Source: Daphnia pulex (Eukaryota; Arthropoda; Branchiopoda; Diplostraca; Daphniidae). Taken from it: DNA of 64,000 nt. A program made the position numbers and the translations under genes. The stretch's first letter is position 1. Each line of letters opens with the position of its first letter. Below, in pieces: positions 1 through 64,000 of this stretch. The notes below the pieces were generated by a model, which was not told the DNA's origin, searched no databases, and worked only from the letters and a program-made list of their open reading frames with translations. The stretch lies in NCBI RefSeq assembly GCF_021134715.1, contig NC_060026.1, positions 13,197,001 through 13,261,000 on the forward strand, in the 5' to 3' direction.

Positions 1-71
1 GTGTAAATAGCAGACTACGCACGTTGTTTTCTTTTTATTTACTGCAATTTACACGGAAGACACACACAATC

Positions 72-2173
72 ATGTTCAATAAACCTTTTCGTGTCAAATC
101 CAACACTCCAATCAAGGGATCTGAAAGGTGAGTTAATAGAATGATATAGAAACGCGTTTTTCTTTCATTCATTATTTTTGCTAACATGACATTGATTATT
201 TAAAATGTGCAGGAAGAAACTAAAAGCAGAGCTTCAGAAATGTTATCCGACCATCACCGAAGAAGATCTAACACTACTGATCCCAAACAAAGAAGAAATG
301 TCGGTTATGAAGATTGAGACCCACGGAGGAGAAATCGTTAGTGCTCATGTTGTCGGCAAGAAGCCAATTGTTTTCCACATCAGGGACAAACTTTACCCTA
401 CTGTTTATTTACTGTGGATACTTCCTAACAAGCTCATTCCCTACTTCACAACCTGGAATGAGGTAGTACCAAAATTTAGCAATGGAGCAGACCTTATGCT
501 GCCTGGAATTATTGTCAAAGAAGAAATGGGACTCAGAGCCTATGGAAGACTGAATAAAGGTGTAACTGTTGCTGTTAACAGCAACACAAATTCAGCTGCT
601 GTTGCTGTAGGGATGACAGCTCTCTCAAGTGAAGATATGTACATGGCTGGAAGAAGAGGCAAGGGTATTGAAATATTGCACTGCATTGGGGACTTTCTCT
701 GGCAAGCTGGAACTAAAGAATCTCCTCCTGAACTGGGACCTCCAGGCTCCCAGTCAGATGCCAAAGTGACTGCACCCCAAGATGCAACTGCTAATACTGA
801 AGAAGGAACTGAAATAGCAGAAACAAAAGAGAGTGTGGAGCAAGCACCGGATATGAACCAACAACCGTCATCCGATGTTGGAGATTCTGTCGAGGCTCCA
901 GCTGAGCAAAAAAATCCTCAAGAAACCATGGACGAGCTCCTCAACTATTGTTTCTTCAAAGCGCTCAAGACTAGTGCAAAGAAAATTGAACTTCCAGTCC
1001 TGACTAGTAATTTTTACCGGTTACACATTGTGCCGGCGTGTCCATCGGAGAAGACTCTGGACGTCAAGAAATCATCGTACAAGAAACTCTCAAAGTTTTT
1101 AGATACTCTAAAGAAGGAAGGAGTGATTGATGTCAAAGAATTTACCAAAGGCGTCGAGAGCATTTCTGCCATTCGATACGACCACGAAAGGGTCCGTAGT
1201 TTCCGTGTGGATATCAACGACAAACCTGAACCGGCACCTGCGCTTGAAAAGGTCGGAGAAATCGACAAATATCTTCCTCCTGTCATAACCCGGATGTACG
1301 CTATCAATGCCGTTTGTTTGCCGCTTTTCGCTGGAACTTATCGGTCAGTGTTGATTAACCAATGCCTTACATCCTGTGTCTAATATTTGAGGGTTTTTTT
1401 TTAATAGAAAGGGGACAAATTTGACGACGCAACAGATCCGCCAATACTTGACTGAATACGTCCGAGTGAACCAGCTACAAAATGCGACCAATCCTAGGTT
1501 TAAATAGATAGATTTCTTTCTTTCTAAAATGTTGTAGAAACTAAATTTATCACAATTGCTCGTGCAGTCAGGTGACGTTGGATCCCATTTTGAGTGACGT
1601 CATGTTAAAAAAAGGCGAAGTAGCAGCTTCGCTTAGCTGGGAAGAGCTAATGAGCCGCTGTCAAGCTAAACTTTCAACAGTTTATGAAATGATCTTCCCA
1701 AACCAGTCGGCTCCCGTCATCGTGAAAGGAGAGTTGGAGCCAGTCGAGATTACCACGGCATCGAGAGCTGGCAACAAGAAGGTCACCCTCATCAGTGGCC
1801 TTGAGACGTACAGGATCGACTTGGACGAATTTGCTCGAAGGTACCAATGGTCTCACATTCTTTAGGTGAAGGGGTCTCTTAAAAGTAAGCGAATTTCTCT
1901 TGTCTGTTTGAATAGGTGCCAAGTAGGCGTGGCGGCTAGCACAACAATAACCAGCTCTCCAGCTAAAAAGGGTCAATTGGTGTTGGTACAGGGTAACCAA
2001 ATTAGTTTTGTCGGAAATTTGCTCATCGATGAATACGGAATTCCCAAGTAATTTTTTTAAAACTAAATAATAAAATAATAGAAATAAATATTAACTTTAC
2101 AAAATTTTATCTTTTTTCTAACAGGCAATTTATCCAAGGATTCGACTTAAAAAAAGCCAAAAATAAAAAATAA
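72..2173 (+). CDS. eIF2D: Eukaryotic translation initiation factor 2D (ligatin)
   Basis: Six exons (72-127, 213-1343, 1408-1497, 1568-1840, 1916-2047, 2125-2173) join in phase into 576 residues. The start ATG at 72 gives the family's usual opening MFNKPFRVKS. Order of parts: an N-terminal DUF1947-like segment; a PUA domain in the first third (GIEILHCIGDFLW marks its end); an acidic, low-complexity linker near residues 195-250; a winged-helix/SWIB-like region; and a C-terminal SUI1/eIF1-like domain ending in YGIPKQFIQGFDLKK. Known role of the family: a cytosolic factor that binds the 40S subunit, can deliver Met-tRNA to the P site without GTP, and helps recycle post-termination 40S complexes. 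Length is close to the human protein (about 584). The end converges on INTS12, with 78 bases between the two stop codons. I am confident in the family; exact exon 3 borders rest on reading frame alone. Confidence 0.95.
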
Positions 2174-2207
2174 TTTTTGCGAAATTGTATAAGAGAATGG
2201 AATCCGA

Positions 2208-2241
2208 AATAAACAACACGGAAAGATGGTGCCTGTTTAAT
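2208..2241. promoter_or_regulatory. Overlapping polyadenylation signals of convergent genes
   Basis: AATAAA at 2208-2213 on the plus strand lies 35 bases after the eIF2D stop. TTTAAT at 2236-2241 reads ATTAAA on the minus strand, 11 bases past the INTS12 stop. The two 3' ends therefore probably overlap. This is a sequence reading only, without transcript evidence. Confidence 0.5.
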
Positions 2242-2251
2242 ATACAACCGA

Positions 2252-3481
2252 CTATTTTCCAGGTTTCCGTTTTTCTTGCAATTTTGTGGCAGCCCGTTTC
2301 TTAATGTTCTGCAGTCGTTTATCGGCGTTAATGAGGGATGTGTTGCCAATAGTATTTCCAGATGAAGAATTGCTACTGCTGCTCGATGAGCTTGTTGACT
2401 TACTTGAAGCACCGCTGCCGCCATTTGGCTTCTGGGGCAAGGTTTGCTGTTTGCTGAAGTTAACTACCAGGCCGGCTGAGCTTTTGCCACTCACGGAACT
2501 CGGAGAGTCAGATCGACTTTTATAGAAAGTGATGGGACTTTCCCTACTGCTACTTGATTTAGGTCGACTAGCGGTCTTTTTCATTGACTTGCTACAATCG
2601 GAACAGAAAAAGACGGATCGAGGATCGTTAACTTCGGCGTCGCTAATATTCGGTTGGTGGCATTCCTGGTGATAAAGGCCGTGACATTCTTGGCACTCTA
2701 CGAGCTGATTTCCAGAAGTAACATCCAGGCCACTGTTACGTAGAGAGAGGAAAAAGTTTGAATATTTTTATCACTATAACAAACAATAAGACTTACGTGC
2801 AAATAACACAGTGAAGATCCATAATTTCCTGAGCCAAGTCATCGGCGTCATTCAAAGAATCGAGGTCGTCGCTTTTTCGAGCCACACTTGGAGATCTCGA
2901 ATTTCGTGGTGAACTAGGAAAATATAATTTTAAAAATAAAATTAATAAATAAGAAATCAAATGGAAAACACCTCCCAGCTGGTGAGCCAGGCTGTGAAGA
3001 ACGAGGGGAATCTTTGAATTTCTTTGGAACAACTTCATCATCATTGAACATGTTATCATGTTTTCGCTTAGATTCCTTGTTTTTCTCAAGAACACTGTAA
3101 TACAAGACTTAGTTAACTAGTATAAAGTTTATCCAAAACTGTGGATACATACCTAGAAGATGGAGATGAAGGTTGTGAAGATCGAGGAGATTCCTTCCTT
3201 CTTTTACTGAGAGGAACATCTTCATCAATGAAGAAGTCACTTTTCTTCTTTGTTTCCTGTAATGCAAGAGATTTAATCACAACAGCATAAAAAAAGTAAA
3301 AATATATTACCCTTTTGATCATCGTCAAAGGTGGTGGCAACTTGCTGACAGAAGAGTTGGTTTCATTCTTTAATCTTATGGCTTCATCCAACATAGATTT
3401 CAATTGGTCACCAGAATCTTTAGCACTAGAATGCAAAAGACTGATAGCTTTAATTAAATATGGTTCAATAAGACCATCCAT
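2252..3481 (-). CDS. IntS12: Integrator complex subunit 12 (PHD finger protein)
   Basis: Five exons on the minus strand (3311-3481, 3153-3256, 2972-3094, 2797-2913, 2252-2732) join in phase into 331 residues. The N-terminal helix ([19 protein letters not shown]) matches the conserved short N-terminal segment known to be the essential part of the family. A Ser/Pro-rich linker has repeated [11 protein letters not shown]-like motifs. The PHD zinc finger follows at about residues 168-215: CVIC, then [15 protein letters not shown], then FFCSDC, with Cys4-His-Cys3 spacing. The tail is Ser-rich and ends in a basic helix, [12 protein letters not shown], as in other INTS12 proteins. Family role: subunit of the nuclear Integrator complex that cleaves snRNA 3' ends and attenuates promoter-proximal RNA polymerase II. 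The ATG at 3481 is chosen over a TTG six bases upstream. Confidence 0.93.
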
Positions 3482-4287
3482 TATCAAACTTAGAATTTAA
3501 AATATTAATAATAGTAAATATTTGTAATGAGTTCTTGGAGCTATTTTCAAAGCAAACCATTCACGACAGCACTTCTGTCCGAATCAACATCAACTTCAAA
3601 ATAAATGTGAAGAAGGAAATGGCCCTCTGGTGGCAGATTCAATAAATTGTGCAATTTTATTTTCAACACTTTCTTTTTATTAATGAACAAAAAGTATGCA
3701 AATTTTGACACCAAATTTAATTAGCGCGCAATGTGATGTCTTATTTTTAAAAAAGAAAGAAATTCGGAGTTTTATCAAGAATTCTATAAATAGCGATAAG
3801 ACTCAGCGATGACACCTAGCGGTAGTTTGCTAACGACGGCTTAGATAGATTTGTGAGTCTAGCCAGAAAGACATTCATATTCTGCTTCTGCACAGACGGA
3901 CTCGCTGTTGCTGGTTTGGTTTTAGCTTTCGACGAGTTATTTTTTAACACAAATTTTTAGGATCAAGATAGCCGTTGTTCTTCTCTCTGTGATTACCTCA
4001 CAACGAAAAGGAGATGTGTAGTTGATTTGGTGATTATAGAATCCGTTTGAACGATCGAAAGGTTACTAGTTATATCACGTCTCCTGTGATGATTACATAT
4101 CAAAGTGATGTTATATGTGCTGTATGAGGTTCAGTGAGGATGTGAGGCCTGTTGGACACGGTTGTCGATTGTTTTCAAGTCGAGATAAAAGACATTTAGT
4201 CACCTCACAAAAGGGTGTGAGGGGATTTTCTAATTGACGAACAAATTCTTGGATTGTGCAAGCTTCCACCCCATTTCGCTTGCTGCC
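3482..4287. promoter_or_regulatory. Divergent promoter region INTS12/Crk and Crk 5' leader
   Basis: This 0.8-kb stretch separates the divergent INTS12 and Crk start codons. I see no coding exon in it. A TATA-like TATAAATAG lies at 3785-3793 on the plus strand, and the sequence downstream to 4287 is plausible Crk 5' leader. Promoter use is inferred. Confidence 0.4.
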
Positions 4288-6937
<2,650 letters not shown>

Positions 6938-7036
6938 AAATCATCAAAGTTTAAAGAAAAACAAAAGTTTAGATAAAAAGATGAAAGAAAAAGGAGATGT
7001 GTGTTTAGCGCCGGTGCCTGACCCACATAATCGCTT

Positions 7037-7056
7037 GCACACACACACACACACAC
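7037..7056. repeat. (CA)n microsatellite
   Basis: Ten uninterrupted CA dinucleotides in the presumed Crk 3' UTR. Confidence 0.9.
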
Positions 7057-7922
7057 ATCCCCCATGCGATTATGTTTTTAAAAATTTGAAGAAAAGAAAA
7101 TTTCAAAAAAGAGAAGGGGTTTATGCCCCCGATTCTCATCGACGACACAATGACATAAACACTACAAAATAATTGCAATCGATAACAAAAATTATTCTGA
7201 TTTTCATCACCCCACCCTTTTCCCCTCCCTTTTTTTTCAATTTACTACTCTCAATTTGTTTGTTTTTGGTATATTGTGATGTAATGACACAGCCCCTCTC
7301 CTCCTCCTCCTCCCCCTCCTAATGGAAAATAATCAAGTCTTAACAAAGATTTTCTGACGCACAGAATGAAGAAGAAGAAAAATACGAAATCCTGGAGCAA
7401 AGGTTTTTATGTACAGCTGCTGTAAGAATGAAACTCCTTTTTTTTTCTTGGCTCCACCAATTTCGATTTTCTTTCTAAATCATTTCAATTTACCAATTAA
7501 TTTCACTTTCAATTGTCCAGTGCTCTTTAATTTATCAACAAAGAAAAAAGCAGAGGCCTACACTATTCACTGCTTTCATACACAGACACCACGTTCTAAC
7601 GTGTGTCTCTTCACTTCTCCTTGTGTTCCTTCCTTTTAATTTTTTTTTTTTCAAATTTTCTGTATCAATCGGAATAATTGTGTGCGTGAATCAATGTCCT
7701 CCCACCCCCCCTCTACTTCCCTCTATACCCCCCATGTGTTGTCTCGTATGAATCTGTCGCTCTGCTGGTTGCAGTCAGAGAAAAAGAAAAGAAAGAAAAC
7801 GAAAAAACAACAAAGCATTAAAAAAAAACGAAAAGGAAAATACAGAAAATTGTATGAAAAAGAAATGATGTCTGTGACAGCGTCACCGTAGGTGACTCAC
7901 ATTTTACCCGTATAGAAGGATA

Positions 7923-7994
7923 ATGGGCGGAGCTATTGACACGAAAAAAAAAGAGATGAATCGCTTACAAAAGAAAATAACCGAATGCAGGTGA
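7923..7994 (+). other. Upstream open reading frame (23 codons) before RASEF
   Basis: An ATG at 7923 opens MGGAIDTKKKEMNRLQKKIT and closes at TGA 7992-7994, 60 bases before the RASEF start. The same stretch ends in TGCAG|GTGAGT, a strong donor-like sequence at 7990-7996, so it could instead be a spliced leader exon. Neither use can be decided from the sequence. Confidence 0.3.
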
Positions 7995-8054
7995 GTTGTT
8001 CTAGTTGAAAGGTTGCCACCGTTGGACGCAGCTGCTGTTTTTGGACGGGATCGG

Positions 8055-10778
8055 ATGGATCTTAGCAACGGAGGTGTCCTGCAACTCCGCCAACTCTTCC
8101 AGGCTTGTGATCGACATCAAAGAGGCTACATCGATCGCCATGAATTCGGCCAACTTTGTGCCTCTTTCCAGATAGATCCGGCCGACGTGGACGTCATCTT
8201 TAATGACCTAGATCGGGACCGTGATCAACGTATTAGGTAAGTTTGTTCCGCTTGATTTGCATAGGGAAAAGAAGTGAAACTTTATTTTTTTTTTCTAAAT
8301 TTATTGGGCGGAAACAGTTTGGACGATTTCAGTCAAGGGTTTCGTGATTTCCTCGAGCCCGGAAGAGTTGCCGAAGAGGAGCGAGATGATAGGGTGAACG
8401 CTCCTCCTTCACGGCGTCGGATGGAGAGACAAGCGACTTTGAAAGCCTGGCGTGAATTCTCCGATAGACTGGGCTCCGACACGATCCGCCAGTTCCTGGC
8501 CCACAGCGCCGATCATTTGTACGGCCTCTACGAGGAGTTGCAGCAGAGCGAGGCTCCCGCCCAGCTCATCAGTCATTTCGAGAGTCTGATGGAAAGTCTC
8601 GTCTCGGATGCCCGTCAACTGGAACGTGAACGAGACAAATTCGACCAGGCCATCCGGCGTGAACGGGAGCAACATCAAGTGCACCTCAAGAATCTGGAAG
8701 AGGAGCTGGAAATTCAGGTGCAACGGGTGGCCCAGGTGGTCAAGAACGAGGCGGAAATCAAGTGCGAGGCGGAAAAACGGACGTTGCAGCACAGTCTCGA
8801 GTCGGAAATTGCCCAATTGCAGACTCACTTGCGACTCTTCCAAAAGGTTCGTCATTAGTTCATGTAGTATAATGTGCGTTATGAGAGAGACCCCCATGGT
8901 GAGTTTGTGTGTTTGTCGTCAGGTGGAAAATTGGTTGAATCGAGAACAACAGGAGGCGCAGACACGGGACCAGCAGGAGGCCGTCGAGCGGACATCCAGT
9001 GAGAACCGCCAATTGAAACTTTCACTAGTCGACGCTCAAACCACATTGGCTCTGCTGCAAACGGAATTGTCCCAGTTGAAATCCCAGTACTATGAAAAGG
9101 ACAGGCTGCTTTACAGGTGAAGAGAATGGGTTTCAATTTGAATTAATTGACTTCATTGAGTTGTTGACTGATTTGTTGAAATCTTGATTAGTGAAAAGGA
9201 GGCCATGTTGGATTTGGTCAGCCACCAAGATCACGTCCAGCGCCAATTGGAATTGCTCCAGTAAACAAAACAAAAAAGAATTTAGCCCCAAACTAATTAT
9301 GACCTATAAAGATATTTTTAAAATGTTTTCAAATTTCCTTTCCAGCGATGCTAATCGCCATCTTCAGGATACCAACGATTCTTTAAGAGCTCACGTAGAT
9401 TTCGCTACACTCCGACGATCGCCTGTTGGTAATTTCATCAAATAATTTTCAAATTTTTACCAAAAGTCAATTCAACGATTTGCATTGAAAGGATTTCTTT
9501 TTACCCGGCCGTCTTCCCGTCAAGATTCCGTGTCTGGCCATTGTTTGCCACATCCAATGGACGACGAAGTCATGCCGATAACTGGAGGTATAATATAATG
9601 ATAATTGAAAATGAAATCCCGTTACAAATTCCATCGTCATCGTCTAATTTTAGATAGCGGTCATAGTTCGCTTTTGCTGAGCGAACCAAATGAGCACATG
9701 CTGGAAAGGTCCGGCTCTTTCAGACGCAGTTTCAGGTCGCTACAACCTTCGGCCTCTTTACGTAACGAATTACACCTGGCGGCACCTTCACCCTGCCCTT
9801 CCCAAATCTTCAATCATTTCCAGCCCATCATCAAACTGAACAGCGACGTCAGCAGTTTCCGAGCGCTGGACGATTGGGAGCCGACAGGTCCAGCCGACCG
9901 GACGTTTAAAATCATTTTCGCCGGAGATTCTGCCGTCGGCAAATCCAGTTTCATATCTCGGCTTCACGATGGGGTCTTTATCAGTCACACAACAACGACA
10001 TTAGGTAACATTAGAAATATGGGATGTGGTCGTCTTATTCCAGTTACAACACGCCTAAGGCTTCCCTTGACTGTGTAATAAACGAGATTAATACTTGTTT
10101 AAACAACCCCAAAAAGGTGTCGACTACAAGGTGAAAACTATCCGAGTGGACGAACGTAACGTGGCGGTCCAGCTATGGGACACGGCAGGTAAAACGAGAT
10201 ATACATTTTTGATCCTTTGGATATTTTATTTTTTAATCATTTTATTTTTAAAAATACAGGCCAGGAAAGGTTTCGTTCCATAACTCAATCTTACTACCGC
10301 AAGGCTGACGGTATCATGTTGCTGTTTGACGTCAGCAACGAGCGGAGTTTTCTCAATATCCGGCACTGGGCGGATTGTCTTGCCGATTGTTTGAGTCGCG
10401 ATCATCTCAATTTACCTCTAGTCGTTTGCGGTACCAAAGCCGATTTACGTCCGTCGTCGGCGAACCAGGGACTTTCGTGCGTCCAGCTCATTCAAGCTCA
10501 ACGATTGGCCGCTCAACTGAAGGCTCAGTACATCGAAACGAGCGCCAAGACGGGCAGCAATTTGCTGGAAGCTCTCGTCATCCTGACAAGGTTCTCTCAC
10601 AATCTGTCAAGTTTCTTTAGCTCCTCCTCGTCGACATTTAATCCGATTTCCTTTCATTCTAAAAAAAAAAAAAAAAAATTACAGGCAGATGATGATCGTG
10701 CAAGATGATGAGGTGAAAACGTCCGGATTGCGGCTGACGGATCGGCGCAGTAAATTAAATTGTTGCAGCCGCAACTAG
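8055..10778 (+). CDS. RASEF: RASEF: EF-hand, coiled-coil and Rab GTPase protein
   Basis: Ten exons (8055-8236, 8318-8846, 8923-9116, 9192-9260, 9346-9428, 9492-9587, 9654-10004, 10117-10188, 10260-10590, 10685-10778) give 666 residues. An EF-hand pair lies at about residues 8-75; the first loop is poor in acidic residues, the second ([14 protein letters not shown]) is better. A long Gln/Glu-rich coiled coil runs over about 110-330. A linker rich in Ser follows. A Rab-type GTPase covers about 470-640: P loop [21 protein letters not shown] (switch I), WDTAGQERFRS (switch II), TKAD at the G4 site and ETSAK at G5. The end is CCSRN, a twin-cysteine Rab prenylation motif. Family role: atypical large Rab acting in membrane traffic and microtubule-linked transport. 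The G4 motif has Thr where most Rabs have Asn. The start at 8055 is the first ATG in the EF-hand frame; a TTG-started extension to 8013 is open but unsupported. Confidence 0.92.
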
Positions 10779-11857
10779 TCGGTATAATTTTTAAAATTTA
10801 ATTTTTTAAAATTCTTTTTGGATTTTTCTCTGGGGATTTCTCGTTTATAAATCTCGGCGCAAACGCACAGATACACAGTCACGCTAATAACAGAATAATG
10901 ATCCATCACATTTGAAATGGAAAGCAAAAACAAAAATCAAATGGGAGAAATTGAAAATAAAAACACAAAAACTCGAGAAAAGCGAATTTTTAGAACGAAA
11001 GAAATATCCAATGACGCACTTAATAGTAAAAAAATCACACAATAAAGCAAAAAGAAAATGCAGATCTTCTTCCTATCTTCCATTTTTATAGAAACAACAA
11101 TTAGAGTGAAAAATTATAAAAATCTGGTTTAAATTGTGTGTGTTTTGTGGTTTTGGTTTGCACGACGAATTCTTGTGGCCTCTGGTCAACATTTTAATTT
11201 GTAATACGGGGTGTGGGGGGGACACTTTACGCGTCATTTAAACAAAAAAATTGGGTCAAGCTCTCGGTAGTTACCCTTGGTAAGGAGATATGTCGGTGCG
11301 ATTCAAATTCGACTCGAATCGTGGAATCTAATCGAAGTAAAACAAAACAAAAAATTAAAAACATTCAAAATCATAAAACTGAAAAACAAGAAATTATAAA
11401 TTAAAAGAAACTGAAAAAAAAAACATAAGCCATGCTTTCCCAGTTCAAAGCAATCAGCCGAGATGTAGCGAGATATGTGATAGATATGATATTATATAGT
11501 ATATGTTTGATATAGTTATAAATATGTATATAGATTAGATTAGAATAGTTTTTGGGAGGGGATGTGAATTTGCGTGTGCCACAACAGTCAAGGGAAAATA
11601 GGGTGTGACTCTCTTTTTAAATTTCCGATGTGGGGGATCCAACATTCAATGATGGGAAGCTGAAAATTCAAAGCAGAAAGGATGGGGGGGTTTTGATATA
11701 ATTAAAGAGTGAAGGTGAAGAGTGATGATTGCCGATGGATATTGTCATAAGCGCGTAAGATGAAAACCAATCCGCAAATACCAGATGCGTCAATCGTAAG
11801 TGTTTGCTTTGTGTTAGTAGTTTTGAAAGAGATAGCGATTGTGCGTGATAGAGAAAG
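10779..11857. other. 3' ends of RASEF and the SLC2A13-like gene
   Basis: AT-rich spacer between two convergent genes. An AATAAA at 11041-11046 is a reasonable RASEF polyadenylation signal. No coding exon is seen on either strand. Confidence 0.6.
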
Positions 11858-14800
11858 TTAGTCGTCCTCCTCCTCAAGCTCCTTGCGATCGCGATTTAAT
11901 CCGCGGATTTGAACGTACTGGACATTCTTGCTGGATTCACCACCCGCTTCGGGGCAAGCGCCGCTGTCTCCCGTTTTCGACTTTTTGATTTTCCAGCTGT
12001 CCCAGGGTCTTGGACAAGTCCTGGGCCGACTGAAAACCACTTCCATCTCTTCCAGCGTCCGGCCTTTGGTCTCCGGCAGGAGCCACCAAAATAGGAGCAG
12101 GCCAACGGTCGATAGAGCGCAGTAAAACATGAAAGCACCTGGAAATAAAATAAGGTGGGGGAAAAAGAAAACCAGCTGTTGATTTTCCAGTTGATGGGTT
12201 TTCTGAAATTGGTTTCGTTTCACCTTGACGCGTGAGGATTTCGGTGATTGTCAAAAAGGTCATGGAAACAAGGAAATTGAAGAACCAATTGGTCGACGTG
12301 GCGATGCTGTTGCAAGTGCTCCTGGCCCATAATGGATAAATTTCAGCGTTGATGGTCCACGGCATCGGTCCCATACCTTTTTTTTTAAAATCAAACCAAA
12401 TGGCATTTATGCACGACGACAGCTCACGTGTAATAAAGGTCACTGGTGCGACAGTCCAAACTACGTACCTGGAGCGAAAAAGAGGAGGTAAGTCATCAAT
12501 CCCAGAACGGTGATCCAGCCGTAGGTTGATGGGCACCATCCATAAGCGTAAATGAATCCCGAATGGCCAGCGGCATTGCTACTGCTAAGCCCAGCCTGCA
12601 TAAAAATCCCACCAAACAAAGATCAATGTCGCTCTCTCTCTCTCTCTCTGGGTCGTTCGATTCCGGAATAATAGGAAAATACGCGCGTCGGAAATAGAAA
12701 AAAAAGGAACGATGGATCGATATTACCGTGCTGGATAAATTGCTGCACGGTCCGTAGTCGGAGAGAAAGGTGGAATTCTCTTTGGACAGGAGACAGGATC
12801 CTTTGGAGACACCGCCGTTGGCCGGATCGTCCATGAAACAATATCCGCAATCAACGATGGAGTTGCACTCGTTGCATTCCCTGCACAAATCATCAAAGAA
12901 GAGATATCACATCGGAAATTGAATGGACGACAGTGGACTGGATCACTCACGAAGCGGAATTGCAGAGATCGTTCTTGTCGTTATAGAATTCCGTGACGGA
13001 GAAAGCGTTGGAATCGACAATCATGAATCCGACGGCGAGGAAGGCCAGTGAGAGGACGACGCCCAGGAGTGAGCCGAGCGTGAGCCGACGCCGGCCCACC
13101 TTCTCCACCAAGTAGATTCCGAGGAACGTGCAGATGAAATTGACGGACGCCACCAGGGCCGACAGCCAAATGGCTTTGGACGTGTCGTAGAATCCAGCCA
13201 TTTGAATGATGGTAGCGCTGTAGTACATGACCGTGTTGATTCCGGCAATTTGCTGGAACATTTGCAGGAGGCAGCCGAGGAAGAGGGCCCGCAGGACGGG
13301 CGGACTTTGAAGGATTTGGATGAGAACGTTGGCCGTTTGGCCTCTTTGACGTCGGTACTATTAACAGGGAGGGGGGAGGACGCACAAAATAATAAAACGT
13401 CAATAATTGAATCAACAAAACCGTTTATAATTGGGTGCCGCCTCCGCCGCTCCAGCTGCAGCCCCTTTCAACTAATCGGATTCCGAATTCTCATTTACCT
13501 CGAGTTCGCGCTCTGACTCGTCCACCGAGGCTTTAATAGCTTCCAGTTCGTCGTCAATGTTGTGGCACGGTCCGCGGATGCGCTGCAAAACTTTGCGGGC
13601 CTCATCCGGTCTGTGTGTTGAATTAAATATGAAGGAGGGAGAGAGAACAATACCAGAAAATAATTGTGTTATTTGTAAGGTTACTACAGAGAGAGAGAAC
13701 AATCTATTTGATGAGACGTCACGTACTTGCCATGACTAAAGAGCCAACGTGGACTCTCGGGCATCAGAAGGAATCCGACAAACTGGATCACGGCCGGAAT
13801 GGCGGCGATGCCCAGCATGTACCTAGATTAACGTTTCAATCAAATATAATATAAAAAAGACGAGCGTTTAGGTGTCGAACGATTCAATGGCGAAACACAA
13901 AAAAAAAACGAATAAAATAAGCCACGGATGTGCAGGAGAATATAAAAAGAAAAGCGGAATTGAAAAATAATAAGGTGTAAAAAAAAAAAGGCGGAAGTGA
14001 CTTACCTCTCGCCCCAACCTTTTTCACTTAATAACGATCGAAAAGATCAAACCAGTTACAATAATCGGATTTCCGCCTTCTATTCTTTTATTCTTTTGAT
14101 TGAATCAGGCAAATTTGTCGCTGAAGCGATTGAATTTCGTTATTGTAACGTCTATCCCGTCACATTTCGAACCAATCAATAGATTACACACATAATAATA
14201 TGAGCTGCTCTCGTATAGGGAGGAGGAAAAGCCTTTCTTCAATGGATCTAATGACACCCGATCAATCATCGTCGTCACACTGCACGGCGGCTCGTGGCCC
14301 CGCTACCCCCCCTCTATTACTCTACTCCTCCGGCCAATCTAAACCGGTCGATCACGTCAAAGTCTCACTAGAAGCTTTAACAATGGGGGCTGCTCCTCAT
14401 TCGAATAAAAGGAGGGCGCGCGTCGGTAGCAATTGACGTCATCTCACTTTTTTTCTTTCTTTTCTTTATGGATAAATAAATATTTTTTTCTCATCTTCCA
14501 TCTCGAAAAACATCAAAGAGAAAAAGAGGCAAAATGGAAAAAAAAAGTTCCCTGCCAGACAGTGGTGGAACGCAGAGCGCTGGGGGAATCGATCACCAGG
14601 TTGTATACAACATTCATACGGCTCTTTTTTCTTTTTTCTAGCTTTTTCCCCCTATTTTTCTTGGCGTTCTCCCCTTTAGCACTTTGGGCCAGCAGCAGCA
14701 GCTGCTACCGGGGGGGATGAAAATCAATAGGACGACACCACGACCGCACGACCACCCGCCAAGGAGTTAACACGAAGAAGATCGAAAGAAGAAGATTCGT

Positions 14801-17772
14801 GGGGGAACACAACACAAAAAGAAAAGCCCGAAAACTTTTTTTTCCTTTTGTCACTCTCGTAGTATTAAGTAGTAGTTGGGAGTAGTCAAAAAGTTCTTAT
14901 CAATTGATTTCAAAGGAGGCGGACATAAGTGAAAAGTAAATAAACTCACCTCCATCCATCAGGAATTGTACTGAGCGCTCCGCTGAAGACGGCGGCCATG
15001 GCCTGTCCGCCCGTAATGAACATGACGTTCATCGTCACCAACATTCCGCGCTGGGCGGAAGAGGCCGTTTCGGCTAAATACATTGGCACCACCATGCTGG
15101 CCAGACCTTATTTGTTTTGTTTTTTGTGCACAACAACAATGCAAACATAAAAGAAAAAATAATAAAACCAAAAATCAACTTAAAAAAAAGGTAAATAATA
15201 AAATTCATAAGAAATTAAAAGAAAATAATTCTGGGATAAGAGAACTCGGCGTCGCCATGTCATTATGGAGATGAGAGGAGAGCGGTGGACCGAATGGCAT
15301 GCACCACTGCTGAAAGCAGCAGCTCCAGAGAGAGAGAGAGAGGGACTCCAGGAGCTTTTTTGACAGAGTAGATCCAACCCAAAGGAGGAGGAGAAGTCGG
15401 GGATTTCGTGAGTGCATCGAGGGGAAAAAAGGAGGAGCTTTGCGAGTGTGTTGTGCGAACATAAGGAGAAGAAGAAGAAATCTACTGGCCCAACGGTAAA
15501 CATCAAAAGATGGACGAAAGGTATATAACAACGCACAAGACGGACTTAACGAGACACAACACACACAACGATCGATGTGAGGGGGACGGACGGACGGACG
15601 GACCTGCGGCTGGAGAAATTCAAGACGTCCAGCCATTGAAGACGGAATGGCCACTGATGAGAGTGATGAGCACCGCCGCCAGCAGCTTTGGTTGATGTTA
15701 GCAAGTCGGTTGTCATCATAAGGACGGGCTCTTTGCGTCCGGTGACGGGCGGGTAGAGTGTGAACGCCACGGCCGATGCCAAGGCTCCGCAGAAGCGGCC
15801 CATCGTTATCAAGACGCTCTGGAAGGCCACCAGGCGGCCGCGAAGATGTGCCGGACTGGTTTCGGCGATGTAGACGGACACGGTCGTCGACATCCAACCT
15901 GACCCACAACACACCCAACAATCACACACGGGCAGGGGCGGATCACCCAATCATCATCAAAGGCCAAAAAGTTCAACGAACCATCCTCCTCCAAAGTCCG
16001 GGACTACTACTCTCGATCCCTTCCGGGACCACACCTCGATCGATTGATCGTTTAACGATAAAAGGCACGTCGGGATTTCCAGCCCGCCCCCCCCCCCCTA
16101 GTTCCTATACAATTCCGCCCGGTTCGATTAAATGTCATAGGCCGACGCTCGCGATCCTGTGCAGTGATTTCCTGACCCTTTTTTCTTCTTCTCTGTGTTG
16201 TTCTCGAATGGGTAGGGTGGGAGAGAGACGGATCGATAGCCTCATCAGGACGACATTTCAAACAAGTCACGATCGTCTACCTACTCCAAACAGCAGTTGA
16301 AACTGGCGCCCTTTCTTCTGTGTCCAAAAGGTCGTGCCGTTTTTCGCCTTTCCCTACATCATAACGAGCAGCTCCCAACACACAGAGTGTACGAGTAATC
16401 GATACTATAAGGAGCAGCACCGGTAAATAATAAAAAAGATCCCAACCAAAAAAGAAATCTAAGCGCGGCAGACGAGGGGCTTGTTGATCCTGCGAAGAGA
16501 TGGGGGGCGCGCACAGTTCTCTAGTGGTGGATCATTTCGACACACAGGGCTGGATCCTGTAAATCTCCTTTTTATAATCTTGGAAAAATAACGTCCTACT
16601 GGGCGGCTCCCGGCAATCGACTTGGTAAAATCTGCAACTATTGAAATATTCACGAGAGATCCTTGACAAGGAGCCGAGAGAGAGAGAGAAAAAATTGATG
16701 TGAATCCCGCCCACTTTTTCGTGGGATCGATCCTTTTCGACCCGACTTCTTTACATAAAGAGACTTGATTTCGCTTGGCACTTCTGGCCCCTTCTGGCTC
16801 CTTTATGGACTATCTTTCCTACAGCTCCTATTCTCTGTTAATAACGAGAAAAAAAAGGAGCAGGAGGAGCGGGAGAGGCCGGGGATATAATACACGCCGA
16901 CCGTTGGCGGAATCCAATCTAATTTTCTTCATTACAGCCGCCCGCCGACATTCTCAGCCGCGCGATGAGACAAAAAAGGAGACGCAGCGGTGGTCGCCTG
17001 GATTTTCGTTCACCAGACACACACACAGATACAAACATGTGTGTTGCTACGGGTTACACGTTGCACGCTCGGATCAATGGAGAGGAGGAAATGATTGGGG
17101 ATTCATTTTGTTTTTTTGTTCTTTACCAATTCCGACGCCCACGATGATTCGTCCAGCTAGGAGCCCTTCTTTGCCATCGGCTGCTCCCATTACGATGGAA
17201 CCGGCCGTGAAGACGACGCTGGCAGCCAGGATGACAGGTTTACGACCCAGTCGATCTGTTACAATCCAGAAAGGGTTGATATATAATCAAATGACACATG
17301 TGATTCAAGTTTTGTAACAGAAAATATTCAATCGCCAATATTTACCCGAGAGATAGCCACCGAATAGCGAGAAAATCCAGGCGGCTGCAATGGTGGCCGA
17401 GACGATCGCCTCGTGCCATCCATTAGTCAATTCCATCTCTTTCCTTTTAAGTTAAGCAAAAGTTACGATTTTGAAGGAACGGGGCTTTTTATCGGAGCCA
17501 TAAAGAATGGATTTCACTTACCGAATTATGAGCATGGCACCCGAGACGACCCCAGTGTCGTAACCGAATAGGAATCCTCCGATGGCGCTAAAGAAAGCTA
17601 ATACGTAGACGAATTTCGACGACGACGAAGAGTAATCACTCGAATTGATCATGTCGTCATCGTCGCATGGACTTGTGGGCAATTGTTGCTGCCCAGTTGA
17701 CTTTAATGGAATCGTGGCGTCGTCCTCGTGGTCGTTTCTTTTCGAACCAACGTCGCCACTCTCACCCACCAT
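11858..17772 (-). CDS. Proton myo-inositol cotransporter-like sugar transporter (SLC2A13 family)
   Basis: Eleven coding exons on the minus strand: 17522-17772, 17346-17443, 17127-17255, 14950-15106, 13727-13822, 13499-13610, 12951-13357, 12727-12880, 12469-12595, 12224-12376, 11858-12138. All junctions keep phase. The protein has 12 predicted membrane segments of the major facilitator sugar porter type. Diagnostic motifs: [16 protein letters not shown] in helix 1, DRLGRKP after helix 2, PESPRWL after helix 6, [13 protein letters not shown] in helix 7, [12 protein letters not shown], and [10 protein letters not shown] after helix 12. A cysteine-rich outer loop ([15 protein letters not shown]) between helices 9 and 10 is typical of SLC2A13/HMIT. 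Family role: plasma-membrane H+/myo-inositol symport, or a related hexose transporter; substrate is not provable here. The ATG at 17772 sits just after a splice acceptor, so a noncoding first exon (about 17833-18000) is likely. An extra version of exon 4 lies at 15604-15898. Confidence 0.92.
14950..15106 (-). other. SLC2A13-like exon 4A (membrane segment variant A)
   Basis: This 157-base exon encodes [16 protein letters not shown] and [13 protein letters not shown] up to PDGW, helix 4 and the following loop. It keeps the GGQ motif whose glutamine binds sugar in this transporter class. Entry is at phase 1 and exit at phase 2. The acceptor (ATAAG) has a weak pyrimidine tract. Confidence 0.8.
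15604..15898 (-). other. SLC2A13-like alternative exon 4B
   Basis: A second homologous segment in the intron upstream of exon 4[20 protein letters not shown] then [17 protein letters not shown]. It starts after a TCAG acceptor in phase 1. With the donor CGCAG|GTCCGT at 15600-15604 it ends in phase 2, exactly as exon 4A does, so it can replace 4A without breaking the frame. It would encode 97 residues against 51, with a non-homologous stretch of about 46 residues after TLYPP. The sugar-binding glutamine of GGQ is Arg here (MGR). It may be a mutually exclusive exon or a decaying duplicate. Confidence 0.55.
15899..17126 (-). other. Intron between exons 3 and 4B of the transporter
   Basis: About 1.2 kb without recognised coding exons. 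It contains a poly-C run near 16088-16098 and a GA tract near 16677-16690. Open frames here on the plus strand have no family resemblance. Confidence 0.6.
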
Positions 17773-18300
17773 TTTTCTGTCAAAACACGTGGAGTTTTTA
17801 ATATAAAACATGTCTTGGAAATGTGTAAATAATACCTGTTGCTGACGAATCAAACGTTGAATGCACACACACACACAAGGACACCCGTTGAAACCGCCAA
17901 AACAACAACAACCACAGTCGAACGAGGTTGTTTCACCACTCGAAAACAAAACCAAAACGACTATATTTTTCGAAAATAAAAAAAAGAAAGTTGTTTTTCC
18001 CTTTTTGTTGTTGTTGCTAACCGCTCAACGTTTGAATCTCGACTGACTGGGAAACGTTTTCAGCTGCTGTTATGTTTCCCCCCCCCCCCTACCCTTAAGT
18101 CGAATAACGCTTCTAGCGTAATGGAGCAGAGCACAGCGCAAGCGTCGGCATGTTTTTTGAGAAAATTCTTTTTTCTGTTGTAGAGAGAGAAAGCGGTCGA
18201 AAGTTGAAGCGGCCATTTGACCCGAGTCGAAAAAATGGGCCGAGAAACAAGACTAGCCGCTTTCATATTCGGACTACACTCCGCCCTCTACAGTACAATG
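17773..18300 (-). promoter_or_regulatory. 5' leader and promoter region of the SLC2A13-like gene
   Basis: A donor-like CAACAG|GTATT (reading minus, near 17833) paired with the TTGACAG acceptor at about 17777 suggests a noncoding first exon upstream. A run of 12 or more C residues lies near 18069-18080. No TATA box is obvious. Confidence 0.4.
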
Positions 18301-18660
18301 ACATTTGCATCAAGCCCCTCTGTGGCACCTTCGAGATTTTAAAAGTCTCCTTTCGTTTTTTTTCTTGATTAGGGAATTTAAAAATTTAGTTTTCGTATTG
18401 TTTTCTCTGTTTGTCATCTTATTAAATAGTCAACAATTAAAATAGTTAGTTCTCTAATAAGTCTTATTTCTCATGGTTGATTTTTTTTAAATCATCATTT
18501 AGTCCCACTCATTGTGTGAAAATTTTGGAAGGAAAAGAGTGTTAGGTAGTGAAACTATTTGAAATAATGCACTTTGGCGGGATTCTGCTTTGCCCTGCCC
18601 TCTAGTGTGTGTTTTGACACTTTATTCTGTCAACTGTCCGTCATGGGCTCATGGCGTCAT

Positions 18661-18709
18661 TCATTTTCAAATTAATTATTCAAATTCATTTTCAAATTAA
18701 TTATTCAAT
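18661..18709. repeat. Tandem duplication, 2 x 25 bases
   Basis: The unit TCATTTTCAAATTAATTATT plus five bases is repeated at 18661 and 18686 with only the final bases differing. Confidence 0.85.
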
Positions 18710-18930
18710 TTTGTATTTCAATAAATGGATTCAAATGTAACACAAGAGTCGTTTTTATTATTTATGTATGATGGCACTTAACAGGAGAAGAGTTTCAACA
18801 GTGCAGGATACATGGGAAAAAGGGGATATATCAGTAGCATTAGAAAACTTTCTTTCTTCTCCAGTTACTAATCATATGGGACACCACACTCATTTCCTTT
18901 TGCAATACCCATCAGTTGTTAAAAGTTTTA

Positions 18931-19004
18931 AGGGACCATAATAAACTCCTGATTTTGAATTAAAAAATTGAGGGACTACTATAAACTCCTGATTTGAATT
19001 AAAC
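18931..19004. repeat. Imperfect tandem duplication, period 40
   Basis: AGGGACCATAATAAACTCCT at 18931 and AGGGACTACTATAAACTCCT at 18971, each followed by GATTTgaattaa. Confidence 0.8.
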
Positions 19005-19199
19005 AACCTTTCAAGAACATGATATGTTTTCCACTATAATAGTTGGTCCAGAATGAGATACAATTTTCCTTTTCAAGGCTCTTGCTTAAGGGTACCTAAA
19101 AATATCGAAGAAAGAAAATGAAATAACTATAAAACAATCACATTTATTTCAATTTTACCAATTTGCAGGAAGTCGAAGATTATCAGTTTTTTTTTTTTT

Positions 19200-19950
19200 T
19201 CAAATCATCAAGGCATTCTAAATGAGGGAAAGCTTCTTTTGAATGTTGAATCAAGAATGGTAACAAACTATCTAAATGACAAGCTCTTGCTATGATATCA
19301 CTTAGGGTGTCATGTAAATCGACTGGCAACTTTCAAGAAATTTTTTTCTGAAACTGAAGTATGTTTATTGAAGATTAGTGAATTTATAATGAATACATAC
19401 TATTAGAGAATAATGAATACATACTATCAATTCCATTGCTGTGGTATAACTTAGGGTGACATGTCAATCGACTGGCAACTTGTCATCTTCATGCGGGCCC
19501 AACTGTTCTGAAACTGTAGTATGTCTATTGTAAAGTTAATCTGCAATAAATTTTTTGTTTAGTTTTCATCACCCAGAACGATTGCTGAATAACAAATACA
19601 TACTGTCAATTCCATTTTCCAAAGCTGCAGCTTTAATTTATCTTTGTTGATAAAATTTCGCTAACCATAACATCAAGGCCTTTAAATGAGGGAAAGCTAG
19701 AAGGGAAAGTTTTTTTTGCATGCCGAATAAAGTATGGTGTGCTAGGATATCATTATGGGTGACATGTAAATCAACTGGCAACTTGTCGTCATCTTCAAGA
19801 CATAATTTTCTGAAAGGGAGCAATGTCTGATGATAAATGTAATCTGCAAATAATTTGTTGATTTAGTTTTCATCACACAGAAAGATTAGTGACATAATGA
19901 ACACCTATTGTCAATTCCATTTTTTATGTTTACCAGTTCATTCAGCACCC
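19200..19950 (-). pseudogene. Repeated, decayed coding sequence of unknown family
   Basis: Three imperfect copies of one segment lie near 19300-19430, 19448-19615 and 19740-19925. They share GGGTGACATGTAAATC, ACTGGCAACTTG and CTGTCAATTCCATTTT. Read on the minus strand, the outer copies translate as DDKLPVDLH or KLPVDLHDTLSDIIARA, followed by SKEAFPHLECLDDL or LLAFPHLKALML. The middle copy has a stop inside the same motif. Acceptor-like CTACAG and TTTCAG sites precede the motif. This looks like a duplicated and decayed fragment of a spliced gene. I do not recognise the parent. Confidence 0.4.
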
Positions 19951-21677
19951 ACATATTGAACTATCTGCCAATCTGGCATTTGATGGGTAAAGGAATCATC
20001 AGTTGTGACACTGGAGGCATGGTTTTTTTTTCTTATTAGAATCCTGCAATAGTTAAAATTAGAAAGATAACCACAGTGTTTCACAAGATGAAATGAATCA
20101 CAAACATTCTTACATTAGATCGATGAATTCCAATGAATACCCAGCCGCCCCAGTAGCCAGTACCCACACGCCACACCGATAAAAGTTATCGTCGTCTGCT
20201 AGTCAACAAACAATCAACTCAAAGTCAATCTGGGTGTCTTTTTCTTGGTCAAATATCTCGCGAACCACAAATAACGTAATGCAAATTTAGTCTTTTCGGT
20301 TAAACGGAAAGTTCTTCTTTTGTTTAGCGGTGGTTGCATCCTCTAATTTTAGAAGACATTTTTTTCCTCTATTTTAGAAGTTTCCCCTTTTTTTCCCCTT
20401 TTTGCTCCCAATCTCTCGTTATTTTCGTTAATACTTAAAAAATTTAGTCATGACCTATGTAAAAAGTCATTCTACATCGAATAAGATTAGTCGCGTCGCG
20501 ATCAGAGCAGCACGAACGCGTCACAGTCCCGAAAACCCCTTCCACCAATCACGAATCGCCCCAATTCCCCAGGGACCTCTCACAGTTAACACTATTTGGA
20601 GCGCTGTCGGAACTTTTGTTTCTTGAAATCTCTCACCCTTAAAAGGCGGTAAGCCTTCGGCTTTTTAAAATAAGAATTTTAAAAATCTCTCAGGGACAAG
20701 CAGCCAACTTTCTACGAAAAAGCAGCAGACGCATACGTAAAAGGAAGCGAACTAAACACACACATTTTCTATTAAAAGAAAGTCGAAAAAATGTGCATGG
20801 CGTCTGACAAGTCTGACACAAAAACCAGTTTTACTTGTGGGAAATTCTTTGTCATGTCATTGGGTTCTAATCGTTTTAAAAAGAGTGGGCTAGGGGGGAA
20901 CTGATCGTTTAGTTCAACACGGTATAGAGTAGTTTTGTAATTTGGGCATATCTCCTCGTGCTTTTGTCCGTCACTCCAACAGGAAATGAAACATCTAACC
21001 GAATTACTCTCTCACACACACAGCTGACCATACAACAGTATAGAACACCCCCTTCGGGCCATGGAGATCCGAAAACATTCATTGTTGTTTTACGAGAGAG
21101 AAAAAAGAAACGACAAAGTAGGTCAAACCTCACTTTTATTTTCTTAACTGGAACTTGAGCCACTCGAAAACCCAACCGACCACTAAAAACAACTCGTTTT
21201 CTTTTTCTCATTATAATTCCACCTTTCTTTTTTTGTGAGCTCCTCTTTTGTTGTTGTTGTTTGAAATTTCTTAAACAGTTTCTCTTCACTAACCTAGATG
21301 GCGTTTGGATTGTTTCTAAAATCGGTCGACAGGTGGCGCGGTAGCATCAGTCAAAACAAGTCCGAGACATGCTAGCACTCCGACACATTTATCTCCTGTA
21401 TAGTAGAAAACGCAAGGCGAAAGGGAAATAAGAAAGAACGGAACCGTCGGTGCCGACAGCCAGAGAAGAAAAAACTCTCCTTGCCTTTTCCCCTTCGCCC
21501 AAAATTATTAGATACACGCAGAGGCAGCCAGTCAACAGCAGGACAGTCGTTATCGAACCATTACAGGTGGGAGACGTGTCTTAAGTTATTCTAGAAGCCA
21601 GCGCAACCACCGCAGAAATTTTTACTTTTGAATTCATTCTGTGTAAATTTCTCCACTGAATCTAACCAAATTTTGAA

Positions 21678-24491
21678 ATGACTCAAGTCTCCCAAAGTGA
21701 CGACATGGTCAGCAGTAAGAAATCAACCAACGGTGGCGGACATCACACGAATCCAGTGCCAGAGCAATTGCGGATCAAATGCGGGAAGAAACTCCATTGC
21801 CGGTACTGGGAGCCCACCGTATCGCCCAGGTAACACCAAAAACGTGTTTTGATTGTCTAGTATACAACTGCTGCCAAACGTATTTTTTTGAGGGCCTATA
21901 TATTCGTCGTGAAAATCTTATCGCCTCCAGCTGTTGGGAGTTTTTACCCTCCACCGTACACCCAAATGTAGTAGAGAGTCGAGGAATGTGTCGGGGCTGT
22001 AATCGTGCGTGTTTTTTTCTATCCGACTTTTAAACGCCAAAAAATGTTTCGAGTCAGTCAAATCGGACGTCATTCAAGTGGAAAGTCAAAATGGCCACAG
22101 CGATTCGGATGAATCATCTCGATAAAAAATTTCTCTTTTCTTTTTTAACGTTTAATAAAGAATTCCAAAATAGATTACGGAGAAAGACAATACGTCGAGG
22201 TTAATACCTTCTATGGGAGGTATTTTACTTCTGAGTATCATCATCACCTTGGGGGCTTATATAATCTTGCCTAAGGGTAGAAACTTGCCTTTTCATCAAT
22301 AATGAGTTTTTTTTCTGCCTTTCCAATCAATTTCAAACGTCTTGTCGTAGAGATAGAAAACACAGATGTCTGGATCCGTGTAGACTCGGCTTATCATCTT
22401 GTCCCGTATATAGTACTTGACTCTGTTTTTTAAATGCTTTATTTGTGTTCTATATCCAAAGTCCCTCAGCTTCAAGTGCTTTTCTATTGGTTATTACACC
22501 GTCATGTTTGATGGGTTTATCTCTGTGCCATTGAACTTTGTAATCGAGTCTATATCGAGGTTGCCACGTCCGCCGGAGTTAACGACATCTCATGTTTGGG
22601 GTTCTTATATTCGCGGTTTGACCTCTACAAAAGTTCCCCATCCCAATAGGTGGAACTATCCAATTTTAATGATGATCTCCTTGCACACACAGCTTTATTT
22701 ACGTTTCCCATTCTTAATCACCATTTGGTTTTGTTTTATTCGTTTCCGATAATTGTGCAGAGGTTTGGTCATGCTGATCCACGGATTAGCAGAACATTTG
22801 GGATGTTATGAAGAGCTGGGATGCCGGATGGCCGCCGAGAATTTCCTGGCATTCGGTCACGATCACCGTAAGTTGTTTCTTTTTTTCTTTCCCATCAAGT
22901 TTAAATGTAACGGATGATTCCCAATCACAGCTGGATCGTTTAAAAAAAAAAATATTATTATATCCCATGATTGTACGTTGTTCAAACGCACCTTAATTCT
23001 TCTCTCCCATCTGTCGGGGATGGCCGACCACCATCAATAGCTCAAATTACGGCCATATTATTATGATGATTACTATTATGTTTTTATCGAGACTGATAAA
23101 GCACGCCGATCCTGTACGGTACTACTTTTTTTTATTTACGGTGTACCCGCACAACCGTGATGGATCCCAATGGCCTCTTGTGTCTCGTAACACACAAGAG
23201 TCTAAGCCAGACACTCACCAGAAGAAGAAGAAAAAGAAGAAGTTGAAGAGAGCCAACAACAAAAGAATTTGTGTGTGTATATATGTATGAGCGCGCCCCG
23301 CTATCGGCCTCCTTTTCACGAGCACGCCGCTATATCCCCCCCCCCCTTCTTCTTCTTTTCTCCCGAACGATGGCGTGTGATTTGTGCGGGACTCCCATCC
23401 TCTCTCCCATTGACTTGATGTAGTCTGGAACAGGGCCAAGAGGCAAAGTAAAAAAGAAAGAACTTGGTATTACTATATTTGCATGACGTTGAGCTGGACA
23501 CAATCGACTTTTTCCCCTCCTACCATGTGTGTGTGTCTGTGCAGTAACCGAAAAGTGGCTCACTTTTTTCTATTCTCTGTTAACTATCAACACAGTTGGA
23601 CACGGAATGAGCGATGGGCACCGCGTTCACGTCGAGTCGATAGATGACTACGTCAACGACATCCTCAATCACATCCAGCTGATGCGCGAAGAGCATCCGC
23701 AGATCCCAATCTTCGCTGTCGGACACTCGATGGTGAGTTGAGCTTTTACAAATGAAATTCTTCTTGCCACCCACTCGGGTTTCGGGAATCGATCGTCATC
23801 TGTTATTCATGTTCGTTTTTGTCCAGGGTGGAATGATTCTCCTGTCGGCTGCATTGAAGGAGCCAACGGCATTCGATGGAGTCGTCTTGATGGGACCGCT
23901 GATTCACATCGATCCGAACCTCGCTTCGCCCGTCAAACTCTGGGCCGCCCGATTGCTTAGCCGTGTCACTCCTCACCTTGCGGTAGTACCGCATCTATTT
24001 TTATCGATCCTTCGGGGCGAATTTTGACCAGCTGTTCTTTTCTTTCAGGTGAGCAAATTGACTGTTGAACACATTACCAGCGATCAAGGCGAACAGGAAT
24101 TGATCAAAAACGATCCACTGGTCTGGAAAGGCGGCGTCAAATGCAAATGGGCCACAGCGACTCATGAATGCCTTGTGGTAAATTCATTCAATCGATTTTT
24201 ATTTTAATAGACATTGTGTTTCTCATTCGGTTGGTTTCGTCATTGCAGGAAATTAACAAGAAACTGACGTCGATGAAGGTCCCATTCGCGGTTCTTCACG
24301 CGGAGCAAGACAAATTATGTAATGTTCTGGGCTCAAAAGTCCTTTTCGAGAAAGCTCAAGTCAAGGATAAATACCTGAAAGTTTTCCCGGTCGGATGCCA
24401 TCACCTCTATCGTGAAACTCAAATCATCCGCCAGGAAGCACTCGATGACACCGTTTCGTGGATCTGTCAGCGCGTGCCCAGTCGGACTTGA
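21678..24491 (+). CDS. Monoglyceride lipase-like serine hydrolase
   Basis: Six exons (21678-21829, 22761-22867, 23596-23732, 23827-23982, 24049-24177, 24249-24491) give 307 residues, the usual size of monoacylglycerol lipase. It is an alpha/beta hydrolase of the Hydrolase_4 family. The oxyanion-hole loop reads IHGLAEH, followed by GHDHLGHGMSDG. The nucleophile elbow is GHSMGG (Ser at about residue 130), split by an intron after the Met codon. The acid is the Asp of AEQDKLC and the base the second His of GCHHLYRE. Family role: hydrolysis of 2-monoacylglycerols to glycerol and fatty acid at membranes and lipid droplets, including endocannabinoid-type lipids. The ATG at 21678 gives MTQVSQSDD, a plausible cytosolic start. 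The first intron is 0.9 kb and the second 0.7 kb. An AATAAA at 24670-24675 fits the 3' end. Confidence 0.92.
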
Positions 24492-25686
24492 GATTTGTTT
24501 TTGATTTTTGTTTTAATTTTTTCCAAAAAATGGCCTCGTTCCTTATGGTCTCTCTTAAATTTTCAAAATGAAAAATCCCTTATACTTCCTCTTTATATCA
24601 TTCCAAAACGTTATATGCAATTAGGGGTGCAATCAATGATTTCTAATTCAAAAATTAATTCTTATCAAGAATAAAGGTTGTGGTGGTTATTCCATAATTC
24701 CAGAATACGGAATGGATATCAAATTAAAAAAAAAACCTTTGCTTTTAAATAATAATAAAAAAATGACTCGTGTGTAATAATGTAACTTTTGGAACACCAA
24801 AAATATATGATACTCCACATTTCGCAGAAATCCCCCTCGGGAAACAACATCCAATATATATGCCATGCACACACCGCGTGATATCGAATATCTGATTGAA
24901 CGTGAGCTCAGCGATATATCTTTCAATATATACTGCTGCACAAGGGGTTTGCTTGTCGTGTACAAACATCTTCAGGAACTAGCAGCAACAGCAGCTGAGT
25001 TGCACTATCACACGCACAGCCCGCGGGACTCTGATATTTCTGCAACATTCTTTTTTTATTTTTTTCCCACAGCGAACAATTCTTCTTATTTTTCCTGTGT
25101 GTGTGTGGTGTAGTAGTAGGGTACTACCACGATAGGCTTGTCGACTATAGGAGTAGTAGAGTGACTTTACTTTGACTTTGATTGCCGTCAATTATTGAGG
25201 GCGTCTGGGGTATTCATTTTCTTTTACGACTGTCGCCTTGTGTACACAGTACTTCCCTGACTTACTTATTTTGACGGGAGAGAGAGAGAGCTAACCGAAA
25301 AGCGTATTTACTTCTTCCAACGTCACGTCGTTTGAAACGGGGAAAAAGAAAAAGAAGTAACCAACCAACCCATTTCCTGTTTTGTTTTTTTCTTCTTCTT
25401 CTTTTTGCTGGCTGGAGGCCTGGAGGGGAAATAAAGGACCAAGAAATAGAAAACGGGAGCATTATTACGCTCAGTGTGACACAAAATTATCCGAGCGTGA
25501 CCGGCGGCGAAACGTTCGTGTCACGCATATGGAATTATATGCTCATGTTCCAAAGACGCCTCGTACGTAATTTTTTTCCCGAGTTTTCCATTTTTTTGTG
25601 TAATGAAATTTAATTATTTAGTAATTTGTACACGTCGTATCACAAACTTTGTTGGTACAAGAAAAAAGAAATTACAAGAAGTATTT
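24492..25686. other. Intergenic spacer, lipase and TM2D2 3' ends
   Basis: AT-rich, with A and T tracts. Apart from the probable lipase polyadenylation signal at 24670-24675, I see no gene. Short open frames here do not resemble proteins. Confidence 0.6.
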
Positions 25687-26462
25687 TTACATGTAAGGAA
25701 CCCAGTTTGAACCGTCTTCCGGGGTCAGTCCGCCGCTGACCAGCAGAACAATATCAACGATCCACCAGATGCCTACTCCTCCCAGAGTTAAAAGTTTTCC
25801 AACTGCAGTGCCAGTCTGACCCAAACAGAATCGGTCAATGCCCAGAAATCCCAACAGGATACTGTAGATCAAAGTGGTTGTAAAATAGTGGCCAGTATAT
25901 CTAAATGAAATAAAGATGTTAAAGCATATACACATTTATTAAATTGATAGTATCTTATACTTGACACAAGGAAAACCGTCCTTTAGAAACTTTCGCTCAC
26001 CATAGCATTCAATGCCAGGAAGCACAGTACATTCCACCTTGGTCTTTTCAACATCTTCATACCTTTGGCCTCCCATCTATTAAATGAAACAAAACACTAG
26101 TTATTTCAGTACCCAAATGAGCATTAAATTTAAACTATGTATACCTTTAAGCATCCAAACCCTAGTTCATCTTTGGCTGTCTTGTTCCCTTTCAAGTCTA
26201 CAGGTTCGTCACAATCCACGAAATCCAAGGACCTAAGAGGAAATAAATAGTTTTTGTAAATTTAACACCAAGCATTCTTACGATTTCAAAATACTTACAA
26301 AAAATGGCACAGGACCAGTGGCCCATGAGGGGTATAGACTGAACTGTCATTATTCCCAAATTCCAAGTTGTCGTCAACAGTCAAGACACCCAAAATATTA
26401 AAGCAGGTGATGAAAATTAGAACTAGGACAATCCTAGACGCGGCTCGACTGTAATGAACCAT
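25687..26462 (-). CDS. TM2D2: TM2 domain-containing protein 2
   Basis: Four exons on the minus strand. The first starts at ATG 26462 and ends near 26310; others cover about 26146-26234, 25960-26080 and 25687-25899. The protein begins with a signal or anchor segment ([16 protein letters not shown]). A cysteine-rich outer part follows with [14 protein letters not shown] and GFGCLKMGG. The TM2 pair comes next: [14 protein letters not shown] and [13 protein letters not shown], then [18 protein letters not shown]. The DRF motif between the two membrane helices is the TM2 hallmark. The C terminus SNWVPYM resembles the DGSNWC end of human TM2D2. The Drosophila relatives act in Notch signalling; biochemical function is still unclear. 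It diverges from CHP1 with 447 bases between start codons. Confidence 0.92.
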
Positions 26463-26909
26463 ATTAACGGGTGTCCAACAGCAACAAAATCATGCTAAAT
26501 TAAAATGCATCATCACAGATTTTTTAGTCACTCGTGTTGTTTACGCAATACATTATCGATTCTCTGTATCGATTAACTTTTTTCCTCTCGCGAGAAAGGC
26601 TTAAATTCTCGTGACGGAAAGTCGCGCCCTCTTTACTTTTTACGTCGTCTGCTCCTGCACAGTTCTCTTAGTTAGTCGCCTGTTACCAAAACACCTCGCA
26701 AAATCAAGGACGTCCATTAAAAAGGGCTGTTTCTGGTGATTGTGAAACATTACGCAGCTTTCTTTCAGACTGGTAATATATCCGGGTACGCCATTTTGAT
26801 TTGTTTCAAAGTGCTTGAACATTCTGCGACGATTGACGTTCGACAGTCGTAGTATTGCGACCATAACCTATTTTTGCATTTATTTGGCCTAGATTAGTCT
26901 TTGTACACT
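26463..26909. promoter_or_regulatory. Bidirectional promoter TM2D2/CHP1
   Basis: A 447-base interval separates divergent start codons. It has two TATCGATT sites at 26554-26561 and 26567-26574, 13 bases apart, close to the TATCGATA DREF-binding element known in insects. Binding in this organism is inferred. Confidence 0.45.
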
Positions 26910-27623
26910 ATGGGGAACCACTCTTCACTGTTGTTGAGGGAGGAAGAAATTGAAACTATTCAGCAAGAGACTGGCTTCACACCCAACCAGATTGAACGTC
27001 TCTACAGCAGATTCACCAGCCTTGATAAGGGCGACAATGGATTTTTGTGCAGGGAAGATTTCCACCGAATCCCAGAGTTAGCCATCAATCCTTTAGGTAT
27101 CAATCTTTTAATTTTTTAAATTTCCACTTTCACTTTTCCAACTTTCGGTTGATTTTAGGTGACCGAATTGTCAATGCCTTCTTCTGCGAGTCTGGTTCAG
27201 AAGACCAATTGAATTTCAGACAATTCATGAAGGTGTTGGCCCACTTCCGACCAGTGAAGAAAGACAAGGAGAACAAGCTGAATTCTAGGGAAGGCAAGCT
27301 CAGATTTGCCTTTCAAATGTACGACACGGACAACGACGAGCAAATTTCCAAGGAAGAATTGCTGGGTGTTCTTCAAATGATGGTTGGAGACAACATCAGG
27401 TAAAAGAGACACAAAAGTCATCAAGTTTATTTTTTTTTTTAAGTATATTTCACGGGAAAATGTTTTATTGTTGTCCAGTGAGGAACAGCTGGTTAGCATC
27501 GCGGAAAGGACTATTGTCGAGGCCGATAAGGATGGTGACCAAATGATTTCATTCCAGGAGTTCTGCACCGCTCTGGAACGAACGGATGTGGAGCAGAAAA
27601 TGTCCATCCGCTTTTTGAATTGA
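26910..27623 (+). CDS. CHP1: Calcineurin B homologous protein 1 (CHP1, p22)
   Basis: Three exons (26910-27096, 27159-27399, 27479-27623) encode about 190 residues. The N terminus MGNHSS is a myristoylation signal. Four EF-hand positions are present. The first two are degenerate, near RFTSLDKGDNGFLCRED and the FRQFMKVL segment. The third (DTDNDEQISKEE) and fourth (DKDGDQMISFQE) are canonical calcium loops. RIPELAINPLGDRI and VEQKMSIRFL are near-invariant CHP1 segments. Family role: calcium-binding partner of Na+/H+ exchangers at the plasma membrane, also inhibiting calcineurin and acting in vesicle traffic; the Drosophila gene is elm. The ATG at 26910 sets the myristoylated glycine, so I reject the upstream TTG at 26901. 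An AATAAA lies at 27890-27895. Confidence 0.95.
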
Positions 27624-28439
27624 CACAAATAATCTCCAAAAATCTTTTTGTCCACACTCTACTCCCTCGAAAAAAGAAAAACAATTACAGTGAACATTTG
27701 TACACAAACACACAAAAACATTTACTCTCTCTCTTTTTTCTTTCTTCTAGATTTAGTTGCCAATTATTTAGGGTGCCCCGTATGCACAACAATACATACA
27801 GAATATCGTTTTAGAATATTTTTCCGGGTGTTAGCGTATATACTATGTTTTTTTGGTGGCGGGGGTGAATTCCTGATTGGCAGTTTCTTAATAAACTCTA
27901 ACGGTAGAAAAAAAAAAGAAAGCTCATCTTTTCATGTGCTCTTAAATATCGTCTTGTCTAGTAGAGAAAATGTATAGATTACAGGTCAAGATAATTTTTA
28001 ATTTGAAAAAATATAAAAGAACTTTGTTGAAAGATGAAACCAACGGGGGGCTAAGGATTTTTCTCTCTTTTTAAAAAAACTTTCCTTCACGGTTCGTTGG
28101 TCGTAGAGATATAACTCTCGCGCGCGCGCGAGTGTGTAAGAGTAATTCGACCCTCCTCATTGGCTGGGGACACTGCCCCTAGCGGCCAATGTTGAAAACT
28201 AAACCCCGGGGTCAGAATACTTTCAGGAGGCTGTGGCACATAGTGCTGCTTATTCCAGTCTTGGTTTGTCCCCGGACTGCCGAGCACGTCATGTTGTTTC
28301 ATCCTAGGAATATTATTATTTAGTTTTTCGGGAAAAAGAAGAAGCTCATCCTGCCGTCAAGTCAAACAAACAGTTTCGTGTGTGTGTGTATGTGTGTGTC
28401 GACCGGTTAGAAACATAATAACAAACAAAATTTCGAAAG
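27624..28439. other. CHP1 3' UTR and isthmin-like gene upstream region
   Basis: Nothing coding is recognised. AATAAA at 27890-27895 is the likely CHP1 signal. A 16-base alternating CG palindrome lies at 28117-28132, and a GT-rich stretch is at 28376-28398 just before the isthmin-like start. Confidence 0.6.
28117..28132. repeat. (CG)n palindrome
   Basis: CTCGCGCGCGCGCGAG is fully self-complementary, in an otherwise AT-rich spacer. Confidence 0.85.
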
Positions 28440-31400
28440 ATGCGTTGGTTGATTTGTCTGTCGTTGATGATCGCCGTTCATCAGTGCCGCCATTTACCCC
28501 ACGAGGAAAGACGTCAATCGAAGGTAAATAACCAAAACAAATGGGTTTCGAGAAAAAAGAGGAATTTCTTCGTCTGATATCTTCCATCATCGTGCCCTTA
28601 ATTATCCGTTGATTGTTTACTTTGGGGTAGCGTCTGCAGACGAAATAGCCGCGTGCTCGTTAAAAATCAGCCAACAGTTTCTGTGTTTGAAAGAAGAAGA
28701 AGAAGAAAAAGTTCTTTCTTTTTTTTCCTATTTGAAAACGTTTCTTTAACTAATCCATAAATAGGCCGGCCCAGTCAAAAAGGGGAAAAGCGATGAAATT
28801 TGTTGGGAGAAAAACTGGTCGGTTCTTTTTTGTCTAAAAAGGAAGTTTTTTTTGATATTTTTATAGTTATACACAGTGAAAAGAGAGGGGTTGAAAATGA
28901 TTTTCGAACGCTCGGGACGTAATAAACCACGTCAGGGGGGCGGACGGGAAGAAAACAGCTAAACATGGAACAATCCCTTCTCTCTCACAACCACGTGTTA
29001 ATGGGCTCATGGAAAACTTTTCCATCTATCTATCTATCCATCCACTCGGATGCAGTGGGGATTATTATAGGCTCTCGATTCTCATTAGAATAGCCAGAAA
29101 ATCTTCTTTTCTACCCCGCTAAAATGGTGGTGAGAGACCGCCAAGAGAATTTGTGTGTGTGTGTATTTTTGATTGTTCTTTTTTCTTCTTCTTGTCTTGT
29201 ATATATATCCCGAGGGCCTTCATTTCCCTTCTTCTCACAACCGCGAACCAATTAGTTACCGAGTCTTTTCTGTTTGGTTGTGGCGTTGCCTATTTATTTA
29301 TATATGTGAGAACCGAGAAAGAACTTGGTTCCCCCCCGTAACCTCCTCCTCCTCCCTCCGTCTTATTTCTTTTACTTAATATTTATTTATGATGATGATT
29401 ACGAATGAGCTGGCTAGAAGAAACAACAACAACAAAAAACAATTCGAGAGGTTTCCCAAAGTAGTTTTTGTCGATTTAAAATTTTTCAACTTTTTTTCTT
29501 TTTTGAAAGAAAAAAGAAATTCCAAAATTCCTAGTGCTGCCCAGGTATAAAAAAGAAAATGTGACAAAAAAGATATTTTGTTGATTTTTGAGTCTCTTGA
29601 AAAGTCTTCTGGGTGGCCATTTGGTTCAAATAGGTAAAGGGTATAAAGTCCCCGTGTGTGTGTGTGTTTATAAATATACGCCGCGCGGCTAAACCCTGGC
29701 CATTTATTAGTCGTTAAATGGACTGGAAAAACGGACCCCAGGAAAAACGGGATCTTTCTTCGAGGGAGCGAAAAAAAAAAGTTTTGAATTGCCCTGTCAC
29801 AACAATGACACTCTCTCCCTTCACAGTTTGTGTGTGTGTGTGTGTATAAAAGGTGCCAGCTGTGGGTGGGCATCCTCAACAAGTCCACCCTTTTCATTTT
29901 TATGATCATCTTTCTTTTCCTTGGGTTTGTTTGGTGAATTTTTCTACAATAAAATGAAAAGGGGAGACCAACAAATTTTTCATCAAAAGGCGCTGGTGAG
30001 CGTCACACGTGTGACATTTCACAGCTGCGCACAGTGTAGAAATGGGGTGGATGAGATTTTTTCTTCTTCAATAGAACGGAATAGTCTCTCTCTCTCCCCC
30101 CATCGGAGATGTTGTCATTCACACTGTTGTGTGTGTATCCCCGAATATTCTGTGTGACATGCCAGATGACACCATCATTCTCCTCTTTCCTTTTGACACT
30201 CCCCCGGAGTAGTAGAAAATGCGATCGAATTACTTTTTCTTATTTTTTTTTCTACTACCCTATATAGCTTATCTCTCTATTTATTATGTCTTATCAAATA
30301 AATCTGTATAGACATTTTTTGGGGTGAACTATAGAGAAGAACATTTTCTTCCTGCACACTCCTCCCCCGCCTTCCTTGTAAAAGGCTTTTCGTCCGGCTC
30401 CGACCTTATAGGAAGAAGAACAGAGACTCCCTACTGTTTAGCCCCCCTCTGAAAAACCCCCTCTCTCTCCCAGCAAAAACCCCCAATACATATCCTTCTT
30501 TGTCCTCCCATCTCTCTAGAAAGAAAAGCTCCTCCTTTTCCATCGGCAGACGTGATGGACAAATTTCTCTTCATGGAACGTCAAACACTGAGCGGAGGGG
30601 GTCGTAAAATAAAAAATTTAGAAAAAAAAAAATCCCTCAAAACACAAAAAGGGGGTCCCAAACAGCAGGGTATATTTCTCGGCTCTTTTCTATAATATCG
30701 CGAGTAAAAATATAAGAAAAAGGAGGCATATTATTGACACAGAAAAAGGTCGCATTCCATCGGCGCGCGCGAGCCGGACGGCCCATGGATATTATACTAC
30801 TACACATGTATAGGTAGAGAGAGAGAGAGAAAAATGTACCGACAAGCCAAAAGCACCCTACGGTCTTCTTCTTCTTCTTTTAACTCTCGAGGCTCCACTT
30901 TTTTTTTTTCCTCTTGGCCGTCCTTCATCCATTAATCATTTATTTATTTTATCTTCTTTTCTGTTACCAGCGGCAAGGACTTGTGGCTCATCGACATGCC
31001 GGTCGGAGGAAACATACCGATGATGCTGGTCCATCCACCATGGACTTGGTGGTGGAGGGACCAGACCAGGAATGGTCGGATGACGAATACCAGCCGGTTG
31101 TTTTGAAATTGGAAGTTCATTTCGCCGCTCCCAAGCGGAAACAGTTGCAGCAGCAGCAGCAGCCAAAGAAGAAGAAGAACAACCAACGAGGAGGAGCGGT
31201 TACAACAACAACAACATGGAATCAAACCAACTTTTCGACTGGCTCATCTGGTTTCATCCACCTCTTCCTGCCCATTTCCATGACTGTCGCCGCTGCAGCC
31301 GACTCGGTTGCTGCTCCCCTACGGACGTCAACGACGTCCGTCCGACCAGTTCCTGCTGCGACGGCTGCTGCTCCTGTTTCCGGAGCGGAAATGACGGTGA

Positions 31401-32844
31401 CTCAGCGTCCGACTGGGCAGACTTTCAAGAGGGTGAACACCAACAACAAGAAAAAGAAGAAGAAGAAGAAAGCCAAACGCAAAAAGAAGAAGAATAACAA
31501 CAAGATCCATCAGCAGCCGATTGATGAGAGCAGTAGCAGCAACACAATGGATTCGGCAGTCGGTGACGTCACGGCGTCGGTTGTGGACCAGCGCTACAAG
31601 CCCATGCAAGCGTCGCCCAGCAATCGGCTAATGCCTCTGCTCCTACACGACGATGGCATACCACCGATGCTCAACAGCCTCTCCAGCGACGAGACTCAAC
31701 AATGGGCTCGCTGGCTCCGCTGCACACTTTGTCTGAAGGTATAATGCGCCACAACGAACTGACATTTGATGGAACAATAATCATCATCAGACTCTCTGAT
31801 TTTCTATGTACAGAACGACCGAAAACAGACGGATGAGGAATCCGCCCTGTGTCAGCTGCAGAATGTCGAGTGTCGTCAAGCCAACGTCACAGCTGAAAAT
31901 GAATTGACTACATCCGGTTGTCAAGGTAACCATGTGAATCCATCATTTCAATCATATTTTTTCCCCCTACTAAAAGGAAAGATCCCGCATTTTCAGCTTC
32001 CCCTCGGAGCTGCGCACTACGGGGGATTCACATTGATTCCCATCAAACTTCTTTTTGGTTTTTGTTATTTTACCTTTTTTTTTCCTGTTTTATTTTTTAA
32101 ATTTCAGAATCAGACACTTGTAGTCAATGGCAGCGATGCGAGAACGGCCACGAAATCCCGACTCTGTTTGCCGCCCTACCTCCATGCCCGTGCACCTACC
32201 CCACAGGTATATATCTCCTATGAACTACACGGGAGAGCGCTAGAACAGATGAGGTCATCTGTGAATTCCATTAGCATGTCATTACCATAAATAACATAAT
32301 CTCATCTTTTTATTTCTCTTCTTCTTCTTCGTCTTGGTTCTGGCTGTTGTTGTTGGGATAATAATTTAGGCTTAGTGTACAATGATCGAGTGTGGGATCC
32401 GCTCAACCGGCATCACTATCGGTGGCGGGAAATCAGTCTTCAGAGCGAGCGCGTCGACATCTATCGGCCGGGAGCCGCTTACTGCATCAGGAGCTTGTCG
32501 GTGGTGCCCAAAATGACCCTGTCGTCCCAGCAGTGCTGCTACGACGACCGCAGGAGGCTGCTCACGCGAGGATGGGCCGCCGGGACGCCGGCTCTCGTCT
32601 CGCCGGAAGCTTCGGTTCATCTCAGTCGAGTCACCGAGCGACTTCCTTGGCTGGCCTGTAAAGGCGATTTCTCCAGGTAAAAATTCATTGTTGAAATATT
32701 TGAAAATGTTTGATGGTAATTTTCGTTGTTTATTTGTAATTAAGGTACCACTTGCAGAGGCCGCCAGACAACCGGTTGAATTGTTCAGTCAACCCGAGCG
32801 ATGAGGAATACCAACGCCAAGTGCTGCTGGCCACCAATTATTGA
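28440..32844 (+). CDS. Isthmin-like secreted AMOP-domain protein
   Basis: Six exons (28440-28523, 30971-31738, 31814-31925, 32108-32206, 32370-32676, 32745-32844) give 489 residues. The first exon encodes a signal peptide (MRWLICLSLMIAVHQC) and is separated by a 2.4-kb intron. Exon 2 encodes a low-complexity region with poly-Gln, Thr-rich and long Lys/Asn tracts. The AMOP domain spans about residues 325-489: DTCSQWQRC, PPCPCTYPT, YRPGAAYCIRS, QQCCYDDRRRLLTRGWAAGTP, WLACKGD and NPSDEEYQRQ. These match the isthmin AMOP line by line. Vertebrate isthmins place a thrombospondin type 1 repeat before AMOP. Here the matching place has QQWARWLRCTLCL and a few cysteines, without the usual CSVTCG core. 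Family role: secreted signalling protein, with adipokine and angiogenesis roles in vertebrates; arthropod role unknown. Confident for the AMOP family, less so for strict isthmin orthology. Confidence 0.85.
28524..30970 (+). other. Long first intron of the isthmin-like gene
   Basis: A 2.4-kb intron with GT microsatellites (29153-29164, 29829-29846), GA and CT tracts and T-rich runs. No inner exon is recognised. Confidence 0.6.
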
Positions 32845-33802
32845 ACTTGAAATGATTTTTGTCTTACATCCGATCTCGATCGACAAAAAAAAAACAAGTT
32901 CAAAAATGGCCGGCGGAGAAAGGCTTCCGTGTCCGGTGGCGTTGCGCCTCAAACCACCAATCATTTTCAGAGAGTTTCAGAGAAACCAAAGATTTGGCGA
33001 ATGCGAAAAGATTTTGACAGCAACTACTGGCCAGTTTATCGCCATTTTTACACACACACATCCAACATTTATTCAATTGAAAAAAAATCCAGTTCCTTAA
33101 ATTATCGTCACAGTACGGCGGACAACAAGAACAGTATAGCCGTTTTCCATTTCTCTCTATTTTATTATTATTTCATAATAGAAAATGTCATCGTCATCCC
33201 ATTCATTTTCCCCCAACAAATTATCATCATCAAATTCTATGTAAATTTCCTTTGTTTTTCCCAGTATAATATAATTTGCTTATTCTATTAAGTAAGCTAT
33301 GGAAATACACTCAATAATTAAATGATTGAGGGATATTTCTTTATATTATATCATACTGATTTTATATAGTTTGGAATTTTGTGACAGTCAATCTTATCAG
33401 TACGGTTTAAATATTTGCCCGGGAATTTATTTGAAAAGATTGAAATTTTGTCTGTGCAGCATTCGAAATGTTTCTACTTATTACTTTGTATGGAATAATA
33501 TTAAGTTACACTTTTATTTTGTCGTCTACTTGATGCTGGACTTTAATCGCGAACTCAACACACTTGTCAAGGTTCTGGAAAAACCCAATGTGAATTTGAT
33601 GGCCTTTCCATTTTTATACAAAGTCTGAACACGCAGCTATTCGCTAGTTCCCATTCAGTTTCAACTTTCGATCGAACGCCGATAGTGGTGTCTACTTGGT
33701 CAACTTGAGAAAGGTTAGGTCTCTATTGATTCACTTTCTTCTTTAAATTTTGTCTAACTATTCTTTCACCCTTCACTATTTTCTTATGTTCCTAAGTTTC
33801 CG
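32845..33802 (+). other. Spacer between isthmin-like and C1q genes
   Basis: Strongly AT-rich. A 100-codon open frame at 33326-33628 is a composition artefact, rich in Phe, Leu, Ile and Tyr. No other signal is seen apart from probable UTRs. Confidence 0.6.
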
Positions 33803-36800
33803 ATGGAAATGGCTATGATTTCGATGAGGTCCTTCCTCGTCATCTTTTGGGCTGCCGTTTGCTGTAATTGCCAATCGGACAACCCCGTTGCTTCCTCTTC
33901 TTGGGCTAAACTGCAAATCTCACCGGACACGTTAGGTTCCATGGAGTACGGCAACTTTCTCATTGAAATTTACGAACACGCCAATAATCACAAAGCGACG
34001 ACCACCCCCAACCAGAAAAAGTATTACTACTCTCCCATTGCGCTACTGGACCACAAAAGTGCCAACAGTACATACAACAGGGTAACGAAACAATCAGAAA
34101 TGAGATTCCGCATTGAAATGTGGAACAACAAAGTTCAAAATGAAGTTGTCAAACATTTGAACGACGTCGGCCATGAAGTTAAATCAAACAAAGTGACAGT
34201 TATTCCCTTTGAGAAGGTCATTCTCACGAGCAAAAGACCCACAGTGGATTATTCGCTATCGCCAGAGTGGACCAATTATGACAAGAGCAAAACCTTGAGA
34301 CTTTCTCTGTCGTGTAATGACCAGAAAATCTGCGACGAACTCGCCAGTGAAATGCGATCCGATCCCGAACAATTCGACCACTTTAAACTCCTTTACAGTT
34401 TGTCATCACAGACGTCGCAAATCAAACAGACGACCATCAGCATCAACAGTGTCACTTCCGGTCAAATGGTCACTACTCTTTTACAGAAATTTGAAGACAA
34501 AAAAGAAATTTTTCTGACGGCCAGCAATGAGAAGAAAATGTTGTCGGAAACGGCCACCAACATCCGAATGGACACATTTGACGACTCGGAGGTCGGGTCG
34601 CCTGATACGGAATCGCAAATTTTGAATATTTTAAAGGATTTGCTGGTCACATCCAGGACGACCATAACTAAACAAAGCGACAAGATGTGGGACTCTGTTT
34701 TCTGGATTGAGGACAATTACCGGCCGGATAAAACGACGAAAACTTTGAATGAAATCATCAACAAACTGGACACGGAAACTCAGAAGAAATTGGCGGACAT
34801 GTATCAAAAAGCGGAGAAACAATCGGAGATAACCGAAAAGTCAGATTCAAGTAGTAAAGGCACGGATAAAAGACGAGAGAAACAAGTTCGTCACGAAAAC
34901 CAAACGAAAGATAAGAATGAAAATGAAATGAGAAGATCACAATCAACGGATCAAGAGCAATCCAGCCGCAATCAAACGCGCGATGACCAATCTAAAACCA
35001 ATAAAGTTGACGCGGAAGTCAGTGGCGGTGGGTTCTTCTTTAGTTTAGACGCTGAAGTCGGAGTCGAAAATAACAACACGCACAACACCGAACAAGAAAA
35101 CGAGAATAGGGAAATCGCCAAGAAAAGTTTGAATGAACATAATAGAAATGTAGAGAATAAAGAAAGATTCCAACACAATTATGACTCAAACAGTTGGGCT
35201 GACGTGGATAGAATCAGTTCAACAATTTCAGGGAAAATGGCAATCGATTCCGATAGATCCCGTCGAGTCGAAATTTCGGAGGAGGACGTGGAAAAGTTAT
35301 TGCAAGAAAGTAGAAACCACGTCCAATGGGACGGAGAAAAATTCGTGCCCAAACCCATGCAACTGAGCAGAATCAATTTGGGCAAATTTCGTGACTCTCA
35401 AACGTTCCAGGATCGCAACGTCCGCGTCCGTTACACGAACGCTGAACTGTCGGCGCCGATCAAAATTATGGAACACGCAGAATTGACTGTCACTGACGAA
35501 TGGAACAACCTGAAGGAGGAACTCAAAGGTTTTTTGTATTAACGAAACATTTTATTAATAGGCAAATAATTGCAATTGCATTATACATACAGACACTAGA
35601 GAACTGCTAAGAACAACTGTGGCGAACTTGGAGAAGAGGAGTACCGAATTAGATAACACCAGAATCTATTTTACTAACAAATTGGAAGGTATACGCGTAA
35701 TGTTATAGGTAGTCACAATGTTAAATTGGCCGGAAATTTAACACAAATTATGTTGTGATCACATATACAGCGACTAACCAGAAGTTGGCGAAAACTAAAA
35801 TCGAGTTGGAGAAATCGACGGCCGATTTAAGGCAAACCGTCGATATTCTAACAGTAAAACTAAATTGTAAATTTAATTTTTTTTAAATTAACAAATTTGC
35901 CACAAATCCATATTGAAACTTTTATTTTCAATAAATCTAGTGACTGCAAAAGAATTGACAGAAACGAACATCAGCGCCGGAAATTTGTCAACGGAACTAA
36001 AAGGTGGACTAAATCGAAAAATATAGTAAAGCGGAAGTGGCAAAACTAAAAGATTTTTTCCCCCACGAACTGAAAGTCATAAAAGACAAGCAGATAAAAG
36101 GACAAAGAGTTGCAATGAATTTATTTGTATAGTTGTATCTTGTATGTACACCGGTATAATTGTTTTTATTTAATGGAGTGAAATGGTTCAGCAACTTTAA
36201 GTCATTCGAAAGGCATACTAAAGTCTAAATTGAACTCATTTGCAGCAACACAAAAGGAGATGGAGGCCACCCAAAGGACATTGGAATCAACTAGGATCGA
36301 ACTGCGTGACACGAACTCCATCGTCAATGATCTGTCGGAGAAATTAAACGGTAAAATTCTGATAAAGAAAAGGATAAGTTGAAGAGAGATGCGACGAATT
36401 CATTTTGATTTTCTTTCCACAGCCAGAACTATTGAAATAGCTGACATTGGTAAAATACCAACCTCCTGTGAAGATCTTAATCGCATGGGACACGAAATCA
36501 GCGGAATCTTTTTGGTGAAAGGATCGAAAAAGATGGAAGCGGTGTATTGCAACTTTGACTCTCAAAGTGGAAATGGTAAGAAATTTCATTCCAACCCATA
36601 ACGTTAACTAATCAATAAATTTTCAATGGACAGACAAGCAAAAATGGATCGGATACGCCGACGTCAAATCCCATCCCGTCCATTTCTACGTCCAGAGGAA
36701 TTCTACATTTGAAACCAATGGAACCCCAATCCCGTTCGATTTGGCGTGGGTGAATGAAGGAAACGCCATGAATTTAACTTCGGGAGTTTTCACGGCGCCG

Positions 36801-37103
36801 CGTACGGGAACTTATTTCTTTTTCTTCACGGGAGTGGCGACATTTCCAGTTTCGGCAGGTCGTGCTCAGCTTAGTCTTCACCTGAACGGAGGTGAAATCG
36901 GAAAGAGTGTGATTGAAAAGGCAAATGTCCTCCTTCGTCAATGGAGTGTCTTGTCACTCCAGTCAACGCTGAGCTTGAAATCGGGTGATCAAGTTTGGGT
37001 GCAGATGGATGTCACATCGTGGTCGTACATGTACGACAGCAGTGACCACCTGACACATTTCACTGGGATCATGTTGGACGAGGAAATTGTAGAGTCCCTT
37101 TGA
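33803..37103 (+). CDS. Secreted coiled-coil C1q-domain protein with an unassigned N-terminal region
   Basis: Seven exons (33803-35528, 35593-35688, 35771-35866, 35941-36003, 36246-36350, 36423-36575, 36634-37103) join into 902 residues. All six introns are phase 1. A signal peptide (MRSFLVIFWAAVCCNCQS) opens the protein. The first exon encodes about 575 residues: a folded-looking part with MWDSVFWIEDNYRPDK, then a very polar Lys/Glu/Asn-rich coiled or disordered part. The next four exons encode heptad-like coiled-coil modules (for example NQKLAKTKIELEKS and TQKEMEATQRTLESTR). Exon 6 has PTSCEDLNRMGHEISGIF, similar to the opening of fibrinogen-like segments. The C1q domain closes the protein: FTAPRTGTYFFFFTG and GDQVWVQM are its core strands. 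C1q proteins form trimers and often act in recognition or immunity; the role here is inferred. If the first intron is not removed, translation stops at 35542 after 579 residues. Confidence 0.78.
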
Positions 37104-37960
37104 TAATTTTTTGTTTTTTGTTTTTAATAGTTCTAAAAGCGCAAAATGGGAATCAACTAATACTGACTCGCAAATTCATTTTCTTAATAGAAAAATACGA
37201 GGTATAGTTAAGGGAAAAGAAGAAAATGAATTTTACTCATTTAATTTTGGGATGGGATATTCTCTCCAAAACTTTTGCCTTTTATTTTCTAGTAGCTATA
37301 ATGGGTTGAAAAATCAATCACTTCTGTGTTTAAGAATGGGATTTTTTTTCTACTGCATGCGCATGGCATTTGTAGTTGAGTATTCGTGCAGAAAAATTCA
37401 CGGTTTTTATCATGGAATCATTGGAATCATGGTTTTGCACGGTTTTGCAGGCTTTTTGCTTCAAAAATAAACGAAAGAAAATGAAAACTCGTGTTGATTG
37501 CCAGATCTAAGAAAAAAAATAACATTAAAAAAAATTGCTTATCGCCTGTATAGAAATTAATACGAAAATAAGATATGAGGAAAAAAAAACGTTTTACTTT
37601 CTACGAAAATAACAAGATTATTTTATGTGTTGTCTTGCGGAGTCAATGTCAACACATGACAACCGAGATCAAGCGTAGTCTGCTCCTGCATTCAAAACAA
37701 CCTTTTCATTTTTTTGTTACGAATCTGTAGGGCGTTTATCTATGCATTAAGCGAATCATGTGACGGCGGCGTTTTATATCTTATATAAGGCGACAACTTT
37801 ATCCAAGACTAACAATAAATCTTGCAGTGTCAGTAAGACGAGACATTCAAATCTTGGCATGACTTCAATTCGTCAAATCTCTGTCAAATTCCTCAACTGG
37901 AATTGACTAACAAACTGACAAAGACCAGATAAATCTGTAAAATTTTACCAATTTAACACC
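37104..37960. other. C1q gene 3' UTR and BTB-Kelch promoter region
   Basis: An AATAAA near 37467-37472 fits the C1q gene end. Otherwise this is AT-rich spacer; a 119-codon open frame at 37111-37470 lacks family resemblance and lies in probable UTR. Confidence 0.55.
37792..37799 (+). promoter_or_regulatory. TATA box of the BTB-Kelch gene
   Basis: TATATAAG at 37792-37799, followed 34-40 bases later by initiator-like GCAGTG and TCAGTA (37824-37835). The ATG is at 37961. Confidence 0.45.
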
Positions 37961-40567
37961 ATGACTGACAGCCAAACACAGCAGATTGAATTAAGCAGTG
38001 ACATTTCAACAAATGATAATGTCACATCCACAAAAAAAGTCACGGGTACTGCTCCTGATGTTGTGCTGCTTTGTGAAGGGGAAAGAATCTCATGTCATAG
38101 AGCTGTTTTGGCCAAAGCAAGTTCTTATTTCAGTGCTATGTTCAGCTCAAGTTTTGCAGAAAAAGATGAACGGTCCATCACTATTAAGGTGTGTAGAAAC
38201 AACAACATTCCAATTACGCTTGCCAATTACTATTTTACTTTTGTTTAGGATGTAGATGGTTTCATGCTTCGTGTACTTGTAGATTTATCCTACGGCTATC
38301 CATTGCAGCTGGAAGATGAAAAAAGGATGCTTAAACTTCTTGAGACAGCCTCAATGCTGCAGGTATTGGATAGGCTTAATACTGCTTATTGTGTATCCTT
38401 TCAAATATTATGGTGTATTGATTTGTTTTTATCCACTAACAGTTTCTTGAAGTTCAGACCATGTGTGTGCAATTCTTACTCCATACTTTGAACGAATCAA
38501 ATGCCCTAGAGTTCTTTGCATTGGGTGACATGATTGGAGTACCTGAACTGTCAAAACAATCCTTCGCCTACCTTCTGTATAACTTTGATAGCATCGTCGA
38601 ATCGAGGGAACTGCTGAGTCAACTACACATTGATTTGCTCTTGAAACTCCTCGAGCATCCTAACCTCAATTGCAACGTGGAAATTCAAATCCTTGAAATA
38701 GTCGATCGCTGGATTATCGATCAAAGTGACATCATTCCCGAGGACAGAGTGTTCAAGCTCTTCTCTTGCACTCGATTCCGAGTCTTGACTGAGGACGATT
38801 TGAAGAAGATAGCCTTGCTCCCCTTTGTCCAAGAGTCAAAAATGCTTTCCAGACTCGTGTCCATTCTCAGTTTGAAATTAGACGCAAGGCTCCCCAATCC
38901 ATGTCGATGCCATTGCCATATTGAAGGAAGTTCCCCCCTACCGAAGTTGGAGGGATGCCAAGCTTGTAGTGGTTTTCAAGTGGCGGTTGCGGATGAAGTG
39001 GATAGTGATCAAGATGCACAAGAAGAAAATTCCTGCCTCTCGACTCCCGATTTTGAAAAATTTCGATTGCGGGAAATTTTTAGGTCTCCTTGCTGTTCCA
39101 AGAAATCGGAATCCTCGATCGACAGCTCTGAAAAGAAAGGAGAGGTGAGTGATTGCTATCCGCAAGAGATTCTCGATTTAGTGGAGCAACTTTTAGTCAC
39201 TTCACCCAGAGTTCCCCCATTCGTTCCGAGCGTCGTCGGTCATGTCCGACGTATAGAAGTGCCCACAGGTTCGTGCCGATCGCCAATAGAGTTTCGAACT
39301 TATTATGTTATATGCTTAACCAAAGTATTTCTTTTATTGTAGATGGACCAAGTTTGAAGAAATCGAAACACATAGAAGGGCCTTCTTTGTTGATGTACAA
39401 TTTCAAGAGTAAAAGCTTCAACAGTTTAGTTAAACTTTCCAAAATCCACGAAGGACCTGTCGAAGCTTCCGGTTATAAAGTCTGCACACTAGGTAAGATA
39501 ACTAAAGTTTCATCTAATAGTAATTAAATTTATTTGAGTGATTTCTGTGCGGCAGGGAAGGATGTCTTCATCTTTGGTGGAGAGTACATGTTTGGCTACA
39601 GCAATTGGCAAAATTCCGTTTGGCGATGGGACAGTTTCAAAAACATCTGGAACATTGAAACATCGTAAGACTGTTGTCATCAATTTGTTTTAAAATATTT
39701 TTTCAAAACCTTTTTTATCTCATAGGTTGTTGTCATCCAGACGGCACCATTCGCTCTGTGTCTACGAAGAATTCATCTACCTAATTGGTGGATACGGGAA
39801 ACATAGGATCATATTGGATTCTGTTGACCGTTACGACACTTTCAAATGTCAGTTTAAATTACGGTAGAACTATTGGCGCTTATTTATCTACATGTGATAT
39901 TCTGTTAGGCTCGTGGAAACGCTGCGCTCCATTGCCTAGTCCGCTTTATTCAGCGGCATGTTGCAGCCACAAAGGAATTATCTACGTGTTTAGTCACCAG
40001 GTACAACTCTAATTTTACAAGATTCGTTTCAAAAAATTTACATTTCCCATTTTCTAGGTATTTTCTTATGACCAACAGTCGGACGAGTGGCACACATTGG
40101 CGAACGTCAGGTTACCAGCGGACACCACGTTTTCCCAGGCCATGTCCGTCAAGGATAGCGGAATATATTTAACAAGTAACAAGGATGCGAGAACAATAGC
40201 GCAGTAACGTCCAAAGAATTAACACCTTGCCGCCGTGTTCATCTATTTGTTGTTGACAGGTGTGTACTCCAACTTTCTTTACCACTTTGACCCGGATGCG
40301 GAGTCGCTCGCGGTCGGTGTCGTCGGCAAATTCGAGAACAATGTGCTCAACAGCTGCTACGTTGAAAGTCTCCAGAGTATTTTCACATTTTCCACAGGTG
40401 AAGTCAGTGAATCGGCTGGCTTCCCATCGTCGCATCAGGTAGAAATTTTTGACTTGGCTAGCAAATCATTCACCGTCCTTTGGAAACAAACTTCAGACGA
40501 AGGTCTCATTACGGATTTCGGAATTAGACACAGTTTAGGCTGTTTCCCATTCCTGTGTTACGAATAG
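37961..40567 (+). CDS. BTB-BACK-Kelch protein
   Basis: Nine exons (37961-38188, 38249-38362, 38443-39268, 39343-39492, 39556-39664, 39726-39847, 39909-40000, 40058-40175, 40260-40567) give 688 residues. The BTB domain (about residues 25-135) has DVVLLCEGERISCHRAVLA and SSYFSAMFSSSF. A BACK domain follows (about 145-250). A linker of about 140 residues then carries an unusual cysteine/histidine cluster, CRCHCHIEG and GCQACSG, and further Cys pairs. The C-terminal half has divergent Kelch blades: DVFIFGGEYMFG, FIYLIGGYGKHR with VDRYDTFKCSWKRCAPLP, and IIYVFSHQVFSYD. Family role: BTB-Kelch proteins are usually substrate adaptors of Cullin-3 ubiquitin ligases. Substrate is unknown, and I cannot assign a named KLHL orthologue. 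Confidence 0.85.
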
Positions 40568-41779
40568 CAATTTAATTTCTGTCACGATTATTTCCCAGAC
40601 TACTTATAGCCTTTCCCTTTATTAATTGCGCATATTTTGTAATTTTTCCTTTGTGATAAATGTGGTCTAACAATGTGAACAAAATGAACCGACCATGTAC
40701 TTTAATCAGTTTTTTTTTTCTCTTTCCCATTCAAATGAATTTTTTTCAGGTCGACAATAATAGAAAGGAAAAGGGGGCTTCATGGGGTGAGCAGGTGAGC
40801 TGCGAGGGCTTATAAGGTCAGCAGGGCATGACGGGTGCAGTTGTAGGAGGGACAGCAACGACGGGGGCTCACGACATTCTTGACCACTGGGGAAACGCCT
40901 AGAAGTCTATAGGCGTGTGTTTGGCCGAGCGACTAGAGGACGAGGAAATTACCACCCAGTTGGTTTGGAAGGGATGTGGTAGCTGTGGAGGATGGGGATG
41001 CGCAGGAAGAACTCGTCGGGCGGAGTGAAAGGGACCACCTGTGTGTACATAGTTGTTCGGAGGGAAATGTATAACAATTGGATTCAGAAATGACTTGGAA
41101 TTGGGCGCTGAATTTCAAGTACATTCCAATTCATCACCTTGTCCATCCCCATTTCCCCTCTTAACTCTACGCGTTAAAATTCTTCCTTGTGAACTGACTG
41201 AACAAGAGAAGTAACAAGGCAACCAATGTCTACTTTTGTTAGATAAAATTTAGTATTATTTCATTAATAATTTTAGACGAAATGAGAAGTAATGACCATT
41301 TGACAGGTGATCTAAAAACGCTCAATTGATGAAGTTCTGTCGTCAATTCATTAAATTGCAATTGCGACAGTACGGCGCCGAACCAGCCATCGTTGTTCGA
41401 CGATGGTAAATTTTGTTAATGTTCGAATTGAAAATTACTAAATCGCACCGATTCTAGTTAATTAAATTCATCTTCTTGGCTTTAGCTTTTACTTATCAGG
41501 GGAAACAGTTACTTGGGTTTTTTAGGTGACAAATAACATTCATTTCGGATAAGGCGATCAAAAATGTGTATGATAAACCTGTCAAACACTTAGCTTGGGG
41601 TTATTATGTTCTAATCTTAAATCTGTTGATAGAAAGGTGTGTCCTGCTGGCCCCTAAATGTAAAATTGTAAACATTTAGACGATGCAGACATGTAATCTT
41701 TCCGATAGGATGATATCTAGCAAAGGAATAATTGACGTCAAAACTGAGTGTTATTCCAGTCTGTCAGTAAGCAAGCAAG
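40568..41779. other. Spacer with a GC-rich island, BTB-Kelch to sphingomyelinase
   Basis: The spacer is AT-rich except for 40745-41060, which is markedly richer in G+C. No gene is recognised. The sphingomyelinase promoter probably lies just before 41780, where TTCCAG, TCTGTCAGTAAG and GATA-type motifs occur. Confidence 0.5.
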
Positions 41780-44090
41780 ATGATGCGCTGGCTACCGCTT
41801 CTTTTCGTTGCCCTATTGGGTAGCAGCTTTACACTACTTGTCGAAGGTAAACGAAAAAAGAACACAACAACAGTAAAGCAATTTAAATTGTTACATATTA
41901 TATTCCTTTCCAGGAGCGCCGGCTCCTGAACTAGCAATCGAATTCGGCGATGACGTCATCACAGAAGACGGTAAGAATGTTGTCACTTGTACCCTCTGTG
42001 CAACGATAGTTGAAGACGTCGTAATTATGCTGGAAAATGGCACCGTAACGGACGATCAGATCATCAACTACATTATTGACACCTGTGCTAGATTGAATAT
42101 TTTTAGCAATCCCGACCAGGTGTGCGGCGGAATGGCGGCAATCGCTCTGGTACGTGTCAAAATGTCAGAAATCTAAACAAGTTTAATAGCAGATGTCTTG
42201 TTGTGAAAAGTTTGAATTTAATGTAAATTTTCCAACAGCCAACTATCAAGTACATCTTTAGCACGGGTGTCGTAATTCCGGGCAACATCTGCGGCATGCT
42301 TCTACAAGGCCAAGAATGCGGATTGTCCGACCCTGAACCCTTAGAATGGACCATTGAACCCAGTTCAAACATTAAGCCGCCTGTTAACCAACCAAGCCAG
42401 CCACCGGTATTAATAATTTATTCTTATGCGAATAATTAGTTTTATCTGATCAAATTAAATAAAAATTGGCCAAAATTATAGACAGGATCACCGACGATTA
42501 AAGTGCTGCATTTAGCCGACATTCACTACGATCCGGAGTACCTTGCTGGATCCTTGGCCGTATGCGGAGATCCTCTCTGCTGTCGTGCTTCATCAGGTGA
42601 CGTTGTAAACGCCACCGATGCTGCCGGATACTGGGGAGATTATCGTACCTGCGATTTACCCTGGTATTTAATAGAAAACTCAGTTTCTCAAATGGCTTCC
42701 CTGCATCCGGTATGAAAATAGTTCTAAACAACCAAAGATAAGAAACTGGGTTTTATCATTTACTTTTAAGGATGTTGGCTACATTATCTGGACTGGAGAT
42801 TTGACGCCCCATGATGTCTGGTCAACTGCCAAAGATGAAAACATCATGATCATTGACCGTTTAATGACTCTGGTAGCACAGTACTTCCCTGGCGTACCTG
42901 TTTATCCGACTCTAGGAAATCACGAGTCTCATCCAGTTAACACGTACATTCTATCAAAATGTTATGTCGATTAGATTGTTTCAAATACGAATCTCTGTAT
43001 ATAGTTTCGCTCCTCCTGAGATAACGGATCCTGAATTCAATACCGCTTGGTTGTACGACGAAGCCGACCGACAGTGGGCTCGGTGGCTTCCGGCTGAAGT
43101 TTCTTCCACTATCCGATATGGAGGCTTTTACACTGCTTTGGTCCAACCGGGTCTGCGCATCGTTTCGATGAACATGAACTATTGTTACACTTTGAACTAC
43201 TGGACCTATTACAAATCACAAGATCCAGCCTCGAGTCTTCTCTGGCTTAGCCAAGTTCTAGAAGAAGCTGAACTGGCTGGCGAAAAAGTATTTTAAAATC
43301 CGTAGGATTATAGATCCTTGGGCAGCTGAATCAATGTTAATGATTTATTCTTGTTTGTTTCAGGTGCACATTTTAAGCCATATTCCACCCGGAAATGGCG
43401 ACTGCTGGACCATTTTTAGTCGGGAATTTTCCAAGATCATTAACCGTTTTGAATCAACCGTAGCAGCGCAGTTTTATGGACACACTCATAAGGACGAATA
43501 TAAAATTTTCTACGACACAGTTGACGTCAACCGACCTGTTAACGTGGCCTTTATTGCGCCAAGTCTTACCACCTACTCCAAGCTTAATCCAGGATACCGT
43601 ACATACACTGTAGACGGCCAACGACCTGATTCTACTTGGGTTTGTTTATTTATTTCACCAAACTTAAAATATTACCATTAGGCAAGTGCTATAAAATGCA
43701 ATTTAATCTTTTTAGTCTGTGCTAGATTTCAACACTTACATCATGAACTTGACAGATGCCAATCAAAAAGGTTCAGAAGTCGATCCTGTTTGGTATGAGC
43801 TCTATCAGGCCAAACAAGAATATAATCTTACTGATTTGACTCCACAGTCCATGGATGAACTCTTCCAGCGAATGAAGGCAGATGACGCACTCTTCCAGCT
43901 CTATTACAAGTATGTAAACCCAGGGCAGAATTATAATTTGGCGGACTACCTCATTTTAAAACTCTACATTTCTAGAAACTACTACAAGAACGCGGATGAA
44001 GCTGTGGCTGAAGGTTGCAACAATCGTTGCAAATCAAATATGCTTTGCCGTATTGTTACTACTGATATTGCGGACCAAAGCAAATGCTAG
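41780..44090 (+). CDS. Acid sphingomyelinase (sphingomyelin phosphodiesterase)
   Basis: Eight exons (41780-41846, 41914-42149, 42239-42406, 42482-42709, 42771-42943, 43005-43287, 43364-43639, 43716-44090) give 601 residues. The signal peptide is MMRWLPLLFVALLGSSFTLL. A saposin B-type domain follows (about residues 45-125, with CTLCATIVEDV, DTCARL, VCGG and GMLLQG). The metallophosphatase core carries the metal-binding motifs LHLADIHYD, IWTGDLTPHD, TLGNHESHP, LSHIPPG and YGHTHKDE, so all five signature blocks are intact. The C-terminal region has CNNRCKSNMLCR. Family role: lysosomal or secreted zinc enzyme cleaving sphingomyelin to ceramide and phosphocholine. Two ATGs in tandem (41780, 41783) open the frame; either gives a signal peptide. 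Several ASM genes are usual in arthropods, so I do not give a numbered symbol. Confidence 0.94.
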
Positions 44091-46800
44091 GAAATTCGAT
44101 TAGAAATTCAATTTTGGCTCTGCATCCGCACCCTTTATTTACTTTAGACGACATTTCATTATACACTCGTTGTAAAATCAAAGAAATACATAGCTTGAAG
44201 ATATAATAATTAGCTGTATTTGAGATGGGAATGTATTCATTTTTTTCCTTCGGATATGCTAGTAAATCGAAAACGACTAATGAAAATGATTAGTGAGTGA
44301 ATTCTGGTTTGGTTCTCATTTCTCAAGTGCAGAGAAGAGACAAGAGACTAAGGAACGAGCAACAATCACTTATAGTAGAAGTTTTTCCTAAAAATTATTT
44401 CGAATAATAACTCAAAACATGAAAATTTCAATTCAGTAATCACATATTCACATTTCATTTGAATGATTTGAATCGCGAGGACGTTTTTAATTGCATAGCA
44501 GCAAATGGCAATGTTGTGCGTTTCCAAAATGGCAGCCGGGCTTTCCGAGACACCAAGCGGAATTGTATTTTTTTCACAATGGTACTTAATACAGTGTATT
44601 CTAAATTTTCCACAAAATACAAAAAGGTAATTGCTGTTATTTTGCTTTGAATCATAGTTTTGTTCAAGGTTATTTACTGAATGTAAACTATTTATGTGTA
44701 AATTTGTAGGTAATCAATGATTTCCACTTGACCAAATCATCTGATCATGTGGCCTGAAACTTGTGAGCATTTTGCCGAATTGTCGCCCATTACTACTTGG
44801 AATGGCTGTATCTGTATGTCTCATCCCATACAGAAATAAGTGGCAGAAATAAAAGTAATTATGTTGATACATTTTCCTACGATAAAAATATATCTTTAGT
44901 TAGTTGATAAGTCTTTACTGATCATTTCCTTTGCTTCATGGTTGAAGAATTTTCAGAGAAGTCTTGTGGGGAATGTGTTTACCATAATTTACTTCTCTTG
45001 GTTTTCACATCCCTTTTTTTATTGTTGTAAAATCTTGCCAATTTAAGTTGTAGAAAATTTATATCAATTTAAGATCTAAGACATCTACCTCTCAGGTCTC
45101 GGCCATTCCTGTGTCCAATTAAAGAGTCTTAATGAAATTCTCTGCAAAGTTATTAAAGATTCATCCTTTTCACAGCTGTTTGCTTGAATGGCAGTTTTTT
45201 TCTGAGGCAATGAACAAAATAAGATTTGCTACTAGTTATTCTCCATTTCCCATATTTTTATGATGCTTTCTAATTTATCATTGCCTGTGGAGTAACTGAA
45301 AGTGATTAGTTATCTTTTATTTGTAGGTGAATCTTGAAGCTTTTGAAGCATGCTGTCTACCACATTCAGAAGCTGAATTACATTTTACATGTCGTGGACA
45401 TGTGGTGGGTTTTAGTTGGTTCTGGTTGGCGGTTCGTGAGCTTGCTATTATTCTTGGTATAATTGATTCGATTAAATTCTATTGCATGTGCAGTGACAGT
45501 GGCCTGAAAGTGTTTAAATTTCATTTTTTAATTGTAGACAAATTTTGATGCTGAAAGACTTGGAAACCATGCTGTCGACCACATCAAGAAGCTGAGTAAC
45601 ATTCTGCTTTTACAATGGTAAAATTAAAAATTAAACTGATTGAAATACATGTGGATCATAACATTTGTAATGTTTGATTGCAGGCACCTCTTAATAAAAG
45701 GAACTTGAGTCATCCAATCTAGGGCTTCCATCAAATCGTGCAGGCTGCTTGGAAGTCACATTTACCTTTGTTGTGAACATCATGAACCCCTACACTATTT
45801 CAAGGTGACAATCTTATCCAGTTATAGATTATACAATTAAAATGTGATTAAGCTTTGCATACATTGGTTAATTTTAACATTTTGGGATTTCGTCAAGTCA
45901 ACAGCTATTTCCTTCAGGGTTGTGTTCTGTTATGGATTATTTAAAGGGGAGTTTGTTGTATGCAAGAAAGGCAGATTCTGAGAGAAGTTTTGTTTATTTG
46001 TTCTACTGTAGAGTATCCTTTAAAGTTAAAATGAATTTGTATTTAAATCTTAAATGAGTCATCTAGTTTCATGTAAATTTATTAATTTAAGTTTCCACAA
46101 TAGGATAAAGATAATGTTGCCATATAATATGTGGGTTGAATATTTGAAGTGATATGTAGCATATTTTTTTAAATTTCTTATACCATTTCCAATGATGCTG
46201 AAGGTTAATTTTACTTCGGTTATAGGTTCATGTTTACGTAACAGTGGTGTTGCTGTCCAATGTGGCGTGTTGTTGCAGCCTATGGTGGTGAAAGATATCT
46301 GCATCAAGTTGCTGTTCCCTGTGCATCCAAGGTGCTGCTTTTGTGCTACAGAAGTGACATCCAATATTGTGTTTAATTGCTATTTGTGTCTTCACAGTTT
46401 ACCTTTATATATTGAGAAGGAACAAAAAAAATAGTAATACGGGGAGGTTTATGTCAAACAAATAATAAACATGTCCAGGATGGGGGAATGAGGAGGAAGT
46501 TGGGGTGGGGTATTTGGTTATGATTTACTAAAAGAAGTAAGGTATATTTTTTAATGAATATGCAGTACTTGGTGATAAAATCTGTTGTTACCTTTACCTT
46601 CGTGTCAACCTATACCTTCCACTTACATATCCATTCCTCAAACCCCATAAGCACCAACATCAAATCCCACATCCACTCACATCCATTCCTAACACCTCAC
46701 AATCTCCAACATCAAATTTATACAATTGTTGTATATCTATAATCATATTTTATATTTAAATAAATAAAACGCCATTGTATTAAAATTGTGTAAACTATAT
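44091..46800. other. Gene-poor region, part 1
   Basis: 2.7 kb after the sphingomyelinase without a convincing coding gene. It begins with that gene's 3' UTR. It contains two similar exon-like segments (45327 and 45538), each after a good acceptor, and a C/A-rich low-complexity tract near 46610-46710. A spliced noncoding RNA on the plus strand is possible but unproven. Confidence 0.45.
45327..45618 (+). repeat. Duplicated exon-like segment
   Basis: CATGCTGTCTACCACATTCAGAAGCTGAA near 45349 is matched by CATGCTGTCGACCACATCAAGAAGCTGAG near 45569, in shortened form CATGCTGTC-ACCACAT--AGAAGCTGA. Each copy follows a splice acceptor (TTTGTAG, ATTGTAG). The second copy reads NFDAERLGNHAVDHIKKL and ends at a donor-like ATG|GTAAAAT. 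Confidence 0.5.
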
Positions 46801-46867
46801 TTATTTTGGAACACATGCAAAATTAACAATTCATTAAACAGAGCGTCCGGTTCAAGAAAATTTTTTT

Positions 46868-47383
46868 TGTGCGAGGCTTTTTAGAAAGCAATCCGCCACC
46901 CAATTTGACAAAAAGTGATAGTTTGTTTTCACGGAAATTGCGTCAGACGGTTAAAAAATTTCTAGTTCAAAAATCTCATGTAGAAATTAGCATCTAGTCT
47001 ACTGGTGCAAATTGCGATTCTTTAAGCTTGATTAATTTAGGTGATGTGTTAAAAGCTATTGTGGGTAGCTTGAACTAATCCACTTTTTCTGAATATTTTG
47101 GTTTTAGATCACTTTGTTGTTTTTAGATTTTCTTGTGACCTCTCTTCAAAATATTCCGAAAAAGTGGATTGGTTCAATTTTTTAGCTACCCACAATAGCT
47201 TTTAACACATCACCTAAATTAATCAAGCTTAAAGAATCGCAATTTGCACCAGTAGACTAGGTTCTGATTTCTACATGAGATTGTTGAACTAGAAATTTTT
47301 CTACCGTCTGACGCAATTTCCGTGAAAATAAACTATCACTTTTTGTCAAATTGGGTGGCGGATTGCTTGCTAAAACTCGCACA
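46868..47383. mobile_element. Foldback (long inverted repeat) element, 516 bases
   Basis: Arm 1 is 46868-47100 and arm 2 is 47147-47383, nearly exact reverse complements, with a 46-base loop. Matching landmarks: TAGAAAGCAATCCGCC against GGCGGATTGCTTGCTA, TTTAAGCTTGATTAATTTAG against CTAAATTAATCAAGCTTAAA, and TGTGCGAG against CTCGCACA at the tips. It encodes no protein. It is probably a non-autonomous MITE or foldback element. I could not define a target-site duplication. Confidence 0.85.
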
Positions 47384-47680
47384 TGCAGTGTCGGCGTAGA
47401 TCCAGGGAGATTACCTGGAAATGGAAGAGGAGAGAAGAGTGCGAGGCAAGTTTTACTGGGGAGCGATTAGTCATACTAGGCTTCCGGGTTAGACTCATGA
47501 CCCTCAGATCATGCGCCTTCCAAGTCCCCGTTCGACCAGAGCCCTCCCCTCCTCCTGGTTTCACAGCGGGTGAGTGACCACCGGCGGGCGTTGGTTAGTG
47601 GTTAGATAGGGAAACGGGGCCACAGAAAAGAAGGGAGCCCAGATATGCACTTGTAAGTTAACTAACAACTACACAATTTA
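47384..47680. repeat. GC-rich stretch with Pol III-like boxes, possible SINE
   Basis: This segment is richer in G+C than its surroundings. It has a tRNA-like GTTCGACC (B-box-like, 47530-47537) about 65 bases after TTAGTCATACTAGG, a self-complementary CATGA/TCATG pair between them, and TTAGTGGTTAG further on. No full cloverleaf can be folded. A tRNA-derived SINE relic is one reading. Confidence 0.25.
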
Positions 47681-47689
47681 TCAATCTTG

Positions 47690-49340
47690 AATTACAGCAT
47701 TCTGTTGTCGGTTTTCGCCTTTTCGCCAATGGATGAGGTCCATGATAAGCAGCAAAGGATTGCCCTGTAAGCATAATGAACATTTATTTACAAGACAATA
47801 ATTTTCAAACAAGATTGTAATGACATAAAACAATACCTCAAATCAAGAGGGCCGTTGTAAGGAAGTGAAAATGGAGATTTAAGGGTAGCAGCCAATAACA
47901 TAGCAAACAAGGGACCTTGTTGACCGTATAGTCCTTATCATTTTTCTTGAAAGGACATCCAGATACTTCTCATAAAGGTAGACTGAAACTCTCAGATCTG
48001 AAAAGAGAACAAGGTTCACTTGTCAGTTTTATAAAAAAATTCCGGAAGTACACCGGAAGTAAGCGATAGCGCATTAACCATTGAGCTGTCGTCAATTTAA
48101 ACCAAATATTCGTGATCTCCATGAAATTTGGGGTCGATTTGGTGTGAATCAAACGAAATCCAAAATTTGACCAAAATCGAGAATTTTCCTGAACTACTAC
48201 AGTTCAGGAAAATTCTCGAAACCGGAAGTACGCGTACGTACAAATAAAAACATGAACTTTACCACAAATTTGACGAGGATCACGAATATGTGGTTTTTTT
48301 GCGCGTCGAATGAATATCTACTGAACTACTGACTGAAATGAAAAAACCGGAAGTAGAAAAAAAAAGCAAATATCGAAAATTTAACAAGTGAGCTTTGTTG
48401 GTGGAATAGTAATCGTCAGTTTTGACTAAAAAATTTCCACACAATAGCTGCCGATAAATGCTTAAAGAGATTTGCAAAGTAACTAAAACCGACTGTTTTG
48501 ACAGCTGAAAATTATCTAAAAGCCATCTAGCGTTAGAAAAAAGAAACGTCCAAGTAACACTTTGTTTGCGTGCAAGAAGGGCCTAATTTTTGAATTATTA
48601 CACAGACGCAGAGTTTAACGCAAATGGATTATTAGTAAATAATCTACGAAAGTAAGTGAATTGTTGGTTACCTGGCCATAATCCCGTGGTGAGTGACTGT
48701 AGCCTGTAGGTGTGTCACAACAACTGAAGTGATCCAACTCGCCAGTGAACCAAGAAAGATGTGTAGCAGGCTAGCAGCAGTAGATAAGGATGGAGAAGAA
48801 CCTTGGTGGAAGTCCCTCTTCTGTCTTGGACAAATCCAGCACTGGCTCAAGGATGTCCTGGGGATCTTAAGTGCTCTGTAAAAAAAATGTGTTACATTAA
48901 TAAAAATTTAAAAATTTAAAAAACATATCAATCTTTACCTTTTCTAAGAAGCACACTAAATGTTCATGATGAAAACCCGTAATAATCAAATGAAAGCAAC
49001 CAACCGCATTACTCCTCAGGTGGGATAGATTTTCTGATGCTAAAGAAAGTGTTATGAAGTATTGCAGTAGCGTGGTGATAGGTGATATATTGATGCTTAC
49101 CTTTATCATATGGGTGATGATTTAGTAAGGCATCTGACGTGGTGTGGTTGGTGTGGTAGCAGTGATGGGAAAATATCATATCTCTGCACATTTGTATTCC
49201 ACTATATGTGTGCTTCAAACATGAGTTTTAGGCTTTTGACAGCATGAGGATCTAATGGATGGAAAGTGACTGAGCGCTAGAAGTCAACTTGTTGGGATAA
49301 CTGACAGTAGCTATGCATCTAAAATTTGAAGAAATATAAA
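47690..49340 (-). pseudogene. Decayed multi-exon gene of unknown family
   Basis: The minus strand shows a series of protein-like blocks that change frame or meet stops but mostly sit between splice-like sites. From 5' to 3': TFHPLDPHAVKSLKLMFEA (near 49275), NLSHLRSNAVGCFHLIIT (near 49025), DILEPVLDLSKTEEGL (near 48850), ASLLHIFLGSLASWITS (near 48760), SVYLYEKYLDVLSRK (near 47980) and GPLFAMLLAATLKSPFSLPY (near 47910). The last block joins in phase to a final segment ending at a stop near 47690. A foreign-looking segment with a perfect hairpin lies in its middle. I do not recognise the parent family. Confidence 0.35.
48177..48219. repeat. Perfect 19-bp hairpin with 5-base loop
   Basis: TCGAGAATTTTCCTGAACT at 48177-48195 is exactly complementary to 48201-48219, with loop ACTAC. 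ACCGGAAGTA motifs occur on both sides (48222, 48343, and 48052 in related form), which suggests it belongs to a small repeated element. Confidence 0.8.
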
Positions 49341-50730
49341 GTTGGTATAATGGAAAAATAAGGAAACTAGGTCAAGATAAACTTACATAAGATACGAAGT
49401 TCTATTTGTTATTTGAAATCACAGGAATAGAAGTATAATTAGCAACAATTTGTTTCGCCCATTTCGTCTCGTTTCATGACATGGGGGAATAGGAACAACA
49501 AGAACTACAGTGGCGACATCTAGTAATGAGTTTTGAATCTTATGTTAGTTGCGCAACACGTCGTAACTTTCATAAGTTACTTCAAAACAAATTTAAAAGT
49601 TAAACAACGGAGATCGGATAATGAGTTAACTGTTTTTAAGTAATTGATCACACAATCTTTAGCTGCTTTAGCTAATGATTCTTACTCATTCTTGACTAGA
49701 TGTTTTCAGATAATTTCAGCTGAAGTTTTCGTGTACCTGGCCAACGGTACGTAGGTGCTCGGGACAGTAGAAATAAAATGGTCTAATCCAAAAGAGCAAG
49801 CTCGCAAGCTATATGTTCTGAAGCTAAATAATTTCTGCTTCAAGGTATTTCATCATATCATTTTACAAAAATTTAATCAACTGTGTTCTTTAAGGTTTAA
49901 TATGTTCACATTAAATTTCCCTGTCAAGATTTTGTAAATCTTCAAGATATTGATGCCTTCGCCAGATCCAATTCTTTACTGCTTATCTATGTTGTAGACT
50001 ACAGCAAGTAAATGTTGCTACTCAAGATTTTGTGGTGAATATAACTTAGTTCTAATTTGGGACAATGTAAGATTTGAGGTATTGCTTTCTGTCGCTACAA
50101 TATGGATTGAAAATTATACCTAATGCAATTTCCTTTCAGGTTAATCCCTCTCTGCTGATATAGTTTGAAAAATGACGATAGATTGCTGCAATTGAAGACT
50201 GATTATATTTAGTTATAATTATTATTAAAATAGTTAAATATTTCGTCTAAGGGTATAGAAATTCTGATTTAATTTTGCAGTATGTTATTTTACATTTATC
50301 AGTTGTAATTAAATAAAATGAGCTACCCGGAAACAATTGTTTTGGATTCAATTCCTTATTTCCGCGTCGAAACTTCCTTTATTCCTTCATTTAAAAAATT
50401 CACGTATTGACCTAACTTTTACCTAACTTAACATTCCCACCTTACGCGCATTTCAGAACGTTTACAGGTCATTTACATATTTGACGTGCATTCTAGTTAC
50501 AACCAATTAAACGCTTCATATGGGTTTGTCACAAATCAGATGTCACAATCATTTCCCATTCGAAGTAAACCTAGCCACCTAGGACATCATAAATTCTTCC
50601 GAGAAAACAACAGAACAAAACAAACATTTTCCTCAAATCACTTCCATAGCGACACAGAAAACACACTTAGTGAGTCCACTAAACAAAAACGGAAAAATGA
50701 CCTCCATCGTAAATTCGATTTTGTTTAAGT
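49341..50730. other. Gene-poor region, part 2
   Basis: AT-rich with no recognised coding sequence. An 80-codon open frame at 50486-50728 is polar and unconvincing. Confidence 0.5.
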
Positions 50731-50732
50731 AC

Positions 50733-51930
50733 TACTTAAACCAGGGAACAGGCGGGCATCAGCACATTGGACTGCAACACCACAGGCAATTTCGGTCATA
50801 CCTGAAACATCAACAAATAGTGGGAAACCTATGAAAAAATCAGATATAAAACAAAAACAATTATCAAGCTGTTGTAAATGTGCAAAAAAAGATAACTTCC
50901 CAGTTTATGCAGTTAGCAAGCAGCAAGCATGGCAAGGCAACAGCAAACAGCTTCAACTTAACCTGGCTGACAAATCCTATCAAAGACAAAATATTTATTA
51001 CATATATCGACAAGCATACATTATGTCAAAGAAAACCAGCAGGGAAAATTCAGTTACTATTGGCAAAATTATGTAAAACTTATGTGGAATTATAATTTTA
51101 TTGAATCAAGAGCAGTTAAGTGATTTAATATTGTGAACAATTAATGGAATCTGTTTTAGAGATTAACTGATTCAACAAACATTAATTACCTTTGTAAAAC
51201 TAATGATCCCTTACTAATGACCAATGTTATTAAAGAATTACTATTTGTGGAGAATCCTGGTAGCAAGTGCCTTTAATTATAATAGCTAATTGACATGCTG
51301 TGTTCTCAAAAGACAAGATTAACCTATGATTAAGAAATAAGAATCAAGGATTAACTGTGCCTATAAAAAGTTATCATTACAAACAGAGGGTTGAGGGGTT
51401 GGACCTTAGCAGAAAGCAACTGCACTTGAAGAAAATGACAATTATTTGATTGTCTGATTAGTCGTAATGTAGGTTCGTACGTACATATTATCTCACAGTC
51501 GTACAGGTCTATTGTCTTTCAAGCAAATAAAAGGTCTATCATCTATCACACTCACATTACAATATCTTGTAGGTTGTGGCTCCTTTGTTGATCACCTGGT
51601 GGCAAGAGATTTAAATTTCCACATTTCCAATATCCTTGTCTGCATTTTTCAGGTTCTTTTACTTCTACATCCTGATAAAATTAGTTAAAACATCAGGGAA
51701 AAAATCCAAAACCAAATATTTACTTTGAACTTACATACATTTTGGTCCAACATCAATTCAGACATGAGCAATCCCATAACATTTAAGGTCAACATTTAAA
51801 GCATAGAGCTCCTTTACGCTTCAGGATAACACCGGCACCACAGAATGCAACAGCTCAATATGACACCTTTCACTGGCTGTCTTAATGAAATCCATATGAA
51901 CATTAGGCTGCACCGTGGAAGCTCAGACTT
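50733..51930 (-). pseudogene. Possible gene relic or spliced noncoding RNA
   Basis: Three protein-like pieces lie on the minus strand. The first (about 51728-51920) reads QPNVHMDFIKTASERCHIEL, LLHSVVPVLS, a TGA stop, SVKELYALNVDLKCYGIAHV, a second TGA stop, and IDVGPKC, all in one frame, then a perfect GTAAGT donor. The second (about 51555-51677) reads DVEVKEPEKCRQGYWKCG and ends at a GTGAGT donor. The third (about 50733-50801) reads MTEIACGVAVQCADARLF and ends at a stop. The phases do not join, which argues against an intact gene. Confidence 0.3.
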
Positions 51931-53671
51931 CATCTGTCTAATCCTACTTTAAAAAGTTCATTAACATCTAGAAACAAATCCCACGTAACATAACAAATGA
52001 CAGAAGTCGGTCACATTTTAAAATGTTACAAAAGAATCCACTATGGCAAACTTGTACAAATTTAAAAAAAAAATTCAAACATAGGGAAAATAGACTTGAT
52101 TGAAAATTCTACAAAAAGAAGCAAAGGGTCTAGTCATCAAGTAACTAAATCTGTAGCCTTACAGTTAAACTAGATCGACTAGATTAACATACATTTGGCT
52201 ACCTACTTTAGTACTACATACTTCAGTTGTTCTGAAGTGTTTCTGACGAAACTTGTAGCAGGTATTCAGGTAGCAAAAGATGACGTTTTGGCGTTTTGGC
52301 AAAATGTATACCTAGCAGTTTCAGGCTACATATAAGAATAAATAAGTCGGCATTCATGTACGCTTGTACAGCCTTGTGGAACTGCGAGGGGACCATGTTT
52401 TCTACACCGCTTGACTAAAAAACGCCCCAAAAATGTTAACAAATCCGTCAAATCGGCAAATCGCCATTTTTCTCTACGTCAGCCCAGGTCCCTCGCCATC
52501 TGGTGGGAGAGTGGCAATTTTATTGAAGACTACACATATTTATTTAGGTTTGGCATCTGTGTTGCTGTGTTGCCACCTTAACCGGGATTTATGAAATTGT
52601 TTCAGCTTTAAATTCATGTTGTCTTTGTCTCACACAAAACACCTGTCTCAGACAAAGACAGGTGTTGTCTATCTTTGCTTTCAAAATGTTGTCTTTTAGG
52701 CAGTGCTTTGGTTTCGCTGCAAGCGAAACACGAATTAACATTTAAAAAAATATAAAGACATAAATAACAACCATATAACAATCAGTCGTGTAATTAAATT
52801 GTAGAGAAACCATTCTAGATATAGATTAGAAGGGAAAAAATGATTTTTCGAGCAGCAGAAAAGGAGAAAAAGAATTTCAATGGGATAGGCTATCATTACT
52901 GACGATAAAAATATTGAATAATAAACAAAATTAATGTATGTGATTAGTGCGATTAATACGAGTGATGCATTATAACGCGAACAAAATGTTTCACTTCCAT
53001 GGGTGACACACAACATATCGGAACGCTATTGGCTGTAACGGGTGTGAGTAGTATGTTTGTTGTGTACATGGTCTCCACCATCCAAGGCACTCTCTAACGT
53101 TGGCATTCTCTGATTATTTTCCAAGTTAATCGTGTACAACTGTATACATCAATGAGGAAACTGATGATCCACATAAAATACAGAACTCTCCTCGTAATCA
53201 AACATCAATCAGCTCATTCATTTCAATGCCAAAAACCTTGTTCTTCCGGATGACTCTTTTGACAAGAAAATTCACGGTGTGACAGCTTCAAATAGGAAGA
53301 CGATGGATAGGTTAAATCTTTCAGACAATAAAACCACCAAAAAGAATCTTTTCTAACACAAATGTCATGATTTTTGAATGATTGAATAAAAGCTCAAGAA
53401 ACTTGTATAGCAGAATATTATAATATGACCAACTAAATGATGCGATTCACGTTCTGATTCAAATGAGAGACTCTTTGGCGCTGTTGCTGTATCAAATGAT
53501 AAATGAGAGAATAAGAAATATATAGGTGATGAACAGAACAATAGTAATAACCGTAACAATATTTAGAGAATCGAAATGTGTTGCAGATAGGTGGTGTATG
53601 TGTTTTGTTTGTTTGTCTTTCAACGCATCGATTCATTCAATTATGTCAAGCGACGGGTTTGAAAACTCTCA
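51931..53671. other. Gene-poor region, part 3
   Basis: No coding gene recognised. A short hairpin, ACACCTGTCT/AGACAGGTGT, sits at about 52641-52666. The rightmost part is probably the CAP 3' UTR (minus strand). Confidence 0.5.
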
Positions 53672-56600
53672 TCAAACGCGTTCGACATAGTTGCCCGGGA
53701 AGGTACCGAAGAGGCCGGTACGCTGGCTGGTGCCCACGTACCAACCGTCGTCGCACTTTTCCAGCACGCAGATCATGTCGCTTTCTTGCAGTTCAAGCTC
53801 GTCATCATTCTGCGGTGCATACGTGTAAAGCGCTCGGTATCTGAAATTTAAAAAAAAATCCATAATCAATCAACATCAATTGAAACTTTTAAAAAAGATG
53901 AGCTAAGTCTGAAATTTACAGGACGGGATCGGAGCGAGTGTCGACCATCAAACTGCTGGGTTTATTATACTGTGCTGGAGCTGTTCGGTACTGATGCTGA
54001 GATGTCGCATTCGCCGGGCTCATTTTCTGTTGCTAAAATCGAAAAATTATTTTATTACAAGGGCGGAAGAGAAAATAAGATTTCGAAATTCGCTCACCAT
54101 GGAAAAGTGCTGCGGCTGCTGAGTGCGTAATTGTTGGTAATTATGAGTTGAACGGAGAGATCCGTTAGTAATTAGAGCGGTACCGCTCGTTGTCGGGGTC
54201 TTGACATCTGAACGGAAGAAAATTTAATAAGTCCACATCTTTGGACGAAAAAATCTAAAATTAAATTTTACTTTGGTTGGAAGGAGATGAAGAACAAGGC
54301 TGGATAATGTCGACGTATGAAATGGGGAATATGCCACGGCGTTGACCGATGCGACCCTCTAGCCAGTGCTCGTCCACTTGTCTCGTGATGATTACCAATT
54401 CCCCTTTAACCAGAGACAATTCAATCGGCGTCTGGGCCACAAAATTGAATTTGACCCTGCCTTTGCCTTCGCTGGGTTTACGGTTTGTCAATCGTACGCC
54501 ATCGTAAGGTACGATCTGAATTAAAGACAAATTATTATCAGCAAACGTTGTCATGGTGATAAAAGTGTGTTGTTGTTCTACATACCTCGACGTAATTGAC
54601 AGGGAAGATGCCTACCATGGCATTGTGTTCTCCCTCGTACCAATTCTTATCAATCTGTCGCCGGATGAAGATAATATCTCCTTTTTGAAACGACAATTCC
54701 CTAAGTGAGAAAGTATACATAACAAAATGTGATCGAGAAGAGTTAAGCGTTTAGAAAATGTTGTACCGGGCGTTTTGAGCCACGAAGTTGTAGAGGCCGC
54801 GAGCTACTATTTTAGGCTCGGGAGTTCGGTCTCGTTGTGGCTGGTTTTGGCTGCCAGAACGGCCCATCGGCACCGGTTGATCATCCATAAAGTCATCATA
54901 ACGGTTCAACGGGATCGGGGATTTCATTAGCGGCCTATGAGAAATTTAAGAAAATACGTTCACGTAATTTCGCGCTAATTTTGATAAAATTGAGCGCAAC
55001 TTACGTAAAGTTATCCATGTGACGTCGAGACTCGATATCTTCCAGTTCTTGGATGTATTTCCGTCTACGCTCCTGTTCGTAAACGCGTCTCATGTGCTCC
55101 GCCTGCATCTGCCTCAATTCCTCCTCGTCGATTTCCGTCTGCAAACACAAAGTTCGAATTAACAACAAACTATGTAAAGATGCCCTCCTTAAAATGTTTA
55201 ATTTAAATTTAAAGGCTATGAACCTGCTGTTGACCGCTTTGCTGCAGGTTGCGGATAGGACTGCGGTAATGAATGGTCACCTCCGACTCGGCGAACCTGT
55301 GCGCTGCGCCTATTTGAGAAAAATGTCGTGGCGTTAACTATAAAAATGTACGTACGAAATGCCTTCCTCAACCAGCCAATTTCTACTTGTCGGCACAGAA
55401 ACTCGGAACAAATAATAACAATTACGTATATAGTAGAAAAACATAAAAGTGAGAAGAAGTTGCTACCTGGTGCATGCTGAGCATCGAGAACACCGTCACC
55501 ATCTTGCCCCACTAATGTCAACGACGACGAAATTCAAATAACAAATCAATGTAGAAAAACGGAAACAAAAAATTGAAGCGATAACGCCTTTTTTTGGAAA
55601 CAATTCAACTAACGAAATAATCATTTAGAAGCAGCAACGAAAGCGAATAAAAAGAACATAGCATTTATATAAGCTGCTGTTTCAATGGATATAATTCAAG
55701 TGCGGTTAGCTAATCTGTTTGGACGTCACGGTGGGTTATAGCGATTAGTTAATTATTTGCCATGCGATTTTCATTCTTTTTTTCATGCCAGGATGCAAAG
55801 GACCGATAGAGTGGTAACAGCATCCGCTGGATTCAATGTGCTACCCCGTTCTTTATAGATTCCGTCGCGGAAACCGTGATAAAAGTGTTTGTGCTTCTAG
55901 TGCTGGCCCGCTGGTGGATCGGTTCAATTTGCTTGTCCCAATTTTTTTGAAACTTTTGTGCAGTTTTCAACCTGCTTGATTGGTTGCTCGTGGCTTGCGG
56001 GGGCTGGTTAGGTGAGCCCACTCTGCTGGAAGGGGTGGGCGAGATGGAGACTGCATTCCGGCTCTCTGGCGAGGATACGTGGCGTATAAATCGTAAACGG
56101 AATGGATTCGGTTGGATCGACCCCCTGAACGCGGAGGTGGCGGAGTGTAGCGATAAATTGGCTGATGCATGGATGGATCGAAATTGCCGGAATGAGAGGT
56201 AGAAGAGGCCACTGGTTGGTAGTCTGCCTCTGGAGTGACATGTCCTACTGGAGAGCTGGATTGAGTTGCTGCCGGTTTACTGGCTGCCGTCATTTTGGCA
56301 CTGATGGATTCTTTAGGAACCGCTTTGGAATGGGCTGTTTCGGACTGCGTATTTCCAGGTGGATTTGGAGTCACATTAGACGCAGCAGCTGAAGTGGATA
56401 CCGGAATTGCCGGAAGCGGGCTGGACATGGATCGACGGCTTCGGATGGATCCTTCTGAAGTGGATTTAAAACTCATATCAGGACTAGCCACAGTAGTTTT
56501 GGTTGTTGAATGGGTGGCAGTAGTGGTCGTCTGGGTGTTGCTGGGTGGAAGAACGGAAGAAAGGGTAGAGGGAATGTCATTGTAGGATCCACCAGCGGCA

Positions 56601-59600
56601 GAAGAGTTGCGGGTGATAGGTCGGCTGATTCTTCCGCCGATAGTGTGTTGATGAGCCGTCGGATCGGCGGCCGTTTGTGCTTGACGGAGGGCCAGCCGTG
56701 CAGAGGAGAGTAAAGTAGGTTTGACACGAGTGAAATCCATTTTCTTACCCCCTGACCGACTTCCGGCGTCACTTCCATTTCGGCTTCCGGCTCTACTTAG
56801 CGACGAGAAATTGGGAAACGAGACCCGTTTGTTAGCGGCGGCCGCCAAACGACGACTCCAGCTGAAACTTCCGCTCGCTCCGCCATCCTGCAGTGACGGA
56901 GTCGAAGCCGAACCGAACTGACTCCGGAAGCGATTCCTCGGCTGCTCCTGCTCGTAGCGGCGCTTGATGAAACTAACGTCGCCCATCTCTTGCCCTTTGA
57001 TGACCGTTTTGTTGCGATTGAATTTTTCCGTCGCGCTCCAAAGCGGAAGCGAATCAGGAACGGAACGGCTGGATAGTTGCGGAGTTGCCGGCCTCGACTG
57101 CCTCTGAACTGGCTTCTGTTGTTGCGGTTGTTGTTGCTGCTGCTGTGATGGTTGGTCAACTCTTGGCGAACTGAAATATTGGCATTTCTTCACCACGTCG
57201 CCTTTCTTGACCAAATTGATGTAATGGCTTCCGCCTCCGGACACGCTTCCGGGAGATGATCTACGGCCGGAAGGACTCGGCGACGAGCTTTTGACTCGAT
57301 CCATCAGCTGATGAAGACGGAGATCGGTCATGGATCCGTAAGCAGAAGCGGATGATCCGGGCCGTTGGAGTGAAAGACTTTGCGACCTCTGCGGAACTAC
57401 GGCGCAGCGGGTCCGGCGACGGCCCACCAATGTTGATGCGGATCGGCGCAGGTCATTGACGCTCTGAGTAGTCCGAAAGGGAACGACGGCCAAGTCGCAA
57501 GGATCGCCAACCGAGTCAGCAATGACCTTCTCAAAGAAATCCACTTTCTTCTGGACGTCGCGATGGATGACCGTCTGGACGGACGAGTTTGAACTGTGAG
57601 AATCTTCTTCCAAGTTGGCGCGGATATTCAAACTGCTTGAGCGCTGCGGAACAGCCGGAGTCGGCGAAGGAGTTTTGCCAACGACGGCCGAGTCGGCCCA
57701 TTCTTGAACAGCTGATTCCACGTCGGCTTTATTCCGCCCGCGAGGTGTCAGCACCAGCAAATAATCTTGTTGGCTGCTGGCCGAGCTTCCGCGCGACGAG
57801 CTACGTGATTGATGAGTTCGATAAGGACCCGGCGAACTGGGCGACATCATCCGCGGTGAGCTGGCCAATTTTCTCGACATGTGCTGGCTCAACTGTTGAA
57901 CGTACTGGATCGCCGCTCTGGTGGATCGCGGCTGTTGATGCGGAGTGGCGGGCGGCTGGCCGGCGATGTAACGCTGTTTGACTTCCGCACCGAGCCGCAT
58001 AGATAAACTACGGCGTTCCGCTTCGCTGATATTTGGCTGCTTGGGTGCGGATGCCGACTGAGAGCGATGGACGGCACGTCCACTTCCGGCGATGGACAAC
58101 GCCTTCTGCGATTCCATTAGCCGATTGCGTCGCTGTTCCAGTCTGGCGAGCGTGCAATCACGACTGGATTCGGACACACTTCGAACGTAGAGTTTGGGGT
58201 TCAGCAACGATTCCGGAAGTTTCCGGGGCGGTCTTTGCGGAGAGACGACCGTCTCGTAACGGCTCGGCGGAGTATAGACGCGGGATAATTGCGATTTCAA
58301 AACGGCCATCTGCTTTCCCGTCAAACTGCTGCGCCTCTGGCTGGATCGACTGACTCGTCCAGTCGATACCGGAGATTCCGCTCGACTGCCATCCGGACAC
58401 TGGGCAAAGTTCCTTGGAAGTGATTGGGTCGAGTAACGTTTGGCTTCCGCCAATGTCTTGTATTTGTCCGTCAAGTGACGGACGGATTGTTCTTTGATGC
58501 GGAGTCCTGGATCGGCCCCACGTTGCCACTTGGGTGGCGGCGATGTGCCAAAGTAGCACTCGCCTTCTCTTTGTGCCGCCTGGATCCAGGTGGCCAAATT
58601 CCTCATCTCTTCCTGGGCCTTTTCTCGCTGCCTCAACCGGCGCCACAAATCAAAGTCGATGATGCCATCGGTGCTGGCCACCTGGTTCAGCTCGTCAGTC
58701 GGCACCAATTTTTCCAGCTCGTTGAGCCGTTCCAGGCTGCGATAAAGGGAGCGCAGCTGGGTGAAACGTTGAGTCTTGATGTATTCCGGACTGCCGGCGG
58801 TGGAGCGGGAGGAATAAAAATCTCCTTGCCCGTCTTCAGTTCTATTTTCAAGCGGGACAACAAAATGATAATGTTCCGAAAGTTGCTGCGGTTGTTGTTG
58901 TTGTTGTTCTTGCATCTGCTCTTGTTTTGATTCTGGCTGCTGTTGTTGTTGTTTTGGCGGCTGCTGGACCGGTGATTCAGCCTTCTGGCTTGCTGCACCA
59001 TCCGCTTTCTGAGATTCCGATTCCGGTTTGCCTTCCAGCTCGGCTAAAAGAATAGCCGCTGTCTGCTCATCGCAAATGAATTCAGGATCAGTGACGTCCA
59101 CGTCGGAGTTATTCTTGCCGTTAGATCCGTTGCCGTTGGAGCCATTTCCATTGCCGTTGCTTCCGGCTGGAAGTTTTAGCGCTTGGCGGATTTTTTCTGT
59201 GCTCGGAATCTCTCCAGAAATTCTAGCCACCAGATTTTTGGTGTCGCGGGCCAGTTTCTGGTATCTGGTCATTTTGGGCGTCTCTTCTTGAGCGACTGGC
59301 TCGTCCTGCATCCGCCGGAATTTCGATTGCGAAACCATTTGACGCGTATGGAGGTAGACGTTCAGGGCCGGCTCCGATTTACTGCCAGACGATTTCTTCT
59401 TAGCCGGACGGGATTGAAGTGGAGACAAGGTCGGAAAGGCCGGAAAAGACGGAAGCGCCGGACGGGACGGAACGCGTTGTTGTGTTGACCGCTGCTTTAA
59501 CTCCGGCGATTCCATCGCCGCTTTGATAGGCGGTGGAGGCGGAAGTGGCGGCTGCTCGACGTGCATATCCTCTACAGGAGGAGGCGGCAAAGGTTCCAGC

Positions 59601-62600
59601 TCTTGGGATTCCGGTTCAATCGGTTGGACGGGCTGAGGAACTGCGGTAATGTCGTCCGTCAACGGCGTTGCCGTTTCTTCCCGCTGAACAAATCCTCCGT
59701 CAACGGGGCTGGGCGCTGTTGGTTTCGGAGATTTCTTGGTGGCACCACTCGTTCCGTTTCCGGATTTAATCCGGCGCCAAGTTTTGCCCTTGGAAGAAGT
59801 CGAAGTCCCGATGGAAACTGTCGTTTTGGCGGTCGACGTTCCGGTGCTCTTTTGGTGGCGTTCTTCCGACGCGTTCGGGCTGCTGGTGGCGCTCGACTGT
59901 CGTTTGCTGCTTCCGCTGCGGAACATTTTGCAGCTTTGCAATCGGCTCAAAACGGCCGGAACGGAGAGGAATCGGTAGCGTCGTCTCTGCGTCGACGGCG
60001 GAGTCGGAGACTTGGATCTGAACCGGATGTAGCGCCAAGGATCTCTTTTGCGCTGTTTCTCGCTTCTGCCTATTCGACGATCGAACGGATCGGTCGACTC
60101 GTCTGATTCGAATTACCAGCGTATATGACGTTGGGCGAGGTAATGCAGCAAACACACAAAAGGAGATAAGCCAATCACAGGGAATGTTAACGCCAAATCA
60201 ATTTGTACAAAAAACAAAATGATAAAAGCTAATAGCAAAATCAAAACCCCAAAATGATATAAAACCAAATTAATTCTTCTACAATTTTGACTACACCTAC
60301 CGGTCAATCACAATCATCAATTGTGGTTAGCTGGATGCGTTTTTGTTTTTAATGGAATTTGGTCCCAATGAATGTTATAAAAGTTGCAATCAGTCCAAAT
60401 GCAATGATCGAAATTTCGGCTATAAAGCGGATGCAGCTTTAAGAAATGGATCGCCTTTTCTTACCTTGTGGTCGATCGGGCTGTTGTTTGCGGAGTCCGT
60501 GCAATGGCACCTCGCCTCCACGCTGGATGTCGCGGTACCAAAGACGCTGCTCTTGCGGATCGGTTGCCGGAGTTGTTGGTCCAGTACCCCCTTCGGCCGA
60601 ATCGGCCGGATAACGCCGTCGAAAGACTAGTTGAGAGTCACTCTCGTAACCGGATTCTTTCAAAGCACTGCCATTTAAAAATTTTTTTATCAAATTCATT
60701 AAAACAAATTAAATCCAATTCATTAAAAGAAATTTAATCAAATTCCAAGTCTTGATGGAAATTTTAGACAAATGTAACTTACAAATTCGTAAACGATTTG
60801 CTGGGGATGCTGATCTTGGGTGACTGAAATTTAACATTCAACATAATGTTATCGATTAATTTGATGGAATGTCGATGATAAAAAGTTACCTGTTTGACTG
60901 GCTGAGGCTGAGTGATAGAGGAACGGATTCCCGGCTCGTAATCTTCAATCCGACCGGGTTGATAACGATAGGATTCAGATTCTTGATTCCTGTACGTAAT
61001 TAATTCCAACGTGTTTTCAGTAAAACAACAGGAATGTCTAGATGGAATGAGTTAATTAATTGGTTTATAATTACGTTATTCGCGAAGGTGATCCGCCGTT
61101 AGATTCGGAATCGTTGTGGATGCGTTGACGTCTGCGATCCAAAGTTGCGTAACGACCGGCATCCGAATCGTAATCGTATCGGTTCTGATCCGGCTCCGAT
61201 TGGTAGCCTCCACCTCGTCCACGACCAGGTTTGTAGCGCACAGTGACGTAATCTCCTTGAGAAAATTAAAAACCAAATATCAAGAGTTTGAATGAATCAA
61301 CATGCCAATTAATTTATAATGAATTACCTGGACCTCCTGCCCTGTGTAAGGACTCGTACATACGCCGGTACCAGTGATGATGATCCTCTTCTCTTATGCC
61401 CTGGAGAAACGAATATCCAAATTACACAACAAATTCGCTAATGACGTCATATTAGATATGATAAACAAGTTCTTTGTCGACTATTAATAGACGTTGCACT
61501 TGAGAGCACTTCATTCCTTTTTACCTTCGTTTCATCGTCGATCAACATTTTTTAAACGTCTGTGAACCCGAGCGTGTGAATAAAACTGTTCTACATAATA
61601 ATCTCAAAATATTCAAAGCACCTACCATCGATCGATAAACTAAAGATAACAAAAGTCAAACAGCAGCCGATATGGGAACAAAAAAAAAATGTTCGTCAAG
61701 GTGACATTTGATAGCACTCGTTACACACAGCCTCTGTTACAAGTATAACCGCTCAAGGTTCAAATGGTTCCAAGTATCTCGTTAAGAGAGTGAACAATTC
61801 TGGCAACGACGACTACTACTACATGATTACAAACTAATTGGTACGTACACGAACGTGTGATGGCTGCGCTGTCTAAATAACAGACTATAATTAGTGGCCC
61901 GTACGGAGCGAAACGAATGGAGACACTAGACTAGTAGGTGGAACAAAGTCCGTAGTCAGTTGGAAGTTTTACCGAGCGCAAAGCGATGGGAACGCCTTCG
62001 TTGGAAACGGGTCCGACGCCGCTAAATTTGTTGGCCGTCAAATCGACAAACTTGCGCGTTTCTTGCGGCTGAGAAGAAGAAGAAGAAGAAGATGCCGCCG
62101 CTGGCTGTTGGCTATTTTCGTCGCCGTTGGCTTGTGAAACGCCTGGGCCAGATGAAGAAGTCGTCGAGGGCACGTTATACTCGCGCTGGATGCTGTACAC
62201 TGATGGAAGCAATCAACAAACAAATCAAGAAAAACGGGCCGGCAATTTCATAACAATCACTGATTTCTTTTTTTTTCCTATAAACTATTTCGGTGTTGTT
62301 TAAATATAAACAAACGGCCGGGGCCAGCAGACCTTGCTCGTATGGGCTACGGTACAGTTGCTGTTGGGGCGGAGGTGGTTGACCTAGGCGATTTCCGGAA
62401 CGTTCGCCTTGTTTGGGGCTGTCCAGGTAAGCGGCACCTTTCGGCAATTGTCCCTCTGATGATTGGAAAATCATCGAATAAGGTAAAAAAACCTCATCCA
62501 ATCAAAAATTCAAATTGCAAATGGGATGGACGGACCTCTGGCTTTCTGTAGGAGAGTGACGGTGGTGTTGGGCACCTTGGGCAGGTGACTGGTTGGCGTC

Positions 62601-63693
62601 AAAGATGTGGCCGGCGGAAGCAAAGGCTGTAACGAAGGCGTAGGTGTTGTCGATCCCGAACCGCCACTATAAGTGGACCCGCCGTTTGTTCTCCGGTCCC
62701 AAGACAAAGCTGATTGGAAATGAAATCATTTGAATTAAAATTTACATTTTGGGTGGGGTGGCTATAAAAAAAAATAGGATGGAGACGGACCGGAAAAATT
62801 GGTCGAAGTGCTGGTCAAAACCGAGTGCTCGCTGGCCGGTGTGTTTATGGGTGTGCTGTTTGCACTGTTGTTGCCGTACGGTGGGGCATTTTGCTGGCGC
62901 TGATTGTCCCAGCTGGACGGGTACAAGTAAGAGGAGTAGGTGGTTGGGGCGTTGGTGGATGGATGAGATGCTGCGGTGGATGTGGTTGTAGCAAAAGGTG
63001 GCAAACTGGTCGGAGCCGCCGGTTTGGTACCGTTGTTGCCAACACCCCCAGGTGGTTTCTGGCCTCCCTCGCGCTATTTCACGCACGTTGATGACATTAA
63101 ACATTTTTTTTTTTGGATTTGATCCATTTGTAACACGTTCCAAAGTGTCAGGCAATAGCATAAAACAACAAATCAAATTTGGCAGCCAAGTACAACCGCG
63201 TCCCCCGGAAAAAGAAATAAATTGGTCAAAAAATAAAAGAATTCATCATCATCTGTTGAGTTCCATTCATCTTCATCAGTTTCAAATGTTCCATGTGTGT
63301 TTTTCGTGCGTTGCTGGTTATGTGTGTGTGTGTGTGTGTGTCTATATGCGCGTGTGTGTGTGAGTTGTATAGGCTCTCTAAGGCAGCAGCTATTTTTAAA
63401 TACCTGCTGGGGCTGTTGTTGCTGCTGCGGCTGCTGCTGCTGCTGTTGGGCGGACGCCTGTTTCTTCAATGCTTCAAGCCGGACTGGCCGGAACTCTTTC
63501 CGCTCTGATTTCGGGCTAGGCTGTTGGCTGGACGGAATCCAAATTGGCGGTGGCGGCTGCTGCTGGCTGCTGCCGTTGCTGCTGCCGGAAGAGACTACTA
63601 CCGGCTGTGACTGACGGTGGTGCTGCTGCTGGTGGTTGTTGCTGTCCCTCTCCGGAGGACTCGACGGTTGTTGCTGACCCGGCGACCAAACAC
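53672..63693 (-). CDS. CAP: CAP/sorbin and SH3 domain protein (SORBS family), 5' end outside the window
   Basis: Twenty in-phase exons on the minus strand: 63404-63693, 62791-63073, 62536-62709, 62333-62455, 61973-62199, 61328-61400, 61075-61255, 60890-60989, 60783-60823, 60465-60667, 55972-60102, 55467-55511, 55224-55309, 55005-55138, 54767-54934, 54586-54700, 54272-54515, 54098-54207, 53920-54032, 53672-53840. They give over 2,300 residues; further 5' exons lie off the edge. Domains in order: Gln/Pro/Ser-rich region; SoHo domain ([60 protein letters not shown]); a huge disordered Ser/Pro/Gln region in one 4,131-base exon; [12 protein letters not shown]; and three SH3 domains (ending [27 protein letters not shown]). 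Family role: scaffold at integrin and muscle attachment sites, binding vinculin and Cbl through SH3 domains and membrane rafts through SoHo. Regulation by alternative starts and splicing is likely. Confidence 0.9.
55467..55511 (-). other. 45-base symmetric cassette exon of CAP
   Basis: A 45-base phase 1-1 exon between the giant exon and the AESEVTIHY exon, with acceptor ACATTAG and donor CCAG|GTAGCA. It adds [15 protein letters not shown]; skipping it also keeps the frame. Confidence 0.65.
61525..61548 (-). other. Alternative first coding exon of CAP (short isoform)
   Basis: ATG at 61548 opens MLIDDETK and a GTAAAA donor follows at 61524. It joins in phase 0 to the SoHo exon at 61400, bypassing the five upstream exons, and would give a protein of about 1,978 residues. 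ATCGATCGATAAAC, a DRE-like motif, lies about 80 bases upstream (61627-61640), consistent with an internal promoter. Confidence 0.6.
61931..61972 (-). other. Early stop after retained intron in CAP
   Basis: If the donor TCG|GTAAAA at 61972 is not used, the frame continues for 13 codons ([13 protein letters not shown]) to TAG at 61931-61933, giving a protein without SoHo and SH3 domains. Confidence 0.45.
63320..63361. repeat. (TG)n microsatellite in a CAP intron
   Basis: An interrupted TG run in the intron between the first two CAP exons seen here. Confidence 0.85.
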
Positions 63694-64000
63694 CTGATTG
63701 AATTATTCAAAAGGACAAGGAATTAATTTCATTCATTACAGTGATTGAATCATCATTATTCAGTACTAATTAAAAAAGTTGTAATGAATTGTCTGTTTAA
63801 CTCGACTAGACATCGGTATGGGAAAATTCAGTTATTTGAAAAATGTTTCTTGTCGAAACGTGAAGAATTAAAGGATTTCCCAGTCAAAAGTTGTTGATGA
63901 TAAAAATAGGACGAGCAAAAGCGCAGAGGTTTCCCAAAGTCTTTATTTAATCTACGTGGATGAATGGGGTGAGGGGATTGAGCGTGATGAATGGCTCTAC
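63694..64000 (-). other. Upstream CAP intron or neighbour 3' end
   Basis: No exon recognised. TTTATT at 63942-63947 reads AATAAA on the minus strand, so this could hold a 3' end of an upstream gene, or simply be AT-rich intron. Confidence 0.4.

What the first reader, a model, noticed from the sequence alone, without database searches (positions are those of the whole stretch)
14950..15898. Candidate mutually exclusive exons in an SLC2A13-type transporter
Seen: two homologous versions of the helix 4 exon lie in tandem, [15 protein letters not shown] (15604-15898) and [15 protein letters not shown] (14950-15106). Both enter at phase 1 and can leave at phase 2, so either fits between the same neighbours; using both would break the frame. 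Known: in sugar porters the glutamine in this helix contacts the sugar. Version A keeps GGQ, version B has MGR and a much longer outer loop. Inference: a splice switch may change substrate, coupling or function, or version B is a decaying duplicate.
Basis: partly seen in the sequence, partly recalled or inferred. Interest (0 to 1): 0.7.

Follow-up and report, generated by a model that had tools for sequence, protein, structure and literature searches.

The report
Swappable exon pair in inositol-type transporter
A water-flea-like genome carries two interchangeable versions of one exon in a sugar/inositol-type transporter gene; choosing one or the other would swap a residue in the sugar-binding pocket, but no RNA evidence yet shows that both are used.

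Summary
On the minus strand (17772-11858) lies an SLC2A13/HMIT-type gene with ten shared coding exons and two tandem homologous versions of one more: 4A (15898-15604, 295 nt, MGR, long loop) and 4B (15106-14950, 157 nt, GGQ). Either alone gives an open frame (700 or 654 aa); both or neither breaks it. 4A is more than chance: its coding score beats 564 of 564 intron windows, its first 41 residues match the sugar-porter family, its best donor is in phase, and it keeps 8 of 10 strongly conserved columns. The swapped residue is in TM5, not helix 4, and aligns with XylE Q175, a known sugar-contact site. Best reading: a mutually exclusive exon pair; 4B makes the ordinary transporter, 4A a variant with Arg in the pocket and a 46-residue longer outer loop. 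Against normal transport by 4A: 0 of 68 bacterial relatives have Arg there, and a Trp present in 68 of 68 is displaced. No transcripts or sister species were reachable, so recent decay of 4A is not excluded.

The parts
17522..17772 (-). coding exon 1 (ATG, TM1 with GYD)
17346..17443 (-). coding exon 2
17127..17255 (-). coding exon 3 (DRLGRK motif to start of TM4), ends phase 1; weak donor TTG|GTAAAG
15604..15898 (-). alternative exon 4A (MGR form; isoform 46 aa longer, excess in the TM5-TM6 outer loop); donor CAG|GTCCGT
14950..15106 (-). alternative exon 4B (GGQ form, canonical); strong donor GAG|GTGAGT, acceptor with poor pyrimidine tract
13727..13822 (-). coding exon 5 (TM6, PESPRWL), enters phase 2
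13499..13610 (-). coding exon 6
12951..13357 (-). coding exon 7 (about TM7-TM9)
12727..12880 (-). coding exon 8 (cysteine-rich outer loop 9)
12469..12595 (-). coding exon 9
12224..12376 (-). coding exon 10
11858..12138 (-). coding exon 11 with stop codon

Best explanation
Exons 4A and 4B are a mutually exclusive pair made by an old tandem exon duplication inside an SLC2A13/HMIT-type sugar porter. Shown: they are homologous, in phase, open and coding-like, and only one-at-a-time inclusion keeps the frame. Inferred: exon 3 is joined either to 4A or to 4B. A 4A-to-4B join would need 4A's weak donor and 4B's poor acceptor, and double or null products carry early stops and should be removed by nonsense-mediated decay. 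4B gives the ordinary transporter. 4A gives a probably minor, tissue- or stage-specific form with Arg in place of the TM5 pocket Gln (XylE Q175 position) and a longer outer loop, with changed substrate preference or coupling, or little transport of its own.
For: Frame logic. Both isoforms pass the sugar porter model TIGR00879: 349.5 (A) and 378.5 bits (B), cut-off 237.8. Exon 4A alone passes Pfam Sugar_tr, 32.7 bits against 22.3, over its residues 1-41. Coding score of 4A exceeds 564 of 564 overlapping intron windows; in frame 0.28, other frames -0.25 and -0.08; its loop part alone exceeds 940 of 940 length-matched windows. Of 21 GT sites in the open stretch (exon length 128-348) the donor at 15604 scores best (1.26, next -0.89) and is in phase. 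4A keeps 8 of 10 columns conserved in at least 75% of 68 relatives, 4B 7 of 10. Identity of A and B by codon position 19, 24, 13 of 45; positions 1+2 against 3, one-sided p=0.027. Introns round the pair 1228, 497, 1127 nt; the other eight 70-141 nt.
Against: No RNA reads, peptides or sister-species sequences. 4A's donor lacks the consensus at +3 and +4. The family match of 4A stops at residue 41 of 99, and at the looser 50% level 4A keeps 12 of 23 columns, 4B 14. 4A lost a Pro that 56 of 68 relatives and 4B keep, and the Trp that is present in 68 of 68 just before TM6 is displaced by 15 residues as aligned. Arg at the pocket column in 0 of 68 relatives. Intron-intron RNA pairing not clearly beyond local composition. 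At 0.1 neutral substitutions per site 4A would still be stop-free in 44% of 600 runs.
Confidence: 0.62

Rival explanations
1. 4A is a recently silenced duplicate: an alternative exon for most of its life, now no longer spliced in.
For: Weak donor; displaced invariant Trp and long loop, perhaps intron sequence taken in after an original donor was lost; Arg at that site in 0 of 68 relatives; a stop-free frame survives mild neutral drift (44% of 600 runs at 0.1 substitutions per site).
Against: Both ends still in phase, GT-AG intact, no stop; the loop part is still coding-like in its frame above 940 of 940 intron windows.
Confidence: 0.25
2. 4A is a switch-off (poison) or dominant-negative exon: its inclusion, alone or with 4B, lowers transporter output instead of making a second transporter.
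For: 4A plus 4B gives a stop after 306 residues; 4A alone puts a charge in the pocket.
Against: A poison exon needs no protein-level constraint, yet 4A shows codon-position bias and conserved columns; 4A alone gives a full open frame.
Confidence: 0.1
3. 4A is an alternative last exon that reads on to the in-frame stop just after 15549 and ends the transcript there.
For: The frame stays open to 15549.
Against: No AATAAA or ATTAAA in the 497 nt between 4A and 4B, and an in-phase donor exists.
Confidence: 0.03

Closest known systems
Mutually exclusive exon pairs of human carriers (SLC25A3; SLC39A14/ZIP14 exons 4A/4B)
   Same: Alternative exons of a membrane transporter, one used at a time. [quoted passage not shown] a passage of PMC5748785 tells of splicing between ZIP14 exons 4A and 4B in tumours.
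   Different: Those have RNA evidence (as those passages tell) and other transporter folds (recalled). Here the two versions differ by 46 residues and the swapped helix carries a substrate-contact residue.
Daphnia pulex INDY transporter, exons 11 and 12 (gene8790)
   Same: A mutually exclusive event in a transporter gene of a water flea from RNA-seq; 129 genes with such events in that study (passages of PMC7318467).
   Different: Another family (recalled); the gene described here is not named in the passages seen, and supplementary tables could not be read.
SLC2A13 / HMIT proton-myo-inositol cotransporter
   Same: Sugar porter fold (TIGR00879, Pfam Sugar_tr), PESPRWL, and a loop with 8 cysteines between TM9 and TM10 that I recall as typical of HMIT.
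   Different: My searches listed no report of an alternative TM5 exon of HMIT (lists of 15, 31 and 54 were capped).
XylE Q175 and its GLUT counterpart isoleucine
   Same: Q of 4B and R of 4A align with position 175 of the XylE chain. Q175 bonds the C6-OH of glucose and is Ile in GLUTs (passages of PMC13095657); Q175I with L297F lets XylE carry glucose (passages of PMC13095657 and PMC8784342).
   Different: There a laboratory change to Ile, effective only in the double mutant; here a splice choice would place Arg.

Membership tests
Mutually exclusive exon pair | tandem homologous exons | tested here: met
   BLASTP 18 of 47 identical, E 5e-7; one profile hits both
Mutually exclusive exon pair | same entry and exit phase; one at a time keeps the frame | tested here: met
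Mutually exclusive exon pair | compatible GT-AG splice sites | tested here: met
   4A donor 1.26, the ten other donors of the gene -0.0 to 7.47 on a recalled human-like table
Mutually exclusive exon pair | about the same length (WebScipio default 20 aa difference, leeway for loops; passages of PMC3228551) | tested here: inconclusive
   Difference 46 aa, beyond that default; the excess lies between TM5 and TM6
Mutually exclusive exon pair | transcripts hold one or the other, not both or none | not testable with these tools
   no RNA data held
Sugar porter family (TIGR00879 / Pfam Sugar_tr) | score above the curated cut-offs | tested here: met
   both isoforms
SLC2A13 / HMIT | orthology to known HMIT proteins by tree | not tested
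   no animal HMIT sequence was fetched; the assignment rests on recalled likeness and on loop 9
SLC2A13 / HMIT | H+-coupled myo-inositol transport | not testable with these tools
   needs an assay
Docking-site/selector RNA control of exclusive splicing | long-range intron pairing beyond composition | tested here: inconclusive
   Stronger than 12 of 12 whole-intron shuffles for each of three intron pairs, but 4 of 20, 16 of 20 and 1 of 12 local shuffles are as strong; no comparative data

The most novel reading that the evidence does not exclude
A splice switch that swaps the specificity residue of a sugar porter: one gene makes an inositol/sugar symporter (Gln) and, by exon choice, a form with Arg in the pocket and an extended outer loop that carries anionic substrates or acts as a non-transporting sensor.
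Probability: 0.15. Interest if true: 0.72.

Novelty: new member of a known kind. Interest (0 to 1): 0.45.

Why it matters
If both forms are made, a natural isoform pair would test what the TM5 pocket residue does in a sugar/inositol porter, a point studied by mutation in XylE. It would also show tandem exon duplication diversifying a substrate site instead of a whole gene. A search for exclusive exons that allows only 20 residues of length difference (default in PMC3228551) would miss this pair.

Tried and rejected
Control by intron base-pairing: the best duplexes beat 12 of 12 whole-intron shuffles for each of three intron pairs, but 4 of 20, 16 of 20 and 1 of 12 local-composition shuffles do as well, so I do not count it as evidence; the longest inverted repeats of the region are mostly A/T-rich (25 of 42 shown). 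A third copy of the exon: none below E = 1 in six frames of the window. A second 4A-like exon elsewhere in the genome: only the exon itself below E = 1 (three candidates scored). Intronic polyadenylation after 4A: no signal in 497 nt. Relatives of 4A in viral contigs: none. The first scan of prokaryote genome contigs with isoform B found nothing; a second with alignment A1 found six bacterial relatives. Structure prediction was not attempted, because a spliced protein is not a letter-for-letter reading of the window as that tool asks. Paper searches gave no report of this exon pair in what they listed: 16 of 16 listed; 0 found; 11 of 11; 15 of 1,997; 12 of 134; 3 of 3; 15 of 39. Only listings and abstract openings were seen there; passages were read in PMC8784342, PMC3228551, PMC7318467, PMC13095657, PMC5748785, PMC5740500 and PMC2717050.

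Full report
What is there. The window is part of a 133.2 Mb genome in 13 contigs. That fits a Daphnia (the abstract opening of a D. obtusa paper listed gives 129.4 Mb on 12 chromosomes), but the species is my inference. On the minus strand a gene runs from ATG 17772 to stop 11858. I built it by hand from GT-AG sites. Its protein is a sugar porter: with exon 4B, TIGR00879 378.5 bits, cut-off 237.8, and Pfam Sugar_tr 361.3 bits, cut-off 22.3. Between TM9 and TM10 there is a stretch of about 98 residues with 8 Cys, which I recall as typical of HMIT. No SLC2A13 chain is named among the solved structures shown (55 of 55, 60 of 70), and orthology was not tested by tree. No close second copy of the gene was found: outside this locus the best matches are 35% identical over part of the query (38 candidates scored).

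The pair. Exons 4A (15898-15604, 295 nt) and 4B (15106-14950, 157 nt) lie in tandem between exon 3 (ends 17127, phase 1) and exon 5 (starts 13822, phase 2). 4A alone gives 700 aa, 4B alone 654 aa; both together stop after 306 residues and neither stops after 170. The finding's coordinates and phases are exact. Its helix number is not: the exon covers the end of TM4, the 4-5 loop and TM5. Its version labels are crossed between sentences.

More than chance. In six frames of the window the two exons are the only segments below E = 1 with a profile of this region built from 68 bacterial relatives (3.9e-12 and 3e-11, next 1.4). 4A against 4B gives 18 of 47 identical, E 5e-7. Exon 4A alone passes Pfam's cut-off, but over its residues 1-41 only; exon 4B matches over its whole length. 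The coding score of 4A in its frame (0.28) lies above 564 of 564 intron windows (maximum -0.06) and well above its other two frames. Its loop part alone (0.16) lies above 940 of 940 length-matched windows (maximum 0.09), its other frames at -0.06. The windows overlap, so they are not independent, and exon GC is higher than intron GC; the contrast between frames is the safer sign. Of 21 GT sites at exon lengths 128 to 348, before the first in-frame stop, the donor at 15604 scores 1.26 and the next best -0.89; it is one of six in the needed phase. The donor table is recalled (human-like frequencies). On it the gene's ten other donors range from -0.0 to 7.47.

Selection. Identity between 4A and 4B over 45 codons is 19, 24 and 13 at positions 1, 2 and 3. 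Positions 1+2 exceed position 3 (43 of 90 against 13 of 45, one-sided Fisher p=0.027). This is modest, but a copy drifting freely since the duplication should show no such pattern. Of ten columns at least 75% one residue in the relatives, 4A keeps 8 and 4B 7; at 85% it is 6 and 5 of 6; at 60% 11 and 11 of 15; at 50% 12 and 14 of 23. 4A keeps the Pro (61 of 68) and the Arg (33 of 68, Lys in 10) of the 4-5 loop that 4B has lost, and lost a Pro (56 of 68) that 4B keeps. The relatives were fetched with a 4B query, which leans towards 4B: 76 bacterial loci, of which 74 matched and 68 gave distinct proteins of 300 aa or more. Searches had matches in 41 of 118 and 39 of 119 genomes and gave at most 30 loci each. 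In a simple simulation from today's 4A, a neutral copy stays stop-free in 44% of 600 runs at 0.1 substitutions per site, 7% at 0.5 and 3% at 1.0. So an old dead copy is unlikely; a recently dead one is not excluded.

What the swap does. In the phmmer alignments the Gln of 4B and the Arg of 4A both fall on position 175 of the XylE chain, without gaps up to there. Passages of PMC13095657 say that the TM5 residue Q175 bonds the C6-OH of glucose and is Ile in GLUTs. Passages there and in PMC8784342 say that Q175I together with L297F lets XylE transport glucose; Q175I alone does not. In the 68 relatives the column is Ile 44, Phe 7, Met 5, Ala 5, Leu 3, Tyr 2, Gln 1, Pro 1, Arg 0. In three paralogous stretches of the same genome it is Phe, Ile and Thr. 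The XylE Q168 position (a sugar contact as I recall) is Val in 4B and Ser in 4A, Gln in 55 of 68. Both versions keep a hydrophobic TM5 (best 19-residue mean 1.59 for A, 1.49 for B). Against normal transport by the 4A form: the Trp just before TM6 is present in 68 of 68 and the next residue is Arg in 62. In 4A the Trp aligned there stands 15 residues before that Arg, though a second Trp stands nearer. The stretch from the pocket residue to the aligned Trp is 47 residues, against 16 in 4B and 13-34 in relatives. The last part of 4A may be intron sequence taken in later.

Splicing. The introns round the pair are 1228, 497 and 1127 nt, the eight others 70-141 nt. 4B has the gene's strongest donor (7.47) and its poorest pyrimidine tract (0.25; the other ten acceptors 0.45-0.85). 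4A has a middling acceptor (0.50) and a weak donor (1.26); exon 3's donor is also weak. Joining 4A to 4B would thus pair a weak donor with the worst acceptor, and the product would be out of frame. I take this as the likely cause of exclusion; it is inference. At 497 nt between them, simple crowding of splice sites is unlikely (recalled principle). Long-range RNA pairing beats whole-intron shuffles but not clearly shuffles that keep local composition. No polyadenylation signal lies between 4A and 4B.

Known kind. Exclusive exons in transporters are known in human SLC25A3 and SLC39A14 (passages of PMC5740500) and in the D. pulex INDY gene, in a study with 129 genes showing such events (passages of PMC7318467). 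Whether this gene is among the 129 I could not see. My searches listed no report of this pair (the last three with capped lists), in a library that lacks most subscription papers. A search that allows 20 residues of length difference, the default described in PMC3228551 (passages), would miss it.

Verdict. A mutually exclusive pair is the best explanation (0.62), with a recently silenced exon 4A the main rival (0.25). It is a candidate new member of a known kind, with the added interest that the swapped residue sits at a known specificity site.

Noticed in passing
10193-10705 (+): A Rab-like small GTPase reading ([31 protein letters not shown]; likeness recalled, not searched) lies tail to tail with the transporter gene, about 1.1 kb beyond its stop.
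   Followed up: no
15584-15603 (-): Five GTCC units in a row begin exactly at the exon 4A donor, so the donor is the first unit of a small repeat.
   Followed up: partly
55970-60112 (-): A 1381-residue open stretch, not examined.
   Followed up: no
15107-15127 (-): The canonical exon 4B follows an A-rich stretch with few pyrimidines next to its AG, the poorest of the gene's 11 acceptors.
   Followed up: partly
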